A stretch of DNA of 64,000 bases, taken from Tahibacter amnicola. GTDB taxonomy: Bacteria; Pseudomonadota; Gammaproteobacteria; Xanthomonadales; Rhodanobacteraceae. The notes below the pieces were generated by a model. It did not search any database and was not told where the DNA came from. It saw only the letters and a list, made by a program, of their open reading frames with translations. The DNA is taken from the NCBI RefSeq assembly GCF_025398735.1, contig NZ_CP104694.1, positions 3,249,001-3,313,000 of the forward strand, in the 5' to 3' direction. A program made the position numbers and the translations under genes. Shown here in pieces: positions 1 to 64,000 of this stretch. Each line of letters starts with the position of its first letter. Within the stretch, counting starts at the first letter, position 1.

Positions 1-1
1 T

Positions 2-592
2 ACCTATTGTTTTGATCCCGCCGTACCCGCGGCGGCATTCGCCCGCATCGGCTTGACCTGGCGAAGCCTTGATGTCGCCAGTACGCAGAACGCAGGCGCA
101 GTACTTGCGGGTCATCGCGACGACGGAACAGGCAGCGAGGGTGCCGCGGTGCTGCCGCCTGCCATCATGCCTGCTCCCGTTTCCTCACCGTCCGTATCGC
201 CCTTCAACACGTGGTCGCAGGACTTCGATATCACTGACTACGGCGATACGATCCAGTCCGCCCTGGACGCCGTACTTACCGCGCTGTGTGGCGGCAGTTC
301 GTTGGGTCAGCAGATCCAGATGCAGGTGTCCTACAGCTATCCCCTGATCTCTCCAGAGGGGCCGGCTGCACTGGCGACGGAAGTGCCGGTCACCGTAGTA
401 CCCACCCAGCCCATCACGGCGGATACCAGCGCGAAACTAGCCACCACGCTGGAGTTCTGGCTGGCAAAGACTGCTCCAGTCAGGACGAAGGCGCAATGGC
501 ACATCGCGATCACGCTGTATTCGCAGATGCCGTACGCGGCCGAGCAGCCGCTGTTGAGGATTAATCGGCTGGTTTATCGGTTGGAGGGATGA
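2..592 (+). CDS. 3' part of an unrecognised protein, cut by the window edge
   Basis: The frame is open from base 2 to a TGA at 590-592, so the true start probably lies before the window; a TTG at 53 is the first possible start inside it but has no ribosome binding site. The visible ~196 residues hold a Pro/Ser-rich stretch (PAPVSSPSVSP) followed by an alternating hydrophobic segment with QVSYSYPLI and LEFWLAKT, ending RINRLVYRLEG. I see no signal peptide or catalytic motif and do not recognise the family. The next gene starts 73 bases later with its own strong ribosome binding site, so coupling is not required. Confidence 0.6.
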   Translation, partial: TYCFDPAVPAAAFARIGLTWRSLDVASTQNAGAVLAGHRDDGTGSEGAAVLPPAIMPAPVSSPSVSPFNTWSQDFDITDYGDTIQSALDAVLTALCGGSSLGQQIQMQVSYSYPLISPEGPAALATEVPVTVVPTQPITADTSAKLATTLEFWLAKTAPVRTKAQWHIAITLYSQMPYAAEQPLLRINRLVYRLEG

Positions 593-665
593 GGGTGTTG
601 TTGCGTGTGCAGTTCGGGACGATGGTGGTCGCGAGGCCAGTGTCACTGAGAGAAGGAGTGCAGAC

Positions 666-1646
666 ATGTCGCGTGTTCATCATTTCCAGCGATACGCGAC
701 GCTGGAGAACACCGTAACCAACAATACGCTGCAGCTGATCTCCCGGATCAATGCGTATTCGCCGCGCGCGGCATCGCGCCTGCTGTCAGAGTTGACGGGC
801 GAGCTGGTGGAGATCGGCGTGGAGATCTCGCAGCAAGTGCGGAAGGACGATTCCGTGCCTGATGGCGTGATCCTGCAACGCAGCTTCAAGATCCTGGTGG
901 AGGCAAAGGTCGACGCGCCGGTGGATTTCCGGCAGTTGCGCGAACACGCTGCGGGCTTCACGACCGAGACATTGAAAATCCTGCTCCTGTTGACCAAGGT
1001 ACCTGTCACACGAGCGCAGGCGGATGACCTGGCCAAGCTGGGCAATACGTCTGGAGTCGTCGTACGCAACATCACGTACGAATCCATCTGTCGTGCGCTC
1101 AAGGACTTGTTCAAGCCGCACGAGGAATCCATCCTCGAGCTGGCAGACGACTATGTCGCGTATTGCAATGATACGGGGCTGTTCGACCAGTCGCGCGACC
1201 TGATGCGCGTGGTTCCCTGCGGCAAGAGCGTGGCGATCAACCAGGCGCACCAGATCTACTTCCAGCCATCGGATCGCGGCTACTCGAATCACTCCTATAT
1301 CGGCATCTATCACCAGAAGGCAGTGGTTGCCGTGATGGATGTCAGAAGCGTCTTTGACGCGGACTGGCGGGACGGTGTGCTAACCAGGCATCTTCGCGAC
1401 GGCGAGCTCACCGATCGCTACGACGAATCGATCATTGCCACGATCGCCGACGCCAGACGTCTGTGCGGCTACGAGATTGAAACGGGCCACCGGTTCTTCT
1501 GTGGCTCGATGGCACCCACGCGCTTTGAAAAGGTGTCGGCCGGCGGGATGCAGGGTGCGCGCTTTTTCAACTTGAAGGAATTGCTGGGCACCTACGGCTC
1601 GGTGGACGACATCGCCCAACAGCTGCGCGGGCGACACTGGCAGTAG
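666..1646 (+). CDS. Protein with PD-(D/E)xK nuclease-like motif
   Basis: 326 residues, no signal peptide, so probably cytoplasmic. Near the N-terminus is PDG (65-67), then a hydrophobic strand ending VEAK (E79, K81). This D...ExK spacing is the core signature of the PD-(D/E)xK nuclease superfamily, so a nuclease or nuclease-derived domain is inferred. The rest (LTKVPVTRAQADDLAK, later YIGIYHQKAVVAVMDV) I do not recognise. The ATG at 666 is supported by GAGAAGGAG at about 650-658. The gene reads alone, between the partial gene and the cupin-like gene. It could be an effector of an unrecognised defence or repair locus, but no restriction or methylase partner is visible nearby. Confidence 0.7.
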   Translation: MSRVHHFQRYATLENTVTNNTLQLISRINAYSPRAASRLLSELTGELVEIGVEISQQVRKDDSVPDGVILQRSFKILVEAKVDAPVDFRQLREHAAGFTTETLKILLLLTKVPVTRAQADDLAKLGNTSGVVVRNITYESICRALKDLFKPHEESILELADDYVAYCNDTGLFDQSRDLMRVVPCGKSVAINQAHQIYFQPSDRGYSNHSYIGIYHQKAVVAVMDVRSVFDADWRDGVLTRHLRDGELTDRYDESIIATIADARRLCGYEIETGHRFFCGSMAPTRFEKVSAGGMQGARFFNLKELLGTYGSVDDIAQQLRGRHWQ

Positions 1647-1738
1647 GGTGTAGTGCCAGTGCATTGGCTCCGGCCCGCCACCGTTTCGCCATACCGGGTG
1701 TCGGATCATTGGTCCACCGTGGCTTCCGAACCCTCTCC

Positions 1739-2512
1739 ATGTCCGACACCCCATCCCTCAGCCGCCGCCGCTTCCTGGCGGATGTTTCCGTACTGGCCCT
1801 TGCCCTCGGTCATGCGCGGCTCCTCATGGCAAGCCCGCGCGTCGCTGGTGCGCATGATGTGCGGCAGTGGCTTGAACAGGTCAGCACCCTGGGGCAACAG
1901 GTGCAGAAGGGCGCGATCGAGGCGAATGTGTGGCGGCAGCAGATTGACGCGCTGAATACGTCGGTGGCGTTGTCGGAATGGTTGCCGGCGTTGCAGTTCG
2001 ACCGTGCGTTGCAGGCGATGAAGCACGATCAGAAAGACCCCGCCAAGACGTTTGTCCGCCTCGCCGATGTGGACGGCCGGTACGCGGAGGCGCGCTTTGC
2101 GGTGGCCTACTTCGTCTTCGCGCGCGGCCAGGTGATTACGCCGCACGGGCACCGCGGCATGCTGTCGGCGCATGCGGTGGTGGCGGGCGATCTGCATGTC
2201 CGCACCTTTGACCGCCTGGGAACCGAACCAGACGCATTGATCATCCGGCCGCGGTTGGACCAGATCGCGGAACCGGGTTTCAGTGCCGCGATCGGTGAGG
2301 AGGAGGGCAATATCCACTGGTTCGTGGCACGCAAAGACGGATCGGCCACGTTGGATGTGATCGTGCAGGACGTTGACGTGAACGGGCGCGGATTCAAGCT
2401 GGATCTGATCGATCCGCGGCAGGGCGTTCCATTGGACGCCGGTCGGATAAGGGCGCCGTTGCTGACCTGGGCGGAGTCATCGCGCCGGTATCAGGCGGAA
2501 GGAGAGGCGTGA
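1739..2512 (+). CDS. Tat-exported cupin-like protein
   Basis: 257 residues from the ATG at 1739. The frame is open further upstream (TTG/ATG from 1664), but starting at MSDTPSLSRRRFLAD puts a twin-arginine signal (RRRFL plus hydrophobic LALALGHARLL) at the N-terminus, so this start is chosen. The mature part contains VITPHGHRGMLSAH and later GDLHVRTFD, which resembles the His-rich strands of a cupin barrel (dioxygenase or sugar-binding type). Tat export suits a folded, possibly metal-containing protein in the periplasm. Substrate unknown. It converges with the radical SAM gene that ends 17 bases away on the other strand. Confidence 0.7.
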   Translation: MSDTPSLSRRRFLADVSVLALALGHARLLMASPRVAGAHDVRQWLEQVSTLGQQVQKGAIEANVWRQQIDALNTSVALSEWLPALQFDRALQAMKHDQKDPAKTFVRLADVDGRYAEARFAVAYFVFARGQVITPHGHRGMLSAHAVVAGDLHVRTFDRLGTEPDALIIRPRLDQIAEPGFSAAIGEEEGNIHWFVARKDGSATLDVIVQDVDVNGRGFKLDLIDPRQGVPLDAGRIRAPLLTWAESSRRYQAEGEA

Positions 2513-2528
2513 AACGTAGGGCGGTGCG

Positions 2529-3836
2529 TCATTGCCAAGCACTTGTCCCATTCTGCAGTACGAGCGGCATCTCCAGTTTCGCCGCGGCGTCCAGGGCATC
2601 GCGAATCGGTTGGCGTGCCGCGTCCGCGTCGTAGTCGAGCATTTCGGCGGCGTAGTCGAAAACCCAATCGCCGCGGGTAACGCGCCAGTCGTGAATATGC
2701 GGAAAGCGCGAGAGCTGCGACAGGTGCACGGCGTCGACATCGCATTCCCGGGCCAGCGAAACCACGCGCGCGACTTCGGCAATATTGGTGCGCATCAATG
2801 TCATGTTCACGTGGATCTTCAACTGCGACGAACCGCGTTCGCGTCGCCGCGCAGTGAGAGCCTTGAGATTGCGGATGACGCGGCGCAAGTCGCCACCACG
2901 GATGCGCCGGTAGGTTTCCTCCGTGGCAGCGTCGAGCGAGATGCTGATTTCGCGAAGCGGCGAGTCCAGCAGCCGGTCGATATAGGGCTGGACGAGCAGG
3001 TAGCCGTTGCAGTTGGAGCGAATGTAGACATCCGGCGCGAGTTGCTTCTCCGCAAGCACCGTCCAGAAGGCCGGTGAAAGCAAGGGTTCGCCAATGCCGA
3101 CCAGCTCGATCCAGCGGGCGCTGCGAAGGGACGGCATCAGCTTCTCGACAGTGCTTTCCGGCAGGTGTTGTGGGTCGGCAATCGTGCCCACGCCGTGCGG
3201 GCACATTACGCAGGTAAGGTTGCATTGCGTCGTGACACCCAGCACCACCTGGGTCGGCGCATGCGTAACAACCGCTTCGCCGCGGCTGTACGAGATCAGT
3301 GCCTGCGCCGATGGCGATAGCGTATTGCGGACGTTCGAGATGTTGGGGAATTGCCGCCCTTCGGCCTTGCCGAACTGCGCGTAGTGATCAAGCCCGTCGG
3401 CGAGCAGGCCGCGTTCGACAGCGGCGGCTACATCGGGATTGTTCGCCAGATAGGCGGCATCGTCGAAGGATACGGCCTCTGACTCCGTCAGCTGCGGGCG
3501 GGTATATCCGACGGGAACGCCGTCCTTGTCCGGCCGCGATGCCAGGTAGGCGCAGCCAGCGCGGGCACATAGTGGATGGACACGCCCCTGTGTGATGCGC
3601 CGGCGCAGCGTCTTCATGGCTTTGCCGTTCCAGACCTCATCGACACTCTGGTCGCGCAGATTGCCAATGGGTTCGTTGGTAAAACAGCAGGGCATGACAT
3701 CGCCCTTTTCCGTTACCACCAGCCACTTCCAGGGAAACGTACAGTGCGACACGGAGGGCGCGCGGCGTAGTCCCGCACGAATCATGGCTTTGTCGTAATA
3801 CGTGCGAACCGTCTGAACCAACCTCGACAACGACAT
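2529..3836 (-). CDS. Radical SAM protein with N-terminal SPASM-like domain
   Basis: 435 residues from ATG 3836, which has GGAG six bases upstream; a GTG at 3848 would add four residues. Three parts are visible. Residues ~30-100 look like a SPASM cluster domain: C32, then PCC (50-51), IGNLRDQSVDEVWNG, then C90 and C95. Residues ~122-162 (AAYLANNPDVAAAV...HYAQFGKAEGR) match the short PDVAAAV-type module attached to glycosyltransferases and surface proteins. Residues ~195-430 are the radical SAM domain with C205-x3-C209-x2-C212 and ISISLDAATEETYRRIRGG. SPASM normally follows the radical SAM domain, so the order is unusual. It probably modifies a peptide, glycan or cell-surface substrate; no precursor peptide gene was found beside it. 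Confidence 0.85.
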   Translation of the reverse strand: MSLSRLVQTVRTYYDKAMIRAGLRRAPSVSHCTFPWKWLVVTEKGDVMPCCFTNEPIGNLRDQSVDEVWNGKAMKTLRRRITQGRVHPLCARAGCAYLASRPDKDGVPVGYTRPQLTESEAVSFDDAAYLANNPDVAAAVERGLLADGLDHYAQFGKAEGRQFPNISNVRNTLSPSAQALISYSRGEAVVTHAPTQVVLGVTTQCNLTCVMCPHGVGTIADPQHLPESTVEKLMPSLRSARWIELVGIGEPLLSPAFWTVLAEKQLAPDVYIRSNCNGYLLVQPYIDRLLDSPLREISISLDAATEETYRRIRGGDLRRVIRNLKALTARRRERGSSQLKIHVNMTLMRTNIAEVARVVSLARECDVDAVHLSQLSRFPHIHDWRVTRGDWVFDYAAEMLDYDADAARQPIRDALDAAAKLEMPLVLQNGTSAWQ

Positions 3837-3997
3837 CAACATCTCCACATCACTGCGCCAACGCGGGAAGCCGTCGGATTCTAGTCGAGCCGCAATGGTT
3901 CACGTCGCGTGTGCATCCGTACTTTGGAATGCCTCCATGGCACATTCCACGGGGTGGCGTATAGTTCGGTAAGGCGACTCGGGCACGGGGAATCGTC

Positions 3998-5182
3998 ATG
4001 CGGAGCTCCTGGCTGCTTCTGGGCATAGGGATGGCGACGATGGCGGTGGCGCGACCACCGGATGGCGGTGGTCCGGCACCAATGCCGGCGTGGGACGACA
4101 TCACGCCCGCGCAGCGGGCTCGGATCGATGCGGAATTGGCGCAGAACGTCGACCGCCTGCGTCGCGAAGGGCAGCTGAAGGATCTGCCGCTGCCGCCAGC
4201 GGTGCCGTTGCAATCGGGCCTGCTCTGGCCACTCAAGCCGGTCGCCAGCTACCGCAGCCCGGGATATCACGGCGTCTCCAATTTCGTCGACCTGAACAGC
4301 GCCTCGGGCGCCTTGCTCGACTGGAACTGCGGCACGCGCACCTACGATCTGCCTGGCCCGCCGGTGTACAACCACGGGGGCATCGATATTTTCCTGTGGC
4401 CCTATAGCTGGCGGATGATGGATCAGTCATCCATCGACGTCGTCGCGGCGGCAGCGGGCACGATCATCGGCAAGAGCGATGGTTTCAATGATCGCAGTTG
4501 CCCGAACAACTACTCGGCCGACTGGAATGCCGTCTATATCCAGCATCCGGATGGTTCGGTGGCGTGGTACGGGCATATGAAGCTCGGATCGCCGACCAGC
4601 AAGTCGGTCGGGTCGACGGTCGCGGCGGGCGAGTACCTGGGAAAGGTCGGCAGTTCCGGATTCTCCAGCGGGCCGCACCTGCATTTTGAGAATCACACGG
4701 CCGTCAGCAACTACCAGATCCAGGAGCCCTATGCCGGTGCCTGCCGCGCGGGCGTCACGCAGTGGGCGCAGCAGCCCGCCTATTACGATTCAGCGATCAA
4801 TGAACTGGCGACGCATTCCGGACCGCCGGTGTATCCCAGTCCGAATTGTCCGAATCCGGTGGCCGAGACGCCCAATTACGACAATGCCTTCCTGGCAGGG
4901 CAGATGGTGTACTTCGTTGCGAACTATCGCGACCAGCGCGCAGGACAAGTGACAAACTTCGTCATCCTTCGACCGGATGGCTCGACATTTGCGTCGTGGA
5001 ATTTCGACATGGCCAACGCGACCGCCGACCCGTATTACGCGGCCTCGTACTGGTATTGGTGGTACACCTTGCCCGGTGGCGCACCGGCGGGCGTGTGGAA
5101 GTGGCGCGCGACGTACCAGTCGAAGACGGTGGAGAAGCGGTTCAATGTCGGGGATGTGATATTTGCGGACGGGGTTGAGTAA
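3998..5182 (+). CDS. Secreted M23-family metallopeptidase
   Basis: 394 residues. A short signal peptide (MRSSWLLLGIGMATMAVA) precedes a linker and an LytM/M23 fold. The zinc and catalytic residues are in place: HGGID (H126, D130), YGHM (H193) and GPHLHFE (H227, H229). Family members cleave peptidoglycan cross-links or Gly-rich peptides, so the likely site is the periplasm or outside the cell. A C-terminal ~130-residue beta-rich domain follows (NFVILRPDGSTF...GVWKWRATYQSK). The protein ends GDVIFADGVE, a variant of the FANGFE-type ending shared by other secreted proteins here. It stands alone, divergent from the radical SAM gene. Confidence 0.9.
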   Translation: MRSSWLLLGIGMATMAVARPPDGGGPAPMPAWDDITPAQRARIDAELAQNVDRLRREGQLKDLPLPPAVPLQSGLLWPLKPVASYRSPGYHGVSNFVDLNSASGALLDWNCGTRTYDLPGPPVYNHGGIDIFLWPYSWRMMDQSSIDVVAAAAGTIIGKSDGFNDRSCPNNYSADWNAVYIQHPDGSVAWYGHMKLGSPTSKSVGSTVAAGEYLGKVGSSGFSSGPHLHFENHTAVSNYQIQEPYAGACRAGVTQWAQQPAYYDSAINELATHSGPPVYPSPNCPNPVAETPNYDNAFLAGQMVYFVANYRDQRAGQVTNFVILRPDGSTFASWNFDMANATADPYYAASYWYWWYTLPGGAPAGVWKWRATYQSKTVEKRFNVGDVIFADGVE

Positions 5183-5321
5183 AAGGGCTACCTGTATGCC
5201 GGCCGGCGGCTCAGCATCGTTGATGAGAGGATGTTCGCCAATGCGCCAGAAACAAGATCAACTGCCAGTTGCACGTTCGCCCGTCGCCATTTCGTCGACG
5301 GGCGTCATTGGGAGAGTGATC

Positions 5322-5555
5322 ATGACTGGTTCCCGGAAGACAGACTTTTTGCTGGGCGTCATCGCCGTTGGCGTCTGGGTGATTGCCGCTGGCCAATTGC
5401 GGCAGCTTGTGGTGACAGACGTGCAGGCGGCTGAGAGTCCAAAGCAGGTGCTTCTGATGGGGTGTGCGCCGGGCAGCTCGGAGAACAATTACTGCCAGCC
5501 ACGGGCGATCAAGGTCGACGACTATGGTGTCGTGTCGACTAGAAGCGAGAAATGA
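5322..5555 (+). CDS. Small membrane-anchored hypothetical protein
   Basis: 77 residues. The frame is open from 5163, but the ATG at 5322 is preceded by GGGAGAG and gives MTGSRKTDFLLGVIAVGVWVIA, a basic start followed by one membrane helix or signal anchor. The rest is a short soluble tail with two cysteines (LLMGCAPGSSENNYC). It is probably anchored in the inner membrane with the tail in the periplasm. I do not recognise a family. Confidence 0.6.
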   Translation: MTGSRKTDFLLGVIAVGVWVIAAGQLRQLVVTDVQAAESPKQVLLMGCAPGSSENNYCQPRAIKVDDYGVVSTRSEK

Positions 5556-5636
5556 TCGATCGCTGCTTACGGTGGGTGTTGCCGATTGCGTCGTGCTTAT
5601 GCACCGGACATCGGTTAAGAACTGACCGCAGCTCCC

Positions 5637-5670
5637 TGTAGCCCGGGTAAGCGCAGCGCACCCGGGGTGA
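5637..5670. repeat. REP-like element, TAGCCCGGGT type
   Basis: TAGCCCGGGTAAGCGCAGCG is followed by CACCCGGGGTG; the arms CCCGGGT/ACCCGGG can pair. Related copies lie at 5731-5755, 12171-12195 and 27455-27491. Elements of this look are common between genes in xanthomonads and pseudomonads (from general knowledge). No transposase is adjacent. Confidence 0.6.
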
Positions 5671-6144
5671 ACGGCGGGTTGCTGCATGATCTTGCCGCCG
5701 TTCTGCGAGGCACACTTGAACGTCGACGCAGATTCACTCCGGGTGAACCCGGGCGATAGCGGTCAAGCACCAACACCCCGTGCGGCAATTCCGCCGCACG
5801 GGTGAAGAGAAAACTGCGCGCAGGTCAGCGTGGAAATCCCGTCTGCCGCGGCCGCGGGGACGGCGTGTACCTCCGATGAGACGTTGCCGGTGCGGGCGAG
5901 GTCATGCTCGTCAGCATGCCCATCCGCCAACCCGTCGCGAGCGGGTTGTTGCAACGTCGAATCGGGTTTCAATGGCGAATGTCACCGGAAACACCGTCGT
6001 TGGTTTCGGCGCGGTATCCGGCGTTTCCGGAATGGCCGTCTACCGCGACGGGAACGTTCGACGAGGCTTCCTATGGCATTCGTCCGTCGAATGGGGGCGT
6101 GAAGGTAACGGGCGAATGCGCGCTACCGAAATCGGGAAACGGGA
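5671..6144. other. Intergenic region without a supported gene
   Basis: Several plus-strand frames are open across 5780-6254 but overlap each other. They are rich in Arg/Pro and Ser, have no convincing ribosome binding site, and resemble no family. A weaker REP-like copy (CTCCGGGTGAACCCGGGCG) lies at about 5734-5752. The region separates the small membrane gene from the minus-strand gene that ends at 6145. Confidence 0.5.
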
Positions 6145-6492
6145 CTACGCGGCCAACGCAGCCATTTCCGATGCGCGCGTCTCCCGGTCAATTTCTTCGC
6201 GCCGATACCGAGCGTGCGATTCCAGCGTCGTCAACGCTTCCACCTGATCGGTGAGATGCGCCACGAGTGACCCGACGCGTTGCATCAGGGTGTCGCCGCT
6301 CACGCAGTGGCCGCTCTTGAGCGCGCGCAACATCAGCGACAGGGTGTGCAGGTCGGCCAGGGCCTGGTCGCGGCCGTCGCGCGCCGTTTCGGCAATGGTG
6401 TCGGCACCCTCGGCATCGGCTTCAAATGCATTGACGAGCACATCCGCCATGCTGAAGTTGCCAGCAGCCGCGCTATCCGGGGAGGTATTCAT
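6145..6492 (-). CDS. Small helical hypothetical protein
   Basis: 115 residues from an ATG at 6492 with a strong site (CGGAGGGAG) eight to ten bases upstream. Composition is Ala/Leu/Glu-rich and predicted helical throughout: FEADAEGADTIAETARDGRDQ, HTLSLMLRALKSGH, LVAHLTDQVEALTTLES. No signal peptide or membrane segment. Size and pattern resemble the small DUF3077/DUF6124-type proteins of gammaproteobacteria, but this is only a resemblance. Single gene. Confidence 0.65.
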   Translation of the reverse strand: MNTSPDSAAAGNFSMADVLVNAFEADAEGADTIAETARDGRDQALADLHTLSLMLRALKSGHCVSGDTLMQRVGSLVAHLTDQVEALTTLESHARYRREEIDRETRASEMAALAA

Positions 6493-7255
6493 GGGTACTC
6501 CCTCCGCGACGGGGAAGGGAGGTCACGCATCCGCCGGCCAGCGGCACGGCGGATGCGTCGGGTATCACTGCGCGTACAACGTTCGCGATGCGCGAACGGA
6601 CTTTCCATGCAGATCGACATCGTTGAGTCCTGGACGAGGGGATAACCCGTCACCGGACCCGAAACGGTGACGGACGACGCCTGGTTGGCCTACCGGGAAC
6701 ACGTTCCGGCCAGCATTTCTGCTGCCAAGCGCCGCCCGCCATTGAAAGCAAGATAGGGGGCAATAGGGCGCCCAGCCGACGATGCCGGACGCAAAAAAAG
6801 CGCCGACATCGACGGATGGGCGCTTTGGTGCGCCGTGCTCTCCAGGAGGCCAATCCTGGGCTGCCGAATTGGCGGCAGCGGGGGGATTCTGCGCATGAGG
6901 GGGCTGGACGTCAATGCGGAATTCAGTGCGTCCACGAACGGAGCGGCATAGCTGCGTATCGGACGGACCCACACCGTGCCGAGTAGCTGCGATGAACGCC
7001 TGCGCAACCTGTTTGTGTTGTCGAAGGCTTCTCTGATGTCCAACTCTGCGTCGCTGCTAGCTCGTCACGTGCGAACCGTTCTCGCACCGACTTCTGTCTC
7101 GCGCAACTTACGTCGCTTCGTGTTCGGAACCTGCTGGGTGTCCTTTCGGGTGTGCGCTGGCGCTACAGCTCGCGCGTCCGAAGGCAATATTGATCGGCAT
7201 AGAACGTTCGAGTTGGGTGGAGTGGGGTCTCAGAAAATGCCCAAGATGGGGTGTG
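6493..7255. other. Long intergenic region with a lone terminator
   Basis: No frame here has a credible start and protein-like composition. The one clear signal is a minus-strand intrinsic terminator at 6793-6826. Since the nearest minus-strand gene ends at 7256, that terminator would end either a 430-base 3' trailer or an unannotated short RNA transcribed within about 6830-7250. Confidence 0.45.
6793..6826 (-). terminator. Rho-independent terminator
   Basis: On the minus strand AAAGCGCC at 6826-6819 pairs with GGCGCTTT at 6804-6797 (8 bp, 14-base loop) and runs into TTTTTTT (6799-6793). The stem plus T-run is a textbook intrinsic terminator. No recognised gene ends immediately upstream of it. 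Confidence 0.75.
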
Positions 7256-7858
7256 TCATCGGACGGATTTTTCGGAGGTATTCGGAGGTGGTTGGTTGTC
7301 CGCAAGCGCGTCTATGACGATTTTCCTTGTTCGCGCCATCAAAAGAGCACTTTCGTTAATTGCGATCCGAATACAGATTGCGACAATAAGCTCCGCGCAG
7401 CACGCCACTAAGATGCGACATCGGAGATCATCGTTGGAGTAGATGGACTGGATGCTGAGAATGCAGCACGAAATCAGAAGTGCGGGCATTATTGAAAGCT
7501 CGAACTTGAACCGTATCAACGAATACCTTAGATATCGCTGTCCCACGATTTCGTCGTTGACCTTCTGTTGGAGGTATTTTTCCCAGTTTTGATGAAGTTC
7601 CTTGTGATGACGTTCAAGCCACTTGTCGCATACAGCTACTTCGATCACGGAGCCAACATTTTCCAACAGGGCGCCGGCCGTGAGGCATGCAAAGAACAGG
7701 GTAACTGATGTTGGAAGCGCTAGGGTTGACCATGTTGTTGGGAGCATCAGCTCTGGCCAAACGACATAGATCAGTGGCAGGGAAACTATGGCGCCCGGAA
7801 CGAGTATTACGACTAAAACGCGGTACACGTCCGGTTTTATCGCGCTACTGAAGTCCAT
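7256..7858 (-). CDS. AT-rich multi-pass membrane protein, unknown function
   Basis: 200 residues from ATG 7858, which has TTGGAG eight bases upstream (a TTG at 7870 is the longest possible start). Hydrophobic helices at about residues 15-37 (VLVVILVPGAIVSLPLIYVVW), 48-68, 128-145 (IMPALLISCCILSIQ) and 150-170 flank a charged middle (WLERHHKELHQNWEKYLQQK). It is an inner-membrane protein of unrecognised family. Base composition is clearly lower in GC than its neighbours, with many A/T-ending codons, which suggests recent transfer. Confidence 0.75.
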   Translation of the reverse strand: MDFSSAIKPDVYRVLVVILVPGAIVSLPLIYVVWPELMLPTTWSTLALPTSVTLFFACLTAGALLENVGSVIEVAVCDKWLERHHKELHQNWEKYLQQKVNDEIVGQRYLRYSLIRFKFELSIMPALLISCCILSIQSIYSNDDLRCRILVACCAELIVAICIRIAINESALLMARTRKIVIDALADNQPPPNTSEKSVR

Positions 7859-7932
7859 GAGCGACTCCAATTGAACAACTGGCTTGAGATGGCGCTTGCA
7901 AGGAATCGCTTTGGTGGGAGGATTGGTAATGT

Positions 7933-10731
7933 TCAGGCTTCGACCGCGATAACCGTTCCCGCGCGTGCATCGCAGTTCCCCACCATCACCTTCCCCTCAA
8001 ACACCCTATGCGTCACATGAAACTCCAGCCGGATCTCCGTCAGCCCGCTTAGATCCAGCCCCCGATTCTCGTTCGGATCAATCGAAACCCGCCAATCCGT
8101 GAACGGCCCCACGGCGGCATATTTCGATCCGGGCAGGCGGATATCGCCGCCTTCAATCTTCTTCGGCTCGTCGGTCTTGTAGACCAGGCGCGTGGGCACT
8201 TCGCGGTGGATGAAGTCCAGCGCCTTGCTCTTGCGGTCAACGATCGTGTCGAGCCCGGTGTGGGTGAGGTACAGGGCGATCTTCTTGTCGGTGGTGGTGG
8301 CGCCGACCAACCAGGCGCGGGCGCGGGTGACGCGGCAATCGGCCAGGCCGGCGAAGGGATTGTCGACGATGGCGGATTCGGAGAAGGCGGGGGTGAGATG
8401 CACGATCACGCGCTTGTTGGCGCGTAGCGCGGCGAGTGAGGCCTGGTCTTTGATGGTGACGATGATGCCTTCGTCTTCTTCCTTGCGCGGGTAGGGGATG
8501 ACGTCGGCGCTGAATTTCTCTTCTGCTTCCTGCAGGTGCTTGACTACGGCGTCGGCGCCGGCTTTGAAGGCGGCCCAATCCAGGTCGGTGCGTGCACCCA
8601 TGGTGCGGATGCGCTCGAACACATCGAAGCTGCGGTCGAGCGAGTAGAACACTGCGGCTTTCCAGGTGAGGTAGAGCTGTTCGACGCACATTTCCTTGCT
8701 GGCATGGAAGGCGTTGCCGGCGAAGGTACAGAACTCCACGCCGATGGGGTCGGCCTTTTCCTGCAGCAGCTTCTCGGCCTGCGCGCGCTGCGCGGTGGTT
8801 TCCGCGTGGCGCGCTTTCACGCCCGCCAGCGCGGCGATCTGTTCGTTGAATTTCAGGATGAGGTCATTGCGTGTCTGCACGAGCTTGACGTAGTCATCCA
8901 TCGCGGCCTTCAGCTCGACGGCGGTGCCGAACTTGCTGAGGTAGGGTTCCAGGATGCTGTTGAGCTGGGCCTGGCTCACCATCAGCTTGTAGGCGTTGGG
9001 ATCGGTCTGGCTGATGATCAGATCTTTGTTCTGCTTGTAGGCGCTGGCCACGTCGCTGACGCTGTCGCCCAGCGATTCGAGCTTGCTGATGGCTTTTTCC
9101 AGCGCCGCGGGTTTCAGTTCGGCGGGGATGGCACCGTCGATCAGCTTCTTCGCATCGTGGGCGTAGCCGGCGACCTTCTTCACCGTGGCATCGCCGGTCA
9201 GTGTGAGGGCGTCGAAGCCCTTGACCAGGGCGTCCAGCGTATCCAGGACGCAGGCTTTCTCCTTGGCGACCTGCTTGAGCTGCGCTTCGAATTCGTTGAG
9301 CTTCTGGCGCCATTTCAGCAGCTGCGTGCCGGCGCGTTGCTGCGCCACGTCGGTGAGTTTGATCAGGCCTTCGGCGATCTCCAGGCCTTCCTTCGACTGC
9401 GCATCGAGATCATTGAGCAGCGCAGCGGCTTTTTCGCGGATTTCGGAAAGGCCCTGGATGCGCTGCTCGCGCGTGCTCTGGGTGTTGAAGTATTTCTGGT
9501 ACTCATCGCGCAGGCCCTTGAAGCTGCTGACGAAGCGATCGAGGTTGGCGCGATAGGTTTCGATATCCAGGCGCGGTGCGAAATTCTGCGGGTGGCCCTG
9601 GGGATCGAGGCCGCGGGCGGTCTGGAAGAGCAGGGCGTTGGCGCGTTGCAAGGCGGCGGCGACCTGTGGGTCGGCCGTCTTCGTGGCAGCCAGGTCCATG
9701 ACGTAGGCGAGCATGCTGGCGATTTCCTGCCGGTTCTCGTCGCGCAGCAGCAGGCGCAGATTGGCCAGGCGCAGGATCATCTGCAGGTGTGGGGCGTTGA
9801 CGCCATCTTTCAGGTCCGCCGCGCTGGCCGCGCGTACTTCGGCCGTAGTGGGGGCGGGTGTTGCGCCCTGCGCGCCGGCAGTGCCGTTGCGACCGTTTTC
9901 GCCGCGCTTGCCAGGTTTGGTGCGCGGGCCGTCATCGCCGTGCTCGCCATCGCGCCCGCCTTCACCACCGGCGGCGCCGTTGGTGGCAGCGCCGCCCGCA
10001 CCGCCGGATCCGCCCTTGGCTTGCACCTGAACCTGCGATGCAGTGAAGTTGCGCAGCACGCGCACAGTGATCTTTCCGCCGGCACCGCCCGCGCCGCCCG
10101 GGCCACCATTGCCGCCGTTGCCGCCATCCCCACCGTCACCGCCATCGCCTGCGGGGTTGTAGCGGGGATTCCCGGCGGGATCGCCGCCCTTGCCACCGCG
10201 CGCGCCCGCGACCGCGGCCTGCGCGCCCTGGCCCGCACCGCCGTTGCCGCCGTTGGATTGCAGCACCAACGGCTTGCCGCGCAACTCGCCGGCGAAGAGT
10301 GTGATCGGTCCACCCGGCTTGCCCGGATCACCGGTTGCGCCATGGTGCCCATCGATACCCCGTTCGCCCTGGCCACCCTTCTTGGTGTATCGCTCGTCGG
10401 TGCCGGGCCTGGGCACGCGCGAATCCATCGGCTCCGGTGGTGGCGGCGCCGTACCGCTCACGCCGCTGGTGATGATCGATCCGTCATCCGATTCCACCAC
10501 GCGCGCATAGATCGTGATCGAGCGCCCCGGCGACCTGATGGCCCCTTTGATGATCACGCGATCGGCGCGCAGCACCAGGTCGTGATCCGCGGGAATCGTC
10601 ACCACGTCGCCCGACGCGGACCCCTGGGTAATGGTGAGCGGGTAGGAGGCTGCCGTGATGGTCAGCTTCCTGGATGCGGCGTCGACAGAGCTGACGTAGG
10701 CTTCACCGAAGGCCGGTTGGGGGATGGGCAT
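7933..10731 (-). CDS. Collagen-like, glycine-rich protein with long coiled coil
   Basis: 932 residues from ATG 10731 (the open frame runs back to 10896 but upstream composition is not protein-like). Residues 1-100 are beta-rich (DLVLRADRVIIKGAI...SITIYARVVES). Residues ~118-290 are Gly-rich collagen/PGRS-like triplets (GGDGGDGGNGGNGG). Residues ~300-700 are Ala/Leu/Lys/Glu-rich and predicted long helices. The last ~200 residues are beta-rich and end YAAVGPFTDWRVSI...LDLSGLTEIRLEF, which looks to me like the C-terminus of insecticidal Tc-complex A-type proteins; this is a weak inference. No signal peptide is visible. It is the last of three minus-strand genes that may form one envelope or secretion cluster. 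Confidence 0.8.
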   Translation of the reverse strand: MPIPQPAFGEAYVSSVDAASRKLTITAASYPLTITQGSASGDVVTIPADHDLVLRADRVIIKGAIRSPGRSITIYARVVESDDGSIITSGVSGTAPPPPEPMDSRVPRPGTDERYTKKGGQGERGIDGHHGATGDPGKPGGPITLFAGELRGKPLVLQSNGGNGGAGQGAQAAVAGARGGKGGDPAGNPRYNPAGDGGDGGDGGNGGNGGPGGAGGAGGKITVRVLRNFTASQVQVQAKGGSGGAGGAATNGAAGGEGGRDGEHGDDGPRTKPGKRGENGRNGTAGAQGATPAPTTAEVRAASAADLKDGVNAPHLQMILRLANLRLLLRDENRQEIASMLAYVMDLAATKTADPQVAAALQRANALLFQTARGLDPQGHPQNFAPRLDIETYRANLDRFVSSFKGLRDEYQKYFNTQSTREQRIQGLSEIREKAAALLNDLDAQSKEGLEIAEGLIKLTDVAQQRAGTQLLKWRQKLNEFEAQLKQVAKEKACVLDTLDALVKGFDALTLTGDATVKKVAGYAHDAKKLIDGAIPAELKPAALEKAISKLESLGDSVSDVASAYKQNKDLIISQTDPNAYKLMVSQAQLNSILEPYLSKFGTAVELKAAMDDYVKLVQTRNDLILKFNEQIAALAGVKARHAETTAQRAQAEKLLQEKADPIGVEFCTFAGNAFHASKEMCVEQLYLTWKAAVFYSLDRSFDVFERIRTMGARTDLDWAAFKAGADAVVKHLQEAEEKFSADVIPYPRKEEDEGIIVTIKDQASLAALRANKRVIVHLTPAFSESAIVDNPFAGLADCRVTRARAWLVGATTTDKKIALYLTHTGLDTIVDRKSKALDFIHREVPTRLVYKTDEPKKIEGGDIRLPGSKYAAVGPFTDWRVSIDPNENRGLDLSGLTEIRLEFHVTHRVFEGKVMVGNCDARAGTVIAVEA

Positions 10732-10829
10732 GGTGGGGCGCCTTTGGGGGGAAGTGCGCGGTGGGGGTGATGTGTAAGGGTGCTCAAGACGGAGCGGTTG
10801 CGTCTGACGGCGACGAATGGACGTCGTGC

Positions 10830-12049
10830 TTACGTTGAGGTATCGCACGCTCGCAGGAGTTGCTGCAGCTGTACGACGAGGATGCGGGCGTGCCATGGTG
10901 TGAAATCGGAATTGGCGAGATTCCAGTAGTGATCTCTTCCCAGTTGCAGCTTTCTTTCGGCGACGACGATATCCGCGTTCTTCAGTGCGTCATACGTGAT
11001 TTCCGTCATCTTGCCGTTCTGAAGAAACTTGACGGCGTTGCTGGTGAAGATGATGGGTTTGTCGTAGGGAATCGCGATCGCGCCGATCGCCGTTTCGCCG
11101 GACGAGAGACCAAGCTCAGTCGCACGTCGGTTCGTGCGGTCGCCTTGGGCGGAGAAGTCGCTCAAGGGGGCGTACAGCTCCATGGTCGCAGTGATCCAGT
11201 CGCTGAGGCGTTCGCCCGGTTTCGGGTGTGTTCTTGTTACCGTTTCTACGATGGCGCTGCATTGGGCGATTTTCGCCCGTTGAATGGCGGCTGATACGTC
11301 GGCGCGTGCGACTTGCAGGTCGCTTTCGAGCTTGTTGGCGCGCTGGCGCTCGTTGTCCAGTTTGGTTGCCGCCTCGGCCAGTTCGTTGCCAGCGGGTCCG
11401 CTGGACTTCCCCAGGCTGACGATCTGCTGTTGCACGCGCGCCAGTGTGGCTTCGCTTGCTTTGCGAGCGGTTTCGCTCAGCGCAAGAGCGTCCTGTTTCT
11501 GGGCCAGTTCGCTGGTCAACGCCTGTGTCTCGGCCCTAATGGAAAGAAAGCGCTTCTCATCGCGCTCCAGCCGTTCCTTCTCCGCAGCGAGACCTGATTT
11601 GAGCTCGTCGTTTTGCAGCTTTAGCGTTGCGTTGACGTCACGCATTGCCGTGAACTGGGCATTGGCAGCGCCAAGCAGGATCGCCGATAGCGACAACCCC
11701 GCCGCTACACCCGCTGTCGCCCAACGCACCCACCAATACTTGTTCAACAACAACTGATGATCCGTCTCGGCCTCGACCTTGCGGCGCTCGGCTTCGAGTT
11801 TGAGGAATTCCGCCTCGGTCTTCTTCAGGTCCAGCGGCGAGTGCTGATGTGTCTCGGCTTCGATCTGGCGGCGCTCGGCTTCGAGCTTGAGGTATTCGGC
11901 CTCGGCCTTCCTGAGGTCTATCGGCGAGGGGGAGGTGGTGACGGCACACTGGTCTTGGAAGACGCTTCCGGCACGGGAGCCGACAGCTCGCTGGTCGTGG
12001 GCGGGACGCCTGATGCGGACGGATTCACGACACCATCAGTGGCGGACAC
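10830..12049 (-). pseudogene. Coiled-coil membrane protein gene with an apparent frameshift
   Basis: The long frame (TTG 11753 to 10830) encodes a membrane helix (WATAGVAAGLSLSAILLG) and a long coiled coil, then a C-terminal domain ending QLLRACDTST. The same frame continues upstream without any start codon as two heptad-like copies of LKLEAERR[QK][IV]EAE. A proper start lies in another frame: GTG at 12049 with GGAGG seven bases before it, giving MSATDGVVNPSASG...TSVPSPPPP and stopping at 11918. One extra base in the run of five G at 11928-11932 would join the two into a ~406-residue protein: Pro-rich tail, cytoplasmic coil, membrane helix, periplasmic coil. It is either a real frameshift, programmed slippage or a sequence error. 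Confidence 0.7.
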
Positions 12050-12170
12050 GGCAGTACCTCCGCTGTTCTCGGAAGGACGATAGGGCTGGTTATCCCCGTA
12101 CTCGTCGGACTATCTGCCTGAAGTCGGGCGTTTCTCTCATCGGGTGCGTATCGGGCTACAGGGAGCTTTC

Positions 12171-12195
12171 GTAGCCCCGGTTACCGGGGGTGAAC
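12171..12195. repeat. REP-like element, TAGCCCCGGT variant
   Basis: GTAGCCCCGGTTACCGGGGG followed by TGAAC; the arms CCCCGGT/ACCGGGG are a near-perfect inverted repeat. It is related to the elements at 5637 and 27455. It sits between the membrane/TPR gene and the coiled-coil gene and could act as an mRNA stem between them. Confidence 0.5.
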
Positions 12196-12259
12196 GCGCA
12201 TCGACGGCGAAACATGCTGCGTTTATGGGGCAATGATTGCCGGCAATCGGGCGCGTTGC

Positions 12260-13696
12260 TCACGCACTGCCCAGTCCCGCCAGCAACGCTTCCGCCTTTG
12301 CGGTATGCACATGCAGCGGATAGTCGCGACGGAAGGCGAGCAACAGGTCGCGGGCGTCGTCGCGACGTTCCTGTTGCTGGCTCAGTACTTCGGCGCGCAG
12401 CAGGAGATTGGCGGGAATATCGTCGTGGCCGGGGAATTGCTGCGGGAAGCGGGCCAGCAGGTGCTCGGCGAGTGCGGCCTCTTTTCGGGATGCGGCGTAG
12501 CGGGCGAGCCGGGTGGTCGATGCGGGGTTGTCGAGGTAGAAATCCGGTTTGAGTGCCAGCACTTCTTTCAGCGATGCCAGGGCGACTTTGTCGCGGCCGC
12601 GGGAGAGCAGTTGGGGTATCCACAGGCCGGTGTGGCGGACTAGCTCAGCTGTTTCCCGGCGTGCGACGAGGATTTCCCGGTACTGGCGATGCGTGGCTTC
12701 ACTGGCGGTGTTGCGGCTGAGGAAGTACCACAGGCTGTCGCGGGCGCTGGCGGTATCGCCCTGTGCCAGCAGCTTTGCGACATGGTTGAGAACGCGCGCT
12801 TCGGGATCGTCGGCGGCGACATCCGGAATGGCCGTGGCGCGGGGAGTGTCCTTCACGGACGGGCGCTGCGGGGTATCGTCGCGCCGCTTGTCGGGTTCTG
12901 AAGGTTCGTAGTCGTCAGCATCCGAATCGCTGTCGGAGGCGGCGACGAGACAAGTGGCGGCGACGGCGGCCCGTGATGCGGCGTAGTCGACCAGCGAGGG
13001 CTCGTCATCGGTCGATCCGCCGCTGCGATAGCCGAGTGTTTCATGATGTTCATGAATCACGCGGCCGATGGCGTGGAAGGCGGCCATGGCGATGTAATAG
13101 ACGCCGAACCAGCGGATCCAGGTGGCCAGCGCCGGCTTCGCCAGGGCTTCAAGCGGTACGCGTGTCCACAATTGCAGAACGACGAGTACGCCGACGATCT
13201 TGAGGTACTCCCGGGGTGCGCCGGCGAGCAGCTTGATCCAGGTCCAGGGATTGATCGCGCGATGCAGCTTGCCTTCCAGGCCCAGCGACAGAAGCATGCC
13301 GGTAACGACCGTGAGCACGGTGAGATCAAAGCCGAAGTCGATCCAGCGGACATAGCGCGACCAGGCCCAGCTCCAATCGGTCACGTAATAGCCCCGCACC
13401 ACCAGGCTGAGGACAGCCAGGATGCCCACGCCGTACCAGGCCGCGCGATTGTTCGTGTCCATGTCGCGCAGGGACGGCCACTGGTAGTTGCCCAGCGCGG
13501 TCGCCGTCATCGCATGGAACCCCATCATGGCCATGATGGCGGTGGTGAAGAACAGCTGGGTGACGTCTGGCGCCATGTAGGTGGCGGCGAGTGTGGCCAA
13601 TCCCAGGATCAGGCCTTTGTGCAGCGGATAGACGGCGAGTTCGAAGGCCCATCGTCCGACGGAGATGGGCCGGCGGGGGCTTGGGGGGCTGACCAT
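12260..13696 (-). CDS. Multi-pass membrane protein with C-terminal TPR-like helices
   Basis: 478 residues from ATG 13696; the frame extends to 13846 but the added residues look non-coding and overlap the next gene. About five or six membrane helices fall in residues 15-240 (LILGLATLAATYMA, LFFTTAIMAMMGFHAM, VGILAVLSLVVRGYYV, LTVLTVVTGMLLSLGL, FGVYYIAMAAFHAI). An acidic linker follows (ASDSDSDADDYEPSEPDKRRDD). The last ~170 residues are helical pairs (LLAQGDTASARDSLWYFL, ALASLKEVLALKPDFYLD) typical of tetratricopeptide-like repeats. It probably forms a membrane-anchored scaffold. It is the first gene of the minus-strand cluster with the coiled-coil and collagen-like genes. Confidence 0.75.
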   Translation of the reverse strand: MVSPPSPRRPISVGRWAFELAVYPLHKGLILGLATLAATYMAPDVTQLFFTTAIMAMMGFHAMTATALGNYQWPSLRDMDTNNRAAWYGVGILAVLSLVVRGYYVTDWSWAWSRYVRWIDFGFDLTVLTVVTGMLLSLGLEGKLHRAINPWTWIKLLAGAPREYLKIVGVLVVLQLWTRVPLEALAKPALATWIRWFGVYYIAMAAFHAIGRVIHEHHETLGYRSGGSTDDEPSLVDYAASRAAVAATCLVAASDSDSDADDYEPSEPDKRRDDTPQRPSVKDTPRATAIPDVAADDPEARVLNHVAKLLAQGDTASARDSLWYFLSRNTASEATHRQYREILVARRETAELVRHTGLWIPQLLSRGRDKVALASLKEVLALKPDFYLDNPASTTRLARYAASRKEAALAEHLLARFPQQFPGHDDIPANLLLRAEVLSQQQERRDDARDLLLAFRRDYPLHVHTAKAEALLAGLGSA

Positions 13697-13761
13697 GTGT
13701 TCAGGCAGGTTAGGCGTCGACGGGGGCCAGTATAGACATCGGCCGTCCAGCGCGCCCGCGG

Positions 13762-14073
13762 TCAGCCCGGCAGGCTGACCAGGAACAGCTGCAAAAGCAG
13801 AGTCAGCCCGCAGCCGGCCACACCAACCAGGGCAACCGCAATCCACGCCAGCGACTGTTTGACCGCCAGGGTGGCGCTGGTGGCGAGGGTGATCGCGCCG
13901 ACCAGACCCGCCAGGAGCGAATAGGGAGGCAGCAGCAGGATGGCTGTCTGCTCCGAATCAGCGACAAGCAGCGCGATGGCGTACAGCAACCAGGCAGCCG
14001 CACCCACCCCTGCGGTGCATCGCAGCAGTGCACGTGGCGCGGCGGTGCTGTTGTCCGGAGAGACGTTTTCCAT
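13762..14073 (-). CDS. Small three- or four-helix membrane protein (paralogue A)
   Basis: 103 residues from ATG 14073, with GTGGAG eleven bases upstream. Hydrophobic segments: GVGAAAWLLYAIALLVA, ILLLPPYSLLAGLVGAITLA, WIAVALVGVAGCGLTLLLQL. It aligns along its whole length with the next gene upstream (shared LLRxT, LAVxQSxxW, GxAGxGL), so the two are tandem duplicates separated by 17 bases. Probably co-transcribed inner-membrane proteins; function unknown. Confidence 0.7.
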   Translation of the reverse strand: MENVSPDNSTAAPRALLRCTAGVGAAAWLLYAIALLVADSEQTAILLLPPYSLLAGLVGAITLATSATLAVKQSLAWIAVALVGVAGCGLTLLLQLFLVSLPG

Positions 14074-14090
14074 ACGGTTGATCTCCACCA

Positions 14091-14408
14091 CTACAGGTGG
14101 CAAGGAACGCCCGGCGAAGGATGCAGAAGCGCATAGATCGCCAGCCCGCTGCCTGCCGCGCCCATCAGCGCCGCCAATGCCCATCCCATCGACTGACGAA
14201 CGGCGAGCACACCGCCTGTGACGAGTGTCAACGCACCAATGGCTACCGCCACCAGTGCGAACGGGGCCCAGGTAAAAAAGAACAGGGTGAATGGATCAGC
14301 AAGAACGGCTACCACGACCAGCACCCAGAAGGCGGTGCCGATGCACGTCGTATAGCGCAGGAGCGTGTATCGGTGTGTGTCGGAAGGAGCGCGTGGCTTG
14401 TTGTCCAT
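14091..14408 (-). CDS. Small membrane protein (paralogue B)
   Basis: 105 residues from ATG 14408 (the open frame runs back into the repeat array to 14654, but that part is repeat sequence). Helices: IGTAFWVLVVVAVLA, FTLFFFTWAPFALVAVAIGALTLV, GWALAALMGAAGSGLAIYALL. It shares LLRYT, LAVRQSMGW and GAAGSGL with the gene downstream, so it is a tandem paralogue. No recognised family. The repeat array begins about 80 bases upstream of its start. Confidence 0.7.
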   Translation of the reverse strand: MDNKPRAPSDTHRYTLLRYTTCIGTAFWVLVVVAVLADPFTLFFFTWAPFALVAVAIGALTLVTGGVLAVRQSMGWALAALMGAAGSGLAIYALLHPSPGVPCHL

Positions 14409-14486
14409 ACGCACGGAATCTACCGGATAGCGGATGTGGGTGGAACTGACGAAAGTTCCGGTCGCGGCGTCGATCCCTGCAGATCG

Positions 14487-15208
14487 TGCCCGCAGATCGT
14501 GCCAGCCACGATTCGGAAAATTCCGATGGTGTGCTGCGACGGATGCCGAGCAGCCATAGGCGGTTAGCGCCGCCCGCCGGGTAGTGGACCAAATCGTGTC
14601 AGCCACGATTCGGAAAATTCCGAGGCTGTGACGGGAAGGATGCGGAGCGGCCATAGACGGTTAGCGCCGTCGGCGGGCTAGTAGACCAAATCGTGTCAGC
14701 CACGATCCGGAAAATTCCGAGGCTATGACGGGAAGGATGCGGAGAGGACCAAATCGTGTCAGCCACGATCCGGAAAATTCCGAGGCTGTGACGGGAAGGA
14801 TGCGGAGCGGCCATAGGCGGTTAGCGCCGTCGGCGGGCTAGTAGACCAAATCGTGTCAGCCACGATTCGGAAAATTCCGAGGCCGTGGCGGGGTGGATGC
14901 CGAATGGCGGCGGGTGGTGCCCGCCGCCGGATTCAGGCGTTGATTACTGGAGGACGGTGGTTTCGCTGTCGCCGTTGTTGGATGACACGGCGTCGTACTG
15001 GTTTCCGGAGACCACGGCGGTTGCGCTGAGTGCCCGCAGATCGCGCCAGCCACGATTCGGAAAATTCCGATGGTGTGCTGCGACGGATGCCGAGCAGCCA
15101 TAGGCGGTTAGCGCCGCCCGCCGGGTAGTGGACCAAATCGTGTCAGCCACGATTCGGAAAATTCCGAGGCTGTGACGGGAAGGATGCGGAGCGGCCATAG
15201 ACGGTTAG
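14487..15208. repeat. Array of ~97-bp repeats with TCGGAAAATTCCGA cores
   Basis: Seven copies of an inverted repeat (TCGGAA-AA-TTCCGA, with T to C variants at the first base) occur near 14513, 14609, 14707, 14770, 14867, 15057 and 15153, always preceded by GTCAGCCACGA or a close variant. Units are about 97 bases, one is shortened to 63. Between cores runs a conserved filler containing CGGTTAGCGCCGTCGGCGGG. The segment starting at 14487 is repeated from 15031, so the array has itself been tandemly duplicated. Open frames across the array are repeats of repeat sequence, not genes. Confidence 0.9.
14885..15030 (-). pseudogene. Second copy of the 3' end of the secreted repeat gene
   Basis: These 146 bases match 16547-16692 with a single difference (T at 15004 against G at 16666, silent). 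They encode the last 27 residues of the neighbouring secreted protein (SATAVVSGNQYDAVSSNNGD and the final ETTVLQ plus stop) and its 3' trailer. The identical stretch extends through the repeat units to 14747 (matching 16409), 284 bases in all. There is no start codon or signal peptide, so it is a non-functional copy carried by duplication of the repeat array. Confidence 0.85.
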
Positions 15209-15305
15209 GGAAAGTCTGAACAAGCCTCGAAAACTGCTTGTCTGAAGACTCGGTCGCATGCCGGTGGTGATGAAAATCGGTTCAGAGCGAACGAGATTGC
15301 TTTGC

Positions 15306-15330
15306 AAAGGCTGCAAATAGCAGCCTTTTT
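15306..15330. terminator. Hairpin with T-run inside the IS end
   Basis: AAAGGCTGC (15306-15314) pairs with GCAGCCTTT (15320-15328) around AAATA, followed on the plus strand by TT (five T in a row in total). It lies just beyond the transposase stop codon. In the plus direction it would block transcription entering the element from outside; in the minus direction it could end the transposase message, though the T-run there is only three bases. Confidence 0.65.
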
Positions 15331-15336
15331 AACGCG

Positions 15337-16320
15337 CTATGCCACCTTCGGACGCAACTCGCCCGTCATCGCCAGCAATCGCTTTCGCGCCATCCACAGA
15401 TTCGATAGCGCGAACAGCGTCAGGATCTGCGCCGTGTTCTTCGCCAGTCCCTTGAAGCGCACCTTCACGTAGCCGAACTGACGCTTCACGACACGGAACG
15501 GGTGCTCCACGCGCGCGCGAATACTCGCCTTGCGCTTCTCCGCTTTCTCGATCGCACGCTTCTGGCGTCCTTCCGGCATTGCCTTCACGCTGCTGCGTCG
15601 ACGAGCAATCTGCCAGTCCAATCCTCGGCGCGACGAATGCTTGTCCGCGCCCGTGTAACCGGCATCGGCATAGACCACGCTTTCCTTGCCGTGCAGCAGA
15701 TACTCCGCTTCATTCACATCCGCTTCGTTCGCTGCGGTTGTCGTCACCGTGTGCACCAGTCCGGAGTCGACATCCACGCCAATGTGCGCCTTCATGCCGA
15801 AGAACCACTCATTCCCCTTCTTCGTCTGATGCATCTCCGGATCTCGTTCACCTCCGGCGTTCTTCGTCGAGCTCGGTGCTGCGATGATCGTGGCGTCCAC
15901 CATCGTTCCGCGCTTGAGCATCAGCCCTTTGCGCGACAGATAGCCGTTCACTCGAGCCAGAATCTCGGCACCCAGCTCGTAGGTTTCCAGCAACCTCCGG
16001 AAATTGAGAATCGTCGTCTCGTCCGGGATCGGCTTCGTCAACGATAGGCTCGCGAACTGGCGCATCGACGCGATCTCGTACAGCGCTTCTTCCATCGCCG
16101 GGTCGCTCAGCCCGAACCAGTTCTGCATCAGATGAATCTTCAGCATCACCTTCAGCGGATACGGTCGCCGCCCATTGCCAGCCTTCGGATACACCGGCTC
16201 GATCAAGTTCAGCAGGATCGTCCAGGGAATAACCTGCTCCATCTCTGCCAGAAACACCTCGCGGCGGGTCCGTTTGCGCTTGCTCGCATACTCGGAGTCG
16301 CCGAAGCTCATCTGGTCCAT
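15337..16320 (-). CDS. IS5-family DDE transposase
   Basis: 327 residues, full length for the family. Residues ~10-95 form the DUF772-type N-terminal region (YPLKVMLKIHLMQNWFGLSD). The catalytic DDE triad is visible: D142 in MVDATII, D219 in YADAGYTG and E272 in RVEHPFR. YxxxRxxxE-like context (ARVEHPFRVVKRQFG) also fits IS5/IS1182-type enzymes. It catalyses cut-and-paste or copy-paste movement of the element. No frameshift is seen, and both ends and the target duplication are intact, so the element could still be active. Confidence 0.95.
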   Translation of the reverse strand: MDQMSFGDSEYASKRKRTRREVFLAEMEQVIPWTILLNLIEPVYPKAGNGRRPYPLKVMLKIHLMQNWFGLSDPAMEEALYEIASMRQFASLSLTKPIPDETTILNFRRLLETYELGAEILARVNGYLSRKGLMLKRGTMVDATIIAAPSSTKNAGGERDPEMHQTKKGNEWFFGMKAHIGVDVDSGLVHTVTTTAANEADVNEAEYLLHGKESVVYADAGYTGADKHSSRRGLDWQIARRRSSVKAMPEGRQKRAIEKAEKRKASIRARVEHPFRVVKRQFGYVKVRFKGLAKNTAQILTLFALSNLWMARKRLLAMTGELRPKVA

Positions 16321-16385
16321 GCGCGTGCCTTTGTGTGGGAGGGTACTATCTCAACACAATCGGGTCGGACTTGTTCAGACCTTCC

Positions 16386-16605
16386 TTAGCGCCGTCGGCG
16401 GGCTAGTAGACCAAATCGTGTCAGCCACGATCCGGAAAATTCCGAGGCTGTGACGGGAAGGATGCGGAGCGGCCATAGGCGGTTAGCGCCGTCGGCGGGC
16501 TAGTAGACCAAATCGTGTCAGCCACGATTCGGAAAATTCCGAGGCCGTGGCGGGGTGGATGCCGAATGGCGGCGGGTGGTGCCCGCCGCCGGATTCAGGC
16601 GTTGA
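16386..16605. repeat. Right-hand part of the repeat array
   Basis: Two more cores lie near 16431 (TCCGGAAAATTCCGA) and 16528 (TTCGGAAAATTCCGA), 97 bases apart. The array then runs directly into the 3' trailer and stop codon of the secreted repeat gene. From 16409 on the sequence is the original of the copy found at 14747-15030. Confidence 0.9.
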
Positions 16606-18303
16606 TTACTGGAGGACGGTGGTTTCGCTGTCGCCGTTGTTGGATGACACGGCGTCGTACTGGTTGCCGGAGACCACGGCGGTTGCGCTGAGCGAACCGC
16701 CACCGGCGGGTGGGGTAACGGTGAGTTCCAACGCGGGCGCGGTGAAACCGGGAGCCAGCGGCTGGCGATAGCTGCAGCGCACGTCGGTCGTCGTGACGCA
16801 GGACCAGTCGGTGCCGACGGTGGCGATGACGCTGCTGCCGGCCGGTGGGGCGAAAGCGGCGATCAGGCCGGTGGCGACGCCCACGCCGGCGACGGGGCTT
16901 GGCAGGCTCTGGTTCGTCACCTCCACGCGATAACGCACGGCCTCGCCGGCGGGAACAGGATCGACGACATCGGTGAGGTTAAGCCGCAGATCCGTTGACC
17001 GGTTGCCCGCATAGCGGCGCATCCAGCTGTTGAGATCGGTTGACGAACCCGCAAACGGATCGTCCTGCCACACCACCGCGAAATCGCCGTCCGCATCGGC
17101 GGCCAAGCGTGGGTAGTGGCTGTCGCGCAGGGGGTCGGAGACGCGCACTTCCTCGGCCCGAGGGGTGGTGTCTGGTGCAAAACGCCGGGCGTAGATGTCG
17201 CCGTCGCGCCGCAGCCACGAGGCCACGAACTCGCCGGTGCCGCGTGCCATGGCGATGGCCGGCTTGGACGGACCTTCCTGCGGATAGGAGAGCGTCGTTG
17301 CCGCAGTGAATCCCCAGCCGACGCGGTTGCCGTTCGGGTCGACGGCCTGGCCTTCGATGGTCGGCCGGTTCCGGTACACGGAGCTGTACCAGAGGACGAC
17401 CGCATTGCCGGCACCGTCGATGGCGATCTGCGGATCGCGCTGATCACCGCTGTTCCAGTAGTTCAGGCGGATGGCCGGGTTCGAGCCACCCGTTGCGGTG
17501 AAGCGGCGCAGATAGACGTCGCCCTGCGCCCCGTCGTTCAGGTCGTCACGCCAGACGACGGTGGCGTTGCCGGCGTCATCCATGGCGACCTGCGGTGCGG
17601 CGAAGGTCGAATCGGTGCTGGTAGCCACCAATTGCTCCGCATCGAGCGGTGTGCCCGATGCCGCATAGCGGCGCAGCCGGATTTCCGGTTTTCCGGTACC
17701 CGGATAGTGCTGCCACACCACCGCATACGCGCCGGAGGCGTTCATCGCGACCGCCACCGAGCCCGCATCGCGTGAGAGTGGACCATCAACCCGTTCATCC
17801 GGACCCAGAGGAACCCCGTTGCGATCGAAGCGGCGGAGGTAGATGTGGGACCAGCTGTCCCAGGCGCCGACGGTGTTCCAGGCGACGACAAACGCGCCGT
17901 TGGCGTCGCTGGCGACGACCGGAAACTGGTCGCCGTATACAAAGGTACTGTTGACGGTGATCGGTGCGGAGCGCGGCAGGCCTGCGGAATCCCACAGGCG
18001 GGCCTGGATCAGCAGACGCCCGGTGGTGGGCTTCTCAAACCAGACGGACACGGTATCGCCGTCCGCATCCGTCGCGACGGTGGGGCGGGTCTGTTTGCCA
18101 GCCGCGTCGGGATGGATCATTTGTCCGCTGGCCACCGGGGCGCCGGGAACGTCGAGGGCGACAGCGGGTGCGATGCCGGCAATCACCAGTGCCGCGGACA
18201 GCATCGCGTAGCGAAATGGGTTGAACCTCAAACGGGCCTGCTGCCTTGCCACGCGCGGCGTAGCACCAGCTGCCGTCCTGCGCGCATTCCTTGTCTTCTT
18301 CAT
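16606..18303 (-). CDS. Secreted repeat protein with DUF11-like C-terminus
   Basis: 565 residues from ATG 18303, with GAAGGAG seven bases upstream (GTG 18309 is an alternative). A long basic N-terminus precedes the signal helix (YAMLSAALVIAGIAPAVA). The body consists of ~55-residue repeats of the type ASDANGAFVVAWNT...IYLRRFDRNGVPLG, predicted as a beta-propeller. The last ~130 residues (RVEVTNQSLPSPVAGVGVAT...SGNQYDAVSSNNGDSETTV) look like a DUF11 beta-sandwich. It is paralogous to the protein at 34642-36321, including the SGNQYDA...ETT ending. Function unknown; extracellular or surface binding is plausible. Confidence 0.85.
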   Translation of the reverse strand: MKKTRNARRTAAGATPRVARQQARLRFNPFRYAMLSAALVIAGIAPAVALDVPGAPVASGQMIHPDAAGKQTRPTVATDADGDTVSVWFEKPTTGRLLIQARLWDSAGLPRSAPITVNSTFVYGDQFPVVASDANGAFVVAWNTVGAWDSWSHIYLRRFDRNGVPLGPDERVDGPLSRDAGSVAVAMNASGAYAVVWQHYPGTGKPEIRLRRYAASGTPLDAEQLVATSTDSTFAAPQVAMDDAGNATVVWRDDLNDGAQGDVYLRRFTATGGSNPAIRLNYWNSGDQRDPQIAIDGAGNAVVLWYSSVYRNRPTIEGQAVDPNGNRVGWGFTAATTLSYPQEGPSKPAIAMARGTGEFVASWLRRDGDIYARRFAPDTTPRAEEVRVSDPLRDSHYPRLAADADGDFAVVWQDDPFAGSSTDLNSWMRRYAGNRSTDLRLNLTDVVDPVPAGEAVRYRVEVTNQSLPSPVAGVGVATGLIAAFAPPAGSSVIATVGTDWSCVTTTDVRCSYRQPLAPGFTAPALELTVTPPAGGGSLSATAVVSGNQYDAVSSNNGDSETTVLQ

Positions 18304-18828
18304 GAACACACTCCTTCATCAAGGTAGGAGCGATGCATCGCCCACTGCGATGAACCGCCATTGCAGTGTGACGTAGGCGCAGGAGCAGCCACAGCCAAGA
18401 TCTGTCCAGCGGCCGGGCGTGCGAGGTGGACGGATTGTCAGGTGGATCGGGTCGAAATCAGCGCTGAAACGCGGCCTTCGTCCCAGGTGGTGAGACGGCG
18501 GCGTGGCAGAACGCGCCGCTCCCACGGGCAGGTCGATGCTGCATTGTGGACAGTTTTCGGGCCGCCAGGGAAACCAGCTCCGGTACGATCGCGAGTTCCC
18601 GCCGTATCCCGCGGGGGCGCCGGCTCGGAGGCCTTGCGCCTGTTGGGCACCGCGGGAACGCTTTCAGGTGGCGGGCCGAGTGCGCGCGGCTCGAGGACGA
18701 GAATTCCGGCGGCCGCGGATTTTTTCGTCCCGGCCGGATGCGTATTGCGGTAGGGATTCCCGGGGCTATGATCGGGTGGACGGCGCCCGCTGGCGGGCGC
18801 GTCAGCGCCGCGTTGCCGTGGAGTGCCC
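18304..18828. other. Intergenic region between divergent genes
   Basis: This 525-base stretch lies between the starts of two divergent genes and should hold both promoters. Near its left end is GTAGGAGCGATGCATCGCCC, which looks like another xanthomonad-type intergenic repeat. Open frames through it are Arg/Pro-rich and overlap on both strands; I support none of them. Confidence 0.4.
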
Positions 18829-19770
18829 ATGCCGACCGACACCGCCGACATCCGATCCGTGTTTGAGGCAACACCGCTGGAAAGCGCGGCGTTGGCGGAA
18901 GTGGCGGTTTTGGATACCTCAGAGACGGTTGTCGCGTTTGAGCTCGCTGGCATCGATCCGCTGGCGGCCTGGCGCTGTGCGCGGGAGCGGGTCCGGGACA
19001 CGGGCCGGTGGCCGGTGCTCACGCTCGTGGGCGCGGGCCGCAGCGGCGCCTGGAGCCGCGTCGTGGCGAGCGAGGACTACTTCAGCCGCTTCTACTTCGA
19101 AGAGGAAGAACGCGACAGGCGCCGGGATGACGAACCGGAGACCATCCTCCAGGCCGCACAGGCCGTCGATGTGGCGGGGGCGCTGGCGGCGATTCCGGAT
19201 GACACCACGGGCTTCCTGTTCGAATTGCTCGACGTGGCGCTGGCGGAGACGCGCCGACGCTTCGGGAAGGCGCCGGTGGTCGACGATCCGGGCGAGTTCC
19301 TGCTGCGCGAGCTGATCTACGACCAGCATGCGCTGGAGCGCTGGTTTTTCGAGTGGGAGCGGCGCAACGGAACCGATGCCTTGCAGCTGGCCGGCGACGG
19401 CCTGGCCCACCTGGAATGGTTCGCACCGCCGCCGGAGGAGCAGGCGCTGTTGCTGTTGCCCTCCGCGCGCCATTGGGAGGCGCCCGCCTATATTCACTGG
19501 TTTGGTGCGCTCCGCTGCAACAGCCAGACGATCGTGGCCTTGCTCCGGGAATGGCATGCGCGTTTTGGCGCCGAGCTGGTGGCGCACTATGGAACGATTC
19601 TCCAGTTCGGCGTGGCACGGCCACCGGCCACGCCGGAGGCGGCCTTCGAACTGGCGTGGCAGCAGCATGTGGTTGCGCCGTGCACGACGCTGCTTCCGGG
19701 CGTGTCGGTGCGCAATCACGCGCGGGCGCTGCTGCACGCCCAGCGCTGGTTTCTGCACGAACGGCCGTAA
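18829..19770 (+). CDS. DUF4253-like protein
   Basis: 313 residues from ATG 18829, with GGAG five bases upstream (GTG 18823 is possible). The last ~100 residues (HWEAPAYIHWFGALRCNSQTI, LREWHARFGAELVAHYGTIL, VARPPATPEAAFELAWQQ) fit the DUF4253 family, which is found in many bacteria without a known activity. The first ~200 residues are acidic and unrecognised, with a charged patch YFEEEERDRRRDDEPE. No signal peptide, so cytoplasmic. Single gene. Confidence 0.75.
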   Translation: MPTDTADIRSVFEATPLESAALAEVAVLDTSETVVAFELAGIDPLAAWRCARERVRDTGRWPVLTLVGAGRSGAWSRVVASEDYFSRFYFEEEERDRRRDDEPETILQAAQAVDVAGALAAIPDDTTGFLFELLDVALAETRRRFGKAPVVDDPGEFLLRELIYDQHALERWFFEWERRNGTDALQLAGDGLAHLEWFAPPPEEQALLLLPSARHWEAPAYIHWFGALRCNSQTIVALLREWHARFGAELVAHYGTILQFGVARPPATPEAAFELAWQQHVVAPCTTLLPGVSVRNHARALLHAQRWFLHERP

Positions 19771-19839
19771 GTGGGCACTTCTCCCGACGAAAGCACCACG
19801 GCGCCCGAATGCGCCGTTGGGTTTTACATCGCTGGTACA

Positions 19840-20163
19840 TCAGTGGGTTCCGGCGCGCCGGCGTGTGACGGCAACGAGGGCGAGCAGGTCGAACAGCGCC
19901 GTGCGACACAGTGCCCCCGGCGGCGTGGGCGTGACCACAAAGCCGGTAACGTTGGTGCTGCCGCCCTGGGACGGATCGTCGGTGAGGCCGGCGGTCTCGT
20001 TCGTGCCATTGCCGTCGGCGCCGAACAGGAAGGTGCCCTGGCTGACGATCTGGCCGGTGACGTCGGTGTTGGTCGTCGCGGTGATGGTGATCGTCACGCT
20101 GCCGCCTGCCGCGATGCTGCCGTTCCTGGTCACGGTGTTGGCGGCCCTGGTCAAAGCCGACGG
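19840..20163 (-). pseudogene. C-terminal fragment of a secreted repeat-type protein
   Basis: The minus-strand frame reads TRAANTVTRNGSIAAGGSVT, then ITATTNTDVTGQIVSQGTF, FGADGNGTNETAGLTDDPSQ and FVVTPTPP. This is the pattern of the DUF11-like last domains of large secreted proteins in this group (DGNGTNE..TDDP..). It ends with a short hydrophobic stretch and basic residues (LFDLLALVAVTRRR), possibly a worn sorting tail. Upstream the frame loses protein character and there is no signal peptide or start, so I read it as a remnant. Confidence 0.5.
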
Positions 20164-20366
20164 GCAGGCTCTGGCATGCAATCGGCAAGCGACCCGGCGG
20201 CTGGTGGCAGACGCGGGCGGGGCATCGCGGCGGGACATTCCTGTGCCGTAGCGACGGCGTTGAGCGCGATTTCACGTCCGACGCGCTACAACGCGGCATC
20301 TGTCGCGTATGCGGTATTGCATACGCAACGACTGGTGCAGCCCTCCGCATTCCGGCAGGTGACCCG

Positions 20367-21032
20367 ATGAGCGCGTTCAATCCCGGTCGACGGCAATGGC
20401 TCAAGTCCAGCGCGGCGGCCGGTGGGGCCGCAGCGGCCGGCACCCTCTTGAGCGGTACAAAAACGGTAGCGGACACCATGGCCGCCGAGTCGGCAACGGC
20501 TGCCGCACCGGATGCGCCCTCGACGATGAATGTGTTGCTGCGGGTGAATGGCCGGGACCACCAGCTGATGGTGGATCCGCGCATCACCTTGCTGGATGCG
20601 TTGCGCGAACGGCTGCACCTGACTGGTGCCAAGAAGGGTTGCGACCAGGGCCAGTGTGGCGCCTGTACCGTGCTCGTCGATGGACGTCGCATCGTGTCGT
20701 GCCTGACGCTGGCGGTGATGCAGGAAGGACGCGAGATCACCACGATCGAAGGGCTGGGCACGCCGGCGAAGTTGCACCCGATGCAGGCCGCGTTTGTCAG
20801 GCACGATGGTTTTCAATGTGGATTTTGCACGCCGGGGCAGATCTGCTCGGCGGTGGCGATGCTCGAGGAAGTGAAAGCGGGTGTGCCCAGCCACGTGACG
20901 GCGGATCTCACCCGCGCCGCTTCGCCGACTGCGCAGGAATGCCGCGAGCGCATGAGTGGCAATCTCTGCCGTTGCGGTGCCTATTCCAATATCCAGGATG
21001 CGATCGCCGAGGTCGCCGGAGTGAGGCGATGA
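20367..21032 (+). CDS. paoA: Periplasmic aldehyde oxidoreductase, 2Fe-2S subunit
   Basis: 221 residues. A twin-arginine leader ([14 protein letters not shown]) shows Tat export. Residues ~54-125 form a plant-type ferredoxin domain with C92, C97, C100 and C112 ([10 protein letters not shown]...SC). Residues ~130-215 are the [2Fe-2S]-binding helical domain with C151, C154 (QCGFCTPG) and C201, C203 (CRCG). It transfers electrons between the molybdenum centre and FAD in the PaoABC/YagTSR-type xanthine oxidase family, which oxidises aldehydes. The FAD subunit start overlaps its stop (ATGA). The middle part ([11 protein letters not shown]) is full length for the family. Confidence 0.93.
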
Positions 21033-21979
21033 TTCCCTTCACCTATGTGCGTGCCGACTCGCCTGCGGCGGCCGCTTCAGCGGCTGCGGCCAATCCCGGC
21101 GCAAAGTTCATCGCGGGAGGCACGAACCTGCTGGACCTGATGAAGCTGCAGATCGAGACGCCGACGCATCTGATCGACATCAACGGGCTGGCGCTTGACC
21201 AGATCGAAACGACTACCGATGGGGGCTTGCGCATCGGCGCACTCGTGCGCAACACCGACCTGGCGGCAGACGAGCGCGTGCGCCGCGACTATCCGGTGCT
21301 GACGAGAGCACTGGTGGCCGGGGCATCGCCCCAGCTGCGCAACCAGGCGACAACGGCCGGCAATCTGCTGCAGCGCACGCGATGCCCGTACTTCTACGAT
21401 ACCCACCAGCCGTGCAACAAACGCCAGCCGGGCAGCGGCTGCGGCGCCCTGGCGGGTTTCAGCCGGCATCACGCTATCGTCGGTACGAGCCAGCACTGTA
21501 TTGCCACGCATCCGAGCGACATGGCTGTGGCCATGCGCGTACTGGATGCGTCCGTCGAAACGGTGCGGCCCGATGGTGCGACGCGCCGCATCGCGATCGC
21601 CGATTTTCACCACCTGCCGGGCGCTACGCCGCAGGTGGAGAATGAGCTCGACGCCGGTGAATTGATCACGGCGGTGGTTTTGCCGAGACCGCTGGGCGGT
21701 CAGCAGTTTTACCGCAAGGTGCGCGACCGCGCCTCCTACGCGTTTGCACTCGTCTCCGCGGCAGTGATCGTGCACAAGGACGGCACCGGGCGAATCGCGC
21801 TCGGCGGCGTGGCGCACAAGCCCTGGCGGGTGGACGCAGCGGACGAGGCGTTGCCCGGTGGCGCCAAGGCGGCAGCGGCCGCGCTGGTCGCCGGCGCGAA
21901 AACCACGCCGGACAACGCGTTCAAGGTGGCGCTGGTCGAACGCACGATCGCGGCCGTTCTCGCGGACGCGAAGGGGTAG
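21029..21979 (+). CDS. paoB: Aldehyde oxidoreductase, FAD-binding subunit
   Basis: 316 residues from ATG 21029, overlapping the paoA stop codon by four bases. The FAD-binding loops are visible ([29 protein letters not shown]). The cysteines C119, C129, C138 and C157 ([22 protein letters not shown]...QHC) match the extra 4Fe-4S cluster known in PaoB-type subunits and absent from ordinary xanthine dehydrogenases. It has no signal of its own; in this family the complex is exported through the leader on the small subunit. Ends five bases before paoC. Confidence 0.93.
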
Positions 21980-21983
21980 CCCC

Positions 21984-24230
21984 ATGAAATTCGACACGCC
22001 GGCGACGACCAACCCCGTCGATGCGCTGAAGATCATTGGCCAGCCGGTCGATCGCATCGACGGCCCGCTCAAGGTGACAGGCACGGCACCCTATGCCTGC
22101 GACCGGCACGATGTGGTCGACAATCAGGCGCATGGTTATGTGGTGGGGGCGGCCATCGCGAAGGGGCGCATCACGGCGATGGATCTGGCGGCCGCAAAGG
22201 CGGCACCGGGCGTGCTGGCCATCGTGACGGCGGAGAATGCGGGCACGCTGGCCAAGGGCCGGCGCAACACGGCGGCGCTGCTGGGCGGGCCTGCGATCCA
22301 GCACTATCACCAGGCGATTGCGCTGGTCGTCGCGGAAACCTTCGAGCAGGCGCGGGACGCTGCACACCGGCTGCAGGTGGCGTACGCCCCCGCCAAGGGC
22401 GCCTTCGATCTGGAAGCGGCCAAGGCGTCCGCGCCCATCGCCAAGCCGATCTACGGCCAGGACCCGGCGGCGACGGCCGTCGGCGAATTCGACGTGGCGT
22501 TTGCCAGGGCGCCGGTGCAACTGGACGCGACGTATCGGACGGCGGACGAATCGCATTCGATGATGGAGCCGCACGGAACGATCGCGGCCTGGGACGGCGA
22601 CCAGCTGACCGTCTGGACCTCGAACCAGATGGTGGGCTGGGCGGTGGATGACCTTGCGCGGACCCTTGGCATGCCCAGGGAGAAGGTGCATGTGATGTCG
22701 CCCTTCATCGGTGGCGGGTTTGGCGGCAAATTGTTCCTGCGCGCTGACGTGGTGCTCGCGGCGCTGGGCGCGCGGGCGGCGAAGCGGCCGGTGAAGGTGA
22801 GCTTGCCGCGCGCGCTGATGCCGAACAACACCACGCATCGTTCCGCGACGATCCAGCGCATCCGTATCGGCGCGACCAGCGACGGGACGATCACCGCTAT
22901 CGGGCACGAGTGCTGGTCAGGCGATCTGGCGGGCGGAAAACCGGAAGCGGCCGCGATGCAGACGCGCGCACTGTATGCGGGCGAGCACCGCATGACCGAA
23001 CATCGGCTGGCAGTACTGGACCTGGCCGAAGCCAACGCGATGCGCGCACCGGGCGAGGCGCCGGGGCTTGCGGCCCTGGAGATCGCCATGGACGAGATGG
23101 CGGAAAAACTCGGCATGGATCCGATCGCTTTCCGTGTACACAATGATACGCAAGTGGTACCGGATAACGGGCAATCGTCGACGGACGATGCAAAAGCCGA
23201 TACGTCCCATCCGCCGTTCTCGAAGCGGCCGCTGGTCGAATGCCTGCAGGACGGGGCGAAACGGTTTGGCTGGGACAAGCGTGCGATGAAGCCTGGCAGT
23301 GCGCGCGACGGCCGGTGGCTGGTCGGCATGGGCGTGGCGGCCGCTTTTCGCGACAACCTGTTGACCAAGTCCGCGGCGCGTGTGCGGCTGGACCGGCGCG
23401 GCGTGATCACCGTCGAAACCGACATGACCGATATCGGCACCGGCAGCTACACCATCATCGGCCAGACGGCGGCGGAAGTGATGGGTGTCGGGCTGGACCA
23501 GGTGGTGGTGCGGCTCGCGGATTCGCGATTTCCGGTTTCGTGCGGCTCGGGCGGGCAGTGGGGCGGCAACAATGCGACGTCCGGCGTCTATGCCGCGTGC
23601 ATGAAGTTGCGCGAAGCTGTGTTGAAGCAAGCGGGTTTCGACGGACGCGAAGCGACATTCGCCGAGGGCGCCGTTCACTCGGGCGATCGCCGTGTCACGC
23701 TGGCGTCGCTGGCGGACGGCAGAGACCTCGTAGCCGAGGACGGCATTGAATACGGCGACCTGGACAAACGCTACCGCCAGTCGACGTTTGGTGCGCATTT
23801 TGTGGAAGTCGGCGTGGACGCTGCCACCGGCGAAACCCGTGTCCGACGCATGCTGGCGGTTTGCGCCTGCGGACGCATCCTCAATCCCAAGACGGCGCGC
23901 AGCCAGGTGATTGGCGCGATGACCATGGGAGTCGGTGCGGCATTGATGGAATCGCTGGTGGTCGACCGGCGGGCGGGCTACTTCGCCAATCACGATCTGG
24001 CCAGCTACGAGATACCGGTGCATGCGGATATCCCGCACCAGGAAGTGGTCTTTCTTGACGAGACGGATCCAATGTCCTCGCCCATGAAAGCCAAGGGCGT
24101 GGCGGAGCTGGGTATCTGCGGCGTAGCGGCGGCCGTGGCCAATGCGATCTACAACGCCACTGGCGTGCGTGTGCGTGACTACCCCATCACGCTTGACAAG
24201 CTATTGCCCCATTTGCCTGGCGTGGTGTGA
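21984..24230 (+). CDS. paoC: Aldehyde oxidoreductase, molybdenum cofactor subunit
   Basis: 748 residues from ATG 21984. It has the two aldehyde oxidase/xanthine dehydrogenase domains: residues ~20-130 (DRIDGPLKVTGTAPYACDRH) and the molybdopterin-binding part, with GGGFGGK and the catalytic glutamate E708 in KAKGVAELGICG near the C-terminus. It binds molybdopterin cytosine dinucleotide and hydroxylates aldehydes in the periplasm. Third gene of a tight operon. The usual insertion chaperone gene (paoD/XdhC-like) does not follow: the next gene is a secreted protein 158 bases away. Confidence 0.93.
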   Translation: MKFDTPATTNPVDALKIIGQPVDRIDGPLKVTGTAPYACDRHDVVDNQAHGYVVGAAIAKGRITAMDLAAAKAAPGVLAIVTAENAGTLAKGRRNTAALLGGPAIQHYHQAIALVVAETFEQARDAAHRLQVAYAPAKGAFDLEAAKASAPIAKPIYGQDPAATAVGEFDVAFARAPVQLDATYRTADESHSMMEPHGTIAAWDGDQLTVWTSNQMVGWAVDDLARTLGMPREKVHVMSPFIGGGFGGKLFLRADVVLAALGARAAKRPVKVSLPRALMPNNTTHRSATIQRIRIGATSDGTITAIGHECWSGDLAGGKPEAAAMQTRALYAGEHRMTEHRLAVLDLAEANAMRAPGEAPGLAALEIAMDEMAEKLGMDPIAFRVHNDTQVVPDNGQSSTDDAKADTSHPPFSKRPLVECLQDGAKRFGWDKRAMKPGSARDGRWLVGMGVAAAFRDNLLTKSAARVRLDRRGVITVETDMTDIGTGSYTIIGQTAAEVMGVGLDQVVVRLADSRFPVSCGSGGQWGGNNATSGVYAACMKLREAVLKQAGFDGREATFAEGAVHSGDRRVTLASLADGRDLVAEDGIEYGDLDKRYRQSTFGAHFVEVGVDAATGETRVRRMLAVCACGRILNPKTARSQVIGAMTMGVGAALMESLVVDRRAGYFANHDLASYEIPVHADIPHQEVVFLDETDPMSSPMKAKGVAELGICGVAAAVANAIYNATGVRVRDYPITLDKLLPHLPGVV

Positions 24231-24387
24231 TTTCGGACAGCGACGTGGCGGTATCGCCCGGCACCTGACCGTCCGTTCCGCCGGCCCCTTCCGCGCGTCG
24301 GAAACCGGCGGCGATTCACGCCCGAATTCACAGATTGACACAGGACGTGTGCCGACACTCGCCGCCCCACACTGAGGGAACACTCTG

Positions 24388-26664
24388 ATGATCACGGAAC
24401 CGACCGGGCGCAGCCCGCGTGGATGGCGTGCGCTGTTGGGTGCGATGGTACTGGTCGCGATGGTGGCGGCACCCGCGCAAGCGCAGCTGGAGCGCATCTT
24501 CGACAATGGATTTGAGCCGCGTGCGCTGGGGGCTGCACCGCAGCTGCGCATTCTGCGCGACGATCGCGTCGCCACGATTGACATGGACTACAACGCCGAG
24601 GATCCGTGGGGCCAGTTCTGGGAAATGAGCGGGTCGCCGGAGGATAACGCGGGCTTCCTCGTTTCCTGGTGGCCGGCCACGGCCGCGGCGCCCGAAGGCG
24701 GCAAGCTGTTCGGAAAGGGCGACAGCATCGGTTGCCTCAACCCCGAGCATGGCGGTGCGATGTCGCCCGTCGACAAGGCGGCGCCGGCGGGCGCGCGCTG
24801 GCTGGTCACGGGCAATCGCCGGGTACAAATCCAGCCACTGGAAAACGGTGTGAACTATACCGTGCGCGTGGAGCGTCTCAATGCACTGGGGCGGATCACC
24901 AGCGTCGCCGCTGAACAGACCTTCCCGGGTGGGGACGGTACCCGCGTGGCAGCGTTGCGCAACAGCATGACCTATTTTGACGATTTCAACCGGCCGGCGG
25001 GCGCCGCCGATGAAAAGCTGTGGGGCAATGCGGCGGTCACCTCGACCGATCCGCGCTTCAACCTGTTCTTTATCAATGATCAGTTCCATGCGCACACGCT
25101 CAACGGTACGCACCACGAACCGACCGGCGACCGCTCGCAGACCTCGCAACGTTTCCGCAAAAAGGTGCGTATCCAGCCCGGCGTCCGGCGCAAGATCGTC
25201 TTCGACATGGATTCGCCGCTGAGCCCGCGATCGGTGTGGTACCTGGATCTCAACCCGATTCCCACCGAATTGACGGCGCATGCGAGCTTCTTTGACCAGG
25301 AAGGCGACATCGGCTTGCCGGCGGGCGTTCTGCGCCTGCGCGCCGTGGGCCAGGATTTCAGCGTCAGCCTGATCGACAACCAGGGGTCGCTGCATCGCGT
25401 CGCCAACGTGCAGCTGGAAGACGTGGGTCGGCAGGCTGTGTCCAATGTGCGGCGCCAGTTCGAAGCGCGTGTCGGCACGGATGGCATCGAGGTGCTGATC
25501 GACGGGCGCAGCGTGATCAATGCAACCTATGCGCCGCAGACCTTTGCCGCCGGCGACTACGAGTTGCTCTGGGTCGGATTCGGCTACAACACGACCAAGG
25601 ACAACAATCCGTACTACCTGCTGCACTGGGACAATTTCGGCTTCGACGGCCCGGTGGTGGACGCGCGTACCGTTCACAACTACGTGACGCGGATCGCGGG
25701 CAGCGACTACCAGCTGTCTGGTGGCTGGGACAACCTGGTTCCGACCTTCACCGTGAAAATTCCGGACGACCTGCGTCCGGTAACCGCGGGTGCGACTGCC
25801 GAGGCATGGCTGGTATACACGTACCAGATGGGCGACTACTCGACGTTGTCGGTATTGCCGACTGATTTCGTGCGCGTCAACGGCGCCATGCAGTATCCGC
25901 TGCCGCAGCCGGCGAACAACAGCACGCCGTACAACGCCAACCTGATGCTCTGGGGCATTCCGCACACGGCGCGGATCAAGCTGGGTGACCTGGTGCAGGG
26001 CGGTGGATCACCGCTGCGCGTGGGTGACAATCATTTCCAGTTCAATGCCGATAACGCGGGCATCCTCAATGTCCACGTGGAAGTGGCCTATCCGCCCGGC
26101 AGCGCGCCGACCTACACGCCACCGGCGGCGATCCATCACTTCCCGATGCATGCCGAGCTGCCGCGACTGGGCCTGCCGGCCCGCCTGCAGAAGGTCGGCG
26201 AGACGAATATCAGCTCCGACCACCTGATGGACGCGAACCCGCCCGCCCGTATTCCGGTCCGCGGTGTCGTTCCGCTCAATATCGAAGTGGGCAACCGCAG
26301 CTGGGCCGACTGGGCTCCGCAACTGATGCATGTGCCGGTACAGAGCATGGAGATTTTCAGCAGCGGCGGTACCGCCGGTATTGGCCAGGTGGACGTGTAT
26401 CTGCGTCGCGTCGGTACTGGTACGGGCCCCGGCGAGCGGGTGATCCACCTGGATACCGCACGCGATGCACCGGCACCGCAGGGCCGCTACCTGCTGTCGT
26501 TCGACACCCGTGGGTTTGCCAATGGCGACTACGAATTGTTCGTGCAGGCGACTTCGCCATCCGGGTTGAAGAGCCACCCCAGCTATGGCGATGAGATGCA
26601 TCATTTCGAGGCGCAGGAGTTGTCGGGGGGCTATTACCCGATCCAGGTGCGGATCGAGAATTGA
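24388..26664 (+). CDS. Large secreted protein, unknown function
   Basis: 758 residues. The signal peptide (RALLGAMVLVAMVAAPAQAQ) ends near residue 33 and is followed at once by LERIFDNGFEPRALG, an FANGFE-type motif here at the mature N-terminus. The middle (TYFDDFNRPAGAADEKLWGN...YLLHWDNFGFDGPVV) resembles a laminin-G/concanavalin-like jelly roll. The rest (HHFPMHAELPRLGLPAR, GVVPLNIEVGNRSW, SMEIFSSGGTAGIGQVDVYLRR) looks like bacterial Ig-type beta-sandwiches. No catalytic motif is seen. Start supported by TGAGGGAA upstream. Single gene after paoABC. Confidence 0.8.
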   Translation: MITEPTGRSPRGWRALLGAMVLVAMVAAPAQAQLERIFDNGFEPRALGAAPQLRILRDDRVATIDMDYNAEDPWGQFWEMSGSPEDNAGFLVSWWPATAAAPEGGKLFGKGDSIGCLNPEHGGAMSPVDKAAPAGARWLVTGNRRVQIQPLENGVNYTVRVERLNALGRITSVAAEQTFPGGDGTRVAALRNSMTYFDDFNRPAGAADEKLWGNAAVTSTDPRFNLFFINDQFHAHTLNGTHHEPTGDRSQTSQRFRKKVRIQPGVRRKIVFDMDSPLSPRSVWYLDLNPIPTELTAHASFFDQEGDIGLPAGVLRLRAVGQDFSVSLIDNQGSLHRVANVQLEDVGRQAVSNVRRQFEARVGTDGIEVLIDGRSVINATYAPQTFAAGDYELLWVGFGYNTTKDNNPYYLLHWDNFGFDGPVVDARTVHNYVTRIAGSDYQLSGGWDNLVPTFTVKIPDDLRPVTAGATAEAWLVYTYQMGDYSTLSVLPTDFVRVNGAMQYPLPQPANNSTPYNANLMLWGIPHTARIKLGDLVQGGGSPLRVGDNHFQFNADNAGILNVHVEVAYPPGSAPTYTPPAAIHHFPMHAELPRLGLPARLQKVGETNISSDHLMDANPPARIPVRGVVPLNIEVGNRSWADWAPQLMHVPVQSMEIFSSGGTAGIGQVDVYLRRVGTGTGPGERVIHLDTARDAPAPQGRYLLSFDTRGFANGDYELFVQATSPSGLKSHPSYGDEMHHFEAQELSGGYYPIQVRIEN

Positions 26665-26741
26665 GGGGCGGAGGCTGCGGCTGTTGCAGGTTGATGCGGG
26701 GCGTCAGCGATGCCCAACATTGCCGGGCGCACAGGCGCATT

Positions 26742-26967
26742 CTGTAGGTCGGGCTGAGCGCAGCGATGCCCAACACTGCCGGGCGCGTTGGTGTATTTGG
26801 GCGTTAGAAGGCAGAGCGTTTCGTCTGTCCTTCGGCCAGCCGACTTACTTCTCTTTGCTTGTGCAAAGAGAAGTAAGCAAGAGAAAGCACACCCCAGGCG
26901 GGTTGGTGCCTGGCCATTCATGGCCAGGCACTGCGCGAGTCCCCTCCGGGGTTTGGTGAAGGGCCAT
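26742..26967. repeat. 226-bp intergenic repeat, copy 1
   Basis: Runs from TGTAGGTCGGGCTGAGCGCA to GGTGAAGGGCCAT and is nearly identical to 27170-27395. It contains a perfect 15-bp hairpin, CTTACTTCTCTTTGC (26844-26858) and GCAAAGAGAAGTAAG (26863-26877) around TTGT, and a second stem GCCTGGCCA/TGGCCAGGC. Elements like this are widespread between genes in xanthomonads (general knowledge). Open frames crossing it are not genes. Confidence 0.9.
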
Positions 26968-27169
26968 CCTGGCCCTGCACCAAACTCGCGCACATCCCTG
27001 TGCGCGCCCGCCTTCGGCGGCTGGTCCTACGGGGCCTCGCCAACCCTAATGGGGCCCCATTTGGAAGCGGCGCGCATCCTGCGCACAGAAGCAACGGCAG
27101 CGGCAAAAGCTGCGGCCGCTACGCGGAGTGTAGCGCTGAGCACCACATCGGCAGGCGCATAGCGCCTTC

Positions 27170-27395
27170 TGTAGGTTGGGCTGAGCGCAGTGTTTGCCCA
27201 ACACTGCCGGGCGCGTTGGTGTATTTGGGCATCAGAAGGCAGAGCGTTTCGTCTGTCCTTCGGCCAGCCGACTTACTTCTCTTTGCTTGTGCAAAGGGAA
27301 GTAAGCAAGAGAAAGCACACCCCAGGCGGGTTGGTGCCTGGCCATCCATGGCCAGGCACTGCGCGAGTCCCCTCCGGGGTTTGGTCAAGGGCCAT
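27170..27395. repeat. 226-bp intergenic repeat, copy 2
   Basis: Direct copy of 26742-26967 starting TGTAGGTTGGGCTGAGCGCA. The long hairpin carries one mismatch here (AAAGGGAAG against AAAGAGAAG). The 202 bases between copies are not repeated and show no gene; they hold short stems such as GCGCACATCCCTGTGCGC. Confidence 0.9.
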
Positions 27396-27454
27396 AGCGT
27401 TTGGCCGCCCCCTTGACTCAAGGGGACTCCAAAGAAGCTGAGCGCTACACTCTC

Positions 27455-27491
27455 TGTAGCCCGGGTTAACCCGCAGGGTTCACCCGGGGTG
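27455..27491. repeat. REP-like element, TAGCCCGGGT type
   Basis: TGTAGCCCGGGTTAACCCGC then AGGGTTCACCCGGGGTG. Arms CCCGGGT/ACCCGGG pair, with an inner GGGTTAACCC palindrome. Same family as the copy at 5637. It lies between the 226-bp repeat and the promoter of the cysteine synthase gene. Confidence 0.6.
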
Positions 27492-27653
27492 GGCTGCGAC
27501 AACGGTGATGAAATGCGACGTGATTGCACCGATCCCGCCACAACACGTCATTTTCCCTGGGCGTGGTCCAGGTACGACCAGGCCTGGACTTGACACGCCG
27601 ACACCCCGGTCCAATGCTCGCTCCCCATCACCGGCAATGCGATTGGAGGCCCC

Positions 27654-29144
27654 ATGGTCACCCGCGTCGGCACTATCCTGGAGACCATCGGCAATACGCC
27701 ATTGGTACGGCTGAACCGGTTGGCGCCGCCTTCCGTGAATCTGTACGTGAAGCTGGAAGCCTTCAACCCGATGGGCTCGGTCAAGGATCGGCTGGCGCTG
27801 GGGATCATCGAAGATGCGGAGCGGCGCGGCGTGCTGGCGCCCGGGCAGACGGTGATCGAAGCGACGAGCGGCAATACCGGGATTGGCCTGGCGATGGTGT
27901 GCGCGGTGAAGGGCTATCCGCTGGTCGTGACGATGGCGGAAAACTTCAGTGTCGAGCGGCGCAAGATGATGCGGTTTCTCGGCGCGAAGGTGGTGCTGAC
28001 GCCGGCGTCGCTGAAAGGTTCGGGCATGCTGGCCAAGGCGGTGGAACTGGCACAGGCACATGGCTGGTTCCTGTGCCGCCAATTTGAAAATCAGGCCAAT
28101 GCGGACATCCATTCGCGCACGACGGCGCAGGAGATTCTCGCCGCGTTTGACGCTGAACGGCTCGACTGGTGGGTCACGGGCTGCGGTACGGGCGGAACCT
28201 TGAAGGGTGTTGCGCGGGTCCTGCGGCAGCAGCGGCCTGAAACACGGATTGTGGTGTGTGAGCCGGACAATTCACCCACGCTGGGCAGCGGCATTGCCCA
28301 GGCGCGCGACGCGGACGGCACGCCGCTGGACAGCCATCCGAGCTTCCGTCCACACCTGATGCAGGGCTGGACGCCCGACTTCATTCCGCAACTGACGGAA
28401 GAGGCCGTCGCGTTGGGCCTGGTCGACGAGATCGTGCCGATCAACGGCCTGGATGCCTTGCGTTGCGCGCGCGAGCTGGCGCGCGCGGAAGGCATTTTTG
28501 CGGGGATTTCGGGCGGAGCCACCTTGGCCGGTGCGTTGAAGATTGCCGCGGCTGCACCGGCAGATGCGAATATCGTGTGCATGCTCCCGGATACCGGCGA
28601 GCGCTATCTCACGACGAGCCTGTTCGACGGTGTCGGTATCGACATGTCCGCGGAGGAACTGGAAATCTCCCGTTCAACGCCCGGTGCGCGCTTTGATGCG
28701 CCTGCGCCGTCGGCAGCGCCGGCGGCGGTGGTCGTCGAACCAGCGGTGTCGCTGGATGTCGTCGACTTCGTCAGCCAGGTTGTCAGCGACAAGGAACAAC
28801 CGCTGGTGATGTTTGCCCTGGAATGGTGCGAATTCTGCTGGGCGGTCAGGAAACTCTTCGGCCATTGCCGCATTCCCTATCGCTCCATTGACCTGGATTC
28901 GACGGCCTACCAGCGCGACGACCGTGGCGGACAGATTCGCGCGGTGTTGCGGCAACGGACTGCCTGCAAGACGATTCCGCAGATCTTTCTGGGCGGCGAG
29001 TTCATCGGCGGCGCGACGGACACGTTCGATGCCTTCCGGTCCGGGACGCTGCAACGGCGCCTTTCCGAACGGGGCGTGTCCTTCGATGCAACGGTGCTGG
29101 TGGATCCGTACACGTTTCTGCCGGGATGGCTGCATCCGCGATAG
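27654..29144 (+). CDS. Cysteine synthase fused to glutaredoxin
   Basis: 496 residues from ATG 27654 with TTGGAG upstream. Residues 1-335 are a fold-type II PLP enzyme of the cysteine synthase/cystathionine beta-synthase family: Schiff-base lysine K44 in NPMGSVKDR, the TSGNTG loop at 71-76 and the phosphate loop GCGTGGT at 176-182. After an Ala/Pro linker (~345-365) residues ~369-475 are a glutaredoxin with W-C392-EF-C395, TIPQIF and GGEFIGG. The first half should make cysteine from O-acetyl- or phosphoserine, or act on a related substrate. The second half could supply or guard the thiol. Both active sites are intact. Single gene. Confidence 0.92.
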   Translation: MVTRVGTILETIGNTPLVRLNRLAPPSVNLYVKLEAFNPMGSVKDRLALGIIEDAERRGVLAPGQTVIEATSGNTGIGLAMVCAVKGYPLVVTMAENFSVERRKMMRFLGAKVVLTPASLKGSGMLAKAVELAQAHGWFLCRQFENQANADIHSRTTAQEILAAFDAERLDWWVTGCGTGGTLKGVARVLRQQRPETRIVVCEPDNSPTLGSGIAQARDADGTPLDSHPSFRPHLMQGWTPDFIPQLTEEAVALGLVDEIVPINGLDALRCARELARAEGIFAGISGGATLAGALKIAAAAPADANIVCMLPDTGERYLTTSLFDGVGIDMSAEELEISRSTPGARFDAPAPSAAPAAVVVEPAVSLDVVDFVSQVVSDKEQPLVMFALEWCEFCWAVRKLFGHCRIPYRSIDLDSTAYQRDDRGGQIRAVLRQRTACKTIPQIFLGGEFIGGATDTFDAFRSGTLQRRLSERGVSFDATVLVDPYTFLPGWLHPR

Positions 29145-29307
29145 CACGCGGTGCGCGTTCCGGATGAAGGGGCGCACAACGGGGACAGCTTCCACGGCGA
29201 CGGAAACGGTCGCGCCTGCATCACTGGTGATGACCTTCCTTCACGCCGAGGCCACGGGCAGTTGAAGGATGCTGGCACGCCGTTCCGTTGCGTGGAGCAT
29301 GCCCGAC

Positions 29308-29898
29308 ATGACGTCGACACCGCTGAGGAAGCCACAGGATACCCACTGTGCGTGCGCGCTGCTTCTGATCGACTGGTTCAGTTGCTGGCCCATGCGGGAA
29401 CGCGACCAGCTGCTGCCGCGGGCACGCGACGCATCACGGGTCGCGGCACGACTGGTTCAGCGCGCCCGCCAGCGTGACGTCCCCGTCATTTTCGCCAACG
29501 ACAATTTCGGGCACTGGCGATCGGATTTCCGCGCCGTCGTGGATGCGGCGGTCGAGGAAGGAGGCCTGGCCGCCGAGATCGCCACACGCATGGCTCCGGA
29601 TCCGGGCGACTACTTCGTTCTCAAACCGAAACACTCGGCCTATTTCGGCACGCCGTTGGATCTGCTGCTGTCGCACTTGCGGACCCGGACGATTCTGATC
29701 GCCGGCATCACGACGGATCAGTGCGTCCTGGCCACCGCAATTGACGGGCACATTCGCGACCGCCGTATCGTTGTCGTCCGCGATGCCTGTGCGGCGGCTA
29801 CGGCAAGTCGTCACAAGGGCGCGCTGGAACGTATCGAAGCGTTTGGCATTTCGGCGATGAACAGCCGATCGGTGCGCTGGGACAGGCTGGCTGATTGA
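29308..29898 (+). CDS. Isochorismatase-family cysteine hydrolase
   Basis: 196 residues from ATG 29308, nine bases after GGAG; the open frame begins at 29269. The catalytic triad of the family is visible: D22 (LLLIDWF), K108 (LKPKHSAYFGT) and C139 (TTDQCVLATA). Members hydrolyse isochorismate, nicotinamide, N-carbamoyl compounds or similar amides; the substrate cannot be told from sequence here. Cytoplasmic. It follows the cysteine synthase gene by about 160 bases and may be expressed separately. Confidence 0.85.
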   Translation: MTSTPLRKPQDTHCACALLLIDWFSCWPMRERDQLLPRARDASRVAARLVQRARQRDVPVIFANDNFGHWRSDFRAVVDAAVEEGGLAAEIATRMAPDPGDYFVLKPKHSAYFGTPLDLLLSHLRTRTILIAGITTDQCVLATAIDGHIRDRRIVVVRDACAAATASRHKGALERIEAFGISAMNSRSVRWDRLAD

Positions 29899-29916
29899 GG
29901 CGCAGACCGGTGGGCG

Positions 29917-32067
29917 TCACGGCGGCGCGATCTCGTCCAGGTTGTCGACGAGGCTGATGTCACCGCGATCCTTTTCGTCGCGTGAGATCAGCAGCCAGTC
30001 ACCGCTGGGATGCAGGCTGATGGTCGCCGGCCGAATGATGCCGTCGGGCTTGAACAGCGTCTGGCGTTGGCCATCCGCGGCGCGGAAGGTGATCTGGCCG
30101 TCGGCGGCGAGGTAGTACAGGCCATCAGCCCCTTCGGCGTAGGCGCGCGGATTCAGAGCGGGCAGGTCGTCCAGGACCTGCACTTCGCGGCCGGTGGCGA
30201 GTTCGTGCGACCACAGGCCCGGCACGCCGACGCGCGCAAACCACACCCGCTGGCCGTCGCGGCTGGGCGTGGCCGCATAGGCCTGGTCGGCGACCAGCGG
30301 AGCGTCATCAGTGCCATCGACACGGATGCGCCGAAGGATCCAGGACGCGTCAGCCTCCGCGGTGTAGTAGATCCACTGGCCGTCGACGGACCAGGCGGGC
30401 ATCTCGCTTTTTTCTCCCGGCGTCTTCAGGCAGCTGGCGGCGCCGGCGAGAGTGACGATACACAGCTCCGCGCGCATGCCGCGGTTTCGCTCAAACACCA
30501 GGCGCCGGGAATCCGGCGACCAGCTGAAACCACCGACGCGGCTTTCCGTCTCGCCCCACAGGATTCGCGCGCGGCTGCCGTCCGGATCAGCGAGCCAGAG
30601 TGCAGGCCGCCCGTTGCGGGTGGAGGCGAACGCCAGTTGCCGGCCATCGGGGGAATAGGCCGCCTGGAAATCCTCGCGCGAGGAGGTCAGCAGCGGGCGG
30701 GTGTCCGCCGACGCGGCCGATGGTGAGCGCGGGTTCGGGTGCTGCCAGATGGAACGTTGCCGCTGCGTACGCACGAGGGCGGCACGGCGGCCGTCGGGCG
30801 CGATCACGAAGGCGTCGATATCCAGGTCCGTCAGGGTCAGCCACTGCGTGACCTTGCCGTCGTGCCACTGCCAGAGGGTAGGCAGCCCGTTATCGCGGGT
30901 CAGGTACATCAGGCGTTCGCTGTCGCGCCAGGCGAGCCAGCGCACCGCGGACGGCGATTCCAGGATGAACTCGGGCGCTGCCTCTGCCGCTGTGCTCTGG
31001 CGCAGCAGTTGGTACTGGCTGCGCCCCAGGCTGCGCGCAAACGCGATGTGCCGGCCGTCGGGCGACCAGCGCGGCAGGAAATCCCCATGCAGTTCGGTGG
31101 GTCGTGTGAGTTCCTCGCGGTGGCCTGATGCGATGTCGATCAGCCACAACGATTGCGGATGCACGCCGTCGAGATTGCGGTCGGAGATCACCAGCTGGCG
31201 GCCATCGGCCGAGAAGCTGATATTGGCCCAGAAGTTGGGCGCGCACTGGCCGACGGTGCGTGACTCACCGCCCGTGGCCGGTATCAGCTCGATCGTGCAG
31301 GTCGCCGTAGTTTCCCGGACGAAGGCGATACGGTCGGCGGTGGGCGACCAGGCAGGCGAATGGTCATTGGCGGTGGTTCGCGTCAGCGGTTCGGCGGTCG
31401 CGCTGTCGATCGGCTGCACCCACAGTTGGGAGCCTGTGTCGCCATCGGCCGCGAACACCATGCGCCGCCCGTCGGGTGAGAACGCGGGCTCGTATTCCGC
31501 CCAGGGCAGGTGGGTGAAGCTGCGCAGCTGGATCTGTGCGGGACGGGACGTGTCCGGCACCAGCCGGTAGGTCACTGCGGCTGCCAGGGCCATGGCGCCG
31601 GCCGCCACCAGGCCGAGGCGCCACGGCGTGCGTCGTTCGCGCGAGGCGGGCGGCGGCGCTTCAGCGGGTGGCTTCGCGTTGTCCGAACCCGTTGCCGGTG
31701 CCGACGGCGTCGGCTCTCGCCGCAGGGGGAGCGGCGTGGTGTCCAGCAGATCCACGGGCCACAGCAGCCGATAGCCGAGCCGCGGAACCGTCTCGATCAC
31801 GTTGGCGTCGGCCTGGTCCCCGGCGAGCGCCGCGCGCAGCTTCCAGATCGCCCGGTTGATCGCATCGTCGCTGACGATCTGGCCGCGCCACGCCTCGGCG
31901 AGGAGGTCGTCGCGGCTGACCGTGCGGCCCGCGCGCCGGACCAGGCACAGCAGGACGGCCAGGACGCGCGGTTCCAGCTTCACCGGCTGGCCGTCGCGGT
32001 GCAGGCGAAGTTCGCCCGGTTCGACGCGGCAGGTTCCAACCCGGAATTCGGAAGGCAGATCGTTCAT
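29917..32067 (-). CDS. Winged-helix regulator with membrane helix and propeller sensor
   Basis: 716 residues from ATG 32067 (GTG 32073 possible). Residues ~5-105 form an OmpR/CadC-type winged helix (LEPRVLAVLLCLVRRAGRTVSRDDLL...VIETVPRLGYRLLWP). A Pro/Ala linker leads to one membrane helix at ~151-168 (LGLVAAGAMALAAAVTYR). The remaining ~530 residues are TolB/PD40-like blades (AFSPDGRRMVFAADGDTGSQ, SPDGRHIAFARSLGRSQ). The layout is a one-component membrane regulator: DNA binding in the cytoplasm, propeller in the periplasm. It is divergent from the secreted-protein operon at 32366 and may control it. Confidence 0.9.
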   Translation of the reverse strand: MNDLPSEFRVGTCRVEPGELRLHRDGQPVKLEPRVLAVLLCLVRRAGRTVSRDDLLAEAWRGQIVSDDAINRAIWKLRAALAGDQADANVIETVPRLGYRLLWPVDLLDTTPLPLRREPTPSAPATGSDNAKPPAEAPPPASRERRTPWRLGLVAAGAMALAAAVTYRLVPDTSRPAQIQLRSFTHLPWAEYEPAFSPDGRRMVFAADGDTGSQLWVQPIDSATAEPLTRTTANDHSPAWSPTADRIAFVRETTATCTIELIPATGGESRTVGQCAPNFWANISFSADGRQLVISDRNLDGVHPQSLWLIDIASGHREELTRPTELHGDFLPRWSPDGRHIAFARSLGRSQYQLLRQSTAAEAAPEFILESPSAVRWLAWRDSERLMYLTRDNGLPTLWQWHDGKVTQWLTLTDLDIDAFVIAPDGRRAALVRTQRQRSIWQHPNPRSPSAASADTRPLLTSSREDFQAAYSPDGRQLAFASTRNGRPALWLADPDGSRARILWGETESRVGGFSWSPDSRRLVFERNRGMRAELCIVTLAGAASCLKTPGEKSEMPAWSVDGQWIYYTAEADASWILRRIRVDGTDDAPLVADQAYAATPSRDGQRVWFARVGVPGLWSHELATGREVQVLDDLPALNPRAYAEGADGLYYLAADGQITFRAADGQRQTLFKPDGIIRPATISLHPSGDWLLISRDEKDRGDISLVDNLDEIAPP

Positions 32068-32365
32068 CAACACACGGATGCGCAGCGCTCACTGATCGAC
32101 GCCGGCAATGGTACCGGGTCGACAGCACCTGCTGGGTTGCGGATCTTCGCCGCCGCCATTCGGGCCGGTGCAGCGGGGGTGTCGTAAATGTCTTTCCACT
32201 CAATGGCTTGAAAATGGTCAGGAATTGGTCAGGCGAAGTCAGATGGAGCACCGCGCCTGTCTGGGACGCCGTGTTGAACATCCGCGCCGGCCGCAGCGAT
32301 CGATCGCGTGGCTGCGGCGCCCAGGCCATCCGGGTGACCGTGTCCTTCACGACCATAGGTGACCC

Positions 32366-34171
32366 ATGCGCAGAAACCGCGCCGTATCCGCATTCTTGTC
32401 CCTGTTGCTTTCCACGGCTGCCAGCGCCGAAACCCTTGGCACCGGCTTCACCTACCAAGGCGACCTCACCGTCAACGGTGCGCCGGCAACTGGCAGCTAT
32501 GACCTCAAATTCCTTCTCTTCGCGGTGCCGACGGGCGGCATGCAGGCAGCCACGGTCACCGTGGATGACGTCGCCGTCGTCCAGGGTGTCTTCACCACCG
32601 GTATCGATTTCACGGACGTTCCCTTCCAGGACGGGCAGCAGTACTGGATCGAAGTACGCGTTCGCGAAGGCACCAGCACCGGCACCTACCAGCCGCTGCT
32701 GCCGCGCCAGGCGATCACGGCGACGCCCGTGGCCCTGAGCGCGCGCAACGTGCTCAATGGTGGCGTGACGCAGGCCTCGATCGCGCCAGCTGCCGTCGGC
32801 AGCACCCAGCTGGCCGTCAATGCCGTGACCGGGTCCAAGATTGTCGACGGCAGCATCACCGCCACCAAGCTGGCCTTTGCAGCGGGCGATATCACCGGGG
32901 TGACGGCGGGTAGTGGCCTGACCGGCGGTGGTACGACGGGTGATGTGACGCTGGCCGTGAATCCGGCCGTCGTGCAGATGCGTATCTCCGGTACCTGCGC
33001 CACGGGTCAGTACCTGCGCGGCGTTCATGCGGATGGGAGCCTGCTCTGTGACGTGATTCCGGGCGTGGCGAACGACAGCACCAATGTGGTGAACGGTGCA
33101 ATCACGCAGAGTCAGATCGGCCTTGCCATTCCAGCCGACGGCCTGCCCGTCATCAGCTATACGGACGCTGCCAGCCAGTACCTGCGCCTGGCCAAGTGCG
33201 CCGACAGTGCGTGCCGTTCCGTCAGCGGGGTCAAGGTCATCAGGAACCCGCAGGGCGCGTCCGTGCAGGGCGATGCCTCGGATATCGCGCTCGACGCTGA
33301 TGGCATTCCCGTCATCAGCTTCTACGATCCGGCTCTGCGGGCACTGAAGATCGCTCGCTGTGCCGACCCCGTCTGCGAGGGCAATGCCAGCGTCGAACTC
33401 ATTGACGACGATGCGACGGGAACCCTGGGGCAGCACAGCTCTCTTGTCCTGGACGCCAATGGCTATCCGCTCGTCAGCTACTGGGACGCGGGCAACGGTG
33501 ACCTCAAGTTCATCCGCTGCCAGAACGCCACGTGCAGTCTGAATCCCGGTTCCCGCGTGATCGACCAGTCGGCCAGCACTATCGTTGGCGAATACAGCTC
33601 GATCATCCTCGACCTCTACGGGCATCCGGTCATCAGCTACTACGATCGTAGCAACGGTGCCTTGAAGATCGCGTCGTGTACGACGGACAGCTGTGGTGGC
33701 ACCATCCACTTCAAGACAGTCGACGAGGCCGGTAGCGACTACGGCAGTTTCAGCGCGATGGTCCGCAGCGCCGACAACCGCCCCCTTGTCAGCTTTTTCG
33801 ACAACACGGCCAAGCTGGTGAAAGTGGCCGCGTGCGACCTGTACGACTGCAGCGGCAACATCACGGTGACGACGATCGACGGTGGGCCTGGCGTATCCGT
33901 CTCCGGACATACGACCATCGCCAACGGCAATGACGGGCTTCCGATCATCGGCTATGCCGTTGGCCCGCAGGTGTTCGCCTTCAAGGTGACCAAGTGCGGC
34001 AACACCCAGTGCACGCAGCGCATGTCATCGAGCGTGGTCGATGGCGTTGACTTCACGCCGCATTTCCCCGACATCGCCATCGGCCCGGACGGCCTGCCGC
34101 TGGTCGTGGGCCGCAACTCTGGTAACGGCTACCTCCGTGCTGCCAAGTGCGGAACGCGGAGCTGCCAATGA
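32366..34171 (+). CDS. Secreted repeat protein with paired cysteines
   Basis: 601 residues with signal peptide (AVSAFLSLLLSTAASA). Residues ~25-120 form a beta domain (FTYQGDLTVNGAPATGSYDL). Residues ~125-230 have tail-fibre-like motifs (GSKIVDGSITATKLAFAAGD, GSGLTGGGTTGDVTL). From ~245 there are about seven ~52-residue repeats of the type DGLPVISYTD..LRLAKCADSACRS, each with a CxxxxC pair, predicted as a propeller with disulphide staples. The stop overlaps the next start (ATGA). Probably an extracellular binding or surface protein. Upstream lies the divergent membrane regulator. Confidence 0.85.
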   Translation: MRRNRAVSAFLSLLLSTAASAETLGTGFTYQGDLTVNGAPATGSYDLKFLLFAVPTGGMQAATVTVDDVAVVQGVFTTGIDFTDVPFQDGQQYWIEVRVREGTSTGTYQPLLPRQAITATPVALSARNVLNGGVTQASIAPAAVGSTQLAVNAVTGSKIVDGSITATKLAFAAGDITGVTAGSGLTGGGTTGDVTLAVNPAVVQMRISGTCATGQYLRGVHADGSLLCDVIPGVANDSTNVVNGAITQSQIGLAIPADGLPVISYTDAASQYLRLAKCADSACRSVSGVKVIRNPQGASVQGDASDIALDADGIPVISFYDPALRALKIARCADPVCEGNASVELIDDDATGTLGQHSSLVLDANGYPLVSYWDAGNGDLKFIRCQNATCSLNPGSRVIDQSASTIVGEYSSIILDLYGHPVISYYDRSNGALKIASCTTDSCGGTIHFKTVDEAGSDYGSFSAMVRSADNRPLVSFFDNTAKLVKVAACDLYDCSGNITVTTIDGGPGVSVSGHTTIANGNDGLPIIGYAVGPQVFAFKVTKCGNTQCTQRMSSSVVDGVDFTPHFPDIAIGPDGLPLVVGRNSGNGYLRAAKCGTRSCQ

Positions 34172-34467
34172 ACGCGCGGATTCGCAAGTCGCTCGTCCTG
34201 CTGGCGGGTCTGGGCCTGGCCGGTGTGGCGCTGGCGCAATCCGGTGGCGGGAATTTCCAATTGCGCTGGACACAGGATGGCGGTGGTGGCCGTTCCACCG
34301 GCGGCAGCTTCGCGGTGACCGGCACGATAGGACAGGTGGACGCTACCGCTCTGATGTCCGGCGGCACGTTTTCGGTTCGCGGCGGATTCCACCGTCCGCA
34401 CGGGGCGCTGGGCGAAACGCTGTTCGCGAATGGCTTTGAGCCTGCGTCGCCGCAAGCGGTGGAATGA
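34168..34467 (+). CDS. Small secreted protein ending in the FANGFE motif
   Basis: 99 residues from ATG 34168, overlapping the preceding stop by four bases, so translation is probably coupled. Signal peptide KSLVLLAGLGLAGVALAQ, then a Gly-rich beta segment (GGGNFQLRWTQDGGGGRS, VTGTIGQVDATALMSGG, FSVRGGFHRP) and LGETLFANGFEPASPQAVE at the end. Proteins with the segment [W]xxDGGGGxSxGGxFxxxGTIGQ are common small exported proteins; role unknown. It may act with the large repeat protein encoded just before it. Confidence 0.8.
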   Translation: MNARIRKSLVLLAGLGLAGVALAQSGGGNFQLRWTQDGGGGRSTGGSFAVTGTIGQVDATALMSGGTFSVRGGFHRPHGALGETLFANGFEPASPQAVE

Positions 34468-34493
34468 CGTCGCATCACTATCCGGCCAAAAGC

Positions 34494-34530
34494 CAACGAA
34501 CCAGGCAGCGCAATGCTGCCTGGTTCGTTG
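34494..34530. terminator. Perfect 16-bp hairpin after the two-gene operon
   Basis: CAACGAACCAGGCAGC (34494-34509) pairs perfectly with GCTGCCTGGTTCGTTG (34515-34530) around GCAAT. It begins 27 bases after the stop at 34467. There is no T-run on the plus strand, so it is either a terminator of the T-less kind or a 3' stabilising stem. Confidence 0.65.
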
Positions 34531-34604
34531 CCGGATCGCGGCGAGCTGGATCGAACGTACCAATGGTGTTCACGTTCCGGGATCGTTGAGCATATGGCGG
34601 CACA

Positions 34605-34626
34605 GGGCACCCGGTTGCGGGTGCCC
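34605..34626 (-). terminator. Hairpin after the minus-strand secreted gene
   Basis: GGGCACCC (34605-34612) pairs with GGGTGCCC (34619-34626), loop GGTTGC, 15 bases beyond the stop of the gene ending at 34642. A likely terminator without a T-run. Confidence 0.5.
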
Positions 34627-34641
34627 CGTGGCCGGTCGCGG

Positions 34642-36321
34642 CTACTCGTCGACAGTCGTCGTTTCCACGGCGGAATCGTTGGCCGGATTGGCGTCGTACT
34701 GGTTGCCGGAGATCTGCACCGACAGCGATGACGCACCCGCCGCCATGGGCCTGGTCACGACGAACAGATTATTCGCCGTGTATTCGGGCGGAATGAATCC
34801 GACATAGAGGCAACGCGCGTCGCCGTCGATGGTGCAATTCCAGTTGTCGCCTTCGGCGTACACGACCTGGGTGCCGGTCGAGGGCTTTGCGACCAGCGTC
34901 ATGCCCGATGCGTAACCCACACCCGTCAGCGACGACGGCGCGTGATGGTTGGTGACGCGGACGACATGTTCCACATGAGCCCCGCGGGGAACACTGTTGG
35001 GCGATCCGGCTACCCGCACGCTCGCGTCGACCATTTCGCTGCCGGAGTAGCGCCGGCCGTTGATCTCGCTGTTCCAGGTAGAAAGATCGTCCGATTGCCA
35101 GGCGAGAGTGAAGTCGCCGTCGGCATCACTGGCAATGGACGGGAGCAGGGTGTGGTACTTGCCCGTGGCCGGCGTGGGCGACGTCAAGGCTGTACCGTCG
35201 GTTGCGTAGTGCCGGTAGAAGAGGTGATACGCACCGTTGAACTGGGTCCAGCCGACGGTGAAATGGCCGGTGGAACGCGCCTTGCTCACGGTCACGTCGA
35301 GCGGATTGACGCCCGTGACGATCTCGAACTCCGCGCCGGCCAGGCCACCGGTGGTGCTGATGCGTTGTCCGCGCAGGCGATTGGCGCCGAAGGCGGGTTC
35401 CGAGAGCCAGGCAAATACGGCATTGCCCGTCGCATCGACCGCCATGTCGAAGCGCTGTTCGCGCAACGTTGTCGACCGATTGACGCGTGCGCTGGCGCTC
35501 CAGGTCGTGCCGTCGGACGCGCAGCGACGACGGTAGACGTCGTAACTGGCCGGTTCGGTGGGCGTTGCCGCCGTGTTCTGCGACCAGCCGACCGTGATGC
35601 GACCGGAGTTGTCGATACCCACCCGGGCGCCGCGCAGCGCGTTCGTCGCGTCGGCCACGACGGTGAACTCCTCGCCAAGCGGTGCGCCGGATGCCGTGAA
35701 GCGGCGTCCGCGGATCTCGCTGGTGCTTCCGTTCCACGTATGCCATACCACGATGATCCGGCCAGCGCCTGTCCGGGCGACCTGGGGCAAGAAGGCCATT
35801 TCCCGCGTCGTGCCATCGACCCGGAATTCGGCAGCTAGCGCTATGCCGTAGCGGTCAAACAGGCGCATGTATACATGTGGGCCAGGTCCGGCTTCCATGT
35901 TATCGTCCTGCCATACCACGGCGAAATTGCCATCGTCGTCGGATGCCACGTCGGGGGCTTCCGCATACCAGGCTGCCTTGCCACTGATCCTGAACTCCTC
36001 GCCCCAGGCCAGGCCCGCGCCGTTGAGCCGCTGGCCGATGATGGCGCCGGGTGAGTGATCGTCCGTCCGGTTGGCCCACACAACGATGCTGTGGCCAATG
36101 GCGTTGGAAGCAATGGCCGGGCTGTACTGGTTGCCCTCATAGGTGGAATTGATGCGGATCTCATCGCCGACCGGCGTCGCGGGCGAGCCGAGCGCGTGCG
36201 ACACGCCGGGCGTTGCCATGATGACCGCCAATCCGGCCAGGGCGCGAAAAGCCCCGAAAGACGTCGCGCCGTCATGTACTGGTGCGACTGTGCCCCACCG
36301 ATGTTCGCTCTCTCGACGCAT
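34642..36321 (-). CDS. Secreted repeat protein with DUF11-like C-terminus (paralogue)
   Basis: 559 residues from ATG 36321, with GGGGAG upstream. An N-terminal hydrophobic segment (FRALAGLAVIMATPGVSHALG) is the signal. The body has ~55-residue repeats like SDDDGNFAVVWQDDN...VYMRLFDRYGIAL, then VRVTNHHAPSSLTGVGYASG and an ending SGNQYDANPANDSAVETTTV. This matches the arrangement and final motif of the protein at 16606-18303, so the two are paralogues about 18 kb apart. No catalytic site is visible. Confidence 0.85.
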   Translation of the reverse strand: MRRESEHRWGTVAPVHDGATSFGAFRALAGLAVIMATPGVSHALGSPATPVGDEIRINSTYEGNQYSPAIASNAIGHSIVVWANRTDDHSPGAIIGQRLNGAGLAWGEEFRISGKAAWYAEAPDVASDDDGNFAVVWQDDNMEAGPGPHVYMRLFDRYGIALAAEFRVDGTTREMAFLPQVARTGAGRIIVVWHTWNGSTSEIRGRRFTASGAPLGEEFTVVADATNALRGARVGIDNSGRITVGWSQNTAATPTEPASYDVYRRRCASDGTTWSASARVNRSTTLREQRFDMAVDATGNAVFAWLSEPAFGANRLRGQRISTTGGLAGAEFEIVTGVNPLDVTVSKARSTGHFTVGWTQFNGAYHLFYRHYATDGTALTSPTPATGKYHTLLPSIASDADGDFTLAWQSDDLSTWNSEINGRRYSGSEMVDASVRVAGSPNSVPRGAHVEHVVRVTNHHAPSSLTGVGYASGMTLVAKPSTGTQVVYAEGDNWNCTIDGDARCLYVGFIPPEYTANNLFVVTRPMAAGASSLSVQISGNQYDANPANDSAVETTTVDE

Positions 36322-36394
36322 CGGAATCTCCCCGTTTGTTTTAGTGCGCAGAGAATAGCGGCGGACTGTCGCATGCGACGCGACAGCACTGACC

Positions 36395-37010
36395 GTTCAT
36401 CGGCGCTTGCATAACTCCTGGTTGGAAAGTCTGAAAATGCGCACGAATGGAGTTTCTGCCAGTGTCAGCTTGCCTCCACAACCCTGCAATGAAACGCGAC
36501 GGATTGCCCGGCCACCCGGGCTCGGTGATATTGCTGGCGGCGCCGAACCATTCGAGGATCTCGCCGCGCTCGTCCAGGAAAGGAATGGCGCGCGAAACAC
36601 CCTGCCGATTGAGTCGCCGGCACGCGTCGCGCGGTGTTCGAGCTTGAAGGGGTCTCGCTGGAGGATAGCCTCTGCAATCGTGGCATTGACCACCCCTTGT
36701 CACTGTCGGAGATGTATTCCTCTAGCCAGGTGAGGCTCGGATTGGGGGGCGAGAAAACTCTTTCCGTCGAAGATCAGCATCTGGCTCCAGGCGGCGCTCA
36801 TGCGATAGACGATGTCCGATGCTGCGGTGACGAAGTGCGGAATCGTTCTTCGGTGGCGCGATGCGCCGCTTCGGCGCGGGCGCGCATTTCCACACGTCTT
36901 CGCACAGTTCGTGGACATCGCTGGCCGCTTGTGGAGAATCCTTCGTACGAAGCAGGGTAGGGAGCTCAGCCCCATCCGTCGTTGACAGTTCTGCGCGCGA
37001 CGGGCGCATG
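36395..37010 (-). pseudogene. Decayed PAS-domain sensor kinase fragment
   Basis: A PAS domain can be followed piece by piece through three frames on the minus strand: RARAEAAHRATEERFRT (near 36885), FVTAASDIVYRMSAAWSQM and IFDGKSFLAP (36750-36835), LTWLEEYISDSD (36707-36740), VVNATIAEAILQRDPFKLEH (36630-36695), then SRAIPFLDERGEILEWFGAA and SNITE (36525-36600). In an intact kinase these follow each other in one frame, so several indels have broken the gene. No histidine-kinase or ATP-binding part is left on either side. The frames here have no ribosome binding sites. Confidence 0.75.
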
Positions 37011-37132
37011 GCGTCCTGTCGACTCCGGCGACTCGCCCCCGAATGGGCATGTGCCGGCGAAGAACGCGCGCTGGCGCTTCGTCGTCCTTCGTGGAAGACG
37101 GAGTACACGGGAGTGCTGAAGGAGCCGGAATC

Positions 37133-40100
37133 ATGCGGAAGACGGGACAGATGGCAGGTGGAGCGAGCGTCGCAAAACGTCTGGCGGTTACCCTCGGATT
37201 GGCATTTGCCATCGGTGGTCATGTTGTCGAGCCGGCCACTGCCGTCGTGGTGTCCACGGCCCCGTCGTCGGCAGCGAGCGCTACCCGGGGATTGTTCTTC
37301 ACGTTCCACTTCGCCGATGGCGCGGTGACGAGGGCCAGCGCCATGGCTGTGCCGCGGCATGTGCGCAGTCGTGTTCCTGCGCAGGAAGCCTATGTGCTGG
37401 CGGGCGAGGACGCCTCCGGAATGACCGTCGTGCGCGAAGGGTTGTCGAATCCCGCGATGAGAACCGGTGCTACGCATCGGGTGGCGGATGTGACCCTGGT
37501 CGCGCGCGTACCCGCCTCGCCGGATGTCACACGCTGGACGTTGCGTGATTCCCAGGGTCGGATCCTGTGGCAGCGGGCCGTCGACGCATCTTTTGCCCGC
37601 GATGCAGACACTCTCGCGCAGGAGACGCGGCGCTTGAGCCGGTCCGTCGGTTCCGCTGCGCTGCGTACGCAAGATCCCGGGGGGCGCCCCTTGGCGATCG
37701 CCAATGAGGAGAATATTCACGAACTTGCCGGGCAACTGCGCTCGGCCCGCTCACTGAAAGAACGAATCGCGGGTTACGAACGTATCCAGTCGCTGCTCGG
37801 CTTCGATGGCCCGGAACGCCACGGTCTTACCGACAGCTCGTCGGGGGTCTCTGCGCGCGTGTCAGGACCGACGGACGTGATGCACCGCCTGATCGGCAAA
37901 CTGCGTCGCGCGGACGGTGAATCCATTGCGAACATGACGGTTCGGGCGTATCGCGCCGGCACCGAGGAATACGTGGGCTCCACCGTCAGCGATAACGATG
38001 GCAACTACGAGATGCAGTTGCCAGCCGGCCACTACGACCTGGACCTGACCACCGGCGCCCGCGGCTATAGCCGGCTCGATTCGATCGTTTACGCCACGAT
38101 GCCACGCGTACGGAATGTGGCGATCAGCGGGCCGCTCACGCGTGATTTCACCTTGTCGGAACCACTGCGCACGGTCAACCTCGGTATCCGCGGCCTGCCG
38201 GTAGCCAGCCTCGAAGTCCGGGTGCGCCAGGGCGGCCAGCTGATGGCGCGCCCTCTGCTGGGTTTCGGCGCGCGCGAGGCGTGCAGCGGCGACATCTGCA
38301 CGGAACGCGTGGCCCTGAAGCTGACGCCCGGCGTCTATGACCTGGAAATTGCGACGGAAGCGGGGACTTTCACCACCACGAATGCGCGCGTGGACCTGAG
38401 TGCGGGCGATGCGACGGTGGATGTCGATGCGACACGGGGCGCCGCGCCCTGGACGGGCCGGCTGGTGGACCCGGAGAGCAAGCCGGTGGCCGATACGATC
38501 GTGTTCAACATCGACGCCGAAGAGCGGCTGCGGGGCTATGCGTTCACCGACGCCGACGGCCGGTTCTCGATCCCCACCGTGGCCGGCTGGACCGTCCTGC
38601 TCCGGGGGCGTTCCACCAGCTCGCTGGCTGACCGCCTGGTCCGCGTCCAGGACCCGGCCGCATTGCCGCCGGTGGTGACGCTTGATCGCATCCCGTTCCA
38701 GGAAGACCGGCGCAACGCTGTCCTGCGCGTGTATACCGGCAGCGCGCAGGAGCGCATCCGGATGGTCTTTCTCGGTGACGGCTTCACGGCCGCGCGCGAA
38801 ACGTTCACGGATGTCAACGGTAACGGTAAGTGGGATGCGCTGCTCTGGGACGACCGCAACGGCAACACACTTTTTGACGCGGGCGAGATGTATGTGCGGT
38901 ACGGCGACGTACCGACTCCCGCTGCCGGCACGAATCCCGGCGTCGCCAACGAGCCGTTTCAGGACAGCAACAACGACGGCATTCTGAGCACGGACGATGA
39001 CGCGGTTCTCGTCGCCGATGCGCGCGCTCATTTGCGGGCATTCCTGGGTGCAGACTATTGGACCGAGCGCCGCCATCTGGTGCAGGCGGACGTGGGCTTC
39101 GTGACCTCCCGCCAGGCCGGCGTCAATGTGGTCGACGCGGCCGGCAACCGGATCCGCACCGTCGACCTGGCGTTTCAGTCGACCTTGTACCGCGATCGGG
39201 AAATCCTGACCGGCAATGACGAGCAGGCCATGCGCGTCGCCGAGCAGCTATCGCCGGGGTTCGACTACGTCGTCGTCCTGGTCAACCAGCCGGTACCGGT
39301 GGGGCGCGCAAGCACTGTGCTGGGAGTCATTCCGGGCAGCATGTGGGCGATGGGCGGGCCGGCGATTCCGCAGTTCAGCAAGCCGATGAGCCATGAAATG
39401 GGGCATTTCGTGGGGCTGCTGTACGACGAATACACCGAATTTCCGCGTGCCGCCAATCTCGCGGTGCCGATCAATGCACCCAACGTCACGACGAATCTGC
39501 GCCACGGCGACGTGCCCTGGTCGAGCTGGCTCACGCCGGCACAGCCGCTTCCCAGTCTCGTTCCGTCCGCCGGCGTCGGCCTGTTCGAGGGCGCCAACTA
39601 CTACCAGGGGGGCGTCTACCGGCCGAGCTTTGAATCCACGATGCGCGGTGGCGTGCTGTTCAATGCGCCGTCGCGCGCCGCCCTGGACCAGAACATCCTG
39701 CGGTTTGTCTCCGCCGTACCAATGCCGCCGCTGTCGGGCAACTGGTTCGACACCGCTCACGACGGCCACGGCTTCGATTTCCAGCTGGTCGAACGCAATG
39801 GCGAGCTGGGTGATTTGTACTATGTTGTGTTCTATACATTCTCGGGTGGGAGGCCGGACTGGTATACGGCGCTCGGCCGCTACACCGGCGGCCGCTTTGT
39901 CGCCATCCCCGATGCCAACGGCCACACGCTCAGTCATATCCGCTACGACGTCTCCGCACCGCAGGGACAGCGCATTCGACTGGATCCGGTCAGCTTCGGC
40001 AGTATTGCGATCGACTTCCGTCCGTCAGCCTGCGGCGCCGAGAGCCCGCTCGGTCCTGCCACACGCGGTACCTTGGAATACACCATTGATGGTGAGTCCG

Positions 40101-40549
40101 GCCGCTGGTGCATCGCCCCGGCGCTTCCCGCCGATACTTATGCGCAACCGGATTTCTCGGGCCACTGGTATTCGCCGCAGGACGGTGGCTGGGGCATGGA
40201 AGTGAATCTGGTGCGCAGCGGTGCCGGCAGCCAGGCCATTGCCTATCTCTACTATCCCGACGGTAGCGGCATGCCACGCTGGGCGATGGCCAGCGGTGCC
40301 TTCGTGGTCGGACAGCCGGTCGAGATGGAAATCAGGGAAGTCACCAGTGGAACCTGCCGCACCTGCACGCCCGTTCCGCCGAGAACGCGTGCGGTTGGCC
40401 GGATGACGCTCACGCTGTCGTCGCCCGCTCGCCCGAGCCCGGCGGCGGACGCCAATACGGTCACCATCGACATCACGCTGCCTGATGGCACGCGCTTCCG
40501 TCGCGACAATGCGCCGATTTCGCCGGTGTCGCAGCCGCGGGGTACGTAG
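37133..40549 (+). CDS. Large secreted M64-like metallopeptidase
   Basis: 1138 residues from ATG 37133 with AAGGAG upstream (open frame from 37043). A signal segment (RLAVTLGLAFAIGGHVVEPA) is followed by a prodomain, then carboxypeptidase-regulatory-like sandwiches (~245-520; MTVRAYRAGTEEYVGSTVSD). The catalytic part has RIRMVFLGDGFTAARETF, two calcium-loop-like stretches (DVNGNGKWD, DSNNDGILSTDDD) and the zinc motif SHEMGHFVGLLYDEY (H754, E755, H758), as in M64/IgA-type peptidases. The C-terminal ~260 residues hold two copies of a GxWYxPxxxGxGxxxxL-type module (GNWFDTAHDGHGFDF; GHWYSPQDGGWGMEV). It probably degrades extracellular protein. Single gene. Confidence 0.88.
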   Translation: MRKTGQMAGGASVAKRLAVTLGLAFAIGGHVVEPATAVVVSTAPSSAASATRGLFFTFHFADGAVTRASAMAVPRHVRSRVPAQEAYVLAGEDASGMTVVREGLSNPAMRTGATHRVADVTLVARVPASPDVTRWTLRDSQGRILWQRAVDASFARDADTLAQETRRLSRSVGSAALRTQDPGGRPLAIANEENIHELAGQLRSARSLKERIAGYERIQSLLGFDGPERHGLTDSSSGVSARVSGPTDVMHRLIGKLRRADGESIANMTVRAYRAGTEEYVGSTVSDNDGNYEMQLPAGHYDLDLTTGARGYSRLDSIVYATMPRVRNVAISGPLTRDFTLSEPLRTVNLGIRGLPVASLEVRVRQGGQLMARPLLGFGAREACSGDICTERVALKLTPGVYDLEIATEAGTFTTTNARVDLSAGDATVDVDATRGAAPWTGRLVDPESKPVADTIVFNIDAEERLRGYAFTDADGRFSIPTVAGWTVLLRGRSTSSLADRLVRVQDPAALPPVVTLDRIPFQEDRRNAVLRVYTGSAQERIRMVFLGDGFTAARETFTDVNGNGKWDALLWDDRNGNTLFDAGEMYVRYGDVPTPAAGTNPGVANEPFQDSNNDGILSTDDDAVLVADARAHLRAFLGADYWTERRHLVQADVGFVTSRQAGVNVVDAAGNRIRTVDLAFQSTLYRDREILTGNDEQAMRVAEQLSPGFDYVVVLVNQPVPVGRASTVLGVIPGSMWAMGGPAIPQFSKPMSHEMGHFVGLLYDEYTEFPRAANLAVPINAPNVTTNLRHGDVPWSSWLTPAQPLPSLVPSAGVGLFEGANYYQGGVYRPSFESTMRGGVLFNAPSRAALDQNILRFVSAVPMPPLSGNWFDTAHDGHGFDFQLVERNGELGDLYYVVFYTFSGGRPDWYTALGRYTGGRFVAIPDANGHTLSHIRYDVSAPQGQRIRLDPVSFGSIAIDFRPSACGAESPLGPATRGTLEYTIDGESGRWCIAPALPADTYAQPDFSGHWYSPQDGGWGMEVNLVRSGAGSQAIAYLYYPDGSGMPRWAMASGAFVVGQPVEMEIREVTSGTCRTCTPVPPRTRAVGRMTLTLSSPARPSPAADANTVTIDITLPDGTRFRRDNAPISPVSQPRGT

Positions 40550-40563
40550 CCGCACCGGCGCGG

Positions 40564-40593
40564 GCACAGGGCATCCCTCCGGCTGCCCTGTGC
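40564..40593 (+). terminator. Hairpin after the M64-like gene
   Basis: GCACAGGGCA (40564-40573) pairs perfectly with TGCCCTGTGC (40584-40593), 10-base loop, 15 bases after the stop at 40549. No T-run follows. From 40594 to 40891 I see no gene or other signal. Confidence 0.6.
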
Positions 40594-40891
40594 GCCTCGC
40601 GCTATCGTGTGGTGCCGGGTGGCGCGATCGTGAGCGCGATTTCAACGTGACGTTTCGCGACGGGCTGTCCGCTAATGGTTGGCAGGTTACGAAATATGCG
40701 CAGGACAACGCCGCAGCGCCAAGGGTCGCTTGGTGCTGCGATGGATAGCTGCATGGGGATATTCATACTGAAGACCGCAATGTGGAATGCCGCGCTGTGT
40801 GCGCGTCGACCTGCAGTATCGCGTGCGGGCGAATCAGACTGCGGTGCCGCGGCGAAGTCGGTACCGGGTGACGCCGATGGCCCGAGGTGAT

Positions 40892-41899
40892 CTATTTGTC
40901 GGATTCCCGCCACTGGCCCGGCGCTGTCCCGAGCCAGCGCCGGGCCGCGCGGCTGAGACTGCTCGCGTCGTGATAGCCCATCTGCCGTGCGGCCTCGTCA
41001 AGCGAGACGCCCTGTCGCAACAGCGCCTTCAGGGCATCCTGCCGCGCTGCGTCCACGAGCGTTGTCCACGTCGCGCCTTCCTGCTGCAGCTGCCGTTGCA
41101 GGGCGCGCACGCTCATGCCCATGGCCCGGGCGAGATCTTCCACGCGCATGGCGCCGCTGACGCGGGCGGCCAGCCACTGTTTGGTGAAGGCCGTCAGTGA
41201 GCCGACCTGCGGCAGGCTGGCCAGTTGTCGATCAAGCAGCTCGCAGTGCACGCGGTGAAGATCGGGATCCGAATGCGGCAGTCGCCGGCCGAGTTCGGCC
41301 GCGGGCAAGCGGAACAGGTTGGCCGGCGCATCGAATTGCACCTCGCACCCGAAGAAGCGGCGATAGGCCGTGTGTTCGCCCTGCGCCGGGTGGCGGAACG
41401 CCACCGCGGTCGGAACCAGTGGCCGGTCGGCGAGGCGACGGCCCATGACCAGGATGCCGCCGACGATCGCTTCGACCTGCTGCGGGAACAGGCGCAGCCG
41501 GGCTAGTTGCTCGGTGTACACGATTGCGGCGTCGCCGTTGGATTCCGCCTGGGCGGTCAGTACGCCCGATTCGCTGACCAGGCGGTAGTAACGCAGCATC
41601 AGCGCCATGGCGTCCTGGAGCGAGGCGCAGGTCATGGCGGCAAGGCCGAGCGCGCGGAATGTCGCGGGCTGGGCTGCTTCCGCGACGGCAAGTCCCAGTA
41701 GGGGATCGCCGGTCAGCGCGAGCCCGTGTTCCCAGATCCGGTGAACGATTTCCGGCGCGATACGGCCATTGGGATCATCGAGCATGGCCGGGTCGATCGG
41801 CAGGCGGGCGTGGAGGGCCGACAGGTCTACACCCCGCGCCTGGATCACGCCGAGCAGGGTCCGGACATAGGGATTGGAGACGGTGCGCGGGTCGAGCAT
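40892..41899 (-). CDS. AraC-family regulator with arabinose-binding-type sensor domain
   Basis: 335 residues from ATG 41899; a GTG at 41923 would add eight residues, and neither has a clear ribosome binding site. Residues ~15-200 match the Arabinose_bd (OruR/ArgR-like) sensor (GRIAPEIVHRIWEHGLALTGD, LGLAAMTCASLQDAMALML). Residues ~235-330 are the AraC helix-turn-helix pair (MRVEDLARAMGMSVRALQRQ, LDEAARQMGYHDASSLSRAA). It is divergent from the hydroxylase-like gene at 42140 and is its most likely target regulator; the ~240-base gap holds both promoters. Confidence 0.9.
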   Translation of the reverse strand: MLDPRTVSNPYVRTLLGVIQARGVDLSALHARLPIDPAMLDDPNGRIAPEIVHRIWEHGLALTGDPLLGLAVAEAAQPATFRALGLAAMTCASLQDAMALMLRYYRLVSESGVLTAQAESNGDAAIVYTEQLARLRLFPQQVEAIVGGILVMGRRLADRPLVPTAVAFRHPAQGEHTAYRRFFGCEVQFDAPANLFRLPAAELGRRLPHSDPDLHRVHCELLDRQLASLPQVGSLTAFTKQWLAARVSGAMRVEDLARAMGMSVRALQRQLQQEGATWTTLVDAARQDALKALLRQGVSLDEAARQMGYHDASSLSRAARRWLGTAPGQWRESDK

Positions 41900-42139
41900 G
41901 GCGCAATTAGGGATGGTTGGCACGAAATGTCAATGTCGGCCCGTCGTCCTGTCAATGCGACCGGGAGTCAGGGCCGGCATGATGGATGGCACGAGGCGGG
42001 GGCGCACAGGTGGGGAAGGTGTCCGCCGTGATGCCGCAAGTGTCGCGCAACCCCGCTTCGCTCTCTCTCACCCTTCCGCGGCACCGACCTGGGGCTGTTG
42101 CGGATTTCACCGCCCAACTGGACAGCCATCTGCACCGAC

Positions 42140-42820
42140 ATGCTGGACGAGCGCCTTCCGCACGACACTGACGCTTTCCGTGCCCGCTACCGTGCAGGCA
42201 TCAGCCGTTGGTATAACCCCTGGCTGCATGGTGGGTTCGTCCTGCTGTTCGGATCGGCCGTGATGGCCTGGCTGCTGGGTCGCATCGACGGCCTGAACGG
42301 TTGGGAATGGCTGGCGCTGCCGACGGGGCTGATCATTTTCAGCTGGGGCGAATACACGGTGCACCGTACGTTCGGGCATCACAAATACCGCATCGGTGCG
42401 CTTTTCTACAAACGCCACACGGGCGATCACCACAGCTTTTTCGTCGACGCAAAAATGCCATACGGTGAAGCGCGCGACTGGCGCGTCATCCTGTTTCCCG
42501 CGTGGCTGATCGTGCTTTTCAGCGGCGCACTGGTGCCCGCCTATTGGTTGCTGGCGAAGTTCAATGGCGATGCGGCGGCGCTGTTCTGCGCCACGCTGCT
42601 GGGCGGCTACCTGACCTACGAGGTGTTCCATGCCTGCGAGCATCTGCCGCCGCAACATCCCCTGGCGCGGTTGCCGTGGATCCGCCACATGCGGCGACTG
42701 CACCAGCTGCATCACCGCCGGGATCTGATGCAGTCCTACAACTTCAACCTGGTGTTTCCGCTGATGGACTGGCTGCGCGGTACGCTGTACTGGGAACCGG
42801 AAACCCCGCCGACGCGCTGA
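42140..42820 (+). CDS. Sterol desaturase/fatty acid hydroxylase family protein
   Basis: 226 residues from ATG 42140 (open frame from 42098). It is an integral membrane di-iron enzyme: hydrophobic spans at ~28-45, 55-72 (LALPTGLIIFSWGEY), 125-145 and 155-170. The His boxes are HRTFGHH, HTGDHH, HACEH and HQLHH, the eight-histidine pattern of this superfamily. It should hydroxylate or desaturate a lipid acyl chain in the inner membrane; the substrate is unknown. The SRPBCC gene follows 43 bases later and may be co-transcribed. Confidence 0.88.
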   Translation: MLDERLPHDTDAFRARYRAGISRWYNPWLHGGFVLLFGSAVMAWLLGRIDGLNGWEWLALPTGLIIFSWGEYTVHRTFGHHKYRIGALFYKRHTGDHHSFFVDAKMPYGEARDWRVILFPAWLIVLFSGALVPAYWLLAKFNGDAAALFCATLLGGYLTYEVFHACEHLPPQHPLARLPWIRHMRRLHQLHHRRDLMQSYNFNLVFPLMDWLRGTLYWEPETPPTR

Positions 42821-42863
42821 TCGTCACGGACCGACAGTCCTCCATTGCCCGAGGAGTCACGCC

Positions 42864-43343
42864 ATGCCGTTGCATACCAGCCGCACCCTGCTCAAGGCGA
42901 CGCCCCAGGACGCGTTCGATTACCTCACCACGCCCGCGTGCTGGCATGAATGGCATCCCGCGTCTGTGGGGACGGAACCGGATACACGCGTGCCGCAACC
43001 CAAGGGGGCGGCGTTCGAAGAGAATATTCGCACCGCCGGGTTTCGCCGGCGCCTGAGCTGGCGAGTGGTGGAGGTTCGTCGCCCGTTCCTGTGGGAGGCC
43101 GTGGCGACGATCAACGACGGCAGCAGCGTCTGCCTTCGCTACGAATTCGCGCCCGACAACGGCGGTACCGCATTTACCCGTACCCTGCAATACACCGTCA
43201 AACCGCTCTGGCTGCGCCTGATCGACACCGTGATCGGACGCTTCCGGATACGCATGGAAACCACGTCGGCGTTACGTCGACTGCAGCAACGCTTCGAACA
43301 GGCGTTGGTCGCTGGCCCTGACGCGGTGGCACGCGACCCGTAG
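42864..43343 (+). CDS. SRPBCC-family (START-like) protein
   Basis: 159 residues; ATG 42864 has GAGGAG eight bases upstream. The fold signature is START/polyketide cyclase-like: TLLKATPQDAFDYLTTPACW at the start, the beta-rich centre RLSWRVVEVRRPFLWEAVAT, YEFAPDNGGTAFTRTLQY and a C-terminal helix (TSALRRLQQRFEQAL). Such proteins bind lipids or other hydrophobic ligands. The position behind a fatty-acid hydroxylase-like gene is consistent with lipid handling; this is inference. Confidence 0.8.
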   Translation: MPLHTSRTLLKATPQDAFDYLTTPACWHEWHPASVGTEPDTRVPQPKGAAFEENIRTAGFRRRLSWRVVEVRRPFLWEAVATINDGSSVCLRYEFAPDNGGTAFTRTLQYTVKPLWLRLIDTVIGRFRIRMETTSALRRLQQRFEQALVAGPDAVARDP

Positions 43344-43428
43344 TGGCCTGCAACTGCAGGGCACTCGTTCCTTCGGCCCGGCCGGGTCGGTTGGCCGGGT
43401 CGAGGGGACACCTGCTTCGGGCTTCGCG

Positions 43429-44733
43429 TCAGGCGGCTTCGAAGCCGTTGGCGAAAATCAGGTCGCCATCGCTCAGGGCAAAGAAGTAGACGGGCTCATC
43501 CACGTCGTTGAGCAGGTAAAAGCCGTCGAGCCCCGGCGCGTAGCCAAAGCGGCCGAACGTGCCATTGGCCTGGCCGATGGTTGGTGTGACCGTGTTGCCG
43601 GCGGCGACAGGCAGGGTGTCCCAGGTCCAGGGCTGGGAACGCGGATCGGCGGGCGCGCGCAGCAGGGTGACGGCGCTGGTGGTTGCGACGTTCCGGTTGT
43701 GCCACAGCGCCACGGCGTTCAGGCCCGGAACCCATTGGCAGCCGGCCTGGCCACCGGGCTGTCCCAGATGCGCCGGCCAGGAGTTGGTCGCACCGGGATG
43801 GGTCAGTTGCGCCGTCGTAGCATCCCATATGGCAAAACCCTGCGGCAGCGCGGCGCTGAGCATGACCAGGATGTCGTGCTGCGGCGCGTGCGTGAGCGCG
43901 TGGTAGTTCCAGTAATTGGCCTGGGTGCCCCCGGTGAAGACGTCCCACTGGTTGGACGCCACGTCGTAGCGTGTGAGCCAGGCCGTTCCGGCGCCAATCC
44001 ACCACACGGCGTCACGCGTGGCGTCGTAGCAGGCACCGCCGTACTCGACCGCCGCTGCCGGATGCGTGGTGCGCACCTCCCATTCACCGTTGCTGGTGTT
44101 GAGCAGCAGGCTGCGCTGCGTCCCCGCCTGTCCGCTCTGGAAGGTGGCACCCTGCACGGCGCAGAACGGGCCGCGCCCCGGTAGATAGACATGTTTGTTG
44201 TAACTGTGGATGGCGCGGGGGCGGCCATCGGCATAGTTGCCTGTCGCTTCCTGGCCGTCAGCCAGGGTGATCTGGCCCAGCGGCATGGATCCGGATGGCG
44301 GCCGTGGCATTCGCCACTGCGGAATCTCGTCGGCCAGGCAGATGCCATAGGCTTCGTTGCCGGCATAGTCGCCGTGCCCGCCACCCAGTGGCAGCCATAG
44401 CGTTCCGCTACCGTTATCGTAGCAGGCGCCGCACCAGGGCAGAATGACTCCCGCCTGGCCGAGCGCGCCGCCCCAGGGGCCACGATTGTCGTTGGGATTG
44501 CCGACGAGGTACGGGTTGAGCTGGGGATTGCGTGCCGGGTCGATCTGCTGGAGCGTGTTGGCTGCGGGAATGGCGCGCCAGGTATTGGCCGCCATGGCAC
44601 GCCGCCATGTGGGAAACGGCGTCCCCAGCGCACTGCGAGGCGTCGCGCCTGCGAGGCGGGCCAACGGCAGGCAACCCAGGCCGACGGCGGCCTGGAGCAG
44701 ACGGCGGCGTCCCGGATGATCGACCTTGTCCAT
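43429..44733 (-). CDS. Tat-exported propeller-like protein ending in FANGFE
   Basis: 434 residues from ATG 44733 with GGGAG seven bases upstream. The frame is open to 46206, but the extra part lies antisense to the Hsp90-like gene. The N-terminus GRRRLLQAAVGLGCLPLARLAGA is a twin-arginine signal. The body has kelch-like strands (YDNGSGTLWLPLGGGHGDYA, EYGGACYDATRDAVWWIG, RYDVASNQWDVFTGG, GRFGYAPGLDGFYLLNDV). It ends LSDGDLIFANGFEAA, the clearest example of the shared C-terminal motif. Related proteins are annotated as galactose-oxidase-like or kelch; no active-site residues could be assigned. Confidence 0.85.
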   Translation of the reverse strand: MDKVDHPGRRRLLQAAVGLGCLPLARLAGATPRSALGTPFPTWRRAMAANTWRAIPAANTLQQIDPARNPQLNPYLVGNPNDNRGPWGGALGQAGVILPWCGACYDNGSGTLWLPLGGGHGDYAGNEAYGICLADEIPQWRMPRPPSGSMPLGQITLADGQEATGNYADGRPRAIHSYNKHVYLPGRGPFCAVQGATFQSGQAGTQRSLLLNTSNGEWEVRTTHPAAAVEYGGACYDATRDAVWWIGAGTAWLTRYDVASNQWDVFTGGTQANYWNYHALTHAPQHDILVMLSAALPQGFAIWDATTAQLTHPGATNSWPAHLGQPGGQAGCQWVPGLNAVALWHNRNVATTSAVTLLRAPADPRSQPWTWDTLPVAAGNTVTPTIGQANGTFGRFGYAPGLDGFYLLNDVDEPVYFFALSDGDLIFANGFEAA

Positions 44734-45159
44734 GACGTGCTCCCAGAATGCAGTTAGCGGGGGAAGCAACGCGGATTGCGTTGGCGACCGAGAGCGAAGG
44801 CTAGGCCGGAAACCGCCGGAGCGGTGTGATGGGTCGAACAGTTCGACGTGCCGCCGCCCGAACGTCGCCGCACGAGTTTGCCACTGATCTGCAGGCCTGG
44901 CGACGGCGTCGCGCGACGGATCTTTGGTGGTACCGGTCACGGACGACCTCCCGGTGCATGTCTGCCGGGGGCGTCGGTTGCCGGCAGAGCGCATTGAGCT
45001 GCGGGCGAATGCGGTATGCTTGACGGTCTCTTCCCGGGAGATCGACTGCGGCGCGTCTTGCGCAGTCGTGGCGTTCGCAGGCTCGCGGCACTCCCCGCGG
45101 GCGATCTGAACGTCCGGCGGCTTCGCTGCCATCTGCGCCAACCCAACTGGAACATCGTC
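44734..45159. other. Intergenic region between divergent genes
   Basis: This 426-base stretch holds the promoters of the propeller gene (left) and the Hsp90-like gene (right). It contains an exact dyad GTCGAA-CAG-TTCGAC at 44833-44847, a candidate regulator site. Open frames crossing it are not supported. Confidence 0.4.
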
Positions 45160-46947
45160 ATGACCGCAAGTCTGCAGAAGACGCAAGTCGACCTGGCCGG
45201 GTTGATGCGCGTCCTGGGCGAAGCGCTGTATTCCACGCCGTTCGTTGCCATACGCGAGCTGGTCCAGAACGGGCACGATTCCTGTACCCGGCGTGCCAAG
45301 GAAAGCACCGAACCCTTCGAGCCGAAGATCCAGGTGCGTACGCGGCCCGGCGAACTGATCATCGAGGACAACGGCGCCGGGCTCACGCTCGAGGAGATCC
45401 ACACGTACCTGGCCACCGTTGGCCGCGGCTACACGCGGACGCTGCGCGAGAAGGGCGGCGGCGACGATCTGATCGGCTATTTCGGACTGGGCTTTCTGTC
45501 CGCGTTCGCGATCAGTCATCGGGTGGAGTTCTGGACTTGTTCCTTTCAGGCGCCGGGCCTTGCGCATCGCTTTGTCAGTGTCAGCGGCGAATCCTACTCG
45601 GTGGTGGTGGCAGCCAACCGCGCCGTCGGGACCCAGGTACGCCTGTTCCTGAAGGACGAAATGCCGATGCTGGGGGACCCCGCCATCGTCGAAACCTGGT
45701 TGCGCAAGTACTGTTGCCTGCTCAAGCACCCGGTCGCGCTGAATGGCGGCGTGGCCGTCAATGCCGAGCCGCCACCCTGGCGACGCCAATCCGAACTGAG
45801 CGACCTGCGGTACAAGACGCTCTCGTTGGCATTCGCCCGCCACTTCGAGAATGTGTTCGACCCGATTGCGACAATTCCCGTCAACCGGGCGGATTATGCC
45901 GTGCAGGGCATGCTCTGGATCCAGGATGGCGGCAGCTTTGCCAGCAGCGACAACCGCAACCTGTCGGTTTTCGTGCGCGGCATGCTCATCGGAGAAGACG
46001 AGCGCAACCTGCTGCCGCGCTGGGCCGGATTCGTGGGCGGGGTCATCGAAAGCACGCTGCTGCAGCCGACCGCCAGCCGCGAGTCGCTTCGGAACGATGA
46101 TGCCTATGAGTTCATCGCCGGCGTGCTGCAGCAGGCGCTGGTGTCCGGCCTGCGGCAGATTGCTGAATCTGATCCGGCCAGCTGGCGCCGGATCCTGTCG
46201 CGCCACAACGAATCACTGCTGGCTGCAGCGCTGGTCGACGCGACCTTGTTCAAGCTGGTCGGCGACGACGTGACCGTGCGGACAACGGAAGGCGACTTCA
46301 CCATGCCCGCGTTGCTGGAACGGTGCAACGGCACCGTCTATCTGTCGTACGAGGAGCGCGCCGGCGTCGAATCGATGTTGCTGAAGGCCTTGAAGCAGCC
46401 GATCGTGCTGGGGTGCCGGTTCGCGGCGGGACCATTCTGCGCACGCTATGCGCAGGCACATGGGGCCCCTATTGTCGTACTCGGAACGGACACCGGCGCA
46501 GAGACGCTGTTCCGGCCCAGTGATCTGGCGCGCGATGAAATCGCGGTGCTGGAGGCGTGTTTCTTCGCAGCTGACCGCGATGTGCTGGTCCGCCAGTTCG
46601 ATCCACCCTTCCTGCCGTTCGCGGTACTGACCAACCCGGAGGCCGAGATCCGGCGGCGGCTGGAGAGCGACGAGGCCGACCGGCGCATCGGCCAGGCGGT
46701 CCTGGGTCTGGCGCGGCAGTTCACGGCGGGCATCGCCCAGCAGAAACTGGCGAAGGTCTACGTCAATGCGGCCAATCCCGTTATCCGCGAATTGCTGCAG
46801 TTGTCCAACGAACGCCGCACGCAGGCGGTCGCCGCACTGCAGCCGCTGCTGTCGCTGTGCGCCGATGCGCGCGGAACACCGGACATGGAGCGCGCATTGA
46901 CCGATTTCGGAAACGCGCTGCTCACACTCCTGAGGGATGGACCATGA
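45160..46947 (+). CDS. Hsp90-family ATPase, divergent from HtpG
   Basis: 595 residues from ATG 45160. The GHKL ATP site is intact: RELVQNGHDS with E33 and N37, DNGAGL with D70, and GYFGLGFLSAF at ~106-116, followed by GTQVRLFL. The middle domain has PVNRADYAVQGMLWIQD and TASRESLRND, matching the SREx(L/S) loop with the catalytic Arg of Hsp90. At ~595 residues it is slightly shorter than HtpG and diverges in the C-terminal third, where the dimer domain would be (QFTAGIAQQKLAKVYVNAAN). Cytoplasmic chaperone-like ATPase. The TPR-like gene starts inside its stop codon, so the two are translationally coupled. Confidence 0.9.
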   Translation: MTASLQKTQVDLAGLMRVLGEALYSTPFVAIRELVQNGHDSCTRRAKESTEPFEPKIQVRTRPGELIIEDNGAGLTLEEIHTYLATVGRGYTRTLREKGGGDDLIGYFGLGFLSAFAISHRVEFWTCSFQAPGLAHRFVSVSGESYSVVVAANRAVGTQVRLFLKDEMPMLGDPAIVETWLRKYCCLLKHPVALNGGVAVNAEPPPWRRQSELSDLRYKTLSLAFARHFENVFDPIATIPVNRADYAVQGMLWIQDGGSFASSDNRNLSVFVRGMLIGEDERNLLPRWAGFVGGVIESTLLQPTASRESLRNDDAYEFIAGVLQQALVSGLRQIAESDPASWRRILSRHNESLLAAALVDATLFKLVGDDVTVRTTEGDFTMPALLERCNGTVYLSYEERAGVESMLLKALKQPIVLGCRFAAGPFCARYAQAHGAPIVVLGTDTGAETLFRPSDLARDEIAVLEACFFAADRDVLVRQFDPPFLPFAVLTNPEAEIRRRLESDEADRRIGQAVLGLARQFTAGIAQQKLAKVYVNAANPVIRELLQLSNERRTQAVAALQPLLSLCADARGTPDMERALTDFGNALLTLLRDGP

Positions 46948-48005
46948 ACATCTGGGATTGGGTGCTCAAGGCGATCAACGAATTGCGTGCCGCGGGACAG
47001 GATCGGCTCGCTGAAATCATGGCCCGGTTGCCATCCGCCGTTTGCGATGGAGACCATGCTGTTGCCGAGGCAATGATTCCCGAGGGATTAGCGTTGGCGC
47101 GGGCGATCAACAGCCCATGGATTGAGGTCTATCTGCGCCACTGGATCGCGCAATCGCGGGTCAGCCACCGGCGCGACGTTACCCAGGGCATGTCCGAGGT
47201 CATCAGCCTGCTGGAGTTTGCCCATACCGAGGCGGCGGCCGAGTGTCCGCAAAGCATCTGCGTCACGCAGGATGTCTGTCTTGCCTACGCTGTGCTGGAC
47301 GGCCCCGGTTACGCCCGGGAGCGACTGGCTGTCGCGGCGGAGACCATGGAGCGGATCAATGTGCGCTGGCCGTGTTTTGAGTGCATCGGGTCTGAATATG
47401 CACGCGCGCTGATGGCGCTGGACCGCTTTGCCGAAGCGGAGCAGTACTGCCACGATCGAATGATCGAGCAGGCCGCCATCGGCACCGTAGGCTACGACGC
47501 ATTGGGACTGTACAGGGTCAAGGCCATGATCTGGCAGGGGCGTTTCGCCGACGCGCTGGACTTTCTCAAGACCCCGCTGAAGGATTCCGCCAACAAGTCA
47601 AAGCACGACCGCTACACGCTGCTCAAGTGCCTGGCGCATGCGGGGCTGGGGCAGCTGGAGCCGGCACTGGCGTGCTGGCGATCTCATGACAGGCTCTCGC
47701 CCTCGGAGTACGCCATGTGGGCGCGCTGCGCCTTTGCGTTGTGCACCCTGGACCCCCAGCGTAACCATTCGGCGCTTGATGAGGACTTCCGGCAGATCAT
47801 CGGCGAGCTGGAAAGGAGCGGAGCGCTTTATGAGCAGGCTGAGATCGGCATGACAGCCGCCCAGCTGGCCGCCGCGCGTTCGGATCCCGACGCACTCGCA
47901 CGGCACCTGGCGCAGGTGGAATCGGTGCTGCCGAAGTTGCGTCGTCCGGAACCCATCGCGGTGCAGTGGCGGCAACTGAAAGACGAATCCGTGCGCGCTG
48001 ACTGA
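46944..48005 (+). CDS. TPR-like helical repeat protein paired with the Hsp90-like gene
   Basis: 353 residues from ATG 46944, overlapping the previous stop by four bases (ATGA). The sequence is helical throughout with 34-36-residue periodicity: AEAMIPEGLALARAINSPWI, ARALMALDRFAEAEQYCHD, YRVKAMIWQGRFADALDFL, LLKCLAHAGLGQLEPALACW. No signal peptide. TPR proteins are classic Hsp90 partners in eukaryotes, so with the coupled start I infer a co-chaperone or client adaptor. It also carries many cysteines (ECPQSICVTQDVCLAY, CFECIG), unusual for a TPR. Confidence 0.8.
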   Translation: MNIWDWVLKAINELRAAGQDRLAEIMARLPSAVCDGDHAVAEAMIPEGLALARAINSPWIEVYLRHWIAQSRVSHRRDVTQGMSEVISLLEFAHTEAAAECPQSICVTQDVCLAYAVLDGPGYARERLAVAAETMERINVRWPCFECIGSEYARALMALDRFAEAEQYCHDRMIEQAAIGTVGYDALGLYRVKAMIWQGRFADALDFLKTPLKDSANKSKHDRYTLLKCLAHAGLGQLEPALACWRSHDRLSPSEYAMWARCAFALCTLDPQRNHSALDEDFRQIIGELERSGALYEQAEIGMTAAQLAAARSDPDALARHLAQVESVLPKLRRPEPIAVQWRQLKDESVRAD

Positions 48006-48014
48006 CGCGCCGGC

Positions 48015-48045
48015 CACTGCCGCGGCGGCGCACGCCGCGGCAGTG
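48015..48045. terminator. Bidirectional hairpin between convergent genes
   Basis: CACTGCCGCGGCG (48015-48027) pairs perfectly with CGCCGCGGCAGTG (48033-48045), loop GCGCA. It sits between the stops of the TPR gene (48005) and the UvrA-like gene (48050). No T-run on either side. Confidence 0.6.
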
Positions 48046-48049
48046 TCGA

Positions 48050-50461
48050 TTACGTGACCCGCGCCGGTTTCGTCCGGCGGCCGACATAGTCCGCCAGGTG
48101 CTGCCCGGTGAGTGTGGAACGCGCCGCCACCAGTGCCGCCGGCGTGCCTTCGAAGACAATCTTTCCGCCATCGTGGCCGGCGCCGGACCCAAGGTCGATG
48201 ATCCAGTCGGCATGTGCCATGACCGCCTGGTGATGTTCGATCACGATTACCGATTTGCCGGCATCGACGATCCGGTCGAGCAGTGCCAGCAACTGCTGCA
48301 CATCGGCCAGGTGCAGGCCGGTCGTGGGTTCATCCAGCACGTAGATGCCGCCTTTGCCGGCCATGTGGCTGGCGAGCTTGAGTCGTTGGCGCTCACCGCC
48401 GGAGAGCGTGGTGAGTGGCTGACCGAGGCTGAGATAGCCCAGGCCGACATCCGCCAGCCGTTGCAGGATCGCGTGCGCCGCGGGTGTTTGCGCCTTCCCG
48501 CCGCCGAAAAACTCGCTCGCTTCGCTGACCGGCATCGCGAGGACTTCGCTGATGTCGCGACCGCCAAGGCGATATTTCAGTACCGATGCGTCGAACCGCT
48601 TGCCGTCACAGTCTTCGCAGGTCGTCGCCACGCCGGCCATCGTGGCCAGATCCGTATAGATCACGCCGGCACCGTTGCAGGCCGGGCAGGCGCCTTCGGA
48701 GTTCGCGCTGAAAAGCGCCGGCTTGACGTTGTTTGCCTTGGCGAAGGCGTTACGGATCGGGTCGAGCAGGCCCGTGTAGGTGGCCGGATTGCTGCGGCGC
48801 GAGCCGCGGATCGCGGTCTGATCTACCGATACCACGCCCTCGGACTCGGGGATGGAACTGTGGATCAATGAACTCTTTCCCGAGCCGGCGACGCCCGTCA
48901 CGACGCAGAGCACGCCCAGCGGGATGTCCACGTCGACCTTCTTGAGATTGTTGGCGGTGGCGCCGCGGACCTTGATCGCACCCTTGGCCTTGCGCACCGA
49001 CTCCTTGAGCTGCGCGCGATCGTCGAAGTGGCGGCCGGTCAGCGTGCCGCTCGTCTTCAGCCCCTCGACGCTGCCCTGGTAGCAGACGGCACCGCCGGCG
49101 GAACCTGCTCCGGGGCCAAGATCGATCACGTGGTCGGCAATCACGATCGCCTCGGGCTTGTGTTCGACGACCAGCACCGTATTGCCCTTGTCCCGCAGCT
49201 GCAGCAGCAGCGCATTCATGCGCTGGATGTCGTGGGGATGCAGGCCGATGGTGGGCTCGTCAAAAACGTAGGTCACGTCCGTCAGCGCCGAGCCGAGGTG
49301 ACGGATCATCTTGGTGCGTTGCGATTCACCGCCCGACAGCGTGCCGGTCGGCCGGTCGAGCGAGAGATAGCCCAGCCCGATGTCCACGAAGGATGCAAGC
49401 GTCTGCGCCAACGCGTCGACCAGGGGCGCGACCGCGGGCTGCTTGATCCCCCGGACCCATTCAGCCAGGTCGCTGATCTGCATCGCACAGGCGTCGGCGA
49501 TGTTGACCTTGCCGATGCGGGACGAACGCGCCGCCGCGTTCAGGCGCGTACCTTCGCAATCGGGGCAGGTGCCGAAGGTCATCGCCCGTTCCACAAAGGC
49601 GCGGACGTGCGGCTGCATGGCGTCGAGATCCTTCGACAGGAAGGATTTCTGGATCTTGGTGACCAATCCTTCGTAGGTCAGGTTGATCCCATCGACCTTG
49701 ATCTTGGTCGGCTCCTTGTAGAGCAGGTCCTGCAGTTCTTTTTTCGAAAACTTGCGGATCGGCTTGTCCGCGTCGAAGAACCCGCAGCCGTTGAAAATGC
49801 GGCCGTACCACCCGTCCATGCTGTAGCCGGGGACGGTGATGGCGCCCTCGTTGATGGACTTGGACTCGTCGTACAGCTGGGTGAGGTCGATGTCGGAGAT
49901 CTTGCCCATGCCTTCGCAGCGCGGGCACATGCCGCCAACGCGGTTGAAGGTCTGCTTTTCGGTTTTCTTGGCGCCCCGCTCGACGGTGATCACACCGACG
50001 GCGCGCACGGACGCCACATTGAACGAATAGGCATTGGGCGGACCAATGTGCGGCTTGCCCAGGCGGCTGAACAGGATACGCAGCATTGCGTTCGCATCGG
50101 TGACAGTGCCGACCGTCGAACGGGCATTTGCTCCCATCCGTTCCTGGTCAACGATGATTGCCGTGGTCAGGCCATCGAGCACATCCACGTCCGGTCGCGC
50201 CATTGACGGCATGAAACCCTGCACGAAGCTGCTGTAGGTCTCGTTGATCAGTCGCTGCGATTCCGCCGCGATGGTGCCGAACACCAGGGAGCTCTTGCCG
50301 GATCCGGAGACGCCGGTGAACACCGTCAGCCGGCGCTTGGGGATATCGACGCTGACGTCCTTGAGGTTGTTGACGCGTGCTCCCTGCACGCGAAGGAGAT
50401 CGTGACGGTCTGCGGCGTGCACGTCGGCCGACGGTGCGTCCTTTCGCTTGGGCTTGTTCAT
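48050..50461 (-). CDS. UvrA2-like ABC ATPase
   Basis: 803 residues from ATG 50461 with GGAG six bases upstream. Two ABC modules: Walker A GVSGSGKSS and GVAGSGKSS, signatures LSGGESQR and LSGGERQR, Walker B VFDEPTIGLH and VLDEPTTGLH. Zinc-finger cysteines are present (CPRCEGMGK, CPDCEG, CPACNGAG, CEDCDGKRF). Compared with UvrA (~940 residues) the segment after the first Walker A is short, so the UvrB-binding region appears missing, as in UvrA2/DrrC-type proteins linked to drug or damage tolerance. It could protect against DNA-binding antibiotics. A small membrane gene lies just upstream. Confidence 0.9.
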   Translation of the reverse strand: MNKPKRKDAPSADVHAADRHDLLRVQGARVNNLKDVSVDIPKRRLTVFTGVSGSGKSSLVFGTIAAESQRLINETYSSFVQGFMPSMARPDVDVLDGLTTAIIVDQERMGANARSTVGTVTDANAMLRILFSRLGKPHIGPPNAYSFNVASVRAVGVITVERGAKKTEKQTFNRVGGMCPRCEGMGKISDIDLTQLYDESKSINEGAITVPGYSMDGWYGRIFNGCGFFDADKPIRKFSKKELQDLLYKEPTKIKVDGINLTYEGLVTKIQKSFLSKDLDAMQPHVRAFVERAMTFGTCPDCEGTRLNAAARSSRIGKVNIADACAMQISDLAEWVRGIKQPAVAPLVDALAQTLASFVDIGLGYLSLDRPTGTLSGGESQRTKMIRHLGSALTDVTYVFDEPTIGLHPHDIQRMNALLLQLRDKGNTVLVVEHKPEAIVIADHVIDLGPGAGSAGGAVCYQGSVEGLKTSGTLTGRHFDDRAQLKESVRKAKGAIKVRGATANNLKKVDVDIPLGVLCVVTGVAGSGKSSLIHSSIPESEGVVSVDQTAIRGSRRSNPATYTGLLDPIRNAFAKANNVKPALFSANSEGACPACNGAGVIYTDLATMAGVATTCEDCDGKRFDASVLKYRLGGRDISEVLAMPVSEASEFFGGGKAQTPAAHAILQRLADVGLGYLSLGQPLTTLSGGERQRLKLASHMAGKGGIYVLDEPTTGLHLADVQQLLALLDRIVDAGKSVIVIEHHQAVMAHADWIIDLGSGAGHDGGKIVFEGTPAALVAARSTLTGQHLADYVGRRTKPARVT

Positions 50462-50535
50462 GAGTACTCCGTGTCGCGGGGACGGTCGGCGCCCGGACTC
50501 GGCGCCGCCGGATGCACTGGGCGGGCGATCGCCGC

Positions 50536-50763
50536 TTACTTTTCTGTTGCCGCGGCTCGGCTGCTGCGTGCGCCGGATACGTAGGGGAGGGCGAACAGGT
50601 AGAGGCCGGTTATCACCAGCAATGCCAGCGGCAGCAGCGGCAGGTAGGACACCCAGACGATGGGCTTCTCCTGGGCGAGGGCGATGAACGTGGCGATGAC
50701 GGTCAGGGTGAAGATGATGGACACCCAACGGTGAAACTGCCGAATCCCTTTATTCCAGTTCAC
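50536..50763 (-). CDS. Small two-helix membrane protein
   Basis: 75 residues from GTG 50763, with GGAGG five bases upstream. Two membrane helices: WVSIIFTLTVIATFIALA (about 13-30) and WVSYLPLLPLALLVITGLYLF (37-57), with a basic tail. MNWNKGIRQFHRWVS resembles the start of PepSY-type membrane proteins. It precedes the UvrA2-like gene on the same strand by about 75 bases and may share its message; function unknown. Confidence 0.75.
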   Translation of the reverse strand: MNWNKGIRQFHRWVSIIFTLTVIATFIALAQEKPIVWVSYLPLLPLALLVITGLYLFALPYVSGARSSRAAATEK

Positions 50764-50858
50764 AGAAACCTCCGGCGGAGTGAGTCGAGCGAAAGGCGCC
50801 CGGCGGACACCGGGCGTGGAAAATCGTTCTAGGGCCGCGCGGCAACAGCCGCCGCGGC

Positions 50859-51269
50859 TCAGCGTCGCTGCTGGATGCGGATCAGGTTGCCGGAAGGGTC
50901 GCGCACGGCGCAGTCGCGAACGCCGTAGGGCTGGTCCGTCGGTTCTTCGACAATCTCGGCATCGCGGTCCTGCAGGCGCGAGAACACCGAGTCGAGATCG
51001 GCCGTGGCCAGCAGGAGCGTGGCGTAGGTTCCCTTGGCCATCATCTCGGTGATGGTGCGCCGTTCCTCGTCGGTGATGCCGGCGGTCACCGCGGGCGGGT
51101 GCAGCACGATGGAGGTGCCCGGCTGGTCGGCGGGCCCGACCGTGATCCAGCGCATGCCGTTGTAACCGACATCATTGCGGACTTCGAAACCGAGCGTGTC
51201 GCGGTAGAAGGCCAGGGCTGCGTCCGGATCGTTATGCGGCAGGAAACTGGCGTGGATGGTGATGTTCAT
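50859..51269 (-). CDS. VOC-superfamily (glyoxalase/bleomycin resistance-like) protein
   Basis: 136 residues; ATG 51269 has CTGGAG upstream. Two beta-alpha-beta-beta-beta modules are visible (FLPHNDPDAALAFYRDTLGF ... LLLATADLDSVFSRLQDRDA), with the ending VRDPSGNLIRIQQ typical of VOC proteins. It is probably cytoplasmic; members act as glyoxalases, dioxygenases or drug-binding resistance proteins. The AraC gene upstream on the same strand (31-base gap) is probably its regulator; such pairs are common. Confidence 0.9.
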   Translation of the reverse strand: MNITIHASFLPHNDPDAALAFYRDTLGFEVRNDVGYNGMRWITVGPADQPGTSIVLHPPAVTAGITDEERRTITEMMAKGTYATLLLATADLDSVFSRLQDRDAEIVEEPTDQPYGVRDCAVRDPSGNLIRIQQRR

Positions 51270-51300
51270 GACTGGCGTGCTCCAGGGGTGGTGATGGCCG

Positions 51301-51750
51301 TCATGCTAGGTCGGGTTCAGGGGCCGGCGCTTCTCGATTCCTGACCGGTTTGGTCACCTGCCGGGCGACGCATGCGGGAATCCCCTGTGTTGCATTTGCC
51401 GCGTCACGCCGATACACGCTCGGCGGCACGCCGACCAGTTCCGCAAAGCGCGTACTGAATGTGCCGAGCGACGAGCACCCGACGGTGAAGCACACCTCGG
51501 TGACGCTCAGATCGCCGCGGCGCAGCAGCGCCATCGCGCGCTCAATGCGGCGCGTCATCAGGTAGGAATAGGGTGATTCGCCGTAGGCCTGGCGGAACTG
51601 GCGGCTCAGATGCCCGGCCGACATATGAACGCCGCGGGCCAGCGCCTCGACATCGAGCGGCTGCGCGTATTCCCGGTCGATCCGGTCACGGACGCGGCGC
51701 AACCGGGCGAGGTCACGCAGGTGCAGCGCGTCGGCGGGGCGGGTAGGCAT
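51301..51750 (-). CDS. Short AraC-family regulator
   Basis: 149 residues from ATG 51750 (GTG 51753 possible). It is essentially only the DNA-binding part: two helix-turn-helix motifs (LDVEALARGVHMSAGHLSRQ and LSVTEVCFTVGCSSLGTFST) with the RRIERAMALLRRGDL linker. There is no sensor domain, which fits the small AraC proteins found beside VOC genes. It likely controls itself and the VOC gene downstream. Confidence 0.88.
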   Translation of the reverse strand: MPTRPADALHLRDLARLRRVRDRIDREYAQPLDVEALARGVHMSAGHLSRQFRQAYGESPYSYLMTRRIERAMALLRRGDLSVTEVCFTVGCSSLGTFSTRFAELVGVPPSVYRRDAANATQGIPACVARQVTKPVRNREAPAPEPDLA

Positions 51751-51830
51751 CACCCGGATCGTGCCACGGTGGAATCAACCGTCTCAAGTCCACTTTCGTG
51801 CAATGGCAATAGCCGCAAAATGCTGAAAGA

Positions 51831-54272
51831 TCAGTCCGCTGCCGATGTGTGCCGCTTGCTGCGTCGCACAAGCTCCGCCGTGCCCATGCCAATCCGGAAC
51901 TCACCGACGGCTTTGTCGCACAGCGCCGTCAGGTCCTTGGCCAGCCACACCGCCCAGCCGCTCCAGTCCTTGGCGTAGGTCATCGCCTCTGCAAGCTGGG
52001 CGCGGGTGGCCGGCGTCGGATCGAGCCGGCAGCGGGCGTAGGCGATCTGGGCCATGTCGAAACGCGCGGCGGGGGCATTGCCACGTCCGCGTTGCCGACG
52101 TCGCTCGAGCACGGCCTCAAGGCGCGTGATGGCGTCCTGCCAGTCGCCATGCATGAGGGCGGCTGTACCGCGCAACCCGCGATCACTCCACAGGCTGTCA
52201 TTCCCGGGCATCTGGGCTGCGTCGACATCAGCGATGCGCGCGTCCAGCAAGCCGATCGCCTCGGCAGCGCGGCCATCCAGGAGCGCCAGTGTCGCGTAAT
52301 GGAAGATGATGACGCCCAGCCAGGGATCTCCCGGTCCGTAGAACTCGCGCGCTTCGCGCAGTACAGCCTCATGCAGGGGCCGGGCTTCCGTCAGTTTTCG
52401 CTGGTTGACCAGCGAACGTGCGAGGTAGGCCTTCATGGGAAGCAGCAGGTTGGGGGCGTCGTAGCCTCCGGCCGCTGCGACCTCCAGGGCTTCGCGCAGA
52501 CGTTTTTCGGCGATGGCCGAGTCAATGCGCAGGTCCGCGATGGACAGGTTGGTCTGTGCGCTGAGGTAGCTGCGCATGCCGCGCGGCGTGTCCAGGCGCG
52601 TGCGGGCGATCGCCAGGACGCGCTCGTAGCCGGCGCGCGCCACGGCGCTTTCGCCAGCGTCGTCCGCATAGACGGCGGCCTGCTGCTGCGCGGTGAGTAG
52701 CGTATCCGGTGCGTCCACGGTTGCCAGCAATTCCAGCGCCTGGCCCACGTAGCGCCGCGCGCCGGGAAGATCGCCGAGCTTGTAGGCGTCGGAGGCCCGT
52801 TCCACGTAGGCGCCGGCCAGGGCCGCCGGGTCCTTTTGCGGCATTGATTCGAGCAGTTCGATCGCCAGGTCCGACGCGGCAGCCCCCTCCTTGTGACGGC
52901 CGAGCTGGGAAAGAGCGGCGTTGGCGGCCAGCAGCAGGGCGGCACGGGTCTGCGGCGCCTGCTTTGTATCCGCGCGCAGCTTCTCGACGCTGCGTTCCAG
53001 GAGTTCCCGCGCCGAGACCTCGCCGCGCTCGGTATCGGCTGGCCGGGCGGCCATGAACAGTTCGCCGAAGTAGTCGGCGAGCGCCTGGGCGTGGTCGCGT
53101 TCGCGCTGCACTTCGCGTAGCTGGCGATCCAACGCGATGGTGTGCCACGTGATCAATGCCGCCAGGACCACGGCTGCCGCGACCCACGGCCAACGTCGAC
53201 GGATGAAGGTCCGGACGCGGTAGCCGCGCTCGCCACGCCGTGCCTCTACCGGTTCTCGGCGCAGCCAGCGGCCGAGGTCAGCCGCCAGCGCTTCCGCACT
53301 GGCATACCGTTCGTGCGGACGCTTGCGCAGCGCGCGCAGGGCAATTGCGTCAAGATCCGCATCGATACCTGCCACCGTGGCATGGGTGGACGGCGGTACG
53401 GTGGCCGATTCGTCCAGGATTGCCGCGATCAGCGCCGACGGATTGCTCGTTTCGCCATACGGCGAGACGCCGGTGAGCAGCTCATACAGCACCACGCCCA
53501 GCGCATACACATCGATCGCCACGCCGCCGGCCTCGTCGCCCCGCACCTGCTCGGGTGCGGCGTAGCGCAGGGTCATGCGGCTGTTCTGCGTCTGCGTCAG
53601 TGCTTCCTCGCCCAAAAGGCGTGCAATGCCGAAGTCCAGGAGTTTTGGTTCCCCGTCGGCGCCGACGAGGATGTTGGCGGGTTTCAGATCCCGGTGAACC
53701 ACCATCTGCCGGTGCGCGTGGGCGACCGCCGCGGCGACCTTGGCCACCAGCTGGATCCGCGCGGAGATATCGCAACGGTGACGGCCGACATAGTCATCCA
53801 GCCGCTCGCCATCAACGTAGACGGTCGCCAGGTAGGGCGCGCCATCGGCATCCGTGCCGCCATCGACGAGGGCGGCGATGTAGGGATGCTCCAGTCCTGC
53901 CAGAATGCGGCGTTCGCGCTCGAAACGCCGCCGGTCCGCCGTGGTCCAGGCACCGGGGAGAATCTGCTTTAGCGCCACCTTCTGCGTGGCATCGCCCAGC
54001 TGCCGTTCCGCCAGCCACACGCGGCCCATGCCGCCGCGACCCAGTTCCCGCAGCAGCCGATACTGGGCGATAGCCGGTGGCGCCGCCTGCGCATCGGCCT
54101 GGTCCAGCGCCGGCAGGTGCAGGCCCGCGGCTTCCAACTGGCGGCGCACGGCTTCAGCCAGCGCTGCGTCCTCGGATTGCAGCGTATGCAGTTGCGCATC
54201 GCGTTCCGCGGCGTCCATTTCCAGCAATGCCAGGAAGCGATCTTTGCAGCGTTGGTAGTCGACGTCCGTCAT
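51831..54272 (-). CDS. Membrane Ser/Thr protein kinase with TPR-like sensor part
   Basis: 813 residues from ATG 54272; the open frame to 54740 overlaps the AraC gene and is rejected. Residues ~71-340 are a complete eukaryotic-type kinase: glycine loop ELGRGGMGRV, K102 in VALKQ, HRDLKPAN (193-200), DFG (213-215) and APEQ. One membrane helix lies at ~361-381 (WPWVAAAVVLAALITWHTIAL). The ~430-residue C-terminal part is TPR-like (ARRYVGQALELLATVDAPDT, MKAYLARSLVNQRKLTEARP) and should be periplasmic. An N-terminal helical region (~1-60) precedes the kinase. In this group such kinases often sit next to ECF sigma genes; none is visible here. Confidence 0.93.
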   Translation of the reverse strand: MTDVDYQRCKDRFLALLEMDAAERDAQLHTLQSEDAALAEAVRRQLEAAGLHLPALDQADAQAAPPAIAQYRLLRELGRGGMGRVWLAERQLGDATQKVALKQILPGAWTTADRRRFERERRILAGLEHPYIAALVDGGTDADGAPYLATVYVDGERLDDYVGRHRCDISARIQLVAKVAAAVAHAHRQMVVHRDLKPANILVGADGEPKLLDFGIARLLGEEALTQTQNSRMTLRYAAPEQVRGDEAGGVAIDVYALGVVLYELLTGVSPYGETSNPSALIAAILDESATVPPSTHATVAGIDADLDAIALRALRKRPHERYASAEALAADLGRWLRREPVEARRGERGYRVRTFIRRRWPWVAAAVVLAALITWHTIALDRQLREVQRERDHAQALADYFGELFMAARPADTERGEVSARELLERSVEKLRADTKQAPQTRAALLLAANAALSQLGRHKEGAAASDLAIELLESMPQKDPAALAGAYVERASDAYKLGDLPGARRYVGQALELLATVDAPDTLLTAQQQAAVYADDAGESAVARAGYERVLAIARTRLDTPRGMRSYLSAQTNLSIADLRIDSAIAEKRLREALEVAAAGGYDAPNLLLPMKAYLARSLVNQRKLTEARPLHEAVLREAREFYGPGDPWLGVIIFHYATLALLDGRAAEAIGLLDARIADVDAAQMPGNDSLWSDRGLRGTAALMHGDWQDAITRLEAVLERRRQRGRGNAPAARFDMAQIAYARCRLDPTPATRAQLAEAMTYAKDWSGWAVWLAKDLTALCDKAVGEFRIGMGTAELVRRSKRHTSAAD

Positions 54273-54355
54273 CCCGCTCTTGACTCCAGAAGCAACGATT
54301 GCGCAGTACGTGATTTCGGGAGCGATTGCCCTGTGTGCCGGAACGAACGGCACGC

Positions 54356-55354
54356 TCAGGCGGTCTGGCGCGCCAGCTCCGCGCCGGGCAGAGCGTCCCG
54401 GATCGGGCGCCCGGCACGCTTCACCGCCCCGGGTGAGACGCCGACAACGCGCTTGAATGTCCGACTGAACGCGGCCTCCGACTGGTAGCCCAGCCGGCCG
54501 GCGAGGTCGGCGATGGCGACACCGTCGTCCTTCAGCCAGGTCTGTGCGAGGTTCATCCGCCACTGCGTGACGTAATGCATCGCAGGCACGCCGACACGTT
54601 CGGTGAAACGCGCTGCGAACGCCGAACGCGACATCGCTGCCACTTCGGCCAGCGTTTCCAGCGACCAGGGGCGGTCCGGGTGCCGGTGAATGGCGGTGAT
54701 CGCCCGGCCGATCTGTTTGTCCTGCAGCGCGCCGAGCCAACCCGTCTGCGCCGCGGGATCACGCGCGATCCACTCGCGGATGGCCTGGATCACCAGGATG
54801 TCGGCCAGCCGCGTGATGACCGTTTCGCCGCCCGGCCGCAGCGATTGCGCTTCCGCCGCCATCAGCCGGAGCGTGCTGTGTATCCACTCGCCGGCCGGCG
54901 ACGTGGCGGTTTCGACCAGCAGTACGGACGGCAGTCGCGTGATCAGCTGCTGCGCCGCCGCGTGATCAAAACGCACCGCGCCGCAGATAAGACGGGTCGG
55001 CGCGCCGCCACCGCCGTGGTGGAGCACTTCGTAGCGTTCACTGGCGAATTCACGCGGGATGTCGAACAGCGGGGTCGCCACGGCATCCGGGTCGCTCAAC
55101 AGGCGGTGTCCCGCGCCATGCGGCACGAGCGCCAGGTCACCCGGCCGCAGCAACACCGGTGCGCGCTCGTCGACGTACAGCCAGCTCTGGCCGGTCACGA
55201 CGACGTGAAACATCAGGCAGTGGGGAAGGGGCGGTAGATCCAGTCCCCACGGCGATGAAAGCTCCGAGCGCGCGTAAAACGCGCCGCTCATGCGCAGGAA
55301 ATGCAGGGCTTCGCCCAGCGGGTCAGCACAGGCCCAGGGATCGTGGTCAGTCAT
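54356..55354 (-). CDS. AraC-family regulator with cupin sensor (cupin_6 type)
   Basis: 332 residues from ATG 55354. Residues ~20-200 form a cupin-type domain (LPHCLMFHVVVTGQSWLYVD, LLRPGDLALVPHGAGHRLL). Residues ~225-320 are the paired helix-turn-helix (WSLETLAEVAAMSRSAFAAR, VAIADLAGRLGYQSEAAFSR). The arrangement fits activators that respond to a small organic molecule. It is divergent from the NmrA-like gene, with regularly spaced half-sites in the gap, so it probably binds there and controls that gene. Confidence 0.9.
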   Translation of the reverse strand: MTDHDPWACADPLGEALHFLRMSGAFYARSELSSPWGLDLPPLPHCLMFHVVVTGQSWLYVDERAPVLLRPGDLALVPHGAGHRLLSDPDAVATPLFDIPREFASERYEVLHHGGGGAPTRLICGAVRFDHAAAQQLITRLPSVLLVETATSPAGEWIHSTLRLMAAEAQSLRPGGETVITRLADILVIQAIREWIARDPAAQTGWLGALQDKQIGRAITAIHRHPDRPWSLETLAEVAAMSRSAFAARFTERVGVPAMHYVTQWRMNLAQTWLKDDGVAIADLAGRLGYQSEAAFSRTFKRVVGVSPGAVKRAGRPIRDALPGAELARQTA

Positions 55355-55386
55355 GCGCGGGAAGTGTGGGACGCCCGTGCGCTCGC

Positions 55387-55466
55387 GTCCAGACCAATTG
55401 GACGATCAGTCAATAAATTTGGACGATTTGGCATGGTTAGTCCAGATTGTAGTGGTCAAACTGGAC
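55387..55466. promoter_or_regulatory. Row of GTCCA/TGGAC half-sites every 21 bp
   Basis: TTGGAC starts at 55398 and 55419 (both in the longer TTGGACGAT), GTCCAG at 55440 and CTGGAC at 55461; each step is exactly 21 bases. A further GTCCAG lies at 55387. Two turns of helix per step places all sites on one face, as AraC-type dimers prefer. It lies in the 167-base gap between the divergent AraC and NmrA-like genes. Confidence 0.55.
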
Positions 55467-55521
55467 TTGCCGCAGTGAACGAGCCACTGCCATCGCCATG
55501 CTCGCCAATGAGGAGATAGCC

Positions 55522-56406
55522 ATGATCGTTGTAATGGGCGCCACCGGAAATACGGGACGTCGGATCGTCAGGAACCTGCTGGCTGCGGGGCACGCCGTCC
55601 GCGCCCTCGGACGCTCGGCCGAACGGCTGGCGCCGTTCGCGACGCTGGGTGCGGATGTGCGCGCGGGCGATTCCGCGGATACCGGGTTCCTGGCGGACGC
55701 CTTTCGCGGGGCAATTGCCGCCTACGTCCTGCTGCCCTACGAACCCGGCGTGGCTGACTATCACGCACAGCAGGGGGCGCTGGGGCAGGCTGTTGCAACG
55801 GCGCTGCGGGAAAGCCAGGTGCCCTACGTGGTCAACCTGAGCAGCCTCGGTGCCGAACTGAGCAGCGGCAATGGCCCTATCGCCAGCCTGCACACGCAGG
55901 AGCAGCGACTCAATGCGCTCTCCGCGTCGAACGTGCTGCACTTGCGTCCCGGGGCGCTGTTCGAGAACTTCGCCAGCGCGCTGGCCGTGGTCGATCATCA
56001 TGGTATCAACGCCGACGGGTTCGAGCCGGACGTCGCCTTCCCGATGGTATCTACCCATGATGTGGCCGTTGCGGCCACCGATGCCCTCGTCGCGCGCAAC
56101 TGGCGCGGTACCGTCGTACGCGAACTCCTCGGACCACGTGACCTCAGCTATGCCGAAGCCACGCGAATCCTGGGGCGCCGCATGGGCAGGCCGGATCTCG
56201 GCTACGCGCAGCTGGCCGCTCACGATGTAATCCATGGCCTCAAGAACGCCGGCTTCTCGGAAAGCATCGCCACGCTCTACGCCGAGCTGGCGCAGGCGAT
56301 CAACGCCGGTCGGATCCGGTCGCTTGACGGTCGCAATGCCGCGAATACCACGCCGACGCCGTTCGAAACCTACGCCGACCAGCTTGTGCTGGCCAGCACG
56401 GCCTGA
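55522..56406 (+). CDS. NmrA-like NAD(P)-binding protein
   Basis: 294 residues from ATG 55522, with GAGGAG seven bases upstream (open frame from 55498). The N-terminus IVVMGATGNTGRRIVRNLLA is the Rossmann GxTGxxG motif of the atypical short-chain dehydrogenase/NmrA group, followed by RALGRSAERL, VNLSSLGAEL and a C-terminal part ending AVAATDALVARNW...YADQLVLAS. Members reduce quinones or sense redox through NAD(P). The divergent AraC regulator is probably its activator. Confidence 0.88.
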   Translation: MIVVMGATGNTGRRIVRNLLAAGHAVRALGRSAERLAPFATLGADVRAGDSADTGFLADAFRGAIAAYVLLPYEPGVADYHAQQGALGQAVATALRESQVPYVVNLSSLGAELSSGNGPIASLHTQEQRLNALSASNVLHLRPGALFENFASALAVVDHHGINADGFEPDVAFPMVSTHDVAVAATDALVARNWRGTVVRELLGPRDLSYAEATRILGRRMGRPDLGYAQLAAHDVIHGLKNAGFSESIATLYAELAQAINAGRIRSLDGRNAANTTPTPFETYADQLVLASTA

Positions 56407-56725
56407 GCCCATGACGAATTGCGTGCGGCGCGTCGTTCATTCGTGATCCTCGCGTGAAGAAGCGTCGCGGAAGCGCGATGGATTTCACGCAAACGAAAGA
56501 AAGCAAACACCGCAGGTTTCAAATTTGTCGCAGACGGTCGCCGACGCGTTCCTAGGCGCCAAGCCAAGTGTTTTGTCCTGGTGTCACAGTTTTCCCAACG
56601 CGCGTCGGAAACCCCTGGACGACGCCCGCAAACGGAGTTGCTACAAAGACGTCACCTCCCGACCCGCGTCGATCCCGCGCATGCCACGACAGCGCGGCCA
56701 CATCGCATTCCTGGGAGGGAATCTC
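56407..56725. other. Intergenic region upstream of the metzincin gene
   Basis: 319 bases with no supported gene. The frame of the peptidase is open back to 56525 but lacks a start with a ribosome binding site until 56726. I see no clear repeat or operator here. Confidence 0.4.
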
Positions 56726-59041
56726 ATGTACACGTCACGCCAGCCGGCGCTCGCGCGCCGGCTTACAGCAGCGCTTTGCCTGTTGATCGGGAGTTTCGCC
56801 TGGGCGAGCTCCTCCACGCCCGAAGAGACCTCGGCACATGGTCACGACGCCAGCCTGCAGTCGCCTGTTGCCGCACAGCTCGCCGCACCACAGCACTTGT
56901 CCCGCAAGATTTCCGGCCTCAAGGCCGCCGGCACGCAGTTCCCATCCTATACATTGCTGCAGGATCGCGGCGCTGCGCTCAGCAAGCGCCCGGATCTGAA
57001 AGCCATGGTGACGGACGGCACGGTGCTCAAAGTCGACGATGCAGCGGTAAGGGCGCTGCTGTCGCGCAACCCCAAACATCTGACGCTGCCGCTGCCGGGC
57101 CACGGTGAATTAGAGCTGGTACAGGAAAATTACGACGATCTCGTCGTCGAAGGGCCTGGCGGAGAAGACCTGTCGTGGACTAACACCGCCAAGCACTACC
57201 AGGGTGTCCTCAAGGGCAATGATCGTTCCGTCGCGGCGATCAGCATCTACCGCAACCTGCAGACCGGCGCCTACGAGATCACAGGCGTCTATAGCACGAC
57301 AACGGAAGGCAACACCTTCGTAGGTCGCGTCAAGGGCAGCAATCCTGGCAACGACCACCTCGTCTATCGCGACTCGGCGGTGCTGAAGAAGGAGAGCACG
57401 GCTGTGGAATGTGGGTTGGACCGGATCGAGGCGAAGGGCGCCCAGCCGCCCGCCATCTGCGATGTCGATCCGACGCCGTCCAAGCCGCTGCGCAAGCGAC
57501 TGGTCGCACCAAAAGCCAACGCCGCGCTGGCCGATTCCTGCGTGCGTCTGCACATGGAAGTCGAATATGACGTCTTCCAGGCGCAGGGCAGCAACTCCAC
57601 CAACTATGCGACCGGGTTCTTCAATATCGCCAAGACGGTCTACGCCAACGAAAACATTCCGCTTAATCTTTACTATCTGAAAGTGTGGACGACGCCGGAT
57701 CCGGAAGCCAACATCAACGGATACCAGAACATCTGGAACCATTTCTGGAACCGCATGAACCAGGAAGGTATCCAGGGTGACCTGGCCATCCTCGTCGGCT
57801 TCCATATCGATCGCGGCATTGCCAGCCTCAATCGCATCTGCGGGCCGGATTACAACCAGGCCGGCATCAGCCCCATCCGCGACTATCCCTCGTATCCGAC
57901 CTATTCCTGGGCCGGTGCGACCCTGCCGCATGAAATCGGGCACCTGTTTGGCTCCGAGCACACCCAGGCCTGCGCCTGGAACGGCAACAACACGGCGCTG
58001 GACGGTTGCGCCGCGCCGGAAGGCAACTGCGCGCGGCCAGCCAGCCGTTTCGGCACGATCATGAGCTACTGCAGCAATTTCAGCCTCGCCCAGGGTTTCG
58101 GCGCCCAGCCGGGCAACCTGATCCGCAGCAGCTTCACGAACGCCACGTGTCTGAATTGCGGCGGCACGGGATGCACCAGCACGATTGCGCCGACCAGCGC
58201 AAACGTTGCCGCCGGCGCCGGTACGGGCTCGGTCAACATCACCATGAGCGCTTCCAATTGTTCCTGGACGGCAGCCAGCAACACCAGCTGGATCACCATT
58301 ACGTCCGGTGGGGGACCATTCACTGGCAATGGCTCCACCACGTACTCGGTGGCAGCGAATGGCTCGTCCTCTGCACGCACCGGCACGCTCACCATCGCCG
58401 GCAAGACGTTTACCGTCACCCAGGCGGCGGGTGGAAGCACGGAAACACCGTTGTCCAACAATGTGCCGGTTTCCGTTGCCGGTGCAGCAGGGACGACCCG
58501 CCTGTTCTACATCGACGTGCCCAGCGGTTCGAGCAACCTCGTGATCGCGACCAGCGGCGGCACCGGCGACCTGGATTTGTATACCAAGTTCGGGTCGGCG
58601 CCGACGACCAGCGCCTATGACTGCCGACCCTACGCTAACGGCAACACCGAGACCTGCACCGTCGCCACGCCGGCCGCGGGCCGCTATTACGTCATGCTCC
58701 ATGCCTACAGCGCCTACTCGGGTGCCACGCTCAAGGCCAGCTTCACGGCGACGAACACGACGACGGTGGACCTGACTGCCCCGGTCGGCGGCGAGACCTG
58801 GACGCGCGGCTCGGTTCGTACCATCCGTTGGACGTCCACCAATTCCCAGCATGTCGACGTGGCGCTCTACAGGGGCGGTACCTTCGTGCAGTGGATCGCG
58901 TGGCACGTGCCCTCGCCGAATGGCTCGTACAACTGGACGGTTCCGACGAGTCTTGCAGCCGGCAACAACTACACGATCACGGTGCTGGACTACGACAAGC
59001 GGAATATCACGGACAGCAGCGGCAACTTCACCATCAACTAG
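56726..59041 (+). CDS. Secreted metzincin peptidase with BACON and PPC domains
   Basis: 771 residues from ATG 56726, preceded by GGGAGGG. Signal peptide RLTAALCLLIGSFAWASSS, then a propeptide (~30-245). The catalytic domain holds HEIGHLFGSEH (H402, E403, H406, H412), the HExxHxxGxxH zinc motif of metzincins (reprolysin-like). After it come a BACON-type domain (~485-570; CSWTAASNTSWITITSGGG), a pre-peptidase C-terminal domain (~575-675; FYIDVPSGSSNLVIATSGGT) and a Ser/Thr-rich sandwich with TAPVGGETWTRGSVRTIRW to the end. It should digest extracellular protein after removal of the propeptide. Single gene. Confidence 0.93.
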   Translation: MYTSRQPALARRLTAALCLLIGSFAWASSSTPEETSAHGHDASLQSPVAAQLAAPQHLSRKISGLKAAGTQFPSYTLLQDRGAALSKRPDLKAMVTDGTVLKVDDAAVRALLSRNPKHLTLPLPGHGELELVQENYDDLVVEGPGGEDLSWTNTAKHYQGVLKGNDRSVAAISIYRNLQTGAYEITGVYSTTTEGNTFVGRVKGSNPGNDHLVYRDSAVLKKESTAVECGLDRIEAKGAQPPAICDVDPTPSKPLRKRLVAPKANAALADSCVRLHMEVEYDVFQAQGSNSTNYATGFFNIAKTVYANENIPLNLYYLKVWTTPDPEANINGYQNIWNHFWNRMNQEGIQGDLAILVGFHIDRGIASLNRICGPDYNQAGISPIRDYPSYPTYSWAGATLPHEIGHLFGSEHTQACAWNGNNTALDGCAAPEGNCARPASRFGTIMSYCSNFSLAQGFGAQPGNLIRSSFTNATCLNCGGTGCTSTIAPTSANVAAGAGTGSVNITMSASNCSWTAASNTSWITITSGGGPFTGNGSTTYSVAANGSSSARTGTLTIAGKTFTVTQAAGGSTETPLSNNVPVSVAGAAGTTRLFYIDVPSGSSNLVIATSGGTGDLDLYTKFGSAPTTSAYDCRPYANGNTETCTVATPAAGRYYVMLHAYSAYSGATLKASFTATNTTTVDLTAPVGGETWTRGSVRTIRWTSTNSQHVDVALYRGGTFVQWIAWHVPSPNGSYNWTVPTSLAAGNNYTITVLDYDKRNITDSSGNFTIN

Positions 59042-59086
59042 GTGCAAGCAGACAGGGCATTGGCCCTTGCGGGTATCCCTGGTTGA

Positions 59087-59118
59087 AAGCGCGGGGGAGC
59101 GTTGCCTCCCCCGCGCTT
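59087..59118. terminator. GC-rich hairpin between convergent genes
   Basis: AAGCGCGGGGGAG (59087-59099) pairs perfectly with CTCCCCCGCGCTT (59106-59118), loop CGTTGC. It lies between the peptidase stop (59041) and the end of the LysE-like gene, whose stop codon it touches. No T-run. Confidence 0.65.
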
Positions 59119-59720
59119 CACCAGCGGATCTCCCATAGCGCCGCAGTGACGATCAGCAGCGCGAAACCCCAATTCATCGCGCGCTCCCCGAGAGGATTCA
59201 GACGGGCCTGTTTCAGGCTGACGCCGAACATCAGCCAGGCGATGTCGACGATGAGGATGACAGTCACCAGCAACGACCATTTGAGCAGGCCATCCGCGAT
59301 GTGGCCGGCCAGAAGCGTGTGCGAGGTCAGCAACGAGGCAAACGCGGGGTAGGCTTTCGGATTGGCGATCCCCAGCGCGAAACCGGACCACACCGGAGCC
59401 AGTGTCCGACGCTCGCCGAACTCCGTGCCGACCGGCGAACGCGCGATGCACCACGCCAGATACAGCAGGTAGAGCGTCGCCAACGTCGTCATTGCACGGC
59501 CGATGGCTGGATAGACGATGAGCAGGGACGCCAGGCCGGCGACGCTCGCCGCGGCGGCTGTCGCCAGGCCCAGTTGCAGCCCCGCGTAGTAGCGCAGGCC
59601 GTCGCGCCAGCCCTGCGTGCGGCCGATGGCGACCAACGAGAGAATGCCCGGGCCGGGTGAGCCCAGCAGCGCTGTCGCTGCGACGACGAAGTAGACGACG
59701 CTCCATTCTTGCGGTGACAT
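59118..59720 (-). CDS. LysE-family amino-acid exporter
   Basis: 200 residues with about six membrane helices. The N-terminus SVVYFVVAATALLGSPGPGI and the following SLVAIGRTQGWRDGLRYYAG carry the GPGP motif typical of LysE/RhtB transporters, and GFALGIANPKAYPAFASLL is the second conserved helix. It exports amino acids or related metabolites across the inner membrane. It is divergent from the LysR gene (94-base gap), the usual arrangement for regulation by that protein. Confidence 0.9.
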   Translation of the reverse strand: MSPQEWSVVYFVVAATALLGSPGPGILSLVAIGRTQGWRDGLRYYAGLQLGLATAAAASVAGLASLLIVYPAIGRAMTTLATLYLLYLAWCIARSPVGTEFGERRTLAPVWSGFALGIANPKAYPAFASLLTSHTLLAGHIADGLLKWSLLVTVILIVDIAWLMFGVSLKQARLNPLGERAMNWGFALLIVTAALWEIRW

Positions 59721-59801
59721 CGGTCGGTTCTCCTGCGGGTGTTGGTTGCCACGCTAGGGAGAATTTCCGATAGTGTGAAACCCGTTTTCCTGCTGGCGGC
59801 A

Positions 59802-59816
59802 ATTAGGAAATGTAAT
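59802..59816. promoter_or_regulatory. LysR-type T-N11-A box at the lysR start
   Basis: ATTAGGAAATGTAAT is a dyad (ATTA-N7-TAAT) that fits the T-N11-A LysR box. It overlaps the ATG of the LysR gene at 59815, so a bound regulator could block its own expression. A site for the exporter promoter was not found with the same clarity. Confidence 0.4.
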
Positions 59817-60717
59817 GGCTTCGGGTGTCCGGGATATCGATATCGGCTTGCTGCGCGCATTCGTCGCCGTGGCGGAAACCGGCGGGATGACCGCAGCGGG
59901 GCGAGTGGTGCACCTGAGCCAAGGGGCAGTGAGCCAGCAGATCAAGCGCCTGGAGGCGCTGTTCGAGACGCAGTTGTTTGACCGCAGCGGCGAAACGATG
60001 GCGCTCACGCGCGACGGCGAACGGCTGATGTCCCGCGCGCGCCGGTTGATCGGACTCAACGACGACGTGTTCAACCAGATGCGCGGGGAGGACTTCAGCG
60101 GCGAGGTCCGCCTTGGCGTCGCGCACGATATCGTCGCATCGCTGTTGCCTCCCGTGCTGCGCCGGTTTCAGAACCAGCGGCCCCATGTGCTGGTCACGCT
60201 CGTCAGCGACACTTCCAGTCGCTTGCGCCAGCAGTTGCGGGAACGCTCGATCGATCTGGCGGTGTTGACCGAATCGCGTCGCGGCAGCGGTGACACCTTC
60301 CTGTTCACGGACACCTTGGTCTGGGCAGGTGCGCCTGATGGCACCGCGTATCGGCGCCGTCCCTTGTCAGTGGCGCTCGGGCAGGAGCACTGCGCATTTC
60401 GTTCGGCCGCGATCGACGCACTCAACCGCGCAGGTATCGAATGGCGCGTGATCTGCCAGGTTGGCAGTCTCGAGCCCGTCTTCGCCACGCTGGAAGCGGA
60501 CATGGCCGTTGCTCCGTTTCTCTCGCGTACCGTTCCCGCCCGACTGGCGGCGCTGGACCGCCACGAATTGCCGGTGCTGCCCGCGTTTCACATCAACCTG
60601 CGCACACCCTCCAATGGCGTGGATCTGATCACCGACGAGCTCGCCCGGCAGATCCGCGAGGCGATGCGCGCCGACCCGCTCGATCGCGGCATTCCGCCCG
60701 TTAGAACTTCCGGATGA
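59815..60717 (+). CDS. LysR-family transcriptional regulator
   Basis: 300 residues; ATG 59815 has AGGAA six bases upstream. The helix-turn-helix is at ~10-70 (IGLLRAFVAVAETGGMTAAG...GAVSQQIKRLEALFETQLFD), and the periplasmic-binding-like effector domain follows (~90-290; GEVRLGVAHDIVASLLPPVL, VLVTLVSDTSSRLRQQLRER). It probably controls the divergent LysE-like exporter in response to an amino acid. Its last 17 bases overlap the end of the DUF3592-like gene on the other strand. Confidence 0.92.
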   Translation: MASGVRDIDIGLLRAFVAVAETGGMTAAGRVVHLSQGAVSQQIKRLEALFETQLFDRSGETMALTRDGERLMSRARRLIGLNDDVFNQMRGEDFSGEVRLGVAHDIVASLLPPVLRRFQNQRPHVLVTLVSDTSSRLRQQLRERSIDLAVLTESRRGSGDTFLFTDTLVWAGAPDGTAYRRRPLSVALGQEHCAFRSAAIDALNRAGIEWRVICQVGSLEPVFATLEADMAVAPFLSRTVPARLAALDRHELPVLPAFHINLRTPSNGVDLITDELARQIREAMRADPLDRGIPPVRTSG

Positions 60718-61138
60718 CGCGCCGGGCGATACCGAACGTGCCGTAGGCCAGCCCGCCGATGCCGACGATCAACAAGAGTCCGCTGGTGCCTTCGTCCTCC
60801 TCACCGACAAGCCGGATGACGTCCGGCTGGTTAGGCAGGTAGCGCACCTCCAGCGAACTGCCGGACCGGTAACGGGCGAGTTCGGAATCGGAAATCGCGG
60901 CCTCGGCGGTGACCCCGCGACCGTCCACCGTCGTGAACGTCACGTCAGCCCGGTAGGAGACGCGCTTTCCGCTGCGCTTGAACCACTTCGGGTTCTCCAG
61001 CGACTTTACCGGCACTACGACCCCGCTCCTCTCAACCGTGCGGGACTCGTCGTAGTGCAAGGCCGTATTGCCCAGGGTGACGACGCCCACCACGGCGGCC
61101 AGAACCGGCATGACGAAATGGCGGATCGGTGTGGGCAT
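60701..61138 (-). CDS. DUF3592-like membrane protein
   Basis: 145 residues from ATG 61138; the open frame to 61330 runs into repeat sequence. Two membrane helices, near the start (FVMPVLAAVVGVVTLG) and at the end (GLLLIVGIGGLAYGTFGIA), flank a beta-rich extracytoplasmic part (RVSYRADVTFTTVDGRGVTA, SGSSLEVRYLPNQPDVIRL). The VRYLPxxPxxxRL pattern and two flanking helices fit DUF3592. Function of the family is unknown. Confidence 0.8.
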   Translation of the reverse strand: MPTPIRHFVMPVLAAVVGVVTLGNTALHYDESRTVERSGVVVPVKSLENPKWFKRSGKRVSYRADVTFTTVDGRGVTAEAAISDSELARYRSGSSLEVRYLPNQPDVIRLVGEEDEGTSGLLLIVGIGGLAYGTFGIARRVIRKF

Positions 61139-61241
61139 AGGTTGATTCCGAGCCGGACGGGACGATAGTAGCCCGCGCCGGTTGCGGCGAGGGCGCCGGC
61201 CAGGAACAAAGTGCATTTCAGGCAAGCTGCATTCCAGGCGG

Positions 61242-61480
61242 CATTCCAGGCCAACCACCATTCGGAAGATTCCGACGCCCTTTCCTAGCCATTTCCGACG
61301 TGCGGGTGCTTCTCGACGTCGTGTCTGCATTCCAGGCCAACCACGATTCAGAAAATTCCGAGACCTCGCTTGCTCTCATTCCGACGTGCGGGCGCTCGAC
61401 GTCACCCGGTTAAGTCCGCAGCGGCCGTGCTTGCGTGGCAGGTTTGTGACTCGGAATTTTCCGAATCGTGGCTGGCCTGG
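61242..61480. repeat. Three dispersed copies of the array repeat
   Basis: CCAACCACCATTCGGAAGAT (61252-61271, core 61261-61275), CCAACCACGATTCAGAAAAT (61336-61355, core 61347-61361) and, inverted, TCGGAATTTTCCGAATCGTG (61451-61470) with CTGGCCTGG behind it. The inverted copy is an exact reverse complement of the core and flank found at 14487-16605. So the family is present at two sites ~45 kb apart, as short copies here and as an expanded array there. Confidence 0.8.
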
Positions 61481-61524
61481 TTCTCTTGGACCTGGGTTCC
61501 GTGCCGGGAGACAGAGCCGCGCAG

Positions 61525-62040
61525 CTAGCCGCAACCTTCAACGTATTGCGCTGCCTCCCGTTGCCCGGCATGGATCTCTACCACGCGTTCTCCGTCGGTC
61601 TGGAAAACCATGGCGTGGTTGCCGTCACTGGAGAACAGGGTCAGGTCGCGCCAGTTCTCCTCGTATCGGTATTTGTTGGGTTCAACGCTCAGGCGGTTTC
61701 CGTACACCGCCCTGACCTTGGCTTCGCTGTCACCCACCGCGACACCCGAGCGTGTCCGGGTAGCCGGATCGCGGCTGGTCACGCGGGTTACCACACCGTC
61801 TTCCCACATCACCAGGATGGCGCGATTCGCGCGAAGTGGTGTTTCGATGCAGCCGCCCGGGACACCTTTGGGTGGTATGTAGTCCACGACCTCCAGCCCA
61901 GCCTGATCCAGCGCGGCGCGATTCATTCCGGTGTGCACTGCGCCGTAGCCGTTGAAGGTGAGCACTGCTGCATCGGCGGTTTCCGAGGCTGCAGCGGCAA
62001 GCAGTACGAGCAAGAAGGCAGGGCTCATGGATATTGGCAT
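61525..62040 (-). CDS. Small secreted protein, unknown function
   Basis: 171 residues from ATG 62040 (62028 also possible; open frame from 62088). Signal peptide SPAFLLVLLAAAASETADAA, then a compact beta-rich part: LTFNGYGAVHTGMNRAALDQ, ILVMWEDGVVTRVTSRDPAT, VGDSEAKVRAVYGNRLSVEP, and two cysteines (GGCIETP, VEGCG). The pattern 'GxxxGMxxxxL...VGDSExxVxxxYG' recalls small periplasmic proteins of the SmpA/BamE-like type, but I cannot assign it. Single gene. Confidence 0.65.
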   Translation of the reverse strand: MPISMSPAFLLVLLAAAASETADAAVLTFNGYGAVHTGMNRAALDQAGLEVVDYIPPKGVPGGCIETPLRANRAILVMWEDGVVTRVTSRDPATRTRSGVAVGDSEAKVRAVYGNRLSVEPNKYRYEENWRDLTLFSSDGNHAMVFQTDGERVVEIHAGQREAAQYVEGCG

Positions 62041-62213
62041 CTTGCGGACGTAGTGGGAGCTGTCCGGCAGTACGTGGAATGACGGCACTTTCTCCGGGGT
62101 GGGCTCAGCAGGGCCGTGAGACTGGAGCCGGCTGGCACCCGCGCGTGCGTCGCGAGCGTGCTAACGTTGCAGTCCTGTCGTGAAGGGAAGGTGCATCCTG
62201 CCGGCCCATTGTT

Positions 62214-63617
62214 ATGCAGATGCCGATGATGAAACGAGCTGCGCGGTGTTTCGCGGTTGTCATGACCGTCTTGATGATTGGGGCTGGAGCGGGTGTGCCG
62301 GGATCTTCCCTGGCGACAACATGGCATGTCGCCATTACCGGATCTGACAGCACTGGCAACGGTACCGCCGGGCTTCCCTATGCGACCCCGGCCAGGGGTT
62401 TATCCATGGCGCAAGCGGGGGATACGGTGCTCTTGCACGGCGGTACCTATCACACGTCCACACTTGGCCTGTACGGCGCGATGACTTCGGCGTTGCCAGT
62501 CACTCTGCAATCGGCGCCGGGCGAATGGGCCGTGCTGGACGGCAGCAACGCGGCTGCGGACACGCCGATCTTCTACATCCAGGGCAGTGGTTATCAGATC
62601 CGGTCGCTCGAAATCGCCAACGCACGCAAAAGTGCCATTTCCATCGACGGTGGTCATGACCTCGTGATCGCCGATTGCGTCGTCCGCGACAGCATCGGTG
62701 GCGCCGTCTATCCCTACAACGGCGCGCATCACCTGCGCATCGAGCGCAACGATTTCCATCACAACATACGTTCCAATCAGCCAACACCACGACCGGACGG
62801 CGGCTGGCCCTCAGCCGTGAACCTGTCAGACCATGACGACGTCGTGACCGACAATCTCATCCACGAGAACTGGGGCGAGGGCATGGGCATCTACGGCCAG
62901 CGCCACCGGGTGGCGCGGAATCGACTGCACGACAACTACAGCGTGGACCTGTACGCCAACAATCTCGTCGATTCCGAAGTGTCGGCCAACTTCGTCTATA
63001 CCCGCGGTCTCGCTGACTACTTTCGATTCGGTAGCGCGGCGATTGGTATCGACCTTGCCGCAGAGAGCGGCACGGACCCGAACGGATTCAGCAACAACCG
63101 CGTGGTCAACAACCTTGTGACAGGCGCGCGGCGGCGTTGCCTGGGACAGTGGAACGGTTTCGGCAACCGTCCTGCGCAGAACTCGCTTGTCGCCTTCAAT
63201 ACCCTGGTCTGCGCTGCGACCGAGGGCACGATGGTTTTCGACGACGGTCCGCATACGGGTGTTGTCGTGCGCAACAATGTTTTGGTGCAGTCCTTGCCCG
63301 GATCGCCTTTGATCGCCTTGGGTACTTCGCCTGCGATCACCTTCGATCACAATGCGCGCTGGGGCGGGCAGACGATACCGGGCGCTGCGATGGGTGCTGG
63401 GGATATCACAGCTGATCCGCGGCTTCGGTGCGCCGCTTCCGGTACGCGCAATGGATTGCGACTACGCGCAGATTCGCCATTGCGTGATGCGGCGCTGCCC
63501 GACGCGTCCGTGGCAACGGACGCTGACGGAGCGCAACGCGTGTCAGGATCAGCGCCGGATATCGGTGCTTTGGAGTATCCGGTCGATACGTTGCTGTATG
63601 CTGACTTCGACTGTTGA
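62214..63617 (+). CDS. Secreted right-handed beta-helix protein
   Basis: 467 residues (MMKRAARC at 62226 is an alternative start). Signal peptide CFAVVMTVLMIGAGAGVPGSS. The body is a right-handed parallel beta-helix of the pectate-lyase type: DTVLLHGGTYHTSTLGLYGA, RSLEIANARKSAISIDGGHD, RIERNDFHHNIRSN, VTDNLIHENWGEGMGIYGQ, ARNRLHDNYSVDLYANN, VRNNVLVQSLPGSPLIAL. Such folds bind or cleave polysaccharides. It ends DIGALEYPVDTLLYADFDC, where LLYADFD is a worn form of the FANGFE-type ending. No catalytic residues could be assigned. Confidence 0.88.
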   Translation: MQMPMMKRAARCFAVVMTVLMIGAGAGVPGSSLATTWHVAITGSDSTGNGTAGLPYATPARGLSMAQAGDTVLLHGGTYHTSTLGLYGAMTSALPVTLQSAPGEWAVLDGSNAAADTPIFYIQGSGYQIRSLEIANARKSAISIDGGHDLVIADCVVRDSIGGAVYPYNGAHHLRIERNDFHHNIRSNQPTPRPDGGWPSAVNLSDHDDVVTDNLIHENWGEGMGIYGQRHRVARNRLHDNYSVDLYANNLVDSEVSANFVYTRGLADYFRFGSAAIGIDLAAESGTDPNGFSNNRVVNNLVTGARRRCLGQWNGFGNRPAQNSLVAFNTLVCAATEGTMVFDDGPHTGVVVRNNVLVQSLPGSPLIALGTSPAITFDHNARWGGQTIPGAAMGAGDITADPRLRCAASGTRNGLRLRADSPLRDAALPDASVATDADGAQRVSGSAPDIGALEYPVDTLLYADFDC

Positions 63618-63653
63618 CTGGCTGCGCCCTGGCGCCGCTGCAGAAACGGAGCG

Positions 63654-63674
63654 GCACGGGTTGTCACCCCGTGC
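63654..63674 (+). terminator. Hairpin after the beta-helix gene
   Basis: GCACGGG (63654-63660) pairs with CCCGTGC (63668-63674), loop TTGTCAC, 37 bases after the stop at 63617. No T-run follows; a tentative terminator. Confidence 0.45.
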
Positions 63675-63800
63675 GCAACAGCACCAGAGCACCTGAATGT
63701 CGCGGTCCGTTCCTCCGTTTGCGCCGAACTGCCACTTTTCTGCGTTATTACGCGAACCTTGGGCCGGGGGTTCAGGCGCTTGGGGGGCGATACTGGGCAA

Positions 63801-64000
63801 ATGCCCATCGACAATTCCGCCACCGTGTTCACGCCCCGCTTTTATCGCGTGGCTGCCATCTGCTCGATGGTTTCAGCCGCTACGACGTTGCTCCTGATTT
63901 TCCTGCCGTACGCCTACACTGGCGGATCTGACTTCGACAGCCGCATGGCGCGCGTGAACGATCCTGCGGCCATCCTCCGCGCATGGGCCTACCTGATCCA
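63801..64000 (+). CDS. 5' part of a membrane protein, cut by the window edge
   Basis: From ATG 63801 the frame is open to the last base. It encodes MPIDNSATVFTPRFYRVAAI followed by a membrane helix (CSMVSAATTLLLIFLPYAYT) and a soluble start (GGSDFDSRMARVNDPAAILR). The remainder lies beyond the window. Too short to assign a family; a multi-pass membrane protein is likely. Start choice is the first ATG in frame; GGGCAA just upstream is not a good ribosome site. Confidence 0.6.
   Translation, partial: MPIDNSATVFTPRFYRVAAICSMVSAATTLLLIFLPYAYTGGSDFDSRMARVNDPAAILRAWAYLI

Follow-up and report, generated by a model that had tools for sequence, protein, structure and literature searches.

A heptapeptide on unrelated exported proteins of the order Lysobacterales follows a class-A type II secretion system and is a probable targeting signal for it

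Several exported proteins encoded in the window (the whole stretch of DNA analysed, 64,000 nucleotides from the genome of Tahibacter amnicola) carry nearly the same seven residues, mostly at or close to the C-terminus, and the question raised by this locus is what so short a peptide does on proteins of differing folds. The tag sites and the genes concerned are as follows.

3998..5182, + strand: exported M23 peptidase with a C-terminal tag (Pfam PF01551, E 2.8e-14; signal-peptide score 4.4)
5159..5179, + strand: tag IFADGVE immediately 5' of the stop codon, V replacing the second F (pattern match, translation)
24388..26664, + strand: 758-residue exported protein with the tag near the mature N-terminus; no Pfam match at E 0.01
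24496..24516, + strand: tag IFDNGFE, a few residues after the signal peptide (...APAQAQLER-IFDNGFE)
34168..34467, + strand: 99-residue exported protein with three homologues among the tagged ORFs of other loci (tagged ORFs alone searched)
34420..34440, + strand: tag LFANGFE, eight residues ahead of the stop; the 99-residue protein ends LFANGFEPASPQAVE-stop
43429..44733, - strand: 434-residue exported protein ending DLIFANGFEAA-stop; likely start MDKVDHPGRRR, twin-arginine-like by eye
43438..43458, - strand: tag IFANGFE, two residues ahead of the stop of the 434-residue protein
63591..63614, + strand: C-terminus LLYADFDC of a beta-helix protein (Beta_helix PF13229 in the protein); tag pattern not matched

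The tag ends that the preliminary description had assigned to the M23 peptidase, to the small protein at 34168 and to the minus-strand gene at 43429-44733 were confirmed. The beta-helix protein, which it had counted as a fourth carrier, was dropped given that its end DTLLYADFDC does not contain the F-x-[ND]-G-F core, and one true case in the window was absent from that description, namely the N-terminal IFDNGFE at 24496-24516 that follows a signal peptide. The motif FA[ND]GFE was found twice in the window compared with a mean of 0.02 after shuffling. The 434-residue protein had no Pfam match at E 0.01, and the longer ORF enclosing it had no NCBIfam match; a tagged paralogue with 70% identity is present elsewhere in the genome (L027/L096). 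The 99-residue protein and its homologues L222, L168 and L064 make up a small protein family spread over several families of the order, with four tagged copies in a search among tagged ORFs only, one of them with ADSFE; the structure prediction of the 99-residue protein from four sequences reached a mean pLDDT of 40.

In the complete genome of 6,458,662 bases the pattern [LIVMF][FY]x[ND]G[FV][ED] had 51 matches and the backwards control had 1, which excludes chance as the source of the tags. The count of 51 is low because the D at the first codon of the genome pattern shuts out CTN leucine codons; it misses the LFANGFE of the window at 34420 as well as the HLFGDGFE with which a gene in L279 ends. 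At a locus that was fetched for a chance internal match (L049, G000:C1:5923000-5933000) there is a tagged lipoprotein-like ORF ending DYLFANGFD, and since this tag escaped the codon-limited pattern the tags outnumber those counted.

When all 51 matches were read, 43 were located at most 12 residues from the stop and one at 36 residues before it; of the remainder, three follow a signal peptide and four resemble chance matches. A strict pattern was also read in three genomes, with 46 matches from Tahibacter amnicola, 23 from G515 and 25 from G004 (94 in total; for G515 and G004 the listed places fitting 20 stretches per genome were read and they are thus part of the matches of these two genomes). 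The claim that the tag always sits at or near the last residues held for 83 of the 94 strict matches, which are at most 12 residues from the stop, 25 of these 83 unselected C-terminal tags being exactly at the stop. Two more were within 13-40 residues and nine were elsewhere, and here the claim failed for the five tags that stand up to about 30 residues behind a signal peptide and for one tag deep inside a protein, at residue 1038 of a 1258-residue ORF (L173), where it possibly sits between domains; three resemble chance. Three of the five N-terminal cases belong to the Tahibacter genome, and those of G004 (L177 and L180) were judged by eye, our signal-peptide scorer giving none for L177 and a borderline 4.0 for L180. 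Two tagged C-termini about 15 kb apart in L170 (G515:C1:2658000-2677990) are preceded by nearly the same residues (...MSAYGASPLVFRDGFE) and are probably a duplication.

The core of the tag is [IVL]-F-x-[N/D]-G-F-[E/D], mostly preceded by D/E-x. Given that the search pattern itself fixes positions 2, 5 and 6 (F, G and F) and limits positions 1, 4 and 7, the composition of the 83 unselected tags was I 61%, V 23% and L 11% at position 1, mostly A or R at position 3, D 55% and N 45% at position 4 and E 75% and D 25% at position 7, with D 54% and E 18% at position -2. When position 5 was relaxed S, R, D and A were also seen there. The glycine codons of the tag were GGC in 101 cases, GGT in 29, GGG in 27 and GGA in 27 (206 ends, including loci chosen by pattern). 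Since synonymous sites vary while the amino acids are fixed, selection acts on the peptide, and a DNA repeat that happens to be read in frame was excluded.

The carriers are for the most part unrelated to each other. With the C-terminal tag cut off, 48 carriers of the Tahibacter genome fell into 34 clusters (BLASTP, E<1e-4), the largest with eight members, and a single homologous domain shared by all of them, which would have spoken against the preliminary description, was not found. At an E-value of 0.001 the carriers matched NCBIfam and Pfam models of subtilases, M14, reprolysin-like and M36-like peptidases, endonuclease I, the ExeM/NucH nuclease, beta-helix, FG-GAP and GSDH proteins and choice-of-anchor Q and J proteins. 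These tables, ordered by sharing, hold the best 25 families out of 49 (NCBIfam) and out of 62 (Pfam), mostly without a cut-off check; the most widely shared model was found in 6/48 carriers for NCBIfam and in 5/48 for Pfam, and no family among the best 25 of either set corresponds to the tag. Several models among these matches take their names from other sorting systems (M36 peptidases dependent on rhombosortase, myxosortase or T9SS, rhombotarget A, LPXTG-anchored serine peptidase), and because of these matches the tag may stand where other lineages place known sorting signals.

Export was scored with a crude home-made signal-peptide scorer that tries many starts and is generous to tagged and untagged proteins alike. 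In the Tahibacter genome 28/35 tagged proteins were called exported as against 65/233 others, and the corresponding numbers were 89/135 for complete tagged ORFs from all fetched loci and 135/408 for untagged genes in the loci of three genomes (Fisher's exact test, p = 3e-11). The enrichment among exported proteins that was anticipated beforehand is thus present and, together with the 34 clusters, supports the idea that a sorting-type tag is carried by exported proteins of differing folds. A rough Tat pattern was found in 6/155 complete tagged ORFs, including the paralogue L096 of the gene at 43429, not all six being convincing, and a lipobox was found in 2/155.

The distribution of the tag was examined in three genome samples. 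Among 369 genomes of the class, the two members of the Tahibacter genus had 46 and 20 matches and all others had at most 5, with controls reaching 6. In the family sample of 147 genomes 34 had at least 12 matches (12 to 159 each) and the other 113 had at most 4; tagged were 8/8 genomes of the Tahibacter genus (g1), 10/10 of g5, 2/2 of g16, 10/10 of g26 and 4/10 of g9. In the order sample of 160 genomes the tag was patchy across many families and many genomes had at most a few matches. A search of the GTDB collection (84,980 species) for D-R-I-F-x-[ND]-G-F-[ED]-stop returned 50 stretches, from records of Tahibacter, Dokdonella, Rudaea, Pseudofulvimonas, Pseudolysobacter, Lysobacterales, Lysobacteraceae and Rhodanobacteraceae and also from metagenome-assembled genomes labelled Proteobacteria, Pseudomonadota, Gammaproteobacteria, Alcanivoracaceae (2) and Betaproteobacteria (1), whose placement is that of the record label alone; the matches in L118, L120 and L136 proved to be genuine C-termini. 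Within the genomes sampled, the tag is limited to the order Lysobacterales/Xanthomonadales and patchy inside it. One might imagine that unrelated domains use the motif as a structural cap or stop element, since a tight turn would be favoured by [ND]-G between aromatic residues. The presence of the tag in 34 clusters, the variation at synonymous sites, the many genomes of the same order with few matches and the restriction of counts above 5 to the Tahibacter genus among the 369 class genomes all speak against such an element, and likewise against an in-frame DNA repeat or chance, and we regard this group of explanations as highly improbable.

The C-terminal signals of the type IX secretion system are folded domains of Bacteroidota that are read by the secretion machine after Sec export. 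The tag, as proposed below, would be like them in being read by a machine after Sec, and differs in being a peptide of 7-9 residues in Gammaproteobacteria. PEP-CTERM, recognised by its phylogenetic profile, is likewise a genome-wide C-terminal tag (PMC1569441, in the portion available), but the present tag contains no transmembrane segment and exosortase does not follow it. The likeness to MYXO-CTERM with its myxosortase lies in dozens of tagged proteins per genome within one lineage; in the parts of PMC11980579 consulted that signal is tripartite and includes an invariant cysteine, whereas no conserved Cys is present in the 83 unselected tags. The GlyGly-CTERM of the rhombosortase system is also C-terminal, present on many unrelated exported proteins and associated with a type II secretion system (T2SS), and some tag carriers match its NCBIfam models. 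However, it consists of a Gly/Ser-rich motif, a hydrophobic region and positive residues (excerpts of PMC6219818) and is processed by an intramembrane protease, while the tag can also stand near the N-terminus and, from the position table of the 83 tags and their tails, has neither a Gly/Ser-rich motif nor a hydrophobic helix nor a basic end; in the tails listed no hydrophobic helix with a basic end followed the tag. The statement that the tag is none of the named CTERM signals is supported, the features of PEP-CTERM and GlyGly-CTERM being absent and no matching family being among the best NCBIfam and Pfam families listed. Searches of the open-licence PMC literature found no paper on a CTERM sorting signal in Xanthomonads or on a C-terminal sorting signal for type II secretion in Lysobacter, and for type II secretion in Dokdonella they found one paper, on an S-layer protein.

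Exosortase, GspD and GspG were the gene families profiled against the tag, and some other gene might follow it more closely than these do. Exosortase (PF09721) was rejected as cognate enzyme, with weak partial matches in 21/40 GFE-tagged and 11/40 other genomes and with no match in any of the four g26, one g16 and three tagged g9 genomes tested. The Tahibacter genome has a weak partial match to the exosortase family (31 bits, G000:C1:1607558-1608028), and matches are present in 31/79 other genomes tested. The genes beside tagged genes were also clustered in search of an enzyme specific to the tag, and no recurring cluster spanned more than 4/40 loci. The preliminary description had expected a co-occurring processing enzyme. 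Among the families profiled no such enzyme emerged, and it was a whole second T2SS that proved to accompany the tag.

Searches with the GspD model TIGR02517 in 40 GFE-tagged and 40 other genomes revealed a second, higher-scoring GspD in most of the tagged ones. Two classes of T2SS could be distinguished in the fetched loci: in class A gspC-gspD-gspE stand side by side, while class B is an Xps-type cluster. Class A is canonical, with a GspC that has T2SSC (HR) and PDZ domains, GspD, GspE and a separate pseudopilin cluster, and its GspC profile matches the solved OutC, PulC-PDZ and EpsC-PDZ chains. The predicted structure of the GspC of G515 has a membrane helix, a strand-rich domain and a C-terminal domain (pLDDT about 70-90, mean 65.6), a model that fits the canonical build. 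In the Tahibacter genome the class-A C-D-E genes are located at about 1.306 Mb, gspG (181.7 bits at G000:C1:5818940) and its neighbours at about 5.819 Mb, and class B at about 6.08 Mb. The adjoining H-to-N-like genes were named by order and sequence appearance. Class B of this genome includes an XpsM-like protein above the NCBIfam cut-off and an XpsN-like protein that is below the cut-off and has no Pfam match. The Tahibacter class-A gspC is interrupted by a change of reading frame (L193:7510-8533, G000:C1 about 1305509-1306532), T2SSC 4-117 being in one frame and 117-141 plus the PDZ domain in the other, which reflects either a fault of the assembly or real damage to the gene. A tagged gene ending HLFGDGFE (L279:10915-11664) is situated about 1.6 kb from this gspG, and in G515 a tagged gene ending VFANSFE (L281:48-2957) is about 6 kb from its gspG, but this proximity is weak evidence because the tags are so numerous.

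For the order sample we built a class-A GspD HMM from seven sequences, six of GFE-tagged genomes and one of G562 (R/S variant), and ran it on the same 160 genomes that were used for the tag count. Full-length class-A proteins scored 650-1163 bits and Xps-class proteins up to about 215 bits; a group in f2, which we take to be Xcs-like, was intermediate at 360-545 bits (best piece). Class-A genomes of f190 without GFE were at first the main exceptions to an association. With position 5 left free, C-termini such as IFADRFE, IFSDRFE and IFRNRFE were found in this family, as R and S variants that are present in some lineages, and an R/S pattern then confirmed the variant there: 14/15 tested g304/g342 genomes had 10-65 matches with controls of 0-2, the remaining one (G588) having a single match, while in untagged genomes without class A the same pattern gave 0-4 matches, near controls of 0-5.

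Genomes were called tagged with at least 8 GFE matches, or at least 8 R/S matches where these were measured. On this basis 78 of the 160 genomes had both tag and class A (64 GFE, 14 R/S), 11 had class A only, 4 had the tag only and 67 had neither (Fisher's exact test, p = 4e-28, uncorrected for ancestry), where ten genomes without a listed GspD match were counted as class A absent and the class-A calls of G608, G619, G639 and G611 rest on fragments taken as broken by contig ends; 8 of the 67 doubly negative genomes have an Xcs-like secretin. When each genus was scored by the majority of its members, 30 had both, 3 class A only, none the tag only and 31 neither. The 147 genomes of the family sample, 26 of which are shared with the order sample, gave 31 with both, 8 with class A-like only, 3 with the tag only and 105 with neither, and within genus g9 class A was present in 4/4 tagged and 0/6 untagged members. 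A canonical GspG (164-195 bits) was found in 39/40 tagged genomes, the exception being G075 (93% complete). A GspG of at least 150 bits was present in 11/40 other genomes, of which nine have a class-A GspD (six g304 genomes, G518, G567 and G025); the other two, G024 and G564, have neither the tag nor a full-scoring class-A GspD. The Xps-type T2SS was rejected as the cognate machine, being present in tagged and untagged genomes alike. One complete genome (G529; f189, g309; 100% complete) of a mostly tagged family had no GspD or GspG match and no GFE matches.

The exceptions are of several kinds. Among genomes of the order sample with class A only, G604 and G631 had 6 GFE matches each, G518 and G527 (f187) had 6 R/S-pattern matches each, all serine variants by their codons, G632 and G644 were scored by GFE alone, and G567, G582, G588, G618 and G642 look untagged. 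Tag-only genomes were G553, G563, G566 (97% complete) and G615 (96% complete) in the order sample and G103, G120 and G037 in the family sample, all three 85-90% complete. The eight class A-like genomes of the family sample all belong to g25 and scored 628-668 bits versus 1035-1163 bits for full-length tagged ones, and their divergent class-A-like T2SS (e.g. L206) may use another signal; the GspD of G065 in this sample is a fragment. A relaxed pattern gave the following matches and backwards-control matches: G582 12/3, G618 16/15, G642 9/6, G567 12/6, G588 8/6, G025 2/0, G566 38/5 and G553 26/0, with G010 8/1, G528 4/5, G519 5/2 and G311 3/5 as untagged comparison. From these counts there is no clear variant tag in G618, G642, G567, G588 and G025, and one in G582 is doubtful; G566 and G553 still count as tagged without class A.

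The association could in principle reflect lineage history alone, the tag and the class-A T2SS being old features of the order that were lost together without functional contact, for example if the function of the tag lay in a different trait common to this ecological type. Most genera sampled in f1, f2 and f188 lack both, and because of this joint absence from large groups a good part of the 67 concordant negatives cannot count as independent. This explanation is nevertheless rather improbable, given that concordant switches occur inside g9 and at the isolated genera g332 (f2), g338 (f188) and g309 (f189) and that, by majority of members, every genus with the tag also has class A.

The tag is thus real, conserved at the protein level, mostly terminal and present on unrelated exported proteins, and it follows the class-A genes across genomes. 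We consider it probable that this heptapeptide, [IVL]-F-x-[N/D]-[G>S,R]-F-[E/D], serves in Lysobacterales/Xanthomonadales as a short linear signal that targets proteins to the class-A T2SS. The link between tag and machine is a correlation; that this T2SS reads the tag, which of its subunits binds it and that it acts before passage of the outer membrane we infer. In the proposed sequence of events the carriers would reach the periplasm by Sec or Tat and then fold, and the free-standing tag, C-terminal or now and then near the mature N-terminus, would be recognised by a part of the T2SS that faces the periplasm, the likeliest readers being the GspC PDZ domain and/or the N-domains of GspD; the tagged protein would then be secreted or placed on the surface. 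Reading after the inner membrane is suggested because Sec, Tat-like and lipoprotein-type carriers appear to share the tag, which would also have to function next to many different folds. The more specific version, in which the tag is a position-tolerant and probably portable T2SS address label read by the GspC PDZ and/or GspD N-domains and its position 5 (G, S or R) drifts with the machine, has in our estimate about an even chance of being correct.

Published work offers a partial precedent. In the sections of PMC7949064 consulted, loop 3 of the Fn3 domain of PelI, nine residues long, is a secretion signal in the Dickeya T2SS that acts through GspC and GspD, and because this loop works via these two proteins a docking peptide for the T2SS fits. 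The loop 3 of PelI/Pel3 resembles the tag as a short, exposed and flexible stretch that serves as a T2SS signal; it differs in being a loop of one protein family and part of a composite of several signals (same source and extent), whereas the tag is linear, mostly terminal and found on dozens of unrelated proteins. The PDZ domain of EpsC is needed for VesB secretion (PMC12369372, in part). In the portions of the literature available, substrate choice by the T2SS is described as unresolved and without common sequence features (PMC10128026), there is no linear universal secretion signal (PMC12369372), and several signals per substrate are reported and not one linear tag (PMC10128026, PMC12369372, PMC7949064).

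An anchoring or processing role after secretion is the main rival. The tag would then act after or with class-A secretion as a surface-anchoring or processing signal, in the manner of GlyGly-CTERM/rhombosortase with the Vibrio T2SS, and an enzyme or receptor at the outer surface would cut or bind it. Such a role is suggested by the carriers that match rhombosortase-, myxosortase- and T9SS-dependent M36 and choice-of-anchor Q/J models, mostly without a cut-off check, by the terminal position, which suits post-secretion anchoring or maturation too, and by GlyGly-CTERM proteins, which according to the available text of PMC13393428 require that motif plus a separate T2SS signal. However, the tag has no hydrophobic helix or basic tail, 25/83 unselected C-terminal tags end right at the stop, and the 5/94 tags behind signal peptides are ill-suited to a cut-and-attach reaction at a new C-terminus; furthermore, exosortase does not follow the tag (21/40 GFE-tagged and 11/40 other genomes) and a non-systematic screen found no enzyme. 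On balance we regard anchoring or processing as unlikely.

If the tag is a targeting signal for the class-A T2SS, the finding would matter because the papers cited, in the parts available, describe no common linear T2SS signal (PMC7949064, PMC12369372, PMC10128026). It would be the first shared linear signal for this type of secretion, long sought, and would make the substrates of the machine predictable from sequence alone and substrate recognition by the T2SS directly testable. The tag would then provide a predicted secretome for many Lysobacterales and a likely location for many proteins to which no function has been assigned, and it could possibly serve as a compact export tag.
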